This document shows positions 1 through 64,000 of a DNA stretch of 64,000 nucleotides, one piece after another; position 1 is the stretch's first letter; the number at the start of each line of letters is the position of its first letter. The position numbers and the translations under genes were made by a program. Source of the stretch: Membranipora membranacea (taxonomy: Eukaryota; Bryozoa; Gymnolaemata; Cheilostomatida; Membraniporidae). The notes under the pieces are model-generated. The model was not told the DNA's origin and did no database searches. It was given only the letters and a program-made list of their open reading frames with translations. Location of the stretch: assembly GCA_914767715.1 (NCBI GenBank), contig OU612069.1:4900001-4964000 (forward strand), read 5' to 3'.

Positions 1-129
1 AAACAAAAACATACAAACAATGCATATTTGTCTGATCTCCAATATTGTATGGGCAGAGGACTGTTATTGCCAGGTGGATCATCGCATCCTGAACTTGTCG
101 TGGGGGTCTACTCACTTTTTGGTTGTGAT
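1..129 (+). CDS. Possible exon, unrecognised protein
   Basis: An open frame runs from the window edge to a good splice donor (GTGAGT) at 130, ending at a codon boundary. The last residues read LLLPGGSSHPELVVGVYSLF. The left limit is unknown because the window starts here. I do not recognise the protein. The exon at 30922-31032 has a loosely similar start (LVPGGGEVSHHKESLVLYRS), so the two may be diverged relatives, but this is only an impression. No start codon or stop is assigned. Confidence 0.35.
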
Positions 130-1622
130 GTGAGTAACTTTTGTTCATTGCGCTTTACCCACTGTGCGTACTAGCTGCGAGACAATTCACACTCAATTAG
201 GGTTGTTATATCCTAATGCTATGCGAATATTCTAGAGATTTGTTAGTTATCTAGTTTAATAACAATAAAAGGCTTGAAAACAAAGCCCTCCTCAGCTTGT
301 GGTTGAAAATGTTGAAAATAAGACTATCGTAATGCATCCAGATATGATGACTCTGTGTCCAAATTTCACACTATTTGACTCACTACATTATTATTTATTT
401 TCAGTATGGAAACATGATGACATCTGACGTAACCTCTATAGCTCAACACTTTGTCGTGCATTGACCATGACGCCATTTTGGAGTCGGAAAGTATCAGATA
501 ACGGTATGTCATTTCACAATTTTTGCACTGTATTTGAAAAGTGATGTTGCAAGGGGAGTGGTCAAGGGAGCTCGCCAACTGTTTTATTCAATACCCCAGG
601 GTATTTCAACACAGGATTATATATAATCTGTAAAACAAAGGTCCCCTAAAGTCCAATTTCCAATAACTACCAGAGAAATTTAATCTTATCAGGTCAATGA
701 TGACATTATAACATTTAACTAAATTTGCTATGAAATCCTGGACAAAATACCATAGAGAATTTTGATGATATAATATAGATGATTAGATGCCTACCTGCCT
801 GGTCTCATTGAACCCAAGAAATTTGCAGCACCATACTAATGCTTGCTGCTAATGCTGCTTAGAGTGTTATAACCCTCATATTGCAGTTCAAGAAACGTAT
901 TTCCTTTAAATTTATTTGACTTTTTCAAAATTTACAGGGACGCGAAAAAAGGTGTAGCTTTAGGTGATGATAAATATCAAATTTTGTGTTTAGCATGTCT
1001 GTCATGGAGGCAAGTTCACCCCTAGGGTTACCTCATGTGAACCCTTTAGCGTGTGATATTCAAAACTGTTCAATAGTACACATATGTAGGCCAAAGGTAC
1101 ACACTATGTACCCCAAGGGTACCTATGTCATATGAACCCTAAAAATCTGGGCAACCGTAAAGTTGTTGCCAACAAATACAATCAATGATGCATTGATGAA
1201 TGAAGACCAAATAGATTGCCCATTGATATTTACGGAGAGGTCTGCACATACTGACAAAGCTTCCCAGTAGATTGCTCATGGTGAAGGCTCCATAGTGGCA
1301 AATCTTCCACGATGAGGAATCTGCTATGTTTAGATTGTACAAACGTCATTATCTGTCTAGTTGTCCATTTGTGCTATTGATATATAAACCTATCAGAGTT
1401 AATAACATGATATGTTTCGTAGTTGTCTCAGCTCCCACAAAAGAAGGGAAACCCCTTGACCTTTATAGCACAATACTGGTAACTATAAAGTTTATCGAAA
1501 TAGGATTAATCATATCTGCATGATGTTCCAAGCCGAACAAGGATATAGTTTCCTAACATATCGAACAAAGCATGTTTTCTTATCTGTGGTACACATTCAA
1601 TTTTATTTTTTGTCGAATTTAG
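130..1622. other. Gene-free stretch, no clear content
   Basis: AT-rich sequence between two possible exons of the same strand, so it may be intron. Short frames exist on both strands, but none has convincing codon use or paired splice sites. No transposon ends were found. Confidence 0.4.
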
Positions 1623-1786
1623 GACCTGTTGGTGACAGTGTTCACATAGCCAGTGGGAGTGATTGTGGAGGTACCAACCAAATATCTCCTTGTGATGGCG
1701 CATTAGAATGTTTCACCATCAAACAACATGCAAATGAAAGGAGGATATACTTCAGCGCTATTTCATCCACTTGTCCCAACCATCGG
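1623..1786 (+). CDS. Possible exon of a cysteine-containing, perhaps secreted protein
   Basis: A pyrimidine-rich tract and AG acceptor end at 1622, and a GTAAGT donor follows at 1787. The exon takes two bases of a codon begun upstream and ends at a codon boundary. The encoded ~54 residues contain four cysteines, including the run SDCGGTNQISPCDGALECF, which suggests a disulphide-bonded extracellular region. It could belong to the same gene as the exon ending at 129, but the intervening exons are not visible. I cannot name a family. Confidence 0.4.
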
Positions 1787-2228
1787 GTAAGTGTTTTAGA
1801 ACAAAATTATACACTCTTGAAACCTGGTAAGTTTGAGTGTGTGTCATACCTCATGATGACTTTGAACATGAAAGTTTAATTTCTCAATTTATTATAGTCA
1901 AAGTAGCTGTGTACTGACTTTCCAGACCAGAGTAATTGCTATACAAAATTCAACCCGCTCCGAAATGAGGCAAAATGCCATTTTATGACAAAGTTATTAT
2001 CTTAATAATACTAAATGTGGTTCGTAATGAGAAAACAGAGAGGCTTGTTTATAATAAAATATAATTTTTTGTAACATTGTAGGTCTTGTTTTGTTAAGGC
2101 AGAGAGTTTCTGGTAACATCAAGCAGCTCATTCTAAGGTCAGTCAGTATCTATCAGTATCTACCGAAACATCAGTTATCAGATAAGTGTTTGAAGGACAA
2201 TGTGGTGCCATATTGTCAAAAGTTTCAT

Positions 2229-3343
2229 TCACTTATGGCTCATCGTTTTAAGTGGTGCTAAAAAACGCAAACATAGTTCAATGTTTCTTGTGAACACTAA
2301 GGACAGGTTTGCAGGTGCCAAGCTCTTGTGTTCTCTGTAGTGATCCCTTTCGAGATCATCAAGTTTTGCTTGGTACCTTGACTCCACAGCTTTTAATTTA
2401 TCTTTTATTTCCCTATACAATAGTTGGTATCCTACTTTCGCAACTCTGTTTTGGGGGTTCTTCTTGCATTCTTTTCGATTCTTTAGGTAATTCTTAAATT
2501 GTAGTGCTGAAGTTTTGACCTCAAATGTCCATAACTCTATCAACGCTTGCTCATCTAAAAAGAGAATTCACATTATAATCAAATCTGACAGTGTTTATAT
2601 TGCAAAAGATAAATTTACTTGTTTCTATTATGTAGGGATGAAACTCATTGACACAATTACAAACAACATCAATACAGTACATGGTTGACTGTCGTGTGTG
2701 ATGCCTACTAACTGAACTCACTAAGGGCTACCTAATCATCCAACGTCTAAAATCATGTGAGTTTTCTTGTTGCAAACTATAGTTCCCTAGTTGATCCACA
2801 ATACCAAACACAGTGTTAGCAGCATCGAACTGCTAATGGTCCTGTTAATATGAGTAAAAATTTATGCTCACCCGCTGTCCAGGTTTGTCCATCTTTTTTG
2901 CCCTTGCCATCATGAGCTAGAAATAAAAATATCGACTAGTAGCATAAAACTTGTGTCATTTGGAAGCAACAGTTTGTACCAGCTATCAAATTCACATGTT
3001 GGGCATGAGGCATTATATCAACTCGCTATGAAACCGGAACTCAAGATCTATGTCAAAAGACGCTTTGTTATGATCATGAGGGAGTGAGGGTTTTTTTTGT
3101 CATTAAACGAGGTGAGGCAGGGATCAAATCTAATGCGTTGGTACAGAAATAGAGAGCTGACACTGATTCAATATTTACCATATTCCTACCTCATAGCACA
3201 TTTAACCCGAGCTGTTCTCTCTTGGCCTTTATAACCATGTAACCCATGATAGATGCATATGGACATGATAGACTTGATATATATTTATTTTTACTTACCA
3301 GTAGCCGAAACTTCAGGAGAGGCAGGTACATCATCTGACTTTC
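2229..3343 (-). CDS. Myb/SANT-like DNA-binding protein, 5' end missing
   Basis: Three exons on the minus strand join with matching phase: 3299-3343, 2872-2916 and 2229-2554, where the stop is reached. All junctions are AG/GT. The joined protein reads through WTADEQALIELW and continues with KVGYQLLYREIKDKLKAVES. This is the W-x2-[DE]E-x3-LI-x-[IL]W pattern and basic helical tail of the trihelix or Myb/SANT-like fold that binds DNA. The first 29 residues are an acidic and glycine/lysine linker. A helical, charged stretch (AVESRYQAKLDDLERDHYRE) follows the domain and could be a coiled coil. No start codon was found; the first exon lacks one base of a codon, so at least one exon lies upstream. 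Proteins of this type often accompany Harbinger-like transposons or are host genes derived from them; neither can be shown here. Confidence 0.65.
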
Positions 3344-4380
3344 CTATGTGAACAAGAAATCAGAAGTCATTGAACAGCGAAAGTTATAGGTAAGTAAACA
3401 TTTTATTTCTCTTGGGTGAACCTAATGGTCGCATTACTATCCATTCTCTTGGCCTTTATAAACATTTAATCAAACAAAATATATGCTCAGTTCATTAAAA
3501 GTATTGGCTGATTTTGGTGATTATCTCCTCCTGACCAAACTTTGAACTTCACTCTAGGGAAGTGTATTTAACATGGGTGAACTAAACCCACACATAATTA
3601 TGTATTATACCAATATAAACCCAATGAGCCACAATAATATTTAAAAAAATATTATTTCTCAAAGAAATCTACAAAAAACAGCCGTTACTATCAAAGTAAT
3701 GTATCGCACACCTATTTCCAATAGTCCGATTACTTGCAAATTTTTTTTAGTTATTCAGAATAGGTCTGTCCAGATATGCCGATTTTTGCATCATTGTAAG
3801 TTGCATGCAAGCAAAATGTAACATGTATATCTGTTTTTTGAAAGTATGCCTGATGTGTGCTTACGATTGCGCATTACACCAGAGACCTTAGCCTTTGATA
3901 TACTCTCTTTGTCTAAACAAAGCCTCTTCTATAACAAGCTTTCAATTCAATCGATGTATGAGGCACAATAATCCTATGTCCCAAATGCAGCAAGTACAAT
4001 TATCTGCTACTGGTAGCCTAATACTGTGATTACCAAAGATTATAAATTGTTAATACTACATTTTACAAAATATTCTGATCAAGAATTACATGATTCGAAT
4101 TCAGTAATTTAGCAGGAAATCTCATCATTCAACTTCAAATGTGGAAATAAATCTTAGGCACAAATGGTCTTGATTGGTTTCCCATCTAATTCAATGATTA
4201 ATATCTCAACAAAATTTTTATTCATGTGTAGTTTAGTTGTAATTTCATGTATATATAGGTTTTTTCACCTTTGTCAAACATTTGATCGTCTAGAAAGTGC
4301 TGGAGTTTTATAATATTCAATCGACTTGCTCCACGACCAGTAGAGCCTCCTGAGTCAAGCTACTAGAAGTGCATGGCAAG
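3344..4380. other. Gene-free stretch
   Basis: AT-rich DNA upstream of the Myb/SANT-like gene, which must have at least one more 5' exon somewhere. I found no exon with a usable donor on the minus strand here and no repeat with clear ends. Confidence 0.4.
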
Positions 4381-4505
4381 CTAGTGCAACCATAGTCTAA
4401 GTGCTCAGACTCCAAGGCGCAGGGAGTTGCTTGCGCAAACTATAATAGTTTGCGCAAGTAACTCCCTGCGCCTTGGAGTCTAGGCACTTAGACTAGTGCA
4501 ACCAT
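4381..4505. mobile_element. 99-bp fold-back element flanked by 13-bp direct repeats
   Basis: Positions 4395-4493 form an almost perfect palindrome. The left arm begins gtctaagtgctcagactcca and the right arm mirrors it, ending cttagac, with only a few mismatches and the centre at about 4444 (actataatagt). The palindrome is flanked on both sides by ctagtgcaaccat (4381-4393 and 4493-4505). A hairpin inside a direct repeat is what insertion with target-site duplication would leave, although 12-13 bp is longer than usual for most DNA transposons. It has no coding capacity. Confidence 0.7.
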
Positions 4506-6326
4506 GATGCGAATGGCTATTATTATTATTATTATAATCTCACATGACACATGCCTCCAAAATATACTGACTCTGTGGGTTCGGAAAGATCTTCTTTGAA
4601 ATTTTGTGATGGCTTATTTAGTCAACACAAACGGGTATGAATCTTTCAATTTAGAAATTGTGGTTAAAATAGATTATATTTTATTAGCTTCGATTGTTTG
4701 ATGCAGAAAGCGTGCTATCAAGAATGAGATGGATTTAAGAGTTGGTGACATACGTTAGAGTGTCAGTTTCACAGCGCGAATGCGTTTGAGGTCATGGGTT
4801 TTGTTAGCCCCGAGAGCTTGTCATTTGGGATGCATGGGTTTCTCTTTGATTATAGATTATAGCAAGAAGCTGATCTATGAATACTGAATTGCAATCTAAC
4901 TATTATGATAAATGGAAGGTTACCAAAATATGTGCATATCTTGGCACTGAGCATAGGGATTCATAAGTTAAAATTGAGATAGGAGCTGGAAAGTGTTTGG
5001 GGTTTGGGGTTTGGGGTAATTCATTATGCTAGCAATATCAATTGTAAGCAGAGGCTGTACACGCAGCATTCTTCTCATTGAGTGTTATCATTTGTTGCTA
5101 TTCACAATAAAATATCTAATTGTGTGGCTAATTAAAATTGTTTTTAAAAACAGGAGGACACGCTATTGTTTGGTGACAAGATTGAGTCAACATAATCTCA
5201 TAATTGTGTTGGTTTGTGATGGTTTGTGTTGTTGCAATGTCTCTCTGTTTAGTCATACAATCAAAAGATTTACTATGTAGTGCTCTCATATTTACAGGTA
5301 GGCATACTAGTAGTGATTGCTTATTTATTTATTTATAGAGGCTTACAAAAGGATGGCTAATAATTTAGGTTAGCACAATACAATTTTGAATATTATCATG
5401 GGCTAAGGCCCCTGTAACTCCTTGCTCTCTGTATGGTATCACAACCATTAACACAGTGAGCAATATCCTCATGACAGTAGATACAATAGTAAAAACCTTC
5501 CATACTGTGATTTATCTAGATACCCAACTAACTATATTGACTTCAAGCTGTTGATGGCATATGGCCGAGGAGCTATTGGTGACTGCATTTGGAAAACTTC
5601 TAACTCAAATTAAGCTGCAAAACAAAATCCCTCCCCTGCCTTCTCTGGTCTTCTCCTGATTGATTTGATTGATTTATTACATATCACAGACAATATTATT
5701 ACCAGGGCTCTCAACCACTCAGATTTAGCCCGAGTTACTCAATTTTTTGGGTTCAACTCAGGCTTCTCAGGGGATTTTAAAATGTGAGCTAAAACTCAGA
5801 TTTTGCTCGTTGGCAGAGATGAATAATATATAAACAATGCTAAATGTTGCCTTACAATAATTTATGTCATATTATTAATGAATGATCAGGTATTAGATTC
5901 TAGTTGTGATAAGCTATGCTCTCACTGCGCTACCTATTCAAGTCATTTATGTGAGATTCCAATTTGTATTTGAGAACGCTTTTAAAATTTAGCTTGTAAT
6001 GAACTTGACATGATTGAATGAACCTAGTCTTTAATTTGAATATCAACACATTACACCCAACTTGCCTTTCTGTCAAAGCATCTCGGTTCAGACTGAGATG
6101 ACATCAAACTTTTGCATGTGAATAATGTGTGGTATTTGTTCTGGGTATTTGATTTCATTTGTGATAAGCTATGCTCTTATTGCTCTCCCAGTGATTTGCA
6201 AATAGATTATTATGGCTAAATAGAAATTTGAATTTTAGGAATGTTACAAAAGTCATTTGGCAGGTGAACCGGATAAATCCAGGCAATGATTTCAATAGCA
6301 TCACATTACATCAATTATATGCCTTT
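4506..6326. other. Gene-free stretch
   Basis: AT-rich sequence with an (ATT)n run near 4515 and three copies of a GGGGTTT motif near 4995. No gene, transposon end or structured RNA could be supported. Confidence 0.4.
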
Positions 6327-6747
6327 CTACCCTGCAGGGGCGTATATTCTAAAAATTTTCACCCACTGACTTTTTAGAGATGAGCATAATGATCGGGCGC
6401 AGCCCGATCCACACGCCGTAGGCGTGGCGGGGAGGGTGTGGGAGGGGCGCTTAAGCGCCCTCCCACCACGGAAATTTTTGCATATCGGTAGCAAAATAGT
6501 GCAAGCAGAGAGGTATTTCAATAGCTCACTGAGCTGTTGGGTACTTTCAGAAAACAACTCAATAGCAGTAGAAGATTACAGTAAAAATGCTCCAGTTATA
6601 AAGCACCCATTTGAAAAAAAACTGTCCTTGATGGGATTTGAACCCACAACAATCTGATTATAAGGCAGACGCTCTACACACTGAGCTATTCAGCCACTCA
6701 CGAAAATCCTTGGGCCGTGAGTGCTAATATACGCCACTGCTACCCTG
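6327..6747. mobile_element. hAT-like MITE, 405 bp, with 8-bp target-site duplication
   Basis: The element runs 6335-6739. It begins CAGGGGCGTATATT and ends AATATACGCCACTG, imperfect terminal inverted repeats of the CAG..CTG form. Both sides carry the same 8 bp, ctaccctg (6327-6334 and 6740-6747). An 8-bp duplication with such termini is the hallmark of hAT superfamily insertions. There is no transposase, so it is non-autonomous. Inside lie a GC-rich stretch with small palindromes (gcgcttaagcgc and similar, 6394-6465) and a tRNA-like sequence on the minus strand, making it a composite. Confidence 0.8.
6625..6697 (-). other. tRNA-like sequence inside a MITE (tRNA-derived, not a working tRNA)
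   Basis: Read on the minus strand, 73 bases contain an A box (TAGCTCAGTGTGTAGAGC), a paired D arm, an anticodon arm whose loop CTTATAA would give UAU (isoleucine), and a T arm with GGGTTCAAATCCC. The acceptor stem does not close: only about four of seven positions can pair. This fits a tRNA-derived SINE head or a tRNA pseudogene carried by the surrounding element rather than a functional tRNA gene. Confidence 0.55.
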
Positions 6748-7061
6748 GCGGCTCGATTCGTCAGCCTTTAAAACAATATTTTTACAAACATATTTTTACA
6801 TCATGGGGATTCATTTTGACCTGTGGCGATGGCCTTGGTTAGTCCATACGAATTGGTTCATCTGGATCAAATCTAAAATTATTTACGATTTTATGTTTAC
6901 AAGCAATGCTCTAGGTTTTTATTGATTTACTAGCTATCACAAACATGAAATGTTGTGAGAAAAGGATGCATATACTTTGTCATTAAAAGAGCTTGCTACT
7001 AATGTATGGAACTTGCATTTGAGGGCATCGCTCTAGGAAATTTTGTATGATGTGATGCTCA

Positions 7062-7367
7062 TCAGCAGAACAGCACAATAATATCGAGGTCGCCTACGTC
7101 AAGCCTCAAATTCTTGGCAACATTAAAAACTTTTCTTAGTAATTTCTTGTCTATGGTACATATGCTCGTGTGCAAAACAGGCAGACAATACATCAAGAGG
7201 GAAACTACAAAACTTTTGAACATCATGGAAGCTAATGGCTTTGTACTTAGATGCAACATTTTTTTAACAACATACATTCTTTGACTTGCTTTGCCAGCTA
7301 TTCTTTGCACATAATCTTCAAATCCCAGGTATTTCACCCGACAATGTTTCGGTACCATCTCAGACAT
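7062..7367 (-). pseudogene. Non-LTR retrotransposon reverse transcriptase fragment
   Basis: An open frame of 101 residues contains VKYLGFEDYVQRIAGKASQR followed by FKSFVVSLLMYCLPVLHT. This is the pattern just beyond the catalytic core of LINE reverse transcriptases (KYLG.., then a helical segment with repeated Ala/Lys, then SFV..LL.Y..P). The YxDD core, the endonuclease and the 3' end are absent, so this is a truncated relic. No flanking duplication was identified. Confidence 0.6.
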
Positions 7368-8452
7368 ACCCTCAGCTGTTTATGCTCAGGGCGTTTTACA
7401 CCATTAAAGTAGCACTATGGGACATGCTAATATCAAAACTAAGGTTTCGAATCCTCCCAGGTTGAGAGCCCTGATATTTCATAATCAAATAGTAACTAGA
7501 AACCAGAAGTATTTTATATCTGATATCATATGCCTTCATAATAACAATACTACTACTATTAAGGCTTCTTTGAGGGAAGCACTACCAAATCTATTCTTAA
7601 AAATTTTACTTGAAAGACAGTAATTTATGTTTGAAACAACCCTAATAATCTTCAATAATTTTTAATTGACATTGTTTCCTCAATCAATCCTTGTTTAAAA
7701 TGTGATAGTGTCAGGCCTTCTTGTGTATTTCTTAGGATTGAAATATTTCATAATTGTTTGATGGGTATCCCTGGCTTAAATTTAATTCATATCACTGGGC
7801 AAGGTCGGTTGACACAAGTACCAGTAGATGAATTATGCGTCCTCATTTAATCCCCCCACTCAAAAACTTTGACCCCATCCAGCAAAAATTAGAACCAGTA
7901 GTATTGAATTTGGATTGGAAATAGTAAATCAAATATCTATCGCTACCTATTCTCTTGCTATCTTGCAAGTATAAGGGTTTACGGAGAGTTATTTAACAAG
8001 ATTGACACAATCTGCTTGGTGCTTGTAGTTTGAAATAAAATCTGTATACAGGGAGTACTTGTATGCTGGTATAATTTCTGATATTTGGAGACATTCAATT
8101 TTGATGCTAGATTCTTCCTCTTCCTCATTTAAGTTTGTATGTTTACCTGGATACAAGGACGGATTATGATAAATAAGGCAAAGTGGGATAACTTCTAACT
8201 CATATTAAGTACGACATTGTATGAAAATGAGAAGATAACTCTACAGCAACTTGAAGCCAAAATACTTTTAATGAACTGAGTGGCTCAAAAAATGGTGTAC
8301 CAGATTCTTACAATGCAAAATTTTTGTTTTTTGGTACCGGCTAACAAATTCATGCGGCGGCATTATAATGAATGTTTAATTCATACAGATTTTTATATTT
8401 TGGCCATTATATAAGATATACTGCCTGAATACAAGCTGTAGCAGGAAAAAAA
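7368..8452. other. Gene-free stretch
   Basis: Lies between the LINE relic and the 3' end of the minus-strand gene whose stop is at 8453. Short frames on the plus strand (for example 7417-7623) have no splice context. No repeat ends seen. Confidence 0.35.
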
Positions 8453-10104
8453 TTATTTGTGGTGAGGCTGTATACTGACTCTCGTGATCCTGACTGGGCA
8501 TGTACCCTCAGAATATCCAAAAAGGTCTATTAAAACTTCGAATCCAAGGCTCTCATAGTCTCTCTTGATGGATACCCAGTGTCGCTCGGCCTCCTTTTCC
8601 ACCTGTTTCATATTGCAATTCCTAAAAATAAATTTGGTCTCTATATTTTAAAGAAAAAATGAATTCAAACATATCAAGAGCCACAACTGACCTTTCAAGT
8701 TAACCTTTGACAAGCCTTACTTTTAATCTACAACACTATTTATCTCATAATGGAAATTGAGGTCACAAACTAACTAACTCTAACTCTTATGATAGCAGCC
8801 ATCGTGAGGTCTTAATGACATAGATTTCATGCAATCAATGCACTATGAAAGTAAACTCTTCCCAGTTAATGGCCAGATTAATACGCAACCCTAAATATTG
8901 TTTTTTAATGAAATATAATATACCTCATGTTACGGACACTTCCATGTCCACAGACACTATCTTCTTCACTGTCATGAAACACGATAGCCCCATTCTCTAG
9001 AGTAGTGTACCAAACACCTGGCCCATGCTTAATGTAGTCAGCAATACGTTTTAATGTCCATACGGTTGCCATCTGTAATAAAGTAAAATATTTGTTGCAA
9101 TGGAATGCATTCAAATCTATTCCGGAGATTTTAGCGTCTTATCTTATCTATCCAAAGCTATCTAGTGATACCAAAAAAGTATGAGGTGTTATTATCTTAC
9201 TACAGCAGAGTAAAACGATATCCTGGCTAGACTGCAGTATGGGAGCCTCTCATTCCATTCATCAACTTACCTTTTTCTCTGACATAAACTTTCGCGTCAG
9301 AATCGTTCTGCTGTTTTTTGGTTTACTCAGTCTCAAATCTGCTGCTGCCAGAGATACCATTGAGTCCTTAGATTTAGAAGCTGTTGCATCAATGATGATC
9401 TTGTATCGTCTCTCTTCATCTTCAATGGCACTCCTAGACTGCATGCGAGTGATAGATGTCAGCAGGTAGTTCATATTCTGACGATTACTACATTCCCCAA
9501 AGCCTCTGCAATCGCAAATTGGTTAAAAAATGTATTTACCATCTCAACCTGCCAATGTTAGGTTGTAATGAAAATGGAACAGTAAAGCACTGCACATAAT
9601 TTTATAGTGTCATGTCCAATTATGAACATGTTATCAAATTATTTATACAAGGGTAATGTCAATGATTATCTCAAGTCTACTAGTTTCAATCTCTGGTATT
9701 AAATTTTAATGTAAAATTGTCCTCCACAGCGATAGCCCACTAGATTAATAATTAACTCTAATTAGCTCTATGTATGTAACCAACGCTTCGACTTATTAGT
9801 TACTCACCTCAAGTCATGGAACTGTCCCTCTTCCGCTTCTACAGCTACAGTCAGAAGAGATATATACCTGTACATCAATGGCATATGAGCGATTACAGAA
9901 TGATATGGAGCCCCGAATATCTTTCTGAGAGAGGCAGCTGGATTCTTCGGTTTTCCAAAGATTATTTCGTTTCCTGTCGCAAACTCCAAGACCTTCAGCT
10001 GAAAGCGTAAGACCTTGGTTTCGGTTCTCTTATGGTCCACCTCATATGCCATTTCCTGTATTTGGCACAGGCTGTACAGGGTCTTATAGATATGCCTGCA
10101 TTGA
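8453..10104 (-). CDS. C-terminal part of a large uncharacterised metazoan family protein (last four exons)
   Basis: Four exons join in phase on the minus strand: 9808-10104, 9271-9505, 8924-9072 and 8453-8621, ending at a TAA. They give about 282 residues. The first contains ATGNEIIFGKPKNPAASLR, KIFGAPYHSVIAHMP and VEAEEGQFHDLR. The next contains the charged run ITRMQSRSAIEDEERRY. The last two hold HGPGVWYTTLENGAIVFHD and YESLGFEVLIDLFG. From memory of large cnidarian/sponge families of unknown function, the FG-x4-H-x3-H-x-P and E-x2-E-x2-F pattern follows a CEPLHD-x-K block. That block is present on the same strand at 26231-26428. I infer that these are the last exons of that gene: the first exon here needs two leftover bases, which the exon at 23192-23411 supplies. 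Function is unknown; a transposase-derived origin is possible but unproven. Confidence 0.6.
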
Positions 10105-13100
10105 CTGTAATAGTAATTGTAATTTGTTATGGTCCAACATTGATTTCCAACAGCAATACTTGGGAACTTTTGAGTTCTAGTTAGGCTTTTGAGGCCAACC
10201 GATCACTTGAATCACTTGATCATTGAAATCAATATTCATCATCATTATTAAACATGTAAAAAGAAATGTCAATGATACCGGCAGTACGGCTTCCTCTTTT
10301 TAGCTAATTCTTAATTGCTGCACTAAGCAAGCAAAATACTTTATCATTGAAACGTCAAACCTGAGGTTTGTGGAGTTCCGATTAACATAAACAAGTCATG
10401 CTCCCTGGTAACATATCAGATTCAAAAACTGTTCATATGACAGTCTATGATCGAAAAACCTCATTTAATGATTTCTTTTAAACAATAATTATAAGAGTCT
10501 CCATGTCTATTTGCAATGTGGTCTGATATAAGAATCAACTCTGAAACGAAACAAAGTGTATGCCCGTTATGGTCATAGAATAATTAAATGCATATTTTTT
10601 CTCACCATGTTTGACACCAACTAGACTACTTACTGATAACAAGGTCACCTGTTGTTTTGATACTTGTCTGCTTGCAGATGCTGAGTCAGGTTTATCAGGC
10701 CTAGCCTATAGTCGCATCCTTGCATAAGTGGCTTTTGACCTGAAAATGAATGATGGAGTGGTAGAGCGGTTCAGCAAAATCCGTTGAAAAGAACAAGATG
10801 TGAATAACAAAGATGTTTAGGTAAGAGCCTCCCCAAACATGACCGATATCTCTCAACCTCAATCAAGCATTTATGTGAGGATGTCGTCCATCGAGATCAT
10901 TATAGTTATATTTGTGCCAAGGTTCAAAAACTTTGAGCGTGACCTCTGTGTCAGCTTTGTCATCAGATCATGTAAAACAGAATATCTCCACTCATCTATT
11001 CTTTTGTCCAGCTAATAGTGAAGCTCAATGCACTAAGTGTCACTCAAAAATAGGGAGTCATTTATATGACCCACAAAAAATCATGTCTTAAATCCTCTTA
11101 AATAATCATGTTGGGCATCCTCAACCCAATAGTAATTAATGGTAGATAAAATAGCCTGACATGGTCGGACATCTCCGATGCAAAGATCTGCCCTACACAC
11201 TGATAGCCACTATATATGTGTATAAATATATATATTTATATCTTTCATTAAACTTGCCATACAGACTTTAAAATTTCAGGAGGCTTGCTCTAATTATTTA
11301 TTTATGACATACTAACTACATAGAGGGTGACCATATATCGTGCCTTCTAGCTTAAATGCCACCGTGACAACACTAAATTATTGAAATTATCTCTCAAGTC
11401 AGACTTATGCTCTCTTTTCACAAGGATAAACAACTCTACACCTGGTTATATATAGAAAATACATTGAAGGTTCGGAGTTGTCCTACTACAAAAAAGAAAA
11501 GAAAGAAATCTTGCCTAACAGGAAACACATGAACAAGTGGCCATGCTTTCTTTTGCAAATAGATTGTGCTTGCTCTCTGCAGCAAATCACACACACAATA
11601 CAAGGGCTTATGGGCTGTGGGCATGGATCCCGCATGGATAATAATATCAAATAGGATGTAACATAGCACCATAGCACATAGCACCACTGGTAGCAGAAAT
11701 AGTTCTTGAGTGGAGCAATGTTATATGCTATGGTCAATCAAGCCATGTGGTAATGGTATACGGCAGTGTAGGTTGGTGGTATCTAATCCTGTTGGTTGAA
11801 CCATGATGATGGTGGTGGTGGACGTAGTGGTGGTGGTGATGATGCTGATAATGACTTATTATAATAATAGTTATTATAATTGTTATATTATCATTATTAG
11901 CAACATTAGGCTATTATATGCACATTGGTAGCAGGGTAGTACTAGTAGCAAGGAGTACTCCTTGGTAGTAGTTAGGCAAAACAAGTCCAAAATTGAACCT
12001 AGAATGAGAGATTCTAAAACCGTCTAGTCTGACCAATTGAAGTGTCCTGATTCCAAATCTGGTTACAGTTTTCTTCTAGGCCTAGTGGATCACTAGATAC
12101 AGGAGCTGGAAACCATTCCAACTTATGTGAAAGTCTCATATAAGTTTACTATATGTTTTATATAAGGATTATCATTGAGCGAAATTCGCAAAATTATGAA
12201 GTACGACTCTGGAGCCCAATATCTCGGCTTCTAAGGTACCTAGATTCGAATTTCAACTTCCTGTGGGTGCGGAAGACCTTGACCTTGACCTTGACAACCT
12301 CCAAGTTGAATTTTGACTCTAGGACTCTTAGATTTTCCACAATCGGCCGTTTTATACACTAAGCTATCACCTGCGATTTGGGGACATATTATTTCAATGC
12401 AAAGTTTTGTGCATTATGCACACTACTAACTGGAGTATTTGTAGTGCCTATAGTAGTAGAAGTTGTAGCAGCCAGGCCTGCCAACATCCAACCTCAGACT
12501 GGGGTATTGGAGCAATGATATAAATTGATTGGAGTGAGATTTCACAGTCAGAGAAATTATTCTCCAAATGATCATGATGCTGATATAATCTCACTCATAA
12601 ATCATAGCCACTGTTTGCGTATGCTGACATCATTTCACCACTCTGTATTTCGCTACTACCACATTATTTTTAAGGGCTTGGGGAAGGGTGTTTGTGGTTT
12701 GGGCTATTTGATTTGTGGTTTGGTCAATTTGAGCTTGGGGTAGTGGCGAAATGTTATTGGCGAAATGTGTCGCGTTCACTGTTTTCAGTGGGGGATCGGG
12801 CTGGGCTGTAGATTGTTCACAGCTAAGCAGCAGTTATGTTTCCCTTTCATTAGATCTACGATCTCCCTCTAGCCATTCATTCACCACCACTGTCACAGGC
12901 ATTCGTATGGTGTTTGGCACCTGACAATAGCTTGACACAGACTGGTTGTTGGCCAATGGCTACTGCATAAAAAAGGTATCATCCATTTGGGGCAGTTTGG
13001 GGCCCCAGGGGTTCAGCCCTCAAAAAAACATACACCATGCTCAAGTCATTTTCAAAGTCTAGGGGGGCCTTCTAACGTCAACGTATCCTTTTTGGTCTGA

Positions 13101-13205
13101 GTAGTAAAATGCTTCTTGGCACAAATAAAAGCATCTACAAAGAAACGAACGTGAGAAATGGCTGCTCTGAATGAGTAAATATTGTGTGAATACTTTATTT
13201 TCAGG
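10105..13205. other. Long gene-free stretch, probably intron of the minus-strand gene
   Basis: Nothing here looks coding. It holds a GGTGGT-rich microsatellite (11801-11848), a (TTGACC)n run at about 12275-12296, AT-rich simple sequence near 11210-11245, and a weak tRNA-like patch at 12150-12375 (minus strand, TAGCTTAGTGTATAA box), perhaps a decayed SINE. If the 32.35-8.45 kb gene model is right, this is part of its largest intron. Confidence 0.4.
11801..11848. repeat. GGT/GAT-rich microsatellite
   Basis: Imperfect runs of ggtggtggtg and gatgat triplets in non-coding DNA. No function is inferred. Confidence 0.7.
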
Positions 13206-13604
13206 ATGAGTACAAGAAAAACTCGAAAACGTGTAGCAGAGGTAAGCTGATAATAATTTAGCATTGACATTCGCATTTCGTGCTGTAATGGTGCATTAGC
13301 TGATTAATGTCTAACTGGTAAACTGCCTAACACAGCCAAAGCTTGGTTGTTTACACCTAAACAGAAAAATGTCGGTAACATTGACTCACTGGTATTGTCA
13401 TTACAGGTTTCTGTCAGTTACGAGGTAGGAGAGAATGTGTTGGCGCTCTGGCCACCGGATGGCAGATGGTACAATGCAGTTATTATAGAAGTGGTGAGCA
13501 CCAGTGGAATCAGTGAGAAATTCGATGATGGTTTCACAAGGACACTTAAAGTGCATCAAGTAAATGAGAATGGAGTAGAGTTGTGTAATGTGTACATGCG
13601 ATAA
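13206..13604 (+). CDS. Tudor/agenet-like domain protein, two-exon frame
   Basis: The start ATG at 13206 opens a basic leader, MSTRKTRKRVAE, ending at a GTAAGC donor at 13242 at a codon boundary. After an acceptor at 13406 the frame continues VSVSYEVGENVLALWPPDGR, then WYNAVIIEVV, and later EKFDDGFTRTLKVHQV, stopping at 13604. The spacing of Val-x-Ala-x-Trp, D-G-x-W-Y-x-A and F-D-D-G-x-x-x-x-[LV]-x3-[QV] is that of a small Tudor-type barrel, which often reads methylated lysine or arginine. The joined product is 77 residues. Other donors exist (GTGAGC at 13494, GTGAGA near 13513, GTAAAT at 13560), so the frame may instead be spliced into the exon array that starts at 14216. A class 1-1 exon candidate at 14005-14052 would bridge the phase only with the 13513 donor. 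I cannot decide between a short protein and the N-terminus of the array gene. Confidence 0.55.
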
Positions 13605-14215
13605 AGTGAGCAGGATGTGCTTTTAAGTCATTATCCTACTGTTAAATTCAGCATAGGATCGCTATTCGTTTTGAATTAAGGTTAAAAGTGTATTAGGTAA
13701 ACTGCACTAGGACCTTTTTGTCGGTCAGGAAAGCTTTGAAGCAAGTCCACAACAGTGTCTGTCTACTTCTGTTTTCTTGAATTTGTACTATGTTTAACAA
13801 GTATTTCTCTAACAGGTGTGTCTAAGGTAAAGAATTGCTATGAGCTATGATTCATTGTTTTGAATGTTACAGTTTGATGGATTGATACCTATTATAGTTA
13901 GTATTCACGTGACAGTTATATGCTAATTTTTTGATGCGATTGCAGAAAGCTTTGTTACAATTTTGAAACCTTCACATGATGTAAAATTATGTCATAATCC
14001 ACAGGAGCTGCCATTCTTTGCCTGATAGTACTCTCCACAATAATGACTCTGGGTAAGGCGTAAGTTTAGTTGGAACATTGTCAAGTTGGGTGTTCTTTTT
14101 TTGATGGGGTGGACTCAGTGGTCAATGCTTTCCGGCTGGTTGTATTGTACTAATCGGCAGATACAGAAAATGTCGTAGATGACCTCGTGTGAATCTTGTC
14201 TTGTGTTTGTTGCAG

Positions 14216-17200
14216 ACGTAAAAACTCAGAGAACGCATAAGAATGTGAGAGATCCCGCCCCAGCTGGTCCGTTGCAGTCATCATCTGCCTCAAGGAGAGA
14301 AGTCTCTAGTAAGTATACATGTTGGCCAGAACGGAGATATGCAAATCTGATGTCTCACTACCCATTTATTTTATGCAGCCGTCAGCCATCTGCGACCTAT
14401 GAGGGGTTATTTAGCGGGAGTACACTGTAGATGCATACATAGAGACACTACGTGGTTTGAACAACCCTAGATATAATACAGGCTTAGATTCCTTCACGTG
14501 TGAACAATGATCAATTGCATTTTATTTGGACCCCCAGTATGCCTTTTTTTAAAACTATTGCAAATCTTTGTATAACTTTTCACCGTGTATAATAATGCAT
14601 AATAGTATTTGTTCGTTGGAGTTGAACCTATCTATATCAAAGATTGACATTGTTCGATGTTGACTCTTCATTTATCAAATATTTGGGATTACCTAGCCAT
14701 AATTGCAGTAGAGGATACGGTAGTGGATACAGCTACAGTATATTGAATTCACTTTATATCCATTTTGATTTAGACTATCTTACCTGCTTTTTTTTGACTC
14801 AGTGACACATGGGAAGAGTTAAGAGAAGGAACTTTCAGACCCGACAACTTTCAGTACCCATACAAATGCTGGTCAGTTGCAGTCATCATATGAGCCGAAC
14901 GCTGACAGCGGTGTACTAATTTCTTCTGCCTCTAGTAGAGAAGTCTCTAGTAAGTAAAAATGTTGGCTAGCGCAGAGATACACAAATTTGTGGCCACCCT
15001 ACCCATATTATATGTTGGCCACAGCCGTCTGCGGCCTACAATTAGGCTTTGACTTGGAATTGTCTAAGACCGCTGGTGTGTTAACTTGGAATGCTAAGGC
15101 TATGATCACTATTCACTGTACAGTCTATAGTATTGCAGGTATAGCATAACCAGAATGGGTACTTATACAATAACCTTTAGGTAGATATTATATACTCTTG
15201 TATGTACCTTTTCTTGTGTTTGTTACAGACCTAACAACTCAGAGTGCGGACAAGAATGTGAGAGAGCCAATCCCAGCTGGTCAGTTGCAGTCATCATATG
15301 AGCCGAACGCTTGCAGCGGTGTACTAATTTCTCCTGCCTCTAGTAGAGAAGTCTCTAGTAGCGAAGTCTCTAGTAAGTATATTTATGTTGGCTAGCTCAG
15401 AGATACACAACTTTGTGGCCACCCTACCCATTATATGTTGGCCACAGTCGTCTGCGGCCTACAATTAGGCTTTGATATGGAATTGTCTAAGTCCACTGGT
15501 GCTAGTGCATTAGCATGGAATGCTAAGGCTATGATCACTATTCACTGTACAGTCTATAGTATTGCAGGTATAGCATAGCCAGAATGCGTACTTATACAAT
15601 AACCTTTAGGTAGATATTCTATACTCTTGTATGTATCTTGTCTTGTGTTTGTTGCAGACCTAACAACTCAGAGTCTCAGTACGGACAAGAATGTGAGAGA
15701 GCCCATCCCAGCTGGACAGTTGCAGTCATCATATGAGCCAAACGCTGGCAGCAGTGTACTAATTTCTTCTGCATCTAGTAGAGAAGTCTCTAGTTAGTAT
15801 ATAATGTTGGCTAGCTCAGAGATACACAAATTTGTGGCCGCCCTACCCATTATATGTTGGCCACAGCCGTCTGCGGCCTACAATTAGGCTTTGACTTGGA
15901 ATTGTCTAAGACTGCTGGTGTGTTAGCTTGGAATGCTAAGGCTATGATCACTATTCACTCTACAGTATATAGTATTGCAGGTATAGCATAGCCAGAATGC
16001 GTACTTATACAATAAACTTTAGGTAGATATTCTGTACTCTTGTATGCATCTTGTCTTGTGTTTGTTGCAGACCTAACAACATAGAGTCTCAGTACGGACA
16101 AGATTGTGAGACAGCCCATCCCAGCTGGTCAGTTGCTGTCATCATATGCGCCGAACGCTGACAGCGGTGTACTCATTACTTCTGCATCTAGTAGAGAAGT
16201 CTCTAGTAAGTGTATATGTTGGCTAGCTCAGAGATACACAAATTTGTGGACACCCTACCCATTATATGTTGGCCACAGTCGTCTGCGGCCTACAATTAGG
16301 CTTTGATATGGAATTGTCTAAGTCTGCTGGTGCTAGTGCGTTAGCGTGGAATGCTAAGGCTATGATCACTATTCACTGTACAGTATATAGTATTGCAGGT
16401 ATAGCATAGCCAGAATGCGTACTTATACAAAAACCTTTAGGTAGATATTCTACACTCTTGTATGTATCTTATCTTGTGTTTGTTGCAGACCTAACAACTC
16501 AGAGTACGGACAAGAATGTGAGAGAGCCCATCCCAGCTGGTCAGTTGCAGTCATCATATGAGCCGAACGCTTGCAGCGGTGTACTAATTTCTTCTGCCTC
16601 TACTAGAGAAGTCTCTAGTAGAGAAGTCTCTAGTAAATATATATGTTGGCTAGCTCAGAGATACACAAATTTGTGACCACCCTACCCATTTTATGTTGGC
16701 CACAGTCGTCTGCGGCCTACAATTAGGCTTTGATATGGAATTGTCTAAGTCTGCTGGTGCGTTAGCGTGGAATGATAAGGCTATGACCACTATTCACTGT
16801 GCAGTATATAGTATTGCAGGTATAGCATAGCCAGAATGCGTACTTATACAATAAACTTTAGGTAGATATTCTATACTCTTCTATGTATCTTGTCTTGTGT
16901 TTGTTGCAGAACTAACAACTCAGAGTGCGGACAAGAATGTGAGAGACCCCATCCCAGATGGTCAGTTGCAGTCATCACATGAGCCGAACGCTGGCAGCGG
17001 TGTACTAATTTCTTCTGCCTCTAGTAGAGAAGTCTCTAGTAAGTATATATGTTGGCTAGCTCAGAGACACACTAATTTGTGGCCACCCTACCCATTATAT
17101 GTTGGCCACAGCCGTCTGTGGCCTCCAATTAGGCTTTGACTTGAAATTGTTTAAGTCTGCTGGTGCTAGTGCGTTAGCGTGGAATGCTAAGGCTATGATC

Positions 17201-19149
17201 ACTATTCACTGTACAGTATATAGTATTGCAGGTATAGCATAGCCAGAATGCGTACTTATACAATAACCTTTAGGTAGATATTCTCTACTCTTGTATGTAT
17301 CTTGTCTTGTGTTTGTTGCAGACCTAAGAACTCAGAGTCTAAGTACCGACAAGAATGTGAGAGAGCCCATCCCAGCTGGTCAGTTACAGTCATCGTATGA
17401 GCCGAACGCTGACAGCGGTGTACTAATTTCTTCTGCATCTAGTAGAGAAGTCTCTAGTAAGTATTTATGTTGGCTAGCTCAGAGATACACAAATTTGTGG
17501 CCACCCTACCCATTATATGTTGGCCACCGTCGTCTGCGGCCTACAATTAGGCTTTGATATGGAATTGTCTAAGTCTGCTGGTGCTAGTGCGTTAGCGTGG
17601 AATGGTAAGGCTATGATCACTATTCACTGTACAGTATATAGTATTGCAGGTATAGCATAGCCAGAATGCCTACTTACATAATAACCTTTAGGTAAATATT
17701 CTATGCTCTTGTATGCATCTTGTCTTGTGTTTGTTGCAGACCTAACAACTCAGAGTACGGACAAGAATGTGAGAGGCCCATCCCAGCTGGTCCGTTGCAG
17801 TCATCATATGAGCCAAACGCTGGCAGCGGTGTACTAATTTCTTCTGCCTCTAGTAGAGAAGTCTCTAGTAAGTATATGTGTTGGCTAGCTCAGAGATACA
17901 CAACTTTGTGGCCACCCTTCCCATTATATGTTGGCCACAGCCGTCTGCGGCCTACAATTAGGCCTTGACTTCGAACTGTCTAAGTCTGCTGGTGTGTTAG
18001 CTTTGAATGCTAAGGCTATGATCACTATTCACTGTACAATATATGGTATTGCAAGTATAGCATAGCAAGAATGCGTACTTATACAATAACCTTTAGGTAG
18101 ATATTCTATACTCTTGTATGCATCTTGTCTTGTGTTTGTTGCAGACCTAGCAACTCAGAGTACGGACAGGAATGTGAGAGGCCCATTCCAGATGGTCAGT
18201 TGAAGTCATCATATGAGCCGAACGCTGGCAGCGGTGTACTAATTTCTTCTGCCTCTAGTAGAAAAGTCTCTAGTAGAGAAGTCTCTAGTAAGTATATATG
18301 TTGGCTAGCTCAGAGATACACAAATTTGTGACCACCCTACCCATTATATGTTGGCCATCGTCGTCTGCGGCCTACAAATAGGCTTTGATATGGAATTGTC
18401 TAAGTCTGCTGGTGTGTGAGCTTGGAATGCTAAGGCTATGATCACTATTCACTGTACAGTATATAGTATTGCAGGTATAGCATAGCCAGAATGCGTACTT
18501 ATACAATAACCTTTAGGTAGATATTCTCTACTCTTGTATGTATCTTGTCTTGTGTTTGTTGCAGACCTAACAACTCAGATTCTCAGTACGGACAAGAATG
18601 TGAGAGAGCCCATCCCAGCTGGTCAGTTGCAGTCATCATATGAGCCCAACGCTGGCAGCGGTGTACTAATTTCTTCTGCCTCTAGTAGAGAAGTCTCTAG
18701 TAAGTATATATTATGTTGGCTAGCTCAGAGATACACAAATTTGTTGCCACCCTACCCATTATATGAATGCCACAGCCGTCTGCGGCCTACAATTAGGCTT
18801 TGACTTGGAATTGTCTAAGACTGCTGGTGCTAGTGCGTTAGCGTGGAATGCTAAGGCTATGATCACTATTCACTCTACAGTATATAGTATTGCAGGTATA
18901 GCATAGCCAGAATGTGTACTTATACAATAACATTTAGGTAGATATTCTATACTCTTGTATGTATCTTGTCTTGTGTTTGTTGCAGAACTAACAACTCAGA
19001 GTACGGACAAGAATGTGAGAGAGCCCATCCCAGCTGGTCAGTTGCAGTCATCATATGAGCCGAACCATGAAGATGTTCCCAGACTTTTCAATAATGCACC
19101 TGACCTTGTAGCAAACAATCCCAAACAAATTCCTTCTCAATATGCATAG
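14216..19149 (+). CDS. Tandem array of 12 homologous phase-1 exons, repeat protein of unknown function
   Basis: Twelve related exons start at 14216, 14839, 15229, 15658, 16071, 16489, 16910, 17322, 17740, 18145, 18565 and 18986. They end at 14308, 14949, 15372, 15792, 16205, 16632, 17038, 17456, 17867, 18287 and 18699, with the last running to a stop at 19149. Spacing is 390-430 bp from the third copy on, and introns are copied as faithfully as exons. Each intact exon begins with two bases of a codon and leaves one, so copies can be added or skipped without changing frame. One unit encodes about 42-47 residues: LTTQSTDKNVREPIPAGQLQ, SSYEPNAGSGVLISSASSRE, VS. The unit is hydrophilic and Ser-rich, with no recognised domain. 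The last copy loses its second half and ends in a unique tail, NHEDVPRLFNNAPDLVANNP and a further eight residues. The Tudor-like exons at 13206 may be its 5' end. Three copies are damaged (16071, 17740, 18145). Confidence 0.7.
16071..16205 (+). pseudogene. Array exon 5 with an in-frame stop codon
   Basis: Splice sites and length (135 bp) match its siblings. In the array frame, the fourth complete codon is TAG where other copies have CAG (acctaacaacatagagtc versus acctaacaactcagagt). If included in the mRNA it would end the protein. Because the exon is symmetric in phase, skipping it would restore the frame. Confidence 0.75.
17740..18287 (+). pseudogene. Array exons 9 and 10, each with the same one-base deletion
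   Basis: Exons 17740-17867 (128 bp) and 18145-18287 (143 bp) are each one base short of siblings of 129 and 144 bp. Both read gtgagaggccca where other copies read gtgagagagccca. After the deletion the first copy meets TAA near its end. The shared lesion shows the two neighbours arose from one another or were matched by gene conversion. Either exon alone would break the frame; skipping both leaves it intact. Confidence 0.75.
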
Positions 19150-19592
19150 GAATGCTTAGCAGCACAGTTTCAGGCTTGCTTTGGACAAGGAATATTTCTT
19201 GAGGAATGAACTTCCTTGCTCTTGAAAAGACAGGCGATTGTAAAACCTAACCCATTGCTTGTTTGATCTACTAATCCCAACTCCCAAGTTATGCCGGCAT
19301 CACATGATTTAATATTCAACGTAATCAAATGTAAACTTAATCATATTAGTGCAGGTGGTGTTGCATTTATCAATGTAGTCCAAAAAAATTGAAAATTGAT
19401 TTTGAGTTGCTGGTTCTAATCCAATCAGAGGTGATTATTTGATCGAGCAAACAAGTATCTGATGAAATATATTCTGTGAGACTTTTTTTTCAACTCTACA
19501 GGACAAGAGCTATCCAAGTGCGTGGTAAAAGTACGAATGGGGATACGACAGGTGTTCGTTGTTATTCCAGACTTCTTTTTACCCAAACTGGA

Positions 19593-20346
19593 ACATCTGC
19601 AGACTTGCCAACCTAATTTTTCCAAAATGAGTACAAAAATTTGCAAAATGCTTAAAAATGAGTACAAAACTCCAGGGTGCCTCAAATGACCAGAAAACGC
19701 CCCAAAAAATTTTTCGCGCTACGCGCGAAATATGCTATTATCACAGTAAGTGGTCCTTAGTAGCGTAGGAGTGCAGATCACTCAACATTAGTCTTTTTCC
19801 CTTTGCGTTGTAAGGTGCAATCTGTTAATAATAAATGTGAAGTTGTTTGTAACCTAGCCTGTCTGGACAAGACAGGCTATTTGAAACCCTGTTTGCCCAT
19901 CCTCCCTGGTTTGCCCTTGAAACACTGGGGCAGGAGATCTGAGTTATCTCACCCCAACAAGGGGGTAGACAACTTTGTTTCTCTGATTAAAGAAAAGTTG
20001 AAGTTGGCAGAACCACCATATTCTACAATGGATTACTAGTTATGTTGTGTCTCATTGAAGAAAAGTTGCAATTTGGCTCATGCAAAACTTGGACAGGTAA
20101 AAAGTCAACTGTAAATCAACATCATGGTTTTCTGCAGCCAATACCAGATTTTTAGACTATTATTTAACAATGACAACCAAGTAAACACTAAAGATAAAAG
20201 ATGCGTTTTTGATTGCCTAATTAGATGAACAGGCGTTTGGAAAACCATAAATGAGTACAACTAGCGTTTTGCGTTTAAAACTCAATTAGTGTCAAATAAG
20301 CGTTTACAAACGCTTTATGCGTACAGGTTGGCAAGTATGACATCTG
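19593..20346. mobile_element. 740-bp non-autonomous DNA transposon with inverted ends
   Basis: The left end at 19600 reads CAGACTTGCCAACCT and the right end at 20339 reads AGGTTGGCAAGTATG reversed, giving a 10-12 bp core inverted repeat. Both flanks carry acatctg (19593-19599 and 20340-20346). The 7-bp (perhaps originally 8-bp) duplication and CA-initial ends suggest a hAT-like element. There is no transposase. Inside are a perfect small hairpin (tttcgcgctacgcgcgaaa, about 19709) and repeated aaaatgagtacaaaa motifs near the left end. Confidence 0.6.
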
Positions 20347-20882
20347 GCAGCAGAGAAGAAGCACTTCTTGTTTTTTGGGTAATTACACTGTAGGCTGAAT
20401 ATATTATAGTCAATTAATGAACATCCCTATTATCTAGCAAATAGATTGTATGCCCATTGGGTATGGGAATCCTTTACAATAGTTATATCCTTGGCTGAAT
20501 GGCTTACTTACTATTGATGGTTTTGTGGAACATAGCTTATACATCATTTTTGATTTTAAACTGACTGGCAGACTGACGTTTACTAAGCAGGATCAAATCA
20601 GCCAAGCGAATCTGGCTAGCAACCAGTAAAAATCATATAAGCTATCATGTGTACCGAATTCGCCCTAATATCAAACATTGCTTGATATCATGGCGGAATA
20701 CGCTTGGTCAATTGATAGTACATGTATAGTTTCGCTCCACTAATTATTAGGGCAATTACAGTACAGATTCTCCAGTCTGTTTCTAACTTTACCAATGATC
20801 TAGCTAAGTCTATTTCATTGCTCTCACTACCTCTGCCCTGTTGTATTGTTGAACTGTTGGATGGCTTTGTGCTTACATACAG

Positions 20883-23800
20883 GACTACGCAAAAGCCGCT
20901 GATAGGGACAGTGATAGTAAAGGAGATGGTCGACGAGTGTTGTCAATCAATGGAACTCCAAAGACCCGACTTATTACACAGCCAAATGTTCAGAAAATAT
21001 TTAGCAACGGTTTGTCAAGTAGGTTCAAATCATTTATCAAAGTACCTAGCACCTTTTGGGATGTTATATGAATAAAATTGAATGACGCATTATCAATGCT
21101 ATTTTGATTAGGTCAATGATTGGTAACTACATTTAGCTAATGGCGTCTATTATCCCAGAGTGGCTACCTAGCCAATGTCTGTCTCATCTGAATGGAATAG
21201 TGGTAGAAATAGGAAGATTGGTCCATATCACCACCCATTTGACCTTGACATGGCCAGTCTCATCCCTTACCTAGTCATCCCTTTTCTCCTTGTGTTAAAA
21301 TATTTCAACAACAATAATGGCTATATTCAGCAATAAAGGGTTATGTTTTCATAATCAACAACGAAAATAATAAGAGTTAAGTAGTTGGCACACACTTTGC
21401 GTAATCTGTTAGATAATTGAATCAGCTTAGTATATGATTGATAAGAGAATTACTGAACTGTCTATTTGTATAGGTTGCAGATATGACTAGAGATGAACTA
21501 GAGATGGTGGCGGACCACCTTGGTCACTCCGTAAATATTCACACAGGTGTTTATAAGATGCAACAAAATTTGATTGAAAGTTGCTCTTGTTCTATCCGGA
21601 GTAGAAAATGGGCTATACAAGAAAACGGAACAAAAGGTGTATCTTGACACTCTGAATATCAGAGATCTAGGTGAGTTTTCTCCATCTTGCTCCTCTCATC
21701 CAATCAAGTTCTGAATATGGGATAGAACTTTTCATGGTTCAATGTGTCTATGAATTCAATTATAAGCGGAGTTGATTAACACAAAATTTACTTTCTCGAT
21801 AAACCCCCCCCCCAACTTCCAGGAATGAACTGCTTTATATACCATATAGGTAGCAAACAACCAACTCTCGTATGATTGCATTAGTAGTATTGTGCATGAT
21901 GAATGCTGTGCCATGGAGGTATAGTTTATGTTATGAGTACAACATATGTCGTTTATTTGAACGGCAATCGAACATAAAACTCGCTCGGCTTGTTGCAGAC
22001 TAACGGGAACATGTATCACTATTGGGACAGTTGTAGACGCTATGTACTAAATGTTCGGTGACAATGCCAAACCTAACCATTGGTTTCCATTCAGCATAAG
22101 CAGTCAACTCTGTTGTTAAAGTGTGACGTTTTTTCTAGCTGACAATCTTTTTCTTTGCGTTTAAGCTTCATGTGCGGCAGAAGAGGAGATTGATGATGAA
22201 GCATCGACCTCTCAAGTTGTGCATATCGTGAATCGACCGGGCACTCCAGTTGATACTGTAACAGACACCGATTCAACTTCTCAGGTCAGTAATGTTTCTA
22301 TATATCTATAAACAAGTATAAGCGATCCTTTGACAAGCTGGCTAAGTAGTCTATCGGGAGCAAAACCCAAAGCTCTGGCTTTTTGCAGATAGAATCTTTT
22401 GGGCAGCATTCATTTGGCTCATAGTTCCATCACTACAGAAAACTGTTTCCTCTGAACAGTAAGTTGTGAGCACAGCATGTCCTTAAAGTCCCAATAGTGG
22501 CTATGTAATCTAGGTTAAAGGGCTTGAGACATGAACAGGCATTTGCCGGAGGTTGTTAGAAAGCTAAGAAATTGTAAGAAATAAAAAGCTAACGACAGCT
22601 ACAGAAAAAATTGTTTTATATTGAGAAGCCTTGACAAGCCTCAAAGGGTAGGGTGTTACTAAACCCAGACATATGTTAGGCAATTACAGACCTCTGGAAA
22701 TAGCTGTTCATGTGACTAGTACGTATTAACTCTTGACTACTCTGAGCCTCGCATTTTACTTTACTGCTGAACATGATAGCTTAAAATCATCCTGATACCA
22801 ATTGTATGCATGATTTCTTTGAAATTGCAGTCAGATCAGGAACAGAGTACAGATTCAGAATCGGAATCGGAAGAAGATCAGGCGCACAGAGGTAAATATG
22901 CAAGACTTGGAATCATACCCCAAGTTTAACAAAGAAAAAGCTAACATAAGCTAATGAAAGCTGATAATGAAAGCAGAGATAGCTTAGCTTCAAATTGCAC
23001 AGCCTTGACAAGTCTTATAAGGGATTGTGTCACTAATCCCAAACACATGTTAGAAACTTGTCATATATAGGTCACAATTGGGTATGATTCCAATTCTACC
23101 GGTAAATATTCTAACCGTTTTGGCAATACTTGTGACATCATCAATGTTGCGAGGAATACCTTAAAAAGAGAGTTGTCTTCGGTCGTATTACGTAATGTAT
23201 TTGAACCCATAATATTTATGTGGCAGAGTAGCTGACATGGTAGTGAGCTTTTCCTCTAGGCTACGGTAATACTCGTAGTGCTCGCCATAAGATCCTACTA
23301 CCACAGGAGGGATCAGCTGTACGCTCTCATGATTTATTGTCAGAGTTTCTAAACTGAAATTACGTGTCAGTTCATTATAATAATTCAACAATGCGATAAC
23401 ATTGAAGGAAGCTACGCATTGAATGTGTTTTTGGTGGATTTGATAAACTAAAACAAAGTAAATAGTTTACGTCTCAATCTAATTGAGCGTGGCAGCTTAT
23501 TCCTTTGTGTTATCCGAATTTTTCAGTAAAATAAGAGTTGTCTCCAAATGACTTGTATTATCTGTATCACTAGCATGTGCAGTAACTTCTACTAGGTCTA
23601 TTGACCCCCAGTTGTACAGGTTTGCAAACAACTAAAAAGAAACAAGAATGTTATGTTGCATTGCATTTTTACAATCGTTGTTACATATCCATTTGCGTGA
23701 CCTTGGTTGTAGGTAGAGGTAATCAGAGAATGGGAGCTGAGCAGAGTAGTCAGGCTGGTACTGGGAGAGGTGAGTGTGTGGGAACTTTGGTAGATCATTT

Positions 23801-24529
23801 TGGAACTGTATTTAATCGCTGAGCGGGGTATTTAGAACTGTGCATTGGTGTACATGGGTTATGCACCTATATGCTGAGCGACAAGGTTGAGAAACAGTGC
23901 AGAAAAACATAGATATACAATGTTAGAAAGCCTATCCAACTTCAGATAGAAATGATTTATCTTTTGCCGATTGTCTAGCTAAGGCCACACCAAATTGATG
24001 ACTTGATCTAGATTAAAAAGAAGAACCAAGCACAGAGGAGGGAGGAGGTGTATTATTTGTCATTTTATGCCAAAATACTAGAGGACGCTGGAGGGAAATT
24101 CATTTTATCACATATTTTGTGTTATTTTTACAACAATTTAGAGAATGATCAACTGGAGGAAGCTTTTTTAGTTTATTTCTATAATAATCCAGACAATATT
24201 TTAGAGGAGGGAGGTTAATCTAGATCAAGACATCAATTTGGTGTGGCCAAAAGCTCATTGATACAATCTGCCTGTGTCTACAATGAGGCCCAATGCTTTC
24301 AGTCTGCTGACGTATCACCTGTTATTCGTTTTACTTCATAGGAAAGAGTAAGATTGCCTGGACGGCATCAGAGACGGCGGTTGTCCTGAAATATTGGGAC
24401 CCAGATAGTGGGGGACTACCCAAGAAAGAGGCTCTAGAGAAGATGGCGGCATGTCTACCAAGAAGATCTGTACTAGTGATACGAGCTCACTGTGCCAACC
24501 TGAGGCGGCATAAATCCAACAAACCATAA
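20883..24529 (+). CDS. Tyrosine-recombinase-like C-terminus with acidic linker and SANT-like tail; one frame break
   Basis: Exons 20883-21018, 21474-21670, 22166-22284, 22831-22891, 23713-23769 and 24342-24529 (stop) have good splice sites. The first contains HSQMFRKYLATVCQ. The second reads VADMTRDELEMVADHLGHSV followed by NIHTGVYK. The R-K-x3-A-T block and LGHS-x4-T-x2-Y block line up with box II of tyrosine recombinases, with Tyr in the nucleophile position. The next two exons are acidic and Ser-rich (SESESEEDQ); the fifth is Gly/Gln/Ser. The last exon encodes GKSKIAWTASETAVVLKYWD and LPRRSVLVIRAHCANLRRHK, a SANT-like tail. I recall an uncharacterised fish and invertebrate family with this recombinase-like block and WS-x-EE tail. 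The second exon is 197 bp, where 196 or 199 would keep frame: two overlapping frames both look coding either side of about 21588, so it carries an indel or an assembly error. The N-terminal half was not found. AATAAA lies at 24603. Confidence 0.55.
23192..23411 (-). CDS. Bridging exon of the minus-strand uncharacterised gene
   Basis: An open frame on the minus strand contains FNVIALLNYYNELTRNFSLE and later YGEHYEYYRSLEEKL. With an acceptor at 23412-23413 and a donor gtaata at 23186-23191 the exon takes two bases of a codon and leaves two. This exactly joins the exon ending at 26231 (leaves one) to the exon starting at 10104 (needs two). The acceptor has a poor pyrimidine tract, and the frame meets a stop right after the donor, so the exon is less certain than its neighbours. 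It lies inside an intron of the plus-strand recombinase-like gene. Confidence 0.45.
23983..24248. mobile_element. 266-bp MITE with about 34-bp terminal inverted repeats
   Basis: The left end begins ggccacaccaaattgatgac, and its reverse complement appears at the right end (atcaatttggtgtggcc, finishing at 24248). The inner parts, ttgatctagattaa and ttaatctagatcaa, also pair. It has no coding capacity. A short target duplication (aa or similar) is ambiguous. It sits in the last intron of the recombinase-like gene. Confidence 0.7.
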
Positions 24530-26230
24530 GCATATAAGATATTACAACATAAAAATTAAACTTGTAATTCATAAATATTTCTGGCAGTTCCAGGCCCTTG
24601 TTAATAAAGCACTGGCACTGGCATGTGTATCGTAGTAAGTATGTTCTACACTCTGCAATAATTATGTGTTATAGTTTGTCATTATTTGCTAATGTTCTAG
24701 TTGAGACTTTTTCTGTTTCAACCGCAGATGCATAGAGTTTTGTTTTATCTTATTGTCCCAAAATCTGAAAATATATGTAAAAAACTAGTATGATCAAGAC
24801 CATTTGCATTTTTTTAATTTGTGTTTTCATCTTTGATATATGGACGGTGTACCATGTGCTTTTTATAAAAGATCAAATTTTTTTAAATAGATGCAACAAT
24901 ACACGTATAACCCAAATAAAACACGACTGGTGTAAGATACTCTCATGCGTGAAATATAAATTATGTTTTATGAGCGACATCAATAACCACCATTTCTACA
25001 TTGGTGCTAAGCCATATGATAATTCTGCCTCTAAGCAAATGAATTTTCATCTTCCATGATTAAAGTCGCAGGCTGTAGAATCCTCAGATTTTGCTGTTGA
25101 AGATGGATCTTGCTGACGTCCTGGGAATGCACTCAAATTGCGTAATAATATGCGTTGTCTCACAACTCTTGACTACAATCGCTTCATTTCTGATGATAAA
25201 TGCTGTCATCTGTTCTTTGGCTCGCACTCAAAATTTGTTTATGAGTGATGCTGAAATGCAAAATGGCAGTCTGTAAAGTTCTGGTATTGATTCAATTCGC
25301 CAGTTTTATTACTGATGAGGAATTTTGGCAACACTCAAAGAATTAGAGAAACCATCAAGGCAGCATTGTGAATTCTATCGCAGCTACCATGTTAGTCTTC
25401 AATCACTCTAGCGTACTTGCAAGCACAAACCCTAGTCTGATATGATTGTAGCATCAATGCGAATAGCCTCCTATCCAATAAGAATGTTTGTTTTTTCAAA
25501 TTACCTCTGGTTGGGAATAGTTTCAACCTTATCCATAATGATTCTACATCTTCTGATTTCAAGGAATTGTTCTGAAATTATATGGAAATATGATAAATTG
25601 ACAGAGCAAGGGAGGCAAAATTGGACAGGCAACTGTAATTTGCTGATATCCATAGTGCTGTGTTCTGGAAATTCGGATAATTAGCCAAGCAAGAGAGGCC
25701 TATTAGACAGATAACTCTAAATTACAGAACTTGGATGCATTAAACCTGCAATATAAATTTGTAAAATGAATCTGATGTTTGGAGGTTGGCCTATATAAAA
25801 GGTCTGCCTCCCTGACTATCAATGTTCTATCATTTATGGATTGTAAGTTATCCCCCCAATGAAATTCAGTTCGTTTATCAAGGTAGCATCCAAATTTTCA
25901 TTTATCATTCATTAAAAGTGGCCAATATGACTATTTTGTATAGGTACAGGAGGCTCACTCATAGGAGGCCCCGAAAAGGCCTCCTATCATATATGGGCCT
26001 CCTTTCTTATCAGAATTATATGATCTTGCCTCCTATGAAGCAGGATATAAATCTATATATATATATATGAATGACTCATTGTCCAGGGTTTTTATGGGTA
26101 CAATAGTGGGATATATAATATATGACACTGTATTGCACATATGTGTGTATATATATATACACAATCCAGTTTTTCTGCGCTGATTAAAGAGCATTGCATT
26201 GATTCAGTATCAAGTCACCTAGGATCTTAC
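24530..26230. other. Gene-free, AT-rich stretch
   Basis: Contains 3' flank of the plus-strand gene (AATAAA at 24603), open but non-coding-looking frames, a hairpin at 25961-25987 and a TA-rich microsatellite near 26050-26165. In the long minus-strand gene model it is intron. Confidence 0.4.
25961..25987. repeat. Perfect 10-bp stem hairpin
   Basis: ataggaggcc and ggcctcctat are separated by the seven bases ccgaaaa. Further copies of the gcctcct motif surround it (25950-26040), so the area is locally repetitive. It is on neither a coding frame nor a known element. Confidence 0.6.
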
Positions 26231-29200
26231 CTGTATAGGCAGCACAAAACTCTTTCATGGACTTCCTCAATGCCTCATTATCTATCTGCCAGTGCAGCTC
26301 TTCAAAAATCACTGCAATGACATTCTTCATATCATGGAGTGGCTCACACATGGCAACTTCATAAAGCTCTAGATTGAGGTCTGATAGGGTGTGCCCCTCT
26401 GTTAGTAAGGCAGGTAGCGAGGTAAGACCTGTAATATAATAATAACATTTATATCACCAATGTGCAGACTAACTGTTGGTTTGTAGGCCGATGATTTTAC
26501 GATTGACATATAGTTGCAGTGTTGCTGGCGGCGTTTGTTCAAAGCTTACCTCTTAACTCCTTCGCAAGTTTATCTTTGACCTTGTCCCTTAGCCATGTCG
26601 GTGGCACATCTCGACCTCTGCGCTCGAACTCATTGATGCACTCGTTTTTCTGTTGAAAAGATGTATAATGTTTTACAGTTACCAGTTTATTATGTACAGG
26701 AAATGTATATCATGAAATCCTAAATTGTTACAAAGCCTTTTTTTAAATTCATATTCTGATACTGATTTTATGAATCTATTGGCGGCATGATTTGTTTTCG
26801 AATAATTGGATGTTGCTTTTTGCAGGCAAGTTGTGTAACTCACCTTTTTCGAAGCTCTGAAAGAGTATTCCGGTTTCCGGTCTCCAAAATGTGTGATTCT
26901 CTCTTCAAGGCTGGAGAAATATCCGAACTTCAGACATGAGTCTGAATGCCTGAACGTCTGACAATGAGCTCTGCACCAGCAGGGATGATGGCTCTTTGGG
27001 CCTAACTGGCCCACCTCGAAGGCTCTAGCCGGTATGTCACCTGTTGTTGAGTGAAAAATTTTTGTATCTATCAAAATTATCCATGTAATGAGACAATAAG
27101 AATCCATATTTAAGTTTAGATTACCTCACAGAACCTCCCCCCTCCCCAAGGTCCACATTCTTAGGGTTTCTGTAGGCTAATCCGTGAAGTTTTGTCTCTC
27201 TGTCGCTCAATGCCGTGCAGAGTGCAATATATGGTGCACTTAAATTTTCCTCTTGTTTACAAATATTGGAAACAGTTGCATCAGCCTTCTTATATACGAG
27301 AGGCTTCATTGTCATCTAATTGTCACATATCAGATATATTTATAATTTTGTATTGTATTTACCAGCAAAGAGCCTGGGAGCGGCCCAGTATGTCCTGCCT
27401 TCAAACACCACACCATTCATGGTGGACACAATCTCGTCTATCCTTTCGGCAGTGTAATGCTGCATATCTTCTGATGAGGCTGACGATCTTCCGATCATGT
27501 GCCGATATGGCCTCTCTACCATTGCCTGAATGTTTTCCCTAAAAACATAAAGATAGCTGTACAGAGAAATTGGAGACAATAGATAGATTACATATGATCG
27601 CTGGCTGGTAAGAATCTTATATAAAAGAAATCATTAAGAGCAATGAAGAATCTATGTTGTGTCAATAGGAACCATGAAATTTGTTGTAATGCTTAATTTT
27701 TAACTTACATTTTTGAATCTGTCTCTGTAAGGTACATGGCCTTGTCGTAGATGAACCCCACACTAATAAGGAATGTGCTGTGGCCATTGAGGGTGCTGTG
27801 GTCATGCCACACTTTCACATAGCTAGTAGTTTCCAGATCTTCTATTCTTTCTTTGATATCACTGATGCAGTCATCGTCATTAACTTTCTCTGTAAGGGCA
27901 AAAGTACATTAATAATGTTGTTAGTAGTGCACAAAAAAAGTTCTGGCTTCATCAGCAGGGAATGCTCACTAACGCAATTGATCGAGTTTGAATATTTCAA
28001 CATAGCTGCTGTTTACTTGTTTGCCAAATTAAGGGCAGTTCTAAGTAAGGCTTTTGCATCATCATCAGTTCGCAACAACAGTTATAGAGCTAGATAGAAA
28101 CCTTATACCTATCTGTATGAAGAGGATATCTGGCTGATGCGGGGATAGGCTATGTTTTATTTAGAAATAACTGCTTGTTTATCGTGTCCCTCTAGCTATT
28201 TCTATTATGCTCAGTCAGTGATTTGTAGATAATAATATTATCAAGTTAACATCTAAATATCTACAAGGTTAAGTTTGAATATATATTTGGAACAGTGTTT
28301 CCGACATTGAATTTACAAGCTAACAGGGTTTTCTTCCGCCTGTAATACATTGAGATTTTCAGTTGGTGTTCAGAAATTTGTATCAGGATGACACAACTAT
28401 GCCTGAAATAGGTAGCTTGCTTATTTTAGATACACTTCGTTGAAACTCGGACCACTATTCCACCTTGTCGGATAACTCTGTCATTGCCAACTAACCTCCG
28501 CTGTCTTTGAGAAATTGTGCACATTGCTGTTGGTTCAGCTGTGACAAATCTGTTTTTTTCTCAGAATTCCCATGTTCCCCATTTGTTGCAAATGGATTTG
28601 CCTGATGACTGCTAATGATATGACTCTGCCATAAATCTGCTTTTCTTCTTTTTGTCCATTTCTGAATGTGAACGTAGTGATCGGACAAATCGCTCGGCCA
28701 ATGTTTATATCCCCACTTAAAATCCTTCTGTCTCGTTCTTTCACTGCAAATAACCCAAATATTTACTATGCTGGGTTAGAGTATCAGACAATTATATTGG
28801 CTAAGTTGTTACAAATATCATCTTCCATTGCTCACCCATATCATATCCTTTATTTTTTCCACATCAGGAGTTGTTGTCCTGCCCTTAACTAACCAATGTT
28901 GTAACAATTGAAGGTGGTACCCTACTGAGGATACATTTAATCAGTGTTTTCAAACTACTCTGTTCATACCTAGCTCGTCTGGGTTGAGAGTAGTGCGCAT
29001 TGCAACACCATCAACTTTCCTGTACGTTGTTCTAGCTTGCTTTCTTGTATTGAAAGAGTATCCTAGAGACTTGGCATATTCTTGTATTACCTAAAAGTGT
29101 ATGTTAAATTTTCCATGATTAGTTAACAGTTGGTGGTACAGTATAAAGCTACGATATTTTTCCAACAATATTTAATTCTAAATGTTTTTTCTAATTGTTA

Positions 29201-32200
29201 CAGATCTAAATAGACTTGGATGGTTTGTGGGTGTGCAGTATGTTCACAAACGATGATATGATATATCAGGTTTGCATCAATATAATGGCAGCTGACAACC
29301 ATCTCTATAAGATTTTTAACCTTTACTAATCATTACAAGTATGAGAAAAAAGGCAGGTTTTCTTACTATGATTTGCCACCCCACGCTCTACTATATAACT
29401 CAGCGGTTTCATGGGATTGATTCTAATTCTTCCCAAATATTATATTGTAATTTAAATCTTGGTAAGGATAGGACGTAGTTGCTATGATGTCATATTCTCA
29501 CCTGCTCTCTATTTTTCTCTAACATCGGCCCAGCTTTGCGAGACAGTTGGGCCCACCTTCTGGCCATTTCCTTCCCTAGCTGTTTGCTGTTCGGCGATAG
29601 CTTCCTCAAATATTCAGCGACACACTGGCGATCAAAATTGTAAGACCTTAAAGGACCAATATGGCTCTTGGCACGGTGCCTTACATAAGTACAGCTCTGT
29701 CGAATCCTCAACTTTGCGTATTTGTTCATAGACAAGTTGGATGAATAGAGTGCCGTCGTATGAGCTTGCACGGACTCATCCCGCATTTTTTTTAGAAAGT
29801 TTTGCTCAATCTTCCTACGTGCTGCAGCTGAAACTTCTGGTGTTCTAACTCTAGGTGTTCTCTCGTTTACTGTTCTAATGACTATTCTAGCTGGTGTAAG
29901 TTTGTCCTTTTCTGTTGTGATGAAAAGAGCGTTTGACTTCATCAATTCGAACTCAGGAATCATAGCACAAGCCTTACAGTCAAAGGCACTGTGTGTTGGC
30001 CTATCTTTATCTGCCATTTCATACCAGCTTGCCAAACTGAATCTATCCCTGAACTTCCTTTGCCCTTGTTCTCGCTGCAGAAACTTTCCTCTACCCATCC
30101 TGTTAAATATTCAATAAACCAACAATACATTGCCCTTCTAAGTACACACTATACCCTGACTTAATGATCTTAACTACACTTCAACTCTTACCTGAAAATC
30201 AAAATCATTATCTTGCTTCATAATCTGATCTTAATTTAGAAGCTAAATGTACCTCTAAGGGGATGTATGTAGCCCCAATAACAAAGTGTTTATAATATGG
30301 AAATCAGTGGCGTGGATTAAATATCATGCTAAAAAATGCTACAATATTGCAATAAATGCTAGTTTAGGGTTGACATGATTTCAGCTGACACCAATTTTCA
30401 CTAGCTGAGGTTGTGTAAATGTTAGCGAGTAACGTATTTCACTATTGAAAGCCATTGCAAAAGGCGATATTTTCTCTCAGCCTGTACTTCACTCTTCCAA
30501 GGTGACGGATAATGCTAAATACTGCAAATAGTTTCCCTCTTCGTTGGTATAGGATACGTCTTGTTAGTTCCTAATAATTCATGCAAAATGTGACATAACT
30601 CCCCCAATTACAGATATCCTTTGCAAGTTATGCTGAATTATGAAATCATATGTCCACATGTGAGTGATAAGACATCCGATTTTTTTTAACCTCTTAAATA
30701 TTGATCAAAGAGATACTTTTAGCCCACCATGAATATCCAGTGTGGCCAACTGATTGTAATCTCATAAATTCATTGGAAAGGTTTGATTTTTAATTGATAT
30801 AGTTAGACTTCAGGGAAGGTACTGTGTAAACAAAAATAATCATTTTGTTACCATAGTTATAGAGCAGAAACTTCGGTCAAATAGTGCTACTGTATGCTCT
30901 CAATGTTTTTTTTTTTTACAGGCTTGGTTCCTGGTGGTGGCGAAGTCTCACATCATAAGGAAAGTCTGGTCCTGTATAGAAGCTTTGGATTAGAAACGTC
31001 AACAACGAATACCTCTATCTATTTTAGATCAGGTAATATTTGGGAATATACAGTAGTGTTAATGTCATTTTAATGCCAGTACAATTTTTTTGCATAACCA
31101 GCTGGCACTGTCATGCAATTGGCCCAGATCATGGGGCTAGTTTATCCTTAGCCAATACCCTGGTACTTCACCAGTATATGAGAAACATAGGGGTAATCAA
31201 TGTTGTATAAATTTGCCTGTTAATTGTCAGATTTGTCACCTTGTGTCAACATCACAATCACAGAAGTAGATAGACATGAATGGTTTACTATTTTCTGCAC
31301 TTTGAATTGATAGGCAGCAGTTGCTCTGAAGCGACAATCCTCTGTGTATTACGACTGAACAGATGACACCACCAGCTAACTGTCAATGGATGTGCAAAGA
31401 CATCTGATCTGGACGGGCCTACTCCAGGTAAGGAACACTTTTTCAATAGACCATTTTGGCACACAACCAAGTTAGTTGCTGAATTCCTTTCTTACTGCTG
31501 CTTGTGCTGCTGCAGAATATGTATCAGCTTTTCAAATTGGTAATCAAAAGTCCTATACTTCCTCCTTACCCAATAATTTACCTAGCGTTGATCATCATCT
31601 GTACCAGCACAGAAAGCATTGACTACCCATTGTTGCTTTATTGGTAGGCTAATCAGCAGAGCAAACTCAAATTGACCCAAAGTGGCAAAATCATTTGATA
31701 CTTTCGCTGGCTTAGTTGCTGCTTATGGCATACATCAAAAAGCGGTGGGACCTGCTGGGTTTTTGGTGGTGAAGTTGACTGGGGTCCAGTATTACAGAGT
31801 ATCAATAGATCAAGTTTGATCCATTTACCAGCGTTCGGCATTACCAGTGGAGGGGGGGGGGCAACTCCACACGCTGGCAAATGGATAAAACTTGATCTAG
31901 GTATCACTACCAAAATTGGTATAATTCACAAGAAGACTTTTGAGGACTATTCAGATGTATAGAGCACCAACTTAAAATATTGGTATATTCCAGCATCTAG
32001 CTGCCGATAAATGCCACTGGTCACGCTGCACAGAATTACCAGTTGGTTTTATGAATGTTGTTACACAGAAATGTTAGCCATTGCGATATATACTCTGGTC
32101 TGCGAATTGTGTGTATAACAGCTGGGTATTTCAATGCAGCTCAATAGTTACTTACAATCTGAAGAGCTCTTTTGCTTTCTTTTTATTACGTTCAAAGTAG

Positions 32201-32352
32201 TCTTGTGTCACCTGCATCCAGGGTATATCTGCCATAAGTTCTACGTTATAAAACCTTAAGTTTCTTAGATTCAAAAACTGTTGCTCTGAGAATAAAATCA
32301 TTGTGGTATAACCACACAAAGCAGCAGGTTTTTTCCTTCCCCTTCCACTCAT
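26231..32352 (-). CDS. N-terminal and central part of a large uncharacterised metazoan family protein (first eight exons)
   Basis: Exons 32156-32352 (ATG at 32352), 29502-30099, 28970-29090, 27709-27889, 27363-27538, 26844-27040, 26550-26649 and 26231-26428 all join in phase, giving 589 codons before the next exon. The start reads MSGRGRKKPAALCGYTTM. Key blocks, in order: a Cys/basic N-terminal region (SAFDCKACAMIPEFELMKS); VKVWHDHSTLNGHSTFLISV; LFAGDIPARAFEVGQLG followed by a Cys/His cluster (HHPCWCRAHCQTFRH); and LELYEVAMCEPLHDMKNVIA. I recall the WHDHS, GDxPAxxFExG and EPLHDxK blocks from a very large family of predicted proteins in cnidarians and sponges whose function is not known. The spacing of Asp/Glu residues, and the EPLHDxKN block's likeness to the MHxEKN block of CACTA transposases, hint at a DDE-type transposase ancestor; this is inference. 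The model probably continues through 23192-23411 to 8453-10104, about 945 residues in all. Confidence 0.7.
30922..31427 (+). pseudogene. Orphan exon pair, second one interrupted
   Basis: Exon 30922-31032 has a long pyrimidine tract before its acceptor and a GTAATA donor. It encodes LVPGGGEVSHHKESLVLYRS and a Thr-rich end, taking two bases of a codon and leaving one. A second stretch at about 31313-31427, ending at GTAAGG, would follow in phase with SSCSEATILCVLRLN but then meets TGA. All three frames of this second stretch contain stops. It may be a decayed duplicate of an extracellular gene. Similarity to the exon ending at 129 is weak. The pair lies in the first intron of the minus-strand gene. 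Confidence 0.35.
31806..31899. mobile_element. Palindromic MITE, copy A
   Basis: Outer arms tagatcaagtttgatccatt and the complementary right end (aaatggat..aacttgatcta) pair over some 30 bases, with a central poly-G run. The same termini and overall plan recur at 38438-38559 and 43735-43855. A flanking tatca occurs on both sides (about 31800 and 31901), a possible 5-bp target duplication. Confidence 0.7.
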
Positions 32353-33392
32353 GTTGAGGTCTCAGTGAACAATGACCACATCACACCCAAAAGTTCCCTC
32401 CAAATTTCATTTCATAGCCTGATTGGTGCAAATTCCCTCCCTTTATTCCTATCTATAGTAAAACCATTATAGAAGAGGTTTGTCTAAGGTTTTCTTATGC
32501 AAATCATGTCATTAGTCATAAGTCATATCTAGAGGATTTGTCAAAGTTTTATAATGAGACAAAATCTCCCTGGTGCAGAGCGTAGCATTTGCAGCAAACC
32601 CCCTCCCCCCTCCGCCACTCATGATGCAATTTTTACCAGTCGTGGGAACTTTTGGTCAAAAGGTTTATGCGGGGAGGGGGACTGATTCTGACATAGGGAT
32701 GTTTGAATATATTACAGCTCTTCACGGTTTTATTCTTGTTATTTTGTTGGTGATGAGTCCAGGAGATGCTGATAGCTTGAAGCAGCTCATTGTGATGCAC
32801 AGAGTACTGATAATCAGATATCAGATAAGACAACAGAGTCATTACTTATACAAGGCAACAAATCGGCAGCAAGATGATGTAGGATTTGAGGTAAGCTTTC
32901 TGACCAGCTGCTATCTCATAGAAAGCCCCATGTACAACATGTTTGTATTTTCGTCTTTAATGCTTTATGCTAGCCAGGTGATACGGCGCTGCTGCCTAGT
33001 GAGCTGCGAATAATTTATATAGCATTTTTTGTTGTCTCAAAGTGTAATTGTTATAACAACAATGGCTACGGTCTCAAGTGATCTAAATTTCCTCCTCCTT
33101 CTACAAGATGGTAATAGCTCGCATTAGAAAAGAAAACCTCAAGATTGCGCCATAAGAGTAGCATCAAATTATATTGTGATATGGAGTATCCCACAATGCA
33201 ATTTTGTTTTAGTTGTCTTCACTTGTAAGATCTAAACAATAGCTATTTGTGATGATCCTAGGAATTCATTGTCAGAGTTATAAACATGATAATAATTAAG
33301 TAATTGGATAGAGGTTTTAGATTTTTCTAATACCATATCTTTGCCTGTTATCTACAGTGGTAGGAACAATATTTTAATGAATGACTCAACAC

Positions 33393-33501
33393 ATGGGAGA
33401 TGGAGGTTCAAGTACATTTATTGACCAGACAGCAGAATATACAAGCACCACTCTATCAGTAGATGATTTGCAGCTGGAGAATGAACATGTGCGTTTAATT
33501 G
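33393..33501 (+). CDS. Possible first exon, unrecognised
   Basis: ATG at 33393 opens a frame encoding MGDGGSSTFIDQTAEYTSTT followed by LSVDDLQLENEH, acidic and Ser/Thr-rich, to a GTAACT donor at 33502. No partner exon was identified downstream, where the DNA is repeat-rich. Codon use is plausible, but the evidence is thin. Confidence 0.25.
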
Positions 33502-34400
33502 GTAACTTAGTGTTTTTTATCCATTTGAATTACATTGTTATTCCAGAAAAACCATAAACTTATGGCTCTCTTATACATTGAATCTATACTCATTGCTCAA
33601 GTAAATCTTTGGTAGGAGGAAGAGGTCCAACTCTGACCCCCTCAAATGATATAAAAGTGCTATCAGCTTATATCATCAACAAACTTGTGAACCGTTACTC
33701 AGCAGTATTTTAAATTGAATTTTGAATATTTAGCAAGTCTTTTAGGATAGTCCTGTAGGGTACTCTTCCATACATACACCATTGAGTGCAGCTATATTTT
33801 TATGTTTGTTTTGCATAACCACAAATATGCTGTCCAACTGGCCATTATCTTAGAGTGTTGTTTTATTTTGTTTTATATGCAAAATTTACCCAGGATTTTT
33901 CTACATTGCCCTGGCTCCAATATTCCTAATTTGTCTTAGCGCGTGAACTGTACAAGTAGAAGCAGTCTTTTACATTCTATAGTCCCGTCTGACTTGATAT
34001 ATCTTGTTGCATACATAATTCTTCGTTTTTTTTTACTGTAGACAAGGCTACGGGCGTGACTGTAAATCACAAGATGATATAGAGAAGACATATGGAAAGG
34101 CATTGTATATAATGCAAACACTCATTGCTTGCCACCTAACATGACTACATCGGTATGGACCATGGGTATATATTATACATTCTTAAACACAAATCTACCC
34201 ATCGCTCATCAATGTAAAGTTCTTTGACTCATAACACTATTCTATATTATATGAAACATATATGCTTTTCGCCTCGGTGATGTTTAATGTCAATGTTCAC
34301 AGACAATAAATATACATTACAAACTATACATTTATTCATTGATCCTGGCATGCATTGTAACCAAATTGCATAGAGGGATATGATGTATGTGGCTGCAAAA
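33502..34400. other. Gene-free stretch
   Basis: AT-rich sequence without a supported gene. A short acceptor-like site precedes 34043, but no coding exon can be defended. No repeat ends seen. Confidence 0.35.
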
Positions 34401-34419
34401 GGTCCATTAAATAGTAATA

Positions 34420-34975
34420 ATTAAAACTTGCAGCAGCAACTTGCAGGCATTTGTGGCCTGCGGGAATCCTTAGCCTTCAAAATTGAAAATCAGCAGGATG
34501 TAGCCTTGATTATTTTTGGTCAGGACCATTGCGTGTACAACGGGTTCAACAGTACCGACTCTACCCTTCCTCTATGACCTGAGTATAAACTGGTTCTAAT
34601 AAAGTTTTAGCTTGGATGCGACCCATCAACCTTGATGTTCATGACTTTCCTGCTAACCGCTACCACTGATCCATAATATCTAGATAAAACAACCAAATGT
34701 AATTGAGAATTAATCAGAATTAACTTGGCAACGCTGTACAAACTCTGTAGTAACGCCTTTCCATCTATAACATACTGCACCAAGTCTATCTGCTTTGAGG
34801 CTGTATTAATCAAATTTTGACATTTGTAAGTGGCTGAAACTTGAAAGTTGCAGTGTAACCACATTTTATTATGAGCAGCAGCAATGTCATTGACTGTCTG
34901 AGTGTAAGCTTTGAAGCAGCGAGATCACAAAACCATTCTGATAGAATATAGGTGTGGGGCAGAAGCGATGAATCA
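34420..34975. repeat. Dispersed tRNA-derived repeat, copy 1
   Basis: About 550 bp closely matching 38290-39010 in the same orientation. Shared blocks include aatgtaattgagaattaatc, cttccatctataacatactg and acaaaaccattctgatagaa. The reverse strand near 34610-34690 has an A-box-like ggatcagtggtagc and a B-box-like region, suggesting a SINE-type origin. Similar but more diverged pieces occur near 35085-35160, 39500-39740 and 40060-40140. Confidence 0.65.
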
Positions 34976-35666
34976 GGGCCCACAAGAAAAAATAGCACCA
35001 CAGCTGTCTATTAATGGCATATCTGTTAAAATAATAGTTCTATAGGTTGACTTCGGACCTCTCATAACTATAAGCAGATCTTTTAAGTGCCTAAAGTGGG
35101 ATTTGATCCAGCAACCTCTTTATCATCTGCCACCAACCACCAACCAACCAATCAAGACCATGCCAATCAAATAAAACATGCTCGATCAAGATCAAATTTA
35201 GCCTTAGCCTCAGTTCTTAGCAACCAATTATTGTCATAGGTAGGGTGGTTATCCAGTATATTGCCCTGAGGCTACATATTTCACATTCTGCAGCATTGGC
35301 AGCTACGGGTGAGGGGGCTAAGTCCAATAGCTACAGTGGGGGGGGGGTTACCAAAACAGCAAGCTGCAATGCGTGGAGTCAATAATTTGTCTTTCGATTA
35401 ATAATAAACTTCATTGACTCTATTTACACTGAAAGTTTATTAAATTTCATGAAACCTCAATGACACAGAGAAAGTAACAGTTTTTTATATCAAACTCATG
35501 GTTGCTTTCGAAGCATGTGCAAAAAAAGCTACAATACCTGATTATTTCAGATGCTGATTCTTAAAAAAATTATAAGATAAGACTGATGGCTACCGGCCTT
35601 TATTGTTTGCAACGATATAATATAAGTGTATAAATTCAATTCAGTGCTTACGTAAATATATTTATT

Positions 35667-35680
35667 AAACTTGATCTAGG
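35667..35680. repeat. Solitary end of the palindromic MITE family
   Basis: aaacttgatctagg is identical to the right end of the MITE at 31806-31899, but no matching left arm is present nearby. It is probably a truncated relic, although a chance match over 14 bp cannot be excluded. Confidence 0.35.
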
Positions 35681-36689
35681 TGTACATGAAAACGCTAAGA
35701 CAAACATAACTATTGAGAGGAACTTGTTGTGACTCATAACGTCACTCTGGGACTTTTACATCAGCAGATTTTATATCTCTTAGCGAGCTATGAACAATAA
35801 TTTACAAAAATAACCATTGAATATTATTTGCATTGTCATCTGCATTCATTTTCATGTGGCAGAAAATGAATAATAAAAATCTATCGTGTTAAATGTTAAC
35901 AGGGTATAGATTATGTGTTGACAAGAATTCAAGGTTTTAAAACATCATCATTCTGGTGATTTTCAATTTATCAGCCCATGGTATCGAATGTGTCGAGGAA
36001 AGTTTATGGTAACTTATTGGCCTTGCACAGTGCACCAGATGCTGCCATAAAACTTTATATTTTCAGAAAGTGATTTGAGTAATTTGAATGAAAATAGAGT
36101 GTCACATGTCATGCAAGCTGTGTTGTTGTTGTCTGGATGAGGCTGCCACAAATGCTGCTGATGTAAAAGGCCTTATGGTTTTATCACCAGGGTCAGTGAT
36201 GAAATTTTGACCTACAAAATAAAACAACTATGTATGAATAAGAATATAAGATGATCTGCATGCAGGATGTCAACAAATGTATTTTAAGAATTTGGATAGC
36301 CATGTCGGGTTATGAAGAATCTGTAAACTAGCTGTAAATTGATGTGTTGGATGTCCAGCTTGATTAAATGAATTTTCAATACCCAAAAGTTTAATTATGT
36401 GATATGACCATGAAAAATAATAGCAAAAGTAGTTTATTGATTGATATTGTTTCTAGGTATTCCGATGATTTCTTTCATTCCAGCATGATGACTCTACTGA
36501 TTTGGTTGCAGCGGAAAACTTCTCACAGCTGGTAACGGTTACCTGGTTCTCCATAACATATCTGGTTTCTGATGGCTTTCAAAAATAGAGAGGCAGCATT
36601 AGGTAGCTCACCAGTAGAGAATCATCTGGAAAAGAAAGAGTGAAACTCTGGTTTACTGACTCGCCGCTAATATGCCACTCATGCAGTTG

Positions 36690-36897
36690 CTGAGGCATTC
36701 CACAGCATGAGAGAACCCAAAATCAAAAAAGTCGATATAATTTATGTAATCAATCAATACTTAGCTAGTCTTCCAACAACAGAGTGTCATGAGCAAAAGT
36801 TACTTAGCCCCATACAGCTGCTGAGGCATTTCACAGCATGAGAGTATCCAAAAATTAAAATCGAAATCAATATAATTCACACACCCAATCAATACTT
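36690..36897. repeat. Two direct copies of an about 75-bp sequence
   Basis: ctgaggcatt-cacagcatgagag begins copies at 36690 and 36821. Each ends caatcaatactt about 73-77 bp later. The copies are separated by about 58 bp of unrelated sequence. No coding frame. Confidence 0.6.
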
Positions 36898-38289
36898 GTT
36901 TCCTGTTCCTGTTATTATTTAGCCTGTGCTTTATAATTATTACAGCAAAGTCTTGGAACCTCCCCTAAACTGAAGTGTTACCCAGCTTAGAGTCAGCAAC
37001 TACTTTGAGTTTTGCATCGCGTAATGCACAAAGCTGATGCTGCCCAGCACATTATTTGCTACCCATTAATGCATTGCTGCGAAACCTTGGTAAATTCATA
37101 TTCTGTCAAATCAGCTGCACAGCTGAATTTCACAATGAAGATACTTCAAGATCATGACTTTTGCGAATCTAAGTTTAGTATCATACAATTTTGAGCTGTT
37201 TGAGAACAGATTGAACGTGGAGCTGAACTGAACTAATTCTCGGTTCACCAGCCTATATATCATTTAAATAATAACTTTGTCTGGCATCACACAAAATAAC
37301 TCATGTTCTCCTTTCATCGTCAATTGATATCAACCAAATTCAGTTATTCTAATTGAATCGATCAATCGATGAATATCCGCTGAACACGATGATACACTTT
37401 ATAAGCTGAACGCCCTCAGCTTGCAGCAAGTGTCAATCTCTTCACAATTCAAAACCACAGATTGATATAAAAACTATAACTATGCATACAAAAATGGGAA
37501 GAATATCTCACTAGAGACTATTGACAAGATAGGAGGCAACTTACCAAATTCTGGGGAGTACTGTCTGCTTCAATTACTTGACTGGCGATGAAATTAATCC
37601 TTAGAGAGTTTGTAGAGATTCGCCGAAACTGAGATGTAACATTTTTGCTAAAGAAAAAAAAAGGTGAAATATCAAAGCCGTACTTCATCTTTGGCTGGCG
37701 AACAAGCAACTGACCACTTCATCCTAAGATGTTTGTAATAATGTTGATTCATACCTTGCATCTCGTGAAAACATTATGTAATATTTTCATTGATCCGTAT
37801 CTTTTACAATAAACTGACCGCTGAGCTCTAGCTGTTACTGTTAGTAAATAAATATATTTGATGGGAATTAAGGGGAATGCCTTTGATCAGTGTTCAAGTT
37901 TTGTCATAAAGATAACATAATTATTTTATCTCTGTAGCATTGGTATAGTTTTCAAATGATAAAGTCATTTCTCGAACCCTAGTGCTCCCACTGATCTCAG
38001 ACCTTTGACAAGGTTTCAGGTGTTGAAACACTAGCGAAAAGTTGAGACAGATATTTAGGGCTTTATTAGAACAAGTTTGTTCCTTCTGTGGTGACCGATG
38101 GATATTGCAAATGTTTGTTGTCGCGGTGCCTAAATAGTTGTTCTAGGGTTTGATATGGTGGTAAGTGGCTCTTTGCAAGCCTTTAGTGTTATCTAAAACC
38201 TTAGAATAATGGTATGGAAAGATATGAGGTATATGGCTGGAAAACATTTCAACAATCACAATAATATCACTTATAACTGGTTTACACAG
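36898..38289. other. Gene-free stretch
   Basis: Short frames on both strands lack splice context or coding character. No element ends were found. It lies between repeat clusters. Confidence 0.35.
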
Positions 38290-39010
38290 AGTGAATAATT
38301 AGAACCTACAACTGGACAATTTGTGGCCTGCTGAAATCCTAAGCATGCAGCACCACTTGATATGGCGTGAACAGCAGAATATAACCCCATTTCCTTTTGA
38401 TCAGGAGCATCGCATATAATTTTTCAACAGTACCTACCTAGAACAAGTTTAATCCAATTGCCTGCATTCAAGTTGCTCCCTTCCACTGGTCACGCCGCAG
38501 CGTGACTAGTGGATCGGGAGCAACTCTGAATGCAGGCAAATGGGCCAAACTTGGTCTAGTACCAACTCTACCCTTACCCCATGGCCTAAGTTTAAACTGG
38601 GTTCTAAAAAGTTTTAGCCTGGATGTAATCCAGCAATCTTGTTCATGACTGTCCTGCTGCACGGTACCACTGATCCACAACATCTGTATCAAACAATAAA
38701 ATGTAATTGAGAATTAATCAGAATTAACTTGGCAATATGTACAAACTCTGTAGTATTGCGTCTTCCATCTATAACATACTGCACCAAGTATAACTGATTA
38801 TAGGTTGTATAAATCAGACATTGATATTTGTGAGTGGCTAAAACTTGCAGGCTGCGATGTAACCAAATTTTCTTTTGAGCAGCAGCAATGCCATCGACTG
38901 TCTGGGTGTATCATTTTTTATACCATTAGACTGTCGTGTAGACTATGCTGGTACAAAGTTTGAAGCTGTGAGGTCACAAAACCATTCTGATAGAATTTAG
39001 GTGTGGGGCA
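38290..39010. repeat. Dispersed tRNA-derived repeat, copy 2, interrupted by a MITE
   Basis: Homologous to 34420-34975. The MITE at 38438-38559 has inserted after caacagtacc, splitting the sequence that continues uninterrupted in copy 1. This dates the MITE insertion after the spread of the repeat. Read on the minus strand, 38600-38690 has ggatcagtggtacc and a gctggattacatccag box, typical of tRNA-derived promoters. Confidence 0.65.
38438..38559. mobile_element. Palindromic MITE, copy B
   Basis: 122 bp, starting ctagaacaagtttaatcc and ending aaacttggtctag. The arms pair almost throughout, including the inner ccactggtcacgc / gcgtgactagtgg with a four-base turn. The whole element can fold into one hairpin. 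It is flanked by tac on both sides. The insertion site is known because the unoccupied version is present at about 34552. Confidence 0.8.
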
Positions 39011-40277
39011 GAAAGACACAACCACCCACCCGATACTGTATAATGATTCGATATCCTAAACTAAAATCCCCTTCTGATGTAAGCATGCATAACAGTCAAT
39101 TATTCATGGTCCATGCTATATTGCACAAGGACCACAGCTATGAGCTGCAAATAAATAAACATCAGCAGCCAATATGATGATGTATTACTGTTACCATATT
39201 TCTTTCGAACAGCATTAAGACATAAAATTGCCTGACAGCTTCAATTTATATACTGTTTGATTTAATTTTGGCTGTAGCATGTATTTTTTGAAGCTGTTGG
39301 ATTATATCAGTATTTTCCAATGTCAAAAAACCTTTCTCGTAAAAAAAAACAACTGTAAATGCGTTCCCTTCTGACAGAACAATCTAATATACCACTATAT
39401 TCCCTGTTGTGGATAAATTACGCTCGTATAAGTTTAGAAGACGAAAGATCAGACAGTATTTTCAAGGCCAAATATCCATTAACTTTTAAAGCTACCACCT
39501 CAATGGTGTTATGACTGGCAGAAGAGATGGATCAGAATTCTCAAAATAAATAGCATCATGTTTCAAATCACTAGTGAGAATTTTTGACAGGTAATAATTC
39601 TATTCTCCTCAGCCTTTGGTCCACGCATTTTATTACTCAAGCACTAACAACCCTATCGGTGTCCCAAGCATAATGTTGGTGCTGGTTTCGATCCAGTGAC
39701 CTTCAGCTTATTAACCAAGGACTCTACCATTGACCCACATATCCATTTAGATTGGGAAGCAGTACCTTTTAATTAATGTACCAATGTGCACTACATCACA
39801 TAATGTGTTCTCTATGCCATACAAGGATTATCGCTATGACAATAAATCAATAAATCTCTAGGACAATAAATCTAATGTTGGCATTTTTGTGGTTGGTTAA
39901 AAAGTGGAAACAAAATCTTACGTATGACCACATCTTATTTTGAGCAGCAGCAAGGCATCAAATCATCTGACAGCCTCAGATTGTATACTGATGAACTCCA
40001 GATTGCCTGAAGATTAAGCTCATATAATTTTTGGAGCGGTGACGTATAAACATGATTTTATACGGTCAAAAAACCATTCTCTGAAAAACTGCTGCCATAA
40101 TATGGAGCTGAGGCAGCAGCATTGAACAAGGGTCCTCAAGACTAAATGAGCACCAGGTTCAGACCTCCATTGATGAGTATGTGAAAGCCTCCTAGCTGGA
40201 ATATTACTTTGTACTCTTTTAAGTTTTGGTCAATGGTTTTTCATTGTTTTCAGCTCAGGTATGCCATTCATTGTGTA
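39011..40277. repeat. Diverged copies of the tRNA-derived repeat family
   Basis: Fragments around 39500-39560, 39660-39740 and 40050-40160 share phrases with the two better copies. On the minus strand, 39665-39735 reads as a tRNA-like sequence (gggtcaatggtagag and a ggatcgaaacc box). The copies are too diverged to set ends. No gene is seen. Confidence 0.45.
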
Positions 40278-42178
40278 CTAATTTTCCAGGGAGATAATCG
40301 AGAGTTTACCGAGCAACCTGGTTGAAGGGAAGTAAAATAACCTCTTATATCGGTATAAGCCAATGTGACAACTGAATGTTGTGATATTCCTTGAATCAGT
40401 TTGCAGCGCAAATTGCGTGAAACCTTCCTTCATGTCTAATTTGCTGAAAACCTTGCTGCCATTCATATCCTGTAATAAATCATCAACAGTCGGCATGGAA
40501 TGTCTTTCCCCAATAATTGCCTGGTTTGCCCTATGCATATCAACACATAGCCTAATATCCCGATTAGCCTTAGGTACAGAAATCAAAGGTGAAATCCACT
40601 GTGTAGGCTTTGCTACTACCTCTATGATATCTGATTTAACTAGCTGTTCTAGTTTAGCCTCTACTTTACTCCTCAGTGCGAATGGAACGCGATTATATGG
40701 TTGACACACTGGAGCTTCATTAGGATCTATTCCTATTTTTATATCTGGGCGTTTGAATTTACCTACGCCTGAAAATAAATTCTTATAGTTATCTAGCAGA
40801 CTACCGTAATTAGTGACATTACTGGTATTAGAATCTAAGCTGTTTACTCCTACATTGTAGCCTATTTTGATTAGTTTTAGTGCATGAGATGTATCATTAC
40901 TCAACAACGACGACTGATTCCTATCATTAATAATTATGATTTCAGCTGTTGCCCGCTGATTTCCTGCTTCTAGTTCCACATTGAAGCATCCGAACAAGTC
41001 TAAGGGCTTATCAGCAGTATACGGAAACAGTTCCAGGTCTGTCGGCTCTACTTTGGCTCTAAGACCTCTTGTCACAAGTAAATCAAATGTGTCTTTACTA
41101 ATCACATTGCTCTGTGAGCCAGAATCTACAAGCACATCAAGCGGAATGTTTCCTACTCTGATTTCAAGCTTGTCTAGATTAAACTTCGGCCTCATAGTTC
41201 TGCACTGAAATGCTGCCTGACCTTGATCAGCATTTTGACTACCTGCTGACAATTTAGAATGTACCTTTTTCTAAGGTTCAACACTCCTACACACAATAGC
41301 AAAATGACCTATTTTTGAGCATTTATTACACTGTTTATCCTTAGCTGGGCAGTTAGTATCACTACCAATATGAATGGAAGAACCCCACCTATAGCATGAT
41401 TCAGCGTTCTTACGGTTTGATGTACCTCTGTAGGATTTACCACCATTGGAGTTTTCATATCTGGGTTTTGGCTTGCCGCCACAATTTCCATGCCTAACAA
41501 ATGAGCCTAGTTGGTTGACACCACCTGTTGCATTGGGAAATTCATGAGCATTACTTTTAGCATTAGCGCTAGCACTAGGGTTTTTGGCCATTTCTCATTT
41601 CCCTATTTTGCATTTCGACCGCTTCATGTGATGCTGAAATACTCATTAGCTTTGCTAGGTCAAGAGTTGCCCCTGCTTCTAAGACCTTTTTTCAAGACAT
41701 CGTAAAAGCAGCCTGAAACAATCTGATCAAATATCGAGTCATTAACATCAACGTACTCAAAGCCTACAGAACCTTTCATAAGTCTACCTACGAATTGAGC
41801 TATCGTCTCACCTGCAGTCTGACACATTTGCCTAAACACATGATGCATGAACCTTTTATTTGGTTTTACCAAATGCGCGTTCAAGATTTGAATTGTGCCA
41901 TCATAATCATCTGGCTGACATTTTTCAGTAACCTCCTCGATTGAATCGTTATGATTCTTAAGCACCTCCCGAACACGTGGTCCACAACAGAACAACAAAA
42001 ATGCCTGGCCTTGTCTCCTAAGCGATGTCTCCTTAGCGGAAGTTCCACTGGGGTTGAACAAACCCTTACAATCAGCATAGCAATCGAACTCCTAGATCCA
42101 TGCCAACCAGGCTGTAGCTACTACACTTGCCTCACCTTCTTCCTCAAAATTACCTGGGCGTCCTATATCTAGACTCAT
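40278..42178 (-). pseudogene. Broken Ty3/gypsy-type retroelement (gag, zinc knuckle, protease, start of reverse transcriptase)
   Basis: Read on the minus strand from an ATG at 42178: a gag-like region (HHVFRQMCQTAGETIAQFVG), a CCHC zinc knuckle (CNKCSKIGHFAIVC, about 41298-41340), an aspartic protease motif (LVDSGSQSNVIS, about 41110-41150) and the front of a reverse transcriptase (RLCVDMHRANQ; FSKLDMKEGFTQF). It is not functional. There is a stop about 29 codons into gag, a frame break in an A-rich run near 41690, a stop between the knuckle and the protease, and loss of everything after the first third of the reverse transcriptase, including the YxDD site, RNase H and integrase. No long terminal repeats were recognised. 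It is an old, truncated insertion. Confidence 0.8.
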
Positions 42179-43176
42179 CTTTGATGATCTGATATGCGCT
42201 ATTCAGTGAAAATTTTCTAATGAGTAGAGGTTTACAATTAGTACTACAAGTAATCGGATATCAAATTATCTTATTCTGATAGTCCTTTCTGTCTCCATCA
42301 CTGTAATGGGCTTCAAATCGGTTCTTCGCTTAGTCTGTGTCTGTGTTTGGCTGCGTACCGTCTGTTTATGGATCTATCACCCTCTTTGGCATAGTCTCCT
42401 TCTCCACCTCAATCTTTTTGAGTTTTATCCTTGTCGCCAATGTTTATTTTGTGTTTTGTTGGTTGTATATAAATCAAGCTGTTTGATTTGTTTTTGGAGC
42501 ATGTACATTTATTTTGTGAACATTGTGTATATGTGATCAACTGTATATCAACTTAATATCAACTGTACATTAACTGTACATCAACTGTATATCAACTGAT
42601 TATAATTGTGATGCGCATGCCTTATTTATACTATCGGCAGCATGCTAAATGAGCACTTGACTCAATTAGTGGTCACTGCACATGAGGACACAACAGTAGC
42701 CTACTATTTGAGGTTTACCATAGGTCTGGATTTTGTTCATGCTTACATCTTTCAGCAACAGATCCTCCCTTGAATCGGGCAACGAGACTAACAATATAAA
42801 GTAATAGATTCTAGTCTGCATTGTGTCCCCTTAAATCATGAAGATAATCAAGAGTATGGGCGAGATACAGAACTCATGTTGTCTAATCATAACATTATTG
42901 AATTGATTCCCACAGTGGGATTTTCTTGGTTACCTGCCACTAAATTTATCTTCAATGCAGAGAGGTTTTTCCAATCTAGAGTCTCATGCAGGAAGCCATA
43001 ATACTCATACAACACCCAGCTACCCGGATTCCCGGATACCCTGGCTTGTTGGAGTTTACAGGCCAAAATCACAATCTGATTGTTCACTCAATGAATGAGC
43101 GATATCTGTTACTGTCTTGCTCAGAAATTGCTCACTCATTGATGGAACCATATACATTCTGAGTGAACGAATTTAG
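42179..43176. other. Gene-free stretch
   Basis: Upstream flank of the retroelement relic, with a short tandem repeat at 42536-42598. Possible earlier exons of the lysine-rich gene were sought here without success. Confidence 0.35.
42536..42598. repeat. Short tandem repeat, 11-13 bp unit
   Basis: About five imperfect copies of atcaactgtat. Confidence 0.65.
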
Positions 43177-46071
43177 GAGGGATTTTGTAGAATTGAAAGA
43201 CCAAGTAAGTGCTACTTTTTATCTATGTAGTAGTGATAATTTGCTTTAGAAAAGTATCACTCATTCTATTTGAAGGACCCTCTGGCTAGAATGATAGGCC
43301 TGCCACTACCAAATTATAATTAATTGCCGCCGCGGTTTATTGAAGCCTGACACTGGAGATCGCAGGTCCATGAAGTTAACCATTAGCAGACCATTCCTCA
43401 CTCTCAATATCCAGTAGCCGATGAAAACTATCACATGTTCTTATCTTTAACAAGGATGGAGACATACCCTTAGGATATTATAATAAGGCTGCCCCTTATG
43501 ACGATGATGAGGATGAGATTTGTTCCCCCAGAAGCTCAACAGATGTTATATCTAAGGGTCACCACAAACCGAGAGGCTGACTGCTGCTTCTATAGACCAC
43601 GCTGAAGCAGACCACCCAGAAGCAGACCACTTAGAAGCGGACCACCCAGTAGTAGAACATAAAGCTATGTTAAAGGCTGTCAGCTCTACTGTCAAAAGTA
43701 GGTGAAACATTTAAATCTAAACCGATGGTCAGTACTAAATCAAGTTTAATCCATATGCCTGCCTTCGGAGTTGCTCCCATCTACTGGTCACTGCAGCATG
43801 ACCAGTGGAGGGGAAGCAACTCCTAATGCAGGCAAATAGAACAAACTTGGTATAGGCTCGTACCCACAACTCAACGTTAGGTTCTGAAAGCTCTAGACAA
43901 ACCGATATTTGAATATTATTGCCATGGAAGTGTTACTGGTTGTTTAGCAATCACTGTTTTATTTTTAAATCATTTACATTATTGATTTGTGGGGGGGGGG
44001 GGCGTCTGACGGGGGTGGAGTCGATGGAGCTCAGACTAATGTCTCTTGTCCTTATGCTATGTACAGGGGAGGCCAAAGATATCAACTTGACAGCTGATAA
44101 TGTGACAGCATCCGAAGTTAAAGTAGAGAAGAAAACTCCTAACGTAGTGGATCCGAGCACAGCTAGTAGAGCTAAACAACCTGCTAAATCTAAAGCCAAA
44201 AGAAAGTCAACAATAAGTGAGTCATGACCTGTGTCAATATTTAATGTGTGTGGTTGTGCTTTCACCTTGAGCTATTATCATATTCATATTTCAACACCAT
44301 GATGTTAAACTGTTGATCACTGGTTGAGGTTGTTGAATGAACCGGCAGGGCTGTCTCTGGCACGGGAAGGTAACAGATGGTGCTGTTACTTTGTTGAAAC
44401 TGGCTAATATTTGGTCGAATTGAGAGCCTTGTGGTTGGCTGAACAGCAACCTTAGGAAACAGTTTGATCCTTCAAGCAGAAAGAAAATTCTTCTCAATCT
44501 TCTTCAAACACCTGAGTTGTCCCCCATTATAGATTTACAGGTTATAATAAATTGTGACAAATACACTTTTTTTTGAGCATATTCCCTGAATAGCCATAGA
44601 ATATGTGATATGAGATAAGTCACATTAAGTATTTGCCACAGTAAATATCTCAACCCTTAGGCGCAACTATTCCTTAAAAGTTGTTCTATATGTGTCCTGT
44701 TCAGTTGAAGTGAGTTCAAGGCCATCTAAAAAGCGAGAAATCAAGGTGAAGGAATCCTCTGTGGAGAAGATAACTCCTAATGCAAAAACTTGCTGTCCCT
44801 CAGCTACAAGCAAAATATCGACTGCAACAAGCAAGACGCCTAAAACTAAAACACCAGGTAATGAACTGTATTTTTATGATAAGATAAGATTTTATTGAAA
44901 CTCTCGCAGAAACTATTCGGTAGTTTTGAACGAATAAAAGGAAAAAAAAAAATGGGGTTATTATAAAAAAGGTATTGGGGCAGGGAGGGGAAGGGTCTTT
45001 GAAGAGACTAATGCCATAATGATATCAGATTGTTTCTGGCATGAAACCTGCCAAAAGTTTCGTTTCGATTTATTAGCTGGTCAACCGTCATTTTCACAGT
45101 TTTCTAACATGATGTTTCAGATTCAGGTTATCGCACAGTGAGGAAGCTGTACAACGCTAACTCTGGATGCAGACTAGGTAGTGATGATGATCTGAGTCAG
45201 ACTTCTACATGTAGTAGTTATCCTAGTCAGGGTACGGGACGCGGGCGTAAAGCCCTCAAATATAACAAGAAATCGAACAAGCTCAGGTAATTTTACATAT
45301 TCTAGTCAAGGTACGATACGTTGGCGAAGAGCCCTCAAATATAACAAGAAATCCAACAAGCTCAGGTAATTATACATCTAGTCAAAGTATGGGACGTGGG
45401 CGTAGAGCCCCCAAATATAACAAGAAATCCAACATACTTAGGTAATTATAAATATTCTAGTCAGGGTACAGGACGCGGGCGTAGAACCCTCAAACATAAC
45501 AAGAAATCCAACAAGCTCAGGTAATTATATTCTAGTCAATGTATGGGACATGGGCATAGAGCCCTCAAACATAACAAGAAATCCAACAAGTACAGGACCC
45601 AGGTGTTGAGCCCTCAAATATAACAAGACGATTAACAGACTCCGGGAAATGAAACTTCTTACAGTATGCTGTGCTCTTATAGGCGTGTATCACTACAATG
45701 TAAAATAAAGATATATCAATGTCTTACAACGCTATAATTTTACAGTGTTGAGTTGTCGATTAAATTTTTTGAATGATGATCCAATGTAGCAGTGGCAATT
45801 AAGTCTGATCACAAGAACTTTCGGTACAAATTATCAATTACTCAACACGTCTAATTATCGTCATGTCCTTAGCATGGGTCAGCATCTTTGATCTGTATGC
45901 TGGGTAGTGATATGGAGTTGTCTCCACACAAAACAAGGCAACCTAACTTCTAGTTATTATCAAATTTGAAATGTTTTACCTGCAAACTATATATACTCAC
46001 TTTACAGTAAGAAAAGAACTCTGGCTACACCAACTAAACTGAAGGAGACCATGAATCTGATCAAGTTCTAA
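43177..46071 (+). CDS. Lysine-rich, probably nuclear protein of unknown family; 5' end not found
   Basis: Seven exons join in phase: 43177-43204, 43455-43557, 43596-43697, 44067-44216, 44705-44857, 45121-45286 and 46008-46071, ending at TAA. The first two give an acidic start (APYDDDEDEICSPRSSTDVI). Exon 3 encodes a short repeat, HAEADHPEADHLEADHP. Exons 4 and 5 are both class 1-1 and resemble each other (VEKKTPNVV versus VEKITPNAK, then Ser/Thr/Lys-rich tails), so one probably copied the other. Exon 6 has SGYRTVRKLYNANSGCRLGS and an Arg/Gly/Lys end (GRGRKALKYNKKSNK). The last exon reads KKRTLATPTKLKETMNLIKF. Basic clusters suggest a nuclear localisation. No known domain. The donor of exon 2 (GTCACC) is weak. 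A palindromic MITE sits in the intron after exon 3. Confidence 0.65.
43735..43855. mobile_element. Palindromic MITE, copy C
   Basis: 121 bp, ctaaatcaagtttaatccat to acaaacttggtatag, with an inner palindrome around ctggtcactgcagcatgaccag. It is closest to copy B and lies in an intron of the lysine-rich gene. Confidence 0.75.
45222..45650 (+). repeat. Minisatellite of about 77 bp that copies an exon end and its splice donor
   Basis: Five copies plus a partial sixth start near 45222, 45304, 45379, 45459, 45534 and 45592. The first copy is the last 60 bases of exon 45121-45286 with its donor (ctcag/gtaatt). Later copies repeat the coding phrase gccctcaaatataacaagaa and, in most, the donor, preceded by ttctag or atctag that could act as an acceptor. 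The spacing between a donor and the next acceptor is only about 15-20 bp, too short for ordinary introns. Confidence 0.75.
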
Positions 46072-48263
46072 AGCTTGACTATCCTACCATCACGCTACGG
46101 CACTGGGTCATTATCAGTGTTAGCAGTTATTATCTTTTTGTTGATGACCCTAATTTACTATACCTTTTTTTCATACCTTGATGTCTGAGAAAGGGCACAC
46201 GATCACAAACAAGTTATTTTGATGTATTTTTTCATTGTTTTTTTGTTATTCAAATTGTTCGATGACTTGTTGACATATTTTTTGGTATTCGTGATTGGTA
46301 ATTTGTATTCGGATAATAACATTTTTCCCTCTCCAAAAAATGTTAACAACTGTTGTTTCTAGTTTTTATCAACCTGTTTCAAATTGAAAATTATATTTGA
46401 TAATACCATACAAATATCAAGGCATCCTATTAGGTGTACTGTAAAGTCTGTGTTGTGCAACAAACAGCTCAAAAATTAGTTTGAAAGTATGCAGCAATTA
46501 CCTAGCTGGTCTTAAAAGGCGTCTAGTCATCATAATCATTGATATATAGGCATATAATCAACACTTGGTTCTTTTCTTTCAACACACATACTTCATAGCT
46601 ATCTTATTTTAATGTGGCAACTGTTGGATACAACTTCAACATTGTGCAGTAACTGAGGACAGGGAAATTAGGAATATTCAACCCGAACTCCCTGCTGAGA
46701 GTAACTGTACACATAATCATTCACCTAGACCTTATTGAGCTGAAGTGAGGCACTTTTTAATCTTGGGGTGACATAAAGCCGTTGAGTTGTGCAATGGCAA
46801 TGATGTATGTTATCACTGATTGGGAAATCCAGGTTTTGTTGATTATATTTGTCAGTTTCAATGATAAATGCAGTTCAATTATAACCATAGGAATATAAAA
46901 TGGTTTTATGTCTACGATTGTAACACTATTGCTTCTGAATAATTGAATGTTGTTACTTCACTATCAAATGACTGGTTCGATACTATGGCACCATATAGTG
47001 TCTTCTCTAGGATTTTGACTAGGCCTATGAGAATAACCAAACTTCACTGTTTCAGTAAAACACCATCAGCTTCCAGTGAACAACATAACCACAGGATTCA
47101 AAGTGCTACGGAGTACCGTAAATACACTCTGAACACTCCCTTGTAATGATTCAAGGTTACAAACAAGATAAGATGGTAAGAAGTTTATTGAGTTGAATGA
47201 TATACATTTCTAAACTGATAAAGCAAACCCACCAAAGACTCAAGTACTTAGCATAAAACAATTTATCTGCAGTATGATGTATCTCCTGTTGTCATGGTGA
47301 TTCTGACACGGAATGTTCAATTCTTGCATTTTTATTCTACTCTATTGAGAAATCTAGAGAAGACAGAGCTCCCCTGCCTCCCTTCTAGAACTTTGGGCTT
47401 GAATCCCTGATCTATCGATCAGATTGACTTACCATCGCGCTGATCTCCTGAGATTACAGATTTTCTAGCTGAAAATAAAACCAAAATAACACACTGCACA
47501 CAATCTGTAATGTCTATAAAAAACACACTGAACACACTGACATTGAGACTACACTATTATCATGTTTATCTCTGATCGATAGAGACGATTTAGAAAGAGT
47601 ACCTAACTTGAACCCGCTGATGATGGTACTTCCCTGAACATACCTAGTGAATCAAATTGAAAGTAGAAATAAAGCTATTTCAATAATCCATACTGTTCTG
47701 AAGGGGCACTTAAAACAGGTGCTGGCGAGGGGTGTTGTGTGGCCAGTGGCAGGTGCTATATTACAGCACTCGATGTCTATATAGCAGTGTTGTGGTTGCT
47801 GTAGGGGCTGCATAAGTGCTGTAAAGCATGTCCCACATCCTACAACAGTGGCCGTACTGGGCGTACATCGGTGTTGAATTGTAAAAAGTACCTAAAATAT
47901 ATCCTAGCATGCACTATGGACTGCACAATCGAATCCCTCCTCTAAATTGCTATCACATATGACTGGATGTGATGCTGTATTCCTTTTTCAATCATGATGT
48001 CTACAATGCAGTGGCTATTACTTTTTTATAAGAACCATGTTACATGCTAGATGCCTCTGTAATTGCTCCCAAAAATAAATCCATTAACAACACAAACAAA
48101 CATACGCAATAATGGTGACACAGGCTGGTGAAAGTTTACTCAGACTATGAGGGAAGCATGCAGTATATTGAAGATAAACTAGAAGACAAATTCCTGGCAA
48201 ACCTATACACTGAAAACAGAGCACCTAAGAGAAACTGCTACAACATGTCAATAGGTAAGGTAC
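46072..48263. other. Gene-free stretch
   Basis: 3' flank of the lysine-rich gene followed by AT-rich sequence. A weak tRNA-like patch is present on the minus strand at 47390-47460 (gcgatggtaagtc and gggattcaagccc), perhaps a SINE. No supported gene. Confidence 0.35.
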
Positions 48264-48482
48264 CTGAATATGATTGTAAAGATAAATAGCCAACGAGGCA
48301 ACTGCGGCTGCTAAAAAGAAAAACATTGTTTTAACTGTGATTGGTAATGAAACTCTGAACTTAATTATAAGTTTGAGCGTCCAAATCAAGTAAAGGATTC
48401 CACATTTGATGCTCTTGTTACAATACTGGATTACATTTAGAGCTGGAGTCAATGCGGTGTCGGAAGCTCTTAGGCTTGACAT
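48264..48482 (-). CDS. Possible first exon of a small membrane protein
   Basis: ATG at 48482 opens 73 codons ending at a GTACCT donor at 48263, at a codon boundary. The peptide has two hydrophobic stretches, GILYLIWTLKLII and TMFFFLAAAVASLAIYLYN; the second is long enough to cross a membrane. No downstream exon was identified and no family is recognised, so it may be chance. Confidence 0.3.
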
Positions 48483-48781
48483 AAGAAATCAATTGCCTAA
48501 TGAATCTGTTTCAAATAATATTGTAGCTTTATCAAACTCAGCATGAATGCAGGGTTTGCTAAAGTAACTCTTCATACATCCTCTTCGTAATAAACTGATT
48601 TGTGGCCTGCATGTTAGCCAAAATGAATTGTGAGGCATTGTTGAAAGAGGGTGATGCATTAACCTAAATTATTGTGACATCTATAGACATGACAATTGGG
48701 ATGTGGAACATAAGCAACCCAGCTCAAACAATAGCCATCCAGCAGCAAGCAGCTTGCATACTGGCGTGAATAGAATGCGTC

Positions 48782-49230
48782 TTGAAAAACCTCATCATAG
48801 TAGAGAAACACCCATTTGCTGGTCCCAACAAGGTTGATGACTGTCAAAATGAGCACATGGTCATGATATGTTCTAAAATAGGTAATTTCCTAAATGCTGA
48901 TGACCATGGCAAAAGTGGTAACTTGAGTGCTGTAGAGATGGTCTTCACGCTAGAAATCAATATCATGGCTGATCGTCGCATACCAATCAATATACCAATG
49001 AATGTTGAAGGTAAATTTGTCAATTTATATTTGGATACGGGGTGTTGTTGGTGTCTTTTATCATAAGAAACGTATACCAGTCAAAATTCAGTCATTGTAA
49101 GTTCTCTGCTTGTTTTGACTTGACATTAAATGATTATAGTGGCAATCCATTGAAGGTTTTAGGTGAGCTTTCTTTGTTGGGTATCTATTTTGGGTTGTTG
49201 ATCGAATCCCCAACCATTATTCTTAACTGA
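48782..49230 (+). pseudogene. Retroelement aspartic-protease fragment, frame-broken
   Basis: The frame from 48782 ends in PMNVEGKFVNLYLDTGC, the pattern of a Ty3/gypsy-type retropepsin (x-V-x-G-x5-L-x-LDTGA). A stop follows at once. A second overlapping frame from 49042 continues with the expected later part (LTLNDYSGNPLKVLGELSLL). It belongs to a different lineage from the DSGS protease at about 41.1 kb and is on the other strand. No reverse transcriptase follows. Confidence 0.6.
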
Positions 49231-51153
49231 CACTGTCCTTCTCTTCTACGGTTTCAAGCCAAAAACTGCATTAAGGTGAACTGATAACTCTAACAGAACC
49301 TTTGCCTGTCACAGTGAATATGGTAACTACTGTTGAAGTCACAATAACAGTGAGCTTCCCAAAGTAAGTTATCCGTCATTTCTACATGTGGTTTGCCTCA
49401 CATTGGGTCCTCATCCAGTGAACCAAAGGGACCTACTTGAGCTAAAAAGAAATGCATAAAAGATGATTTTGCCTCTGGTGCGCAATGTCCCAGAATATAG
49501 AAAATTGCCCTTCATGGGTGCTTCAGAGGTGTCTTTTAAACATTATTCAGGTATTCGTCCCAAAAAATCCTTCTCGAAGCTGATTATCACTTTTAACAAA
49601 ATAGCACAACGCCATGACATGACGTCACGCTGAAACCATGATTTTCAGACTCAGTGTTTGATCAAATTTCCAATGATATATAAAATGTTCAGATCGGTCA
49701 ACATTGGAATCATAACCTTAACGCCACCGTGTTCTGCTCAAGTTATCCTCTAACTCTTACTTGAAACTACAGTGCAGTTCACTTAATTCAAATCTCTTGA
49801 GACCCAAAAAAATTGGTTCTAATTAAGCAGAGTTTTAAATAAGTGACATGAGAATGCATTGAGTTGAGATCAGACTATAGGGACCAATTTTCCTTGTCTG
49901 AATAAACAGGAATTTTGCATTACAAAGTTTGAATTAACCAGCTTACACCGAACTTTCTTTTTTTCTGACTCCTTGATAGGTTTACAAAATTGACAGTCTA
50001 ACAAAGTCCTTCCCTGACCATTGAATGTGTTGCAGGTAATATCCAGACTAAAGAATAATACTACAGAGACAAATTAACCCTGCCACCATTTATTTTGCAT
50101 AATCTAGCTAGAGAAAAAGAAGAAGAATTAGAAATCGGAAACCATCATGTTTTAAAAAGAATCTAACTATTGTATATGGTTAATAAAAAAATTTAAAATA
50201 CTAAGTTTAAATACATATCTGAGTTCTGCCTGTCTATTAAACAAAGCATTCAAAACAACTAGAGAAAGGAACCCATCATAGAACTCTTCTTATCAAGTTA
50301 ATGATAATAGTAATGTGTAGTAAGTAAAACCATAGTGGTTTGTAGAATGTCATGACAAACTTGTCATAGGGATGTCAGTCAATCCTTGAGCATCCTATTC
50401 AAAACAAGACGCAAGTTTGTGACATTATGTGTTACCTGCGGATGTATAAATATAAATCAAGACATTAACTCAAAGTATCCAATATCTGATAGGGAAATAA
50501 TCTAACCTTGTAAAATAACCTTAATCAAACTGAAGCATGATACACATGGGATTGCAGTGTAATATAGGAATGAAGCTCTACTGTCCACTCTAAGCATTAT
50601 GTTGATAATAAGGTTCAGTGTGAAAAGAAAATGTAAGGAGCAAAAAAACATGTGTAGACATTTTCTATATTAGTCATTACACCAACTTGCTCCCTGAACT
50701 GATAGCAGCAGATTACTATAAAAATGGTAGAAAATATGTAGCATATGGGTGCCTTTTACGGTATAATGTTAGCTCATTGTAAGAATGTGATTGAATATGA
50801 TGATGGCGCGCTATTACATTCACCAAGTACCCTTGTCTTGTTGTATGAGTGCAACCACTGTGAGAGGATGGTAGTTATGTATGTGTGACAGTCCACTTAT
50901 AATACTCAGCAGACTGGACTACACGCCCCCCTCGTTTTATCTCTCTGACTTCTTTCTCTACAAGTAGAAAAAAATCTGATAACAACAGATAGAGATTATT
51001 AAATTAGCAGATCAATTCTACTGACAGCATTCAGGATTATTTTGGATATAATTATATACATTGTGAAGTTATCGTCAGATGCCCTGCTCATCCATAATAA
51101 TATCTTTAACTTGCCTCATTTATAGTACTAGTACATGAGTCAAAAATACAGTA
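49231..51153. other. Gene-free stretch
   Basis: AT-rich sequence downstream (in gene direction) of the caspase exons and downstream of the retroelement scrap. No coding exon, RNA or element ends could be supported. Any further 3' exons of the ROCO-caspase gene would lie here, but none was recognised. Confidence 0.4.
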
Positions 51154-54100
51154 TCATATAAGCATCCAAATAAGAGGAGTGAGCTTACCTAGAAGTGGTT
51201 CAATCCTAGTAACCACCTGGTTTGGCACATTCGCAAACATCTCTGCTGAGTTCTGAATTTGGACTCCAGGTAGCAGATACAGTTTTCTCAGATTAGTGAA
51301 TGTGCAGACAGTTTTAGGCATCTGAGAGACATAAGAGGCAGCAGTGGGAGCTGCAGCAGCACCTCTGTTCAGGTTCTGATCTGTTCTCTTCACTCCATAT
51401 CTTGTCACTGATTCTCTTACCTGCAATTTTGATGGTTGAAAATGGTAATGTATCATCTGTAAGAGTTTGAATGACTTCATGATTGGTTAAATGATTTCAG
51501 AGAGTGTAAGGTTGAATTATATTTATGAAATATTAGAGGTGAGAATGACTCCGATCAAGAGATTTACTTCAATTGATGCATCAGTAGTTTAGAGTAAGTT
51601 GGGTTAGTCAGTTGCATTTATAGGCACTTAACCGTTGTGTCCATGAAGAAATATCTCAATATAACAAGGAACTTATGCAAGACTTACTATTTCAGCCAGA
51701 GATACAACATCATGCCTATGTCCCAGGGTGTATAGGGTCGCCACCAAAGCCCTGATGAAGGGTGATCCAACGCCAGGGTTCCTTGGTGCAGCAAAAGCTA
51801 CAATAGAAATTACTCTATGATACATAACAAATCCATTGACCCATTAATACCTAAGGTGGCTGTAGTCCTGCTGTAATTTTATTATGGAAGAATTCTTGAA
51901 ATAATCTTGAAATGATAATATGAGGGATAGTCCCCTCTAGTGCGATGGAATCATGACTGTACTGTACTGACTGTACTGTACAACCCCAAACAACTGCCAC
52001 TTCTAAACTTATATTGCTGTTTAAGCTGAATTTTTCTGCTGTTGAATACTCACAATCAAAGCTGGACTGCATAATGATCATATCTGATACAGATATGTCT
52101 TGTGTATCATTGTCCACTTCAAAGTCATTAGAACTCGGCATTGTCACAACTTGAGTGCTGCTATCAGTTTGGGGAGCTCTAACAGCTGCTGTTCCAGTAG
52201 TGAGGTCGTCTCTCAACATTTCCCGATTACCTTTTTGAAAAAACGCGGATATGATCATCAGCTGCAAGACTTAGTAGATATGCTATAAGCCTGTACTGTA
52301 TTGTATCAATTTCTTGATTTTATAAGCTAACTGTCTTGTTGTTTATGTCCTTTCAGTTTCAACTTCAGACATAATGTTATAAGCTACATTCTACTTAAAA
52401 ACAAAATCTGGTGCTGCTGCCTGATATTATTTCTCATTCAAGTTTAACAATACTTACTGCCAGCACATGCTTGTATGATCACAATCTTTGGTCGGCCTCT
52501 CATCACCGAGAAGTTCTTAGGAGAGAGTAGATTGTAAATATCCGTTAGTCTGATGAAGACTCTGTCAGAGCCAATAATACAGCCCTCGTCTCCATGACTG
52601 GTCAGAACGAGTACAAACGCCCCCATATGCTTGTGTACTGATTGACCGACTGGATCTGTTAACTGTGTCTCGCAGTGTATGGCTTCGATGATTTCCTAGT
52701 AAAAAAAAACTAACGTAAGTCCTCCATAAAAGGTTTAGTTTCTCAAATTATTGACTGAGATAGTTTACTGCGTTGATGTCATAGAGCAGTTACCCTGGAG
52801 CGTGGTCTGATATTGTCAAGGAGGGATGATTCTAAAGCCTGGTCATTCGTAACAATCAATCGTACATGTAAACAATTCACAGATTGTAAATGTTTAGCTT
52901 ACCCTTGCAGTGTAGGTTTTATGTTCACCTACAGTAACAAACCCTAGTTTGTCAAGCATACACTTGATATTCTGATAGTCATGTTCAGAACCTCTCCTTG
53001 TCTGGTTGCAGTCGTTAGAGACAATCAGAGCACGTCCTCGGCATTCTGTCATCTGGTAAACAGTCTGAAAATAATCAGAAAATGAAGCCTTGATGATATT
53101 TGAACTATTTTGTTGCCTCGTAAGCTTTAAGATCTGAGAATTGTACCAAGGAACTTCCGAACCACAGCTGTAATTATTCACTTCATAGACACAGCCTTCT
53201 AAGTTTGTGTGAATACATGAAAATATCGATCAAAATCATAACAAAGTAGCAGCTTTATAAACCTGGCTTTCAGGGATTAAACTCTGATCTGCTTGTTGTG
53301 GTTCCATATCTATCTGGGGTTGTCTTCTTTTCATGATCTCCACTACATCCTGAACTTCGGACATCTGGATCTCTGGTATGCTCTGGCCAGGATCATCTGC
53401 TGTGAGAACAGGAGGAGGGTCAGGTTTTACATAGTGCTTATTAAAATTTGAATTTTCTCTGCCTGTTTTCTTTTTACCGTAGAAACCAAGTTTCGCATGA
53501 TAAATTCAGTAAAAGACAGCTGTTGACTGACCTGATCCCGCAGTTGTCTCCTCCCTTCTTATGTAGTCATCAAGAATTCTGACTCCCTCCTCACTGATCT
53601 TAAGACCTGTTCGAAACAACAGCAAAAATGGCAAGGTTAGCACCCTTATTGAAACAATCACTTGGTTAACATGCAATCCCGAAAATTAATGCTACAAATG
53701 GTAACAAATGAATTAATCGGATCTGCTGAGGCAGATAATGATATTTTTCCATGAACTTACATGGATATCTGAGAGGTAGCGGGACACGCCTCCTCCCATC
53801 GTTGGTGTCACATGAACAAGTCTCCTCTCCAGTGTAGGTGGTATGACGGGGCTCTGGCAGTTTGTATCCGACACTCCTGTTGAACCACTCAGGATTGACA
53901 AATGTTGCTGGTGATGACTGTTTGGTCAGTAGGCAATGAGAGCAGTAGAAGACATGGTCATATCGAACTCCTTTCCACACGGAATCCAATTCAGATGTAA
54001 GCCGCTTCATTGTTTCTAGTTGGGTCTTCCAAGCATCGCTGATAAGCCTGGCCGGTGTTTGCGTGATGAGTGTCACTTGTTTTTCTTTCTCATTATGCAA

Positions 54101-55682
54101 TAGATACCGCAAGACTCCGCTCATCTCTTGCACACTCGCTCCATTTATACCAGCTTCAGGTGTGTTGAATGGATTGACACATATGTCTAGAAATCCTGCA
54201 GTGATTACATGATATACGTATTGCGGCACGGTGAGGCCGTTTAGATACAGATCGACTCTCAGCTGAAGGTGATTTGTGCCTTCTGTTGGGTTTGGTATGT
54301 TCTTAGTGCTGAAGTAGGGAACGATGAACTTCTCACTGCCATCACTTTCTTTAGGTCCAATGATCAGGTGAAATGTTTTCAGCAGGGTGATACCAACATC
54401 AGCAGGTAGTTCCGATTCTTTGCTGAGCAGATTGTGTAGTAATGCAGCTCTTATGATTCCTGTGGCTTTGAAATCATTGACCATGCTGACATACTCTCTT
54501 CTTTCCACAGGTCTTCCCTTGTATCTGTAGGGTCTAAATTTGGTTATGCGATGTTCCCATGCTTGAGAATCTGCATGATCGTAAAGTGTCCTTATGACAT
54601 CAGCAAGAACTGAAGGGCGATGGAATGAATAGTCACTCAGCTTCTCAACGTCCTGAAACCACATTATTCTTCCTGCTTCTTTGACGTACTGCAAAGCATG
54701 CTCACTGTTCTTACTGAAACCTTGTATGAAGTCAGTAACAGAAACATAAGGCTTTTGCTCTTCAGCAGTAAGCTTATTCAGCACTTCATACCAACTACCG
54801 GGTATATCAGTGATCAGCTTAGCCCCTGCTTCCTTTAGTGCGCTCTTTAATGATTTGATATCCATCTTGCTCGATGAAGCCGAGAGCTCTAGTATTGTTG
54901 TGATCAGGGGCTGTGCTGTGTCGATGAAAGATGTCATTGAAAAAAATGAGCTGTCAGGCATAGCAACACCCTCTTCTGATTGAATTACATCTAAACGCAG
55001 CTTCTCTGTTGCTGATAAAAGCTGTTTCTTCCTCAGTTTGAGGGTCTCGTTGCTAAGCAGATCACCATGAGTCAGTACGAGCACTGGTCTTCCTAGATTT
55101 GGTTGTGATGTATATAGGTGCGCTATCCACCGGAAGCATACATCCTGAGCTGCAGCCTCTACTCCATGCGCAGGTACTAAACTGTCAAACTCTGCTATAT
55201 CTACCACTAGAAGTGGTACAGATTGTACTTTGGCGTTCACTTGATAGGCAAGGTGATACACCTCATGCCCTCCCAAATCAGTGAATACCAACTTCAATTT
55301 CTCATCAATGTCAGCCTCGCATACATTGAAGACACGTGTTGCCTCATCAAGCTTGATGTCGATATCCGAACGGGTTGTCAGCACACGCTGATCCTTCTGT
55401 ACGCTCCTCACAACGCTTGTTTTTCCTGCTTTAGTCTTGCCTATGACTGTTACCGGAATGAGCCTGAAAATGTTATCTTTTTCAGCATGAAGATCCTGCA
55501 GATACTTCCTTACAGCTTTTAAACCCCGTTTGCAGACAGCATAGGGAGGAGATACTAGTGCTTCGCATTGGTTACATTTGAAGGTCGTTAGCGTGCTGAT
55601 ATTGAAGATACTTTCAGGTATAGAGGAGAGTGATCTGTTTCCGCTAATATGAAGTCCTTCCAGTTTGGTGAGTTGCCCCAGG
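51154..55682 (-). CDS. LRR-Roc-COR-caspase fusion protein (5' partial)
   Basis: Eight exons agree in phase: 53761-55682, 53532-53606, 53263-53399, 52903-53064, 52458-52695, 52054-52230, 51688-51797 and 51154-51420 (reading through a possible donor at 51188 to TGA). They give 1,028 residues. The big exon has one or two leucine-rich repeats (LTKLEGLHISGNRSLSSIPE), then a Roc GTPase with P-loop GKTKAGKTS, switch DLGGHEVYH and the Roco-type THGD in place of NKxD. A COR domain follows (LQYVKEAGRIMWFQDVEKLS and on). After an acidic linker comes a caspase: CRGRALIVSND, LTSHGDEG with the catalytic His, IIQACAG with the catalytic Cys, and a small subunit with PRNPGVGSPFIRALVATL, ending TNLRKLYLLPG. 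The Arg residues expected to hold a substrate Asp (CRG; PRN) are kept. The Asp-rich linker NDFEVDNDTQD could be where the subunits are cut. No kinase domain follows COR. Upstream LRR exons are missing; reading through the first acceptor gives an ATG at 55738. A cell-death or immune role is inferred. Confidence 0.88.
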
Positions 55683-55797
55683 CTGCATGAAAAAATAAAA
55701 ATATATTTACTTTCAATCATAATGAGCGTTGCCGACATGGGGATGAACTTTCAATCATGACTAGACAAGTGCAAGGTACAATGAGTGGTATGGTGGG

Positions 55798-55974
55798 ATG
55801 GCCAATGTTGCACAAGAAGATACAAATGTGTTTAAATTCAAAATTGATGCCATATTGCATAAACAACTTCCCAGCAGTGTCGAACAGGTCCTGGCATATT
55901 TGAAATTTGGGGAAATTGGCGCAGTCATTGCAGCCTCGCCCTCAAGGCACACACTATTTCACAGCCACGATGTG
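55798..55974 (+). CDS. Possible first exon, unrecognised
   Basis: ATG at 55798 opens 59 codons ending exactly at a strong GTGAGT donor (55975). The peptide (MANVAQEDTNVFKFKIDAIL, then KQLPSSVEQVLAYLKFGEIG) is compositionally protein-like and partly helical. It lies only about 115 bp from the first visible exon of the oppositely oriented ROCO-caspase gene. No following exon was found in the repeat-rich DNA downstream. Confidence 0.35.
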
Positions 55975-56015
55975 GTGAGTGACAAACACTTGTGATTTTA
56001 TCCAAAATTTTTAAA

Positions 56016-56470
56016 GCCAACTAATGACTGAGTACTAAATTGTGAGTTTGTTACTCGCAGCAGGGCCAAATGATAGCAAGTATCACAACACCCGCTATCC
56101 CAACAAATTAAAGAAAAAGTTTGCTTTTATTTCTTTTTCGATGAAATGCAATGTTATGTAGAATAATAAGGCATTCTTTCGTTTGTTATTTATCACTTCT
56201 GTTGTGACAGCCCATGACCACCCTATTAATTTGATCAAAATTGTAGCGCTGATTGTTTTTCATTCTTTTGCTAATCTGCTAACCAATTTCAACATAAGAC
56301 CACCTCCAGTATGCAGTGAATTTATTACTTTGTGAGGCCTTATGCTGTTCTCTAGGCTTTGGGAGTCAAGGTTCAACCCTGAACCCCGTATCGGGGGGTT
56401 GGGGGGGGGGCTTACAGCGCTTTTCCCAAAGCTGAGAATAATTGATATGACACTGCGCTGCACAGGATAC
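56016..56470. repeat. Dispersed repeat, copy 1
   Basis: Shares order and sequence with 63521-63960: actgagtactaaa-tgtgagttt at the left, ctaggctttggg and a long G-run followed by cttacagcgc near the right. Both copies have the same orientation. Family unknown. Confidence 0.55.
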
Positions 56471-58625
56471 TCAATGATGGCAGGTTCACATTCATCATTG
56501 AACTTGGGAAATTTTAAGTTCGATAGGCCACATAATCGTGAAAACACCGTCATTTCGCTCTATTTTTCAGTAACAAAGTTTTCTTATTCAATGGTAATCG
56601 GCTGCATTTAGTTATTTTAACAGGATAATACACCCTTGGCATCGTAACTTTTAACATAATATTACTTGATAGAGTTAAAAGTCTCAGATTATCACTATCA
56701 AAAAACTTGTCTTCTTGAGTTACTGTACAAATTATTTTATTTTAAATTGAGGAGGACTAATAAATTTGCTAAATATAGTCTCATCATAATGCATTTCCGT
56801 TCTGGTCGATTTTCTTGCTAATTGCCAAAAATAGATATAATTAATTAAATTAATATTATGCCTTATTGATAACTTCCCTCTTACTAGGAAAGGTTGCTCC
56901 AACATAATAAAATGATAATAATAATAATGAAAATTTAAATAAAGATAATAATGATATATGTTTGTATTATGCACAAGTATCTTATTGGATTAATAAGTAT
57001 TGCCCCTCATGTTAATGGAAGATGACAACTCAATAGAGCGATCAAGGTCATTGATACAATATCTGATAGTTATTTTGTTTCAAGTTTACCCTGTTTACTT
57101 AACAAAGTTTGAAAAGGTTACAGTCCAGAAGATCTAGGATAGGCAAGATATATTCCATCCCACAGAAAGATAAGTAAAGTAGATATTTCATGTCACCTTG
57201 GAAAAGCTCCATTGGGGTATGTACTGAAATGCCGATAAGCTGCAAACCCGACATGAGGAGCATAGAGCACCATTGACAAGTGCTGCTTTACACCCTCAAG
57301 GATTATTACTTTCCCTATGTTAATTATAGATCAGTTTTTGAGAATTGGCACCGGTATCGTAATATTTCGGATAGTTTAAATGACACATAATATTATATCA
57401 TACCTAATTTCAATCCGGCAAAGTCGTAATTCAAATCCGTATGCAGCATTACTTTGAAGAGTATTAAGAAACCACATCACTTGCTGGTGTCTCGCTGAAC
57501 ATTGTTCCGGTATGTTGTTTATACTTGTCTTCCAAAATACTATTTCCAAGATGGTATAGAAACATTGCGACAGCAGAAATCATATCCCATTACACTGATT
57601 ATATTGGTTGAGAGGACAATCTAATGTTCTCATATTATTGGAATGAGAAGTGTCAGCATTATGAGGAGAGAAAGCACTGTACGTTGTGACAGTTTTACGA
57701 AAAAAACATTACCACAATGCATTTAATTTTGAAAATCATCGGTGGCTATGAGGTGGTTGTCACGGCATTATAAAACAAACTTCATGGGATGATCATAAAA
57801 TAATTCTGTAGTGATAGAAGAACTGTGATGCTATAACATTGTTAACATTGAAAACTTTTTGATAGCATGATCATAACATCATTAAAGTGCTAATTATAAG
57901 CTGTTTTCTCGCATTTAACAGTGATGTACCGTCATGTCAAAAATAATGTTTGACTAATACTTAGATTCAAAGATTCTGCTATATCTGAATCTGAACATTG
58001 TGATTACCATTCTGTATCCTATTAGGCAATAGCCAAATCCCATCATTTACACACCATGTAATACTTGATAAAATTTTGTGCAAAACAATGTTACAATGTT
58101 CACCGTTCACCTGCATTTGTAACAAGAAGTCAAAAAGTTATGAGGTTCTGGAATATAGGGATCACAAAAATTCCCAGGGATCAATTAGCATTTATAAACT
58201 TGGATTTTTAGCTTTGTGATAGGTAAACTATAAAGATTAATCCCTTTTCTTTTATATCTACTGGTAGGAACACATAACAATTGTCTTAAACAAACTGCTC
58301 ACATGGATTTGTAAATAAAAGGCAGTATCACCATGTCTACCATACTCTGCAAGTCCTCGTCGAAAAGGTAATAAAACTGCCAACACAGGTCTCCAAAATT
58401 TAAATTCACACTTCTGCTTTTAAATTTTACTAATCGCAGTCACGTAGATATGTTGGTAGTTGGTTGTTTGACTGAACTAAATACAACATCTTTATTTTCA
58501 GTTTTAACGCTTTGTATATTTGGTATTTTTTCAGGTCCTTGCCATCATTTTAAGGACAAATCCTCCACCTGTACCATTTAAACATTTGTAAATATATTCA
58601 ACTGTCAACAAATTGATTATAAACC
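56471..58625. other. Gene-free stretch
   Basis: AT-rich, with ATT/AAT simple sequence near 56900-56960. LRR-coding exons for the ROCO-caspase gene were looked for on the minus strand and not found. Confidence 0.4.
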
Positions 58626-58870
58626 TAGACATGACACTATATGGATATTGAGGCACTGAGGGACTTAATTGTGGGCAACGTTACGTCATTGGAAGGTGTA
58701 AAAGCAATGATGCTATCATTGATTTTCTGTCTACAATCCAGATTTTTTGTTCATAACTCGATCAATTTTGATCGGATTTTGAGATTAAAAATTACAATAG
58801 ATTTAGCAGCTCATCTCATTTACGCCATAAAAGATTTGGAACTCAGTGACCTGTTACCCCACAAATTTGA
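58626..58870. repeat. Left arm of a widely spaced inverted repeat
   Basis: Diverged but clearly the reverse complement of 60795-61035. Shared blocks include caattgtgggcaa / ttgcccacaattg, atcattgatt / aatcaatgat and gttcataactcgatcaattt / aaattgattgagttatgaac. The arms are about 1.9 kb apart. An open frame (58641-58916) crosses the left arm but resembles no family I know. Confidence 0.6.
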
Positions 58871-60794
58871 TATACATATAGAAAGTCTTTTGTTCTGCTA
58901 TGAAAAATCCACATGAAATTTAGAAGATTAGAAACAAAAGACAGTGGATATTCTAGTTTGTATCAACTGTTGTGTCTTTTGATTGAAAGCCCAGCAGTTT
59001 TGAATTTGACACCCTATACTAGAATTAAATATAGATTTAATTTCACGCAGTTAAATTTTAATTTGATTCTGCAAGGTTTTGGTCTTTATATTTTTAAATA
59101 TGCCTATCGTATACCATGCTCACTGAGTTAGAACTTTATCGACAGAGGACTGAGGACTAGGGGGTATAAAGATTCCTTAGCAAAACTTTTCAAATTGATG
59201 ATAATCCAGAGCGGCAGAATTTCACTCAGGATGGCAGCATTAGAGCTGCAACAGTTTAATATCCAACAGTTTCCTCTACTCTTTTGTCTCTATGATAATT
59301 TTGAATTTCTTGCCTCAAGCTGGTATTGTTGGTGTGTCGGGTAGATGCAGTAGTGAATTCACCTAGGGGACTTGACCCTACCAATTTTCAGCGTGTCAAT
59401 TTTGAAAAACCTCTTGTTTTTAATTACCAAGTGCCCAGAGGGCCTCATTGTGAGATTAGTTGGAATTATGAATGGATTACGCTGGTTTACTTGGTGCAAT
59501 AGCCGATTACCATGATTTTCCCCTTTGATCTGAGCAAATAACTATAGCCAACGTCACTAGGCACTGATTTTCTTCATCCTTGATTTCGGTACACCAATCT
59601 ACACATATTTAAAATTAAGACCAATAAAACGATGGTCTTTTATAAAAGACTCAGGCAATAAAATTGGAGTCCATAATGGCAAACAATATGATATGGTCTT
59701 CTACTCTAAAGCTCATCTGCAGGAGTGAACTCTCACTGCAGGAGCCATCGAATGTTCTCAGGGTTGACAATAACAGGATAATCTCATTTATTGAACCCAC
59801 CATACACAGACCATTTATGAGAGATTTCACAAAGGAACATTAAACAGGACACTTTTTTGTGTAAATACCTAGAGATAATAATCAGCCTTTACTCTATTGT
59901 TTCTTTGGAGATTAGGCATCACATCCGTTTTAAATTTAATGTAAATGAAATTATCCTAAGAAGACAGGAGACACCTATACTTGTTTAGGTGAACAAACTC
60001 AGAGTAGTTCTCACAAGATGATGTCTCAATAACAATAACAAACCCAGGTGAAAACAACAAGTGGAACTTATGGTTATGGTTAATCTATCACATTTGGCCT
60101 GTTTTAAAACTGGCAATATACAAAAAATGTAAACAATTTGTATTTAAGTGTTAACAGCTGAGAATAAATGTGTTCCCCTGATCTGACAAGACACTAAGAC
60201 TTGACGAGTTATCTTAAAGGTATTAAAAAATTAAGAGTTTACTGTGATAACATTAACCCCCTTCAGGTGTACTGAAATGACTTAGGTAAAATAATGAATA
60301 AATCTGCCGGTCCCTGTTTTAGAATCCCAATGTTTCTCTGTCATGTGGAGGTTTCCAAGATTTCTGGTTCTTCTATCATACTTGAGTACTTTTTGTATTC
60401 TGCTCTCACAATTAAATTTTGGTTCCATTTTCATATTAGGAACAATAATTTAAGTCGGCATTCAATAATCTGATATTATTTTAAGTGATGTCATGTTAGA
60501 AGACAGGACTACAGGTTCACATCAAATCATCATTGTGATATTAATATTGCATCATCGTATTGTGCTGAGTGTGAGGCTTCTACACGATTCAATCCCTTTC
60601 ATTGTTTTAACCTTTTGTAAACAAAAGAATCCTTTATATGCTGAGCCTGATTTTTTTCAATAGAGGATAAATGTAGGATGTCAGCTTGCATCCAAAGTTT
60701 ATATGAGAAAACTGAGAATAAATTTTAAGAAATGCTGCATCTTTCAATCGTTTCGTGATGGTTTTTGCATCAAATTAAAAAAATGTAGGGGGAG
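58871..60794. other. Interior between inverted repeat arms, no gene recognised
   Basis: AT-rich, with one 72-codon frame (58913-59131) lacking coding character. It could be the body of a large non-autonomous element whose ends are the inverted arms, or two independent insertions in opposite orientation. Confidence 0.35.
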
Positions 60795-61035
60795 ATAAGG
60801 AGGAAACCATATAAGTCACTGAGAAGCAGAAATAACATCAATTTGATAACAAGATGCTGCTGTTTGTAAAGCAATTTTGAAACTCGATATCCGATCGAAA
60901 TTGATTGAGTTATGAACATAAAACCTGAATTGTTGACAGTAAATCAATGATAATATCATTGCTTACTACACCTGCCAACGACGTTGCATTGCCCACAATT
61001 GAGGCCTCACTTCAGCTATATGTAGTGTCCTGTCT
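60795..61035. repeat. Right arm of a widely spaced inverted repeat
   Basis: Reverse complement partner of 58626-58870, ending tgtagtgtcctgtct where the left arm begins agacatgacactata. Divergence of the arms suggests an old structure. Confidence 0.6.
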
Positions 61036-63520
61036 AATTGTATAATTAAGTCTATGGGTGCTATTGATAATGTTACAAAAATTAATACAAATTTGTTATC
61101 ATATTTCAATTAAGGTGCAATAATCAGTAGATAATCAATAGAGTTTCACAATACACAAGTTAGTAATATTTACATCTAAACTTATCCGTGATAATATATT
61201 ATCATTTCGTTGAGGGACAAAAAATTATGCTGCTAGATACTTTTTTACCACTCGCACATACAAATCTTCTGCAAAAAAGTGTAGGTATCTTTACCAGTAA
61301 GGGATGATCTAATGACGTCATTTGCCGAACAATCATGTAGGGTTATTGACATTTTAACTTTCGGAATATTTTTCAATAATGTAATTGTTATTATTATAAT
61401 TACCTAACTATGGATTTAATTACTTCTTTTTATGAGAACAATCTTCAGGTGGGAGATGTGGGATGAACGTCAACAAAAGTATTTTGATATAGAAAGAAAT
61501 ATTATTGTGATATGGTTATTGGAGTATTTTGAACAATAGTAGGGGCGTCGGTTAGAAGATGTGTCTTTGCCGATTTAAGGCTGCATTACAAGACTAAAAT
61601 CAATTTTTACAGCACAATTGGAGCAATTGAATTTGTAAGAAGATAATTCCTAATTAAGCGATATGTTGGTGTAGACTTGTGAAACAGATAGTGGTGTGAA
61701 CTTGATCAGTGCTGCCAAAAAAATGAATTTATAATGGCATTCATCGTATATATGTAGCAAATTTAATTATTCTCAGTAGCGAGCCTGTCTGCCAGCGTGT
61801 CTGACAATCAACAAAACCAATAAATTGGTAACAACTGTTAAAATTATTACACAGGGTAAATTAGTCCAAAGATTAAATATTCCACTCAATTTCCTCATTG
61901 CTCCAATAAATATATTTAAAATACTCCTAAGAGGGATAACAAATGCTTAAACATCCTAAATCTAATTTGACTAAAAGCTGTCACAAGGCATATCAATTCT
62001 TTAATCAAGCGGTACCGTTATTTATACCTTGAACAGTATTCAAATGTATGTAAGTGATGATGTAGTAATTGTCTGAAATAAGGTTGAATCCCTAACCATG
62101 TTGATTCATATTCCTTGGGTGGCTCTGAGGCTGTTATTTGAGATTACTGTAATGTTGTTAGTGTGCACACCTAATTAAACCTGTTGACGGCGATAATTTG
62201 GCTATTATTCATATTGTCTAGCTTGCTGTATGGTCATAACCTTTGTGTGTGATACTACCATGGCTATGATGATTGTGTATACATTTTGGTTTCTTATTTG
62301 TACATATTTTTTAACTTACGTGTTCTGCAGCTGGCTGCGTACAAAATCTGTTTCTCAGTTTGTACCTAACTTTGAGAAGCCTAGGTGATGACAATGAGCT
62401 ACAGAGTTGTTTCTTCTAAAATCTTTCATTCAAGTAAGTTTTAGCAGAGAGCAAGTGTCGTTATTAATGACTTCTTAATATTTGTGATGTCTTTATTACA
62501 TTCTCTCAAGCAAAATTTTACTTGTTTTACTTTTTCATTTGAGCAGGAAATCTGAGAGTAGCCACATCTTTGCGTCCTGATCTTGAATGTCTTTCACAGA
62601 ACAAGAAGTTCCTAATTCATAATAAATAAGCTATAATCAATAAATTGGCTTGCCCCATAAACAGAAGTCAAACTTATCCCTGTTGTCAGGGGAACACCAC
62701 AGCCACTGGGATTTAATAAATTGAAAATTGAAAGGCAATCAAGGTCTTACAGAATAGGCGCTCAATTAGTCTGTGTCCCAATCTCTTACAACTCAGATGT
62801 TTTTGTCCAGTGACCAGTAATCTATTATAAGTGACACCAAACAATACTTAATAACTCTGTCAAGGTATGTAGGCCTATTACGATACAATACAATTCATTC
62901 TGTATATGTGTGGTACCCCGTCATTACAAAGTGCAATGAAGTTGAAATGTTATGTTTATCAGCTGACATGTCAACTCTTTGTTGTCTGATCACGACCAAA
63001 TTTGTATGCAGAACATGCTTGTCCCTGAGGATATTACTCTGAATAATATCAGAAAATATGACTGTGTATACAGAAGCTTACTGTATTAGCCGAAGGATTA
63101 CTGAAAATAAGCGAAGGCTGTCAACAAACCGGCTCTCAAAAATTATTGATCCTACTAATCTGTGACTTTCTCTTGTTCAAAGACTAGAGCTCGATAGTTG
63201 TATCATCACGAGATGCAGCGGTGTTTCATAGATCAATAAATCATTGAAATACAGGCAGCTGAACAGAATGCTATATTGTGGATTTACAGTGGATTGTATG
63301 ATGAGAAGTTTATCCCCGCGTCTTACGAAATTATGCTCATTTTCTACCTCAACCGGTATTTTTCCATTAATCCCATTATCCAATTAAAAGTTGTTTCATT
63401 TGGCTTCGCGACATATTAAGAGAATGAAAACAGATTTAAAATGGAATCACTGTGTGCCAAGAAATTCACATGTGAAGTTCATTCATGCACAAGTCTACAC
63501 AATCACTTTGCAGTGAACGT
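61036..63520. other. Gene-free stretch
   Basis: AT-rich sequence with no supported exon. A 68-codon minus-strand frame (63177-63383, beginning MDNGINGKIPVEVENEHNFV) looks moderately protein-like but has no splice partner and is left uncalled. Confidence 0.35.
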
Positions 63521-63960
63521 ACGCCAAAGACTAACTGAGTACTAAAATGTGAGTTTGCTACTTGCAAAAGGGTCAACTGGTACCAAGTTGCACAGCTGCT
63601 ATCTCTACAAACTCAATAAAAATTTAACTCAACTTGATTTTGTTTCAGGCATGACCTCATATTGGCCGACAACTGTATTGTAAAATGATAAGTTATTCTT
63701 TATTTTCAGTTATCAGCTCATGCCCGCCAATTTAATTGTTGATTGTTTTATTCCTTTGATAATTTGACAATCAAGTTAATTTATTAATTTGTATGGTCTT
63801 ACATTGTTATCTAGGCTTTGGGGAAGGGGCTCTGCCCAGAACTACATTGGGGAAGGAGGGGTGGGGGGGGGGGCTTACAGCGCCTCTCTCAAACCAAGGA
63901 GCTTTATCTCTCAAACCCAAGAGTTTATTTGGTGTGACGCTGCTTAGCAATCTTAGAAGT
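63521..63960. repeat. Dispersed repeat, copy 2
   Basis: Same orientation as 56016-56470, with matching left (aactgagtactaaaatgtgag) and right (tatctaggctttgggg, G-run, cttacagcgcc) parts and a diverged centre. It reaches nearly to the window edge, so its end is not certain. Confidence 0.55.
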
Positions 63961-64000
63961 TGTGCCCATTTCGTATTTTCTTAACAATTAGTCATTGATA

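Follow-up and report, generated by a model that had tools for sequence, protein, structure and literature searches.

Caspase systems and ROCO proteins

The well-known caspase systems of animals distribute sensor, adaptor, and protease over different polypeptides. The apoptosome and inflammasome (CED-4/CED-3 and NLR-caspase-1) rely on an oligomerizing NTPase that gathers caspases, with the separate chains joined by CARD or PYD, and initiator caspases are activated by induced proximity. Here we discuss a gene of the bryozoan Membranipora membranacea, located in a 64,000-nucleotide stretch of contig OU612069.1 (the window). Its product would likewise bring caspases together as NTPase oligomerization does in initiator caspase systems but, unlike the apoptosome and inflammasome, it is one polypeptide with a Roc-COR GTPase.

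Closely comparable are the prokaryotic LRR-AP-GTPase(Roc)-COR conflict proteins (Kaur et al. 2021, PMC8195603). They show the same order of leucine-rich repeats (LRRs), Roc, COR, and a C-terminal effector, for which at least 24 types including caspases are given, and LRR-Roc-COR-caspase proteins are already predicted in bacteria. Multiple paralogs per genome are described as well, as is the case here, and the copies of one bacterium carry different effectors. The bryozoan gene, in contrast, has introns, and its caspase is by sequence closest to CED-3 among solved structures. MFHAS1/MASL1 has the LRR-Roc-COR core in common with the window protein; the GTPase is described as the sole catalytic activity of MASL1 (PMC6320773), whereas the window protein adds a C-terminal caspase, and by Pfam and profile searches Roc is therefore not its only catalytic domain.

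Two eukaryotic groups deserve mention too. In placozoans, ROCO proteins equipped with CARD or death domains (PMC4104024) likewise form an animal ROCO expansion tied to cell-death modules; as far as the available text of that source goes, they carry an adaptor domain and apparently not the protease itself, unlike the window protein. Group 3 of the brown-algal ROCO proteins (PMC11378527) likewise combines LRR-Roc-COR with a C-terminal peptidase (IPR009003), and the same source reports single-LRR exons for brown-algal ROCO genes and proposes them as immune receptors. The window protein differs from this group in its peptidase entry and in its kingdom. We take IPR009003 to be a trypsin-type peptidase. 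In short, the LRR-Roc-COR-caspase design is in print as a prediction from bacteria, while our literature search found no animal description among the matches listed, in agreement with an earlier note on this DNA that knew of no described animal ROCO protein with its own caspase.

Gene structure and domains

Splice-site joining in the window yields eight exons with seven GT-AG introns on the minus strand (55682..51189; all features below lie on this strand), giving a single 1017-amino-acid (aa) open frame without a stop, in which the last LRR is followed by Roc, COR, a linker, and the caspase. On the contig, here called C5, the frame corresponds to C5:4951189-4955682. This frame bears out the fusion of a Roc-COR GTPase to a complete caspase in one phase-consistent gene, as proposed in the earlier note. 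The three junctions named there (53761/53606, 53532/53399, and 53263/53064) are all AG..GT bounded, and four further introns complete the joined frame.

Exon 1 (1922 nt, 53761..55682), delimited by splice joining, Pfam, and a structure model, encodes the last LRR, the Roc GTPase, and COR, and ends with the donor GTAAGT after PLPLRYPC. The LRR and a connector take up aa 1-66 (55484..55681, the extent being taken from the model). Only one repeat is recognizable by the LRR profile over the window (16.5 bits, with a runner-up of 7.6 bits), so that the "end of an LRR region" first described comes down to a single LRR without a second one. A simple regular expression gave chance-looking matches only for further LRRs upstream in the window, and the next LRR-like exon, about 18 kb upstream and outside the window, near C5:4973504-4973749, is only a candidate part of the gene.

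The Roc GTPase (about aa 71-285, 54827..55471, placed by Pfam, model, and alignment) carries its GTP-binding motifs, as first read, with G1 GKTKAGKTS (the P-loop), G3 DLGGHE, and G4 THGD all present and like motifs in relatives from the bryozoan Watersipora subatra. COR, the predicted dimerizer, follows at about aa 290-641 (53761..54814) and matches 3dpu, 3dpt, and 6hlu. When the domain search suggested earlier was run with Pfam, Peptidase_C14 passed its cut-off, but Roc (25.8 bits, curated cut-off 27) and COR-A (22.9 bits, cut-off 35.3) stayed below theirs. The structure model of the Roc-COR exon (pLDDT 83.7, pTM 0.83) nonetheless has the tandem Roc-COR fold of the ROCO family, matching 6hlu, 8e05, 3dpu, 4wnr, and 3dpt; the match to 6hlu, the LRR-Roc-COR structure of C. 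tepidum (CtRoco), has an E of 1.3e-19, and LRRK1, LRRK2, and M. barkeri Roco2 are matched as well. Neither in the window protein nor in any of 15 relatives did Pfam find a NACHT or NB-ARC ATPase, as in NLR/STAND proteins, and the NTPase position is occupied by a Roc fold.

Exon 2 (75 nt, 53532..53606) encodes a post-COR helix, LKISEEGVRILDDYI, which is alignable with the W. subatra relatives. The linker in exon 3 (137 nt, 53263..53399) contains EVQD|V, a possible caspase-type self-cleavage site. This assignment is suggestive only: the site pattern, chosen after the sequences had been seen, occurs in 11 of 12 sequences (P0018 was scored as a miss, yet reads ELSDT by eye), and the EVQD of the window falls in the same column as DLSD of W. 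subatra when aligned by profile HMM, but not by MAFFT.

The remaining exons encode the caspase, which Pfam recognizes as Peptidase_C14 at aa 720-979 with 96.3 bits (cut-off 21.4, E 2.9e-27). Exon 4 (52903..53064) starts p20 and holds the arginine of TRRGS (aa 734), exon 5 (52458..52695) continues p20 with the His of SHG (aa 799) and the Cys of QACAG (aa 842), and exon 6 (52054..52230) contains the Asp-rich linker between p20 and p10, where 8 of 51 aa are Asp, together with the start of p10. The p10 arginine (APRNPGVGS, aa 909) lies in exon 7 (51688..51797), and exon 8 (51189..51420) encodes the p10 end (CTFTNLRKLYLLPG) and a C-terminal tail; its frame is open as far as 51154, where a stop may terminate it unless 51189 serves as a further splice site. 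His799, Cys842, Arg734, and Arg909 align with the same residues in the relatives and in CED-3, in agreement with the complete set of active-site residues listed earlier. We take His799 and Cys842 to be catalytic and both arginines to bind the P1 Asp.

One gene in a bryozoan family

Could a ROCO gene (MFHAS1-like) and a neighboring caspase gene have been wrongly joined? The linker exon 3 does have Met codons, two W. subatra relatives (P0023 and P0024) have no Pfam caspase match, and at one caspase place in the M. membranacea genome (L018) the roughly 8 kb upstream contain no match to Roc-COR. On the other hand, nine annotated W. subatra proteins hold a caspase after Roc-COR by Pfam, although the annotation itself is no proof, and a profile of these relatives aligns to the window protein as one domain that runs through the linker. 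Because of these two findings, the COR and caspase exons read as one gene, not two. A separate 3' UTR at the end of the COR exon, which the earlier note had named as the mark of two genes, is contradicted by a conserved predicted splice donor at the COR end: GT[A/G]AG[T/C] follows the COR-end motif at all 16 loci of the M. membranacea genome where the motif was found, 7 of which are near-identical copies. In 7 C5 copies the motif pattern had a second match, in unrelated sequence on the upstream side of the P-loop and followed by GC, and these matches were not counted; at one further locus (L024) a Roc-COR match is present and the motif is absent by the pattern used. Among 22 Roc-COR frames found on contigs, 21 reach the COR end, and 15 of these 21 then read as a donor. 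Without splicing, translation would run from the COR exon into a stop some 30 codons beyond the donor and, upstream of the p20 exon, a stop is reached before any in-frame Met. With the COR-end donors, the one-domain profile match, and a p20 exon that has no start of its own, we rule out the two-gene model, to which we give only a very slight chance.

The gene is not the single oddity, to be looked for in other sponges, that it was first taken for; it is a member of a multigene family found in cheilostome bryozoans. There are 137 caspase places in the M. membranacea genome, and 24 others were examined. In 17 of these, a Roc-COR exon or the end of one lies shortly upstream of the caspase, while 7 have none in the stretch examined. 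Near-identical local copies exist alongside divergent clusters on several chromosomes, with clusters on C1, C3, C5, C8, C9, and C10. For eight C5 copies, mean Ka/Ks is 0.67 for Roc-COR against 0.60 for the remainder (28 non-independent pairs, from which no selection is claimed), and the Roc-COR part of the window differs from that of locus L013 by 17 non-synonymous and 3 synonymous changes.

In W. subatra, several relatives are named MFHAS1/MASL1 by NCBI. LRR-Roc-COR followed by an effector domain is found in both species, with one LRR in the window and full LRRs in W. subatra, a likeness of architecture only. A search with residues 1120-1386 of P0017 gave nine matches, P0017 itself among them. 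Among relatives with a named organism, the protein searches returned W. subatra only, but absence elsewhere is weak evidence since these searches need shared 5-residue words and two of them scored just the best 7991 and 7994 word-sharing candidates. No relative was confirmed in viral_contigs (scanned with one pattern), and three proteins gave no PADLOC match.

Proposed function and alternatives

We consider it probable that the product of this gene, a member of a large bryozoan family, is a receptor and caspase in a single chain, with an LRR sensor, a Roc-COR dimerizer, and a caspase acting by induced proximity to cause cell death or local alarm. The protein may be a receptor with its own executioner because related genes are repeated in the genome and in a second bryozoan. 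Architecture, motifs, conservation, and paralog expansion come from the analysis; that a ligand is sensed, which way the nucleotide switch works, that the protein cleaves itself, and that it acts in immunity or in self/non-self rejection are inferences. The N-terminal LRRs would sense a ligand, whose binding would shift the nucleotide state of Roc and COR dimerization. Roc-COR, as a nucleotide-dependent dimerizer, would then bring two caspase domains together, which could cut the Asp-rich p20-p10 linker and perhaps also the COR-caspase linker, and thereby free the protease for cell death or local alarm. Of the self-contained switch envisaged earlier, the fused sensor, GTPase/dimerizer, and protease hold up, recurring in paralogs and in a second bryozoan genus, but GTP binding itself as the on-switch is not supported in that form. 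A Roco review proposes GTP-bound monomers and GDP-bound dimers (PMC6337361), so that the sign of the switch may be the opposite.

More tentatively, and with somewhat less than an even chance, cheilostome bryozoans may have evolved an inflammasome-like repertoire of clustered single-chain LRR-Roc-COR-caspase receptors for immune or colony self/non-self death, with diversifying LRR exons and a self-release site in the linker.

Alternatively, the family could have no immune role and serve developmental cell death or colony remodeling, of which polypide regression is an example. A caspase expansion in Mytilus coruscus linked to metamorphosis and stress (PMC10967218) fits this reading, but a receptor repertoire is the better match to the LRRs, the near-identical local copies, and the divergent clusters on several chromosomes; on this argument from pattern, we find a developmental role unlikely. 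It is also conceivable, though decidedly improbable, that the caspase is regulatory, inactive, or altered in specificity (pseudoprotease-like) and the protein a scaffold. For QACRG and GSWF of CED-3, the window caspase reads QACAG and GSPF, and the p10 Arg is replaced by Lys in P0027 and P0028 of W. subatra. PMC7159879 reports that, at one effector position in bacteria, some 70% of the caspase domains are inactive. Against this, the window copy keeps His, Cys, and both arginines, and all 7 of 7 C5 copies keep SHG, QACAG, and APRNPGVG. Moreover, the residue after the catalytic Cys varies among active caspases too. A bacterial origin, through recent transfer or contamination, would explain the domain order shared with the bacterial predictions (PMC8195603), but seven introns, chromosome-level placement, and CED-3 as the best solved relative of the caspase by sequence make it barely credible; in a scan of genome_contigs, 23 stretches matched one pattern and none encoded a relative, which is weak evidence in the same direction.

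Significance

If the receptor-caspase reading is true, animals would have arrived at a design known until now as a prediction from the genomes of bacteria. The Parkinson kinase LRRK2 has Roc-COR as its switch, and Roc-COR would gain a proteolytic output through which the effects of its GTP cycle could be followed. For Bryozoa, the family would provide candidates for immunity and colony recognition, and such a receptor-caspase, expanded as it is in an animal that forms colonies, would be a directly testable minimal death receptor.

Structure and domains of the window gene

The LRR-Roc-COR-caspase gene of the window (the window gene) lies on the minus strand, where eight AG/GT-bounded exons (55682-53761, 53606-53532, 53399-53263, 53064-52903, 52695-52458, 52230-52054, 51797-51688, and 51420-51189) join into a stop-free frame of 1017 amino acids running from 55682 to 51189. 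The seven introns measure 132 to 267 nt. The true 5′ end is located outside the window, and exon 8 leaves two alternatives for the 3′ end, namely a splice at 51189 or a stop at 51154.

In the joined product (the window protein), Pfam detects Peptidase_C14 at residues 720-979 (E 2.9e-27), and over this caspase CED-3 is the best solved relative by sequence. The GTPase domain Roc (residues 77-167, 25.8 bits) and COR-A (residues 294-371, 22.9 bits) both score under their Pfam cut-offs (27 and 35.3, respectively). The post-COR helix encoded by exon 2 can be aligned with sequences of the second bryozoan, Watersipora subatra. The model of exon 1, computed with 26 relatives (pLDDT 83.7, pTM 0.83), matches the solved LRR-Roc-COR of C. 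tepidum Roco and the structures of LRRK1, LRRK2, M. barkeri Roco2, and the isolated COR. When the W. subatra relative P0026 was modelled at full length (pLDDT 74.6, pTM 0.62), residues ~1-726 matched Roco/LRRK structures and residues ~814-1092 matched caspases.

A profile search finds one LRR in the window, and a candidate LRR-like exon lies ~18 kb upstream of the gene (C5:4973504-4973749). A like candidate is present ~5 kb upstream of the paralog L012, and the paralogous locus L019 holds several LRR-like frames as candidate LRR exons. In brown algae, single LRRs are encoded by separate, shuffled exons (PMC11378527).

Upstream of the gene, the window also contains dispersed direct repeats ~7.5 kb apart (56016-56363 and 63523-63822) and a pair of inverted arms, 109 and 40 nt long, ~2 kb apart (58661-58810 and 60856-61006). 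Elsewhere, the minus strand at 40278-42091 probably carries retroelement remains: a 330-aa frame has a reverse transcriptase match of 21.5 bits (under the cut-off of 29.6), and an adjoining 143-aa frame has no Pfam match. The minus-strand stretch 6631-6688 is perhaps tRNA-derived, with a tRNA-like Rfam match of 43.7 bits over positions 8-63 of 71, where ARAGORN calls no tRNA.

Relatives in a second bryozoan

A first protein search returned 24 relatives, among which two W. subatra proteins span 98% of the query. Residues 1120-1386 of P0017 served as query for a second search, which returned nine proteins, all from W. subatra and including P0017 itself. Pooling both searches, an essentially complete caspase is found in nine W. 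subatra proteins (P0017, P0018, and P0025-P0031) and a truncated one in two (P0021 and P0032); a Pfam scan gave no caspase match in P0023 and P0024. In eight of the nine caspase-complete proteins, LRR and either Roc or GTPase are also matched at E ≤ 0.01, with Roc scores under the Pfam cut-off; the exception, P0029, begins inside Roc. Pfam mostly misses the COR of these relatives, which is assigned via alignment and fold. Against a profile of these nine proteins, built with the window protein left out, window residues 3-993 align as one domain of 761.5 bits. On these sequence comparisons, the Roc-COR and caspase parts of the window gene are one gene.

The Ensembl annotation of W. subatra derives mainly from transcript alignment (PMC12902671); the proteins compared here are the NCBI set, in which several relatives are named MFHAS1 and others uncharacterized. 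In P0027 and P0032, STTVNSTSAPQ-like repeats stretch the linker between the p20 and p10 subunits to 186 and 124 residues, respectively.

A family in the M. membranacea genome

Across the genome of this cheilostome bryozoan (339,339,785 bases, 18 contigs), in which the window occupies C5:4900001-4964000, taken here as part of chromosome 5, at least 145 Pfam caspase matches group into at least 137 places on C1, C3, C5, C8, C9, C10, and C11; these are exons from the best-scoring candidates, not gene counts. Examples of dense clusters are C9 0.2-2.5 Mb, C1 31.5-37 Mb, C3 22.8-23.6 Mb, and C5 4.1-7.6 Mb.

Besides the window, we examined 24 distinct caspase places, 19 hand-picked with long flanks and five with 1.5-kb flanks (L002, L004, L005, L006, and L008). 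At 17 of them (L010-L017, L019-L024, L026, L004, and L006), the caspase is preceded on its own strand by a Roc-COR exon or by the COR end of one. None was seen in the long-flanked stretches of L018, L025, L027, and L028, nor in the 1.5-kb flanks of L002, L005, and L008, which are too short to judge. The motif QAC[A/S]G is read at the Roc-COR-linked loci where a match was found and also at L018 and L025; L028 (L007) reads QACRG. L018 (C9:2129500-2139400), a C9-cluster caspase, has no Roc-COR match in ~8 kb upstream, where neighbouring copies have one; it is possibly a stand-alone or broken copy.

Seven copies on C5 are 97.7-99.0% DNA-identical to the window gene. The lengths of exons 1-7 are equal in all seven, that of exon 8 in all four where it is fully covered, and the joined frame is stop-free throughout; solely in L011 does the exon-1 acceptor read CG. 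Over Roc-COR, the window gene and L013 (99.0% DNA-identical) differ by 17 non-synonymous versus 3 synonymous changes. At L017, L019, and L024, W. subatra P0017 rather than the window is the best Roc-COR query, so M. membranacea has more than one family branch.

The splice donor at the COR end is conserved, as judged from frames and genomic DNA. In ENA, Logan, and JGI contigs, 21 of 22 open Roc-COR exon frames extend to the COR-end motif, PxPLxxPC or a near variant of it, before stopping 0-65 residues further on; in 15 of these 21, the following residues read like a GT[A/G]AGT donor (judged from protein frames, not DNA). At the DNA level, GT[A/G]AG[T/C] directly follows the motif in all 16 own-genome loci besides the window where the motif was found (L004, L006, L010-L017, L019-L023, and L026, with L003 the same place as L022), seven of which (L010-L016) are near-identical copies.

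Proposed mechanism

Initiator caspases become active through induced proximity. With a predicted COR dimeriser and a terminal caspase in one chain, a CARD adaptor would not be needed: the LRRs would act as sensor, with Roc determining the nucleotide state; COR would join one chain to another, and the caspases so paired would cut themselves within the Asp-rich linker. In CtRoco, dimerisation runs chiefly via the C-terminal part of COR (PMC6337361). That review also puts forward a model in which the GTP-bound form is monomeric and the GDP-bound form dimeric, so the active state of the window protein may, by analogy, be a GDP or nucleotide-free dimer.

Between COR and caspase, 11 of 12 sequences contain [DE][LVI]xD[VSTAGN], which single-sequence shuffles yield in 4-14% for those 11; the pattern was picked after the sequences had been seen, and the 12 are related. 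It could be a putative self-release site. Its W. subatra form, SDVE, could alternatively be a kinase site.

Known systems and age of the fusion

Like the window gene, the bacterial LRR-AP-GTPase-COR proteins predicted by Kaur et al. (2021) include a caspase among their C-terminal effectors (PMC8195603). In animals, Trichoplax ROCO genes bear CARD and death domains (PMC4104024), and the brown-algal ROCO paper counts up to forty animal domain combinations, the word "caspase" being absent from its main text, figures aside (PMC11378527). In the open-licence literature searched, we found no description of an animal ROCO-caspase.

The midpoint-rooted Roc-COR tree (36 rows) has two sides, the W. subatra side with 13 W. 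subatra and 3 contig sequences and the window side with the window plus 19, the branch between the two measuring 0.85 changes per column. As caspase fusions are present on both sides, the Roc-COR-caspase fusion would most simply be older than their split.
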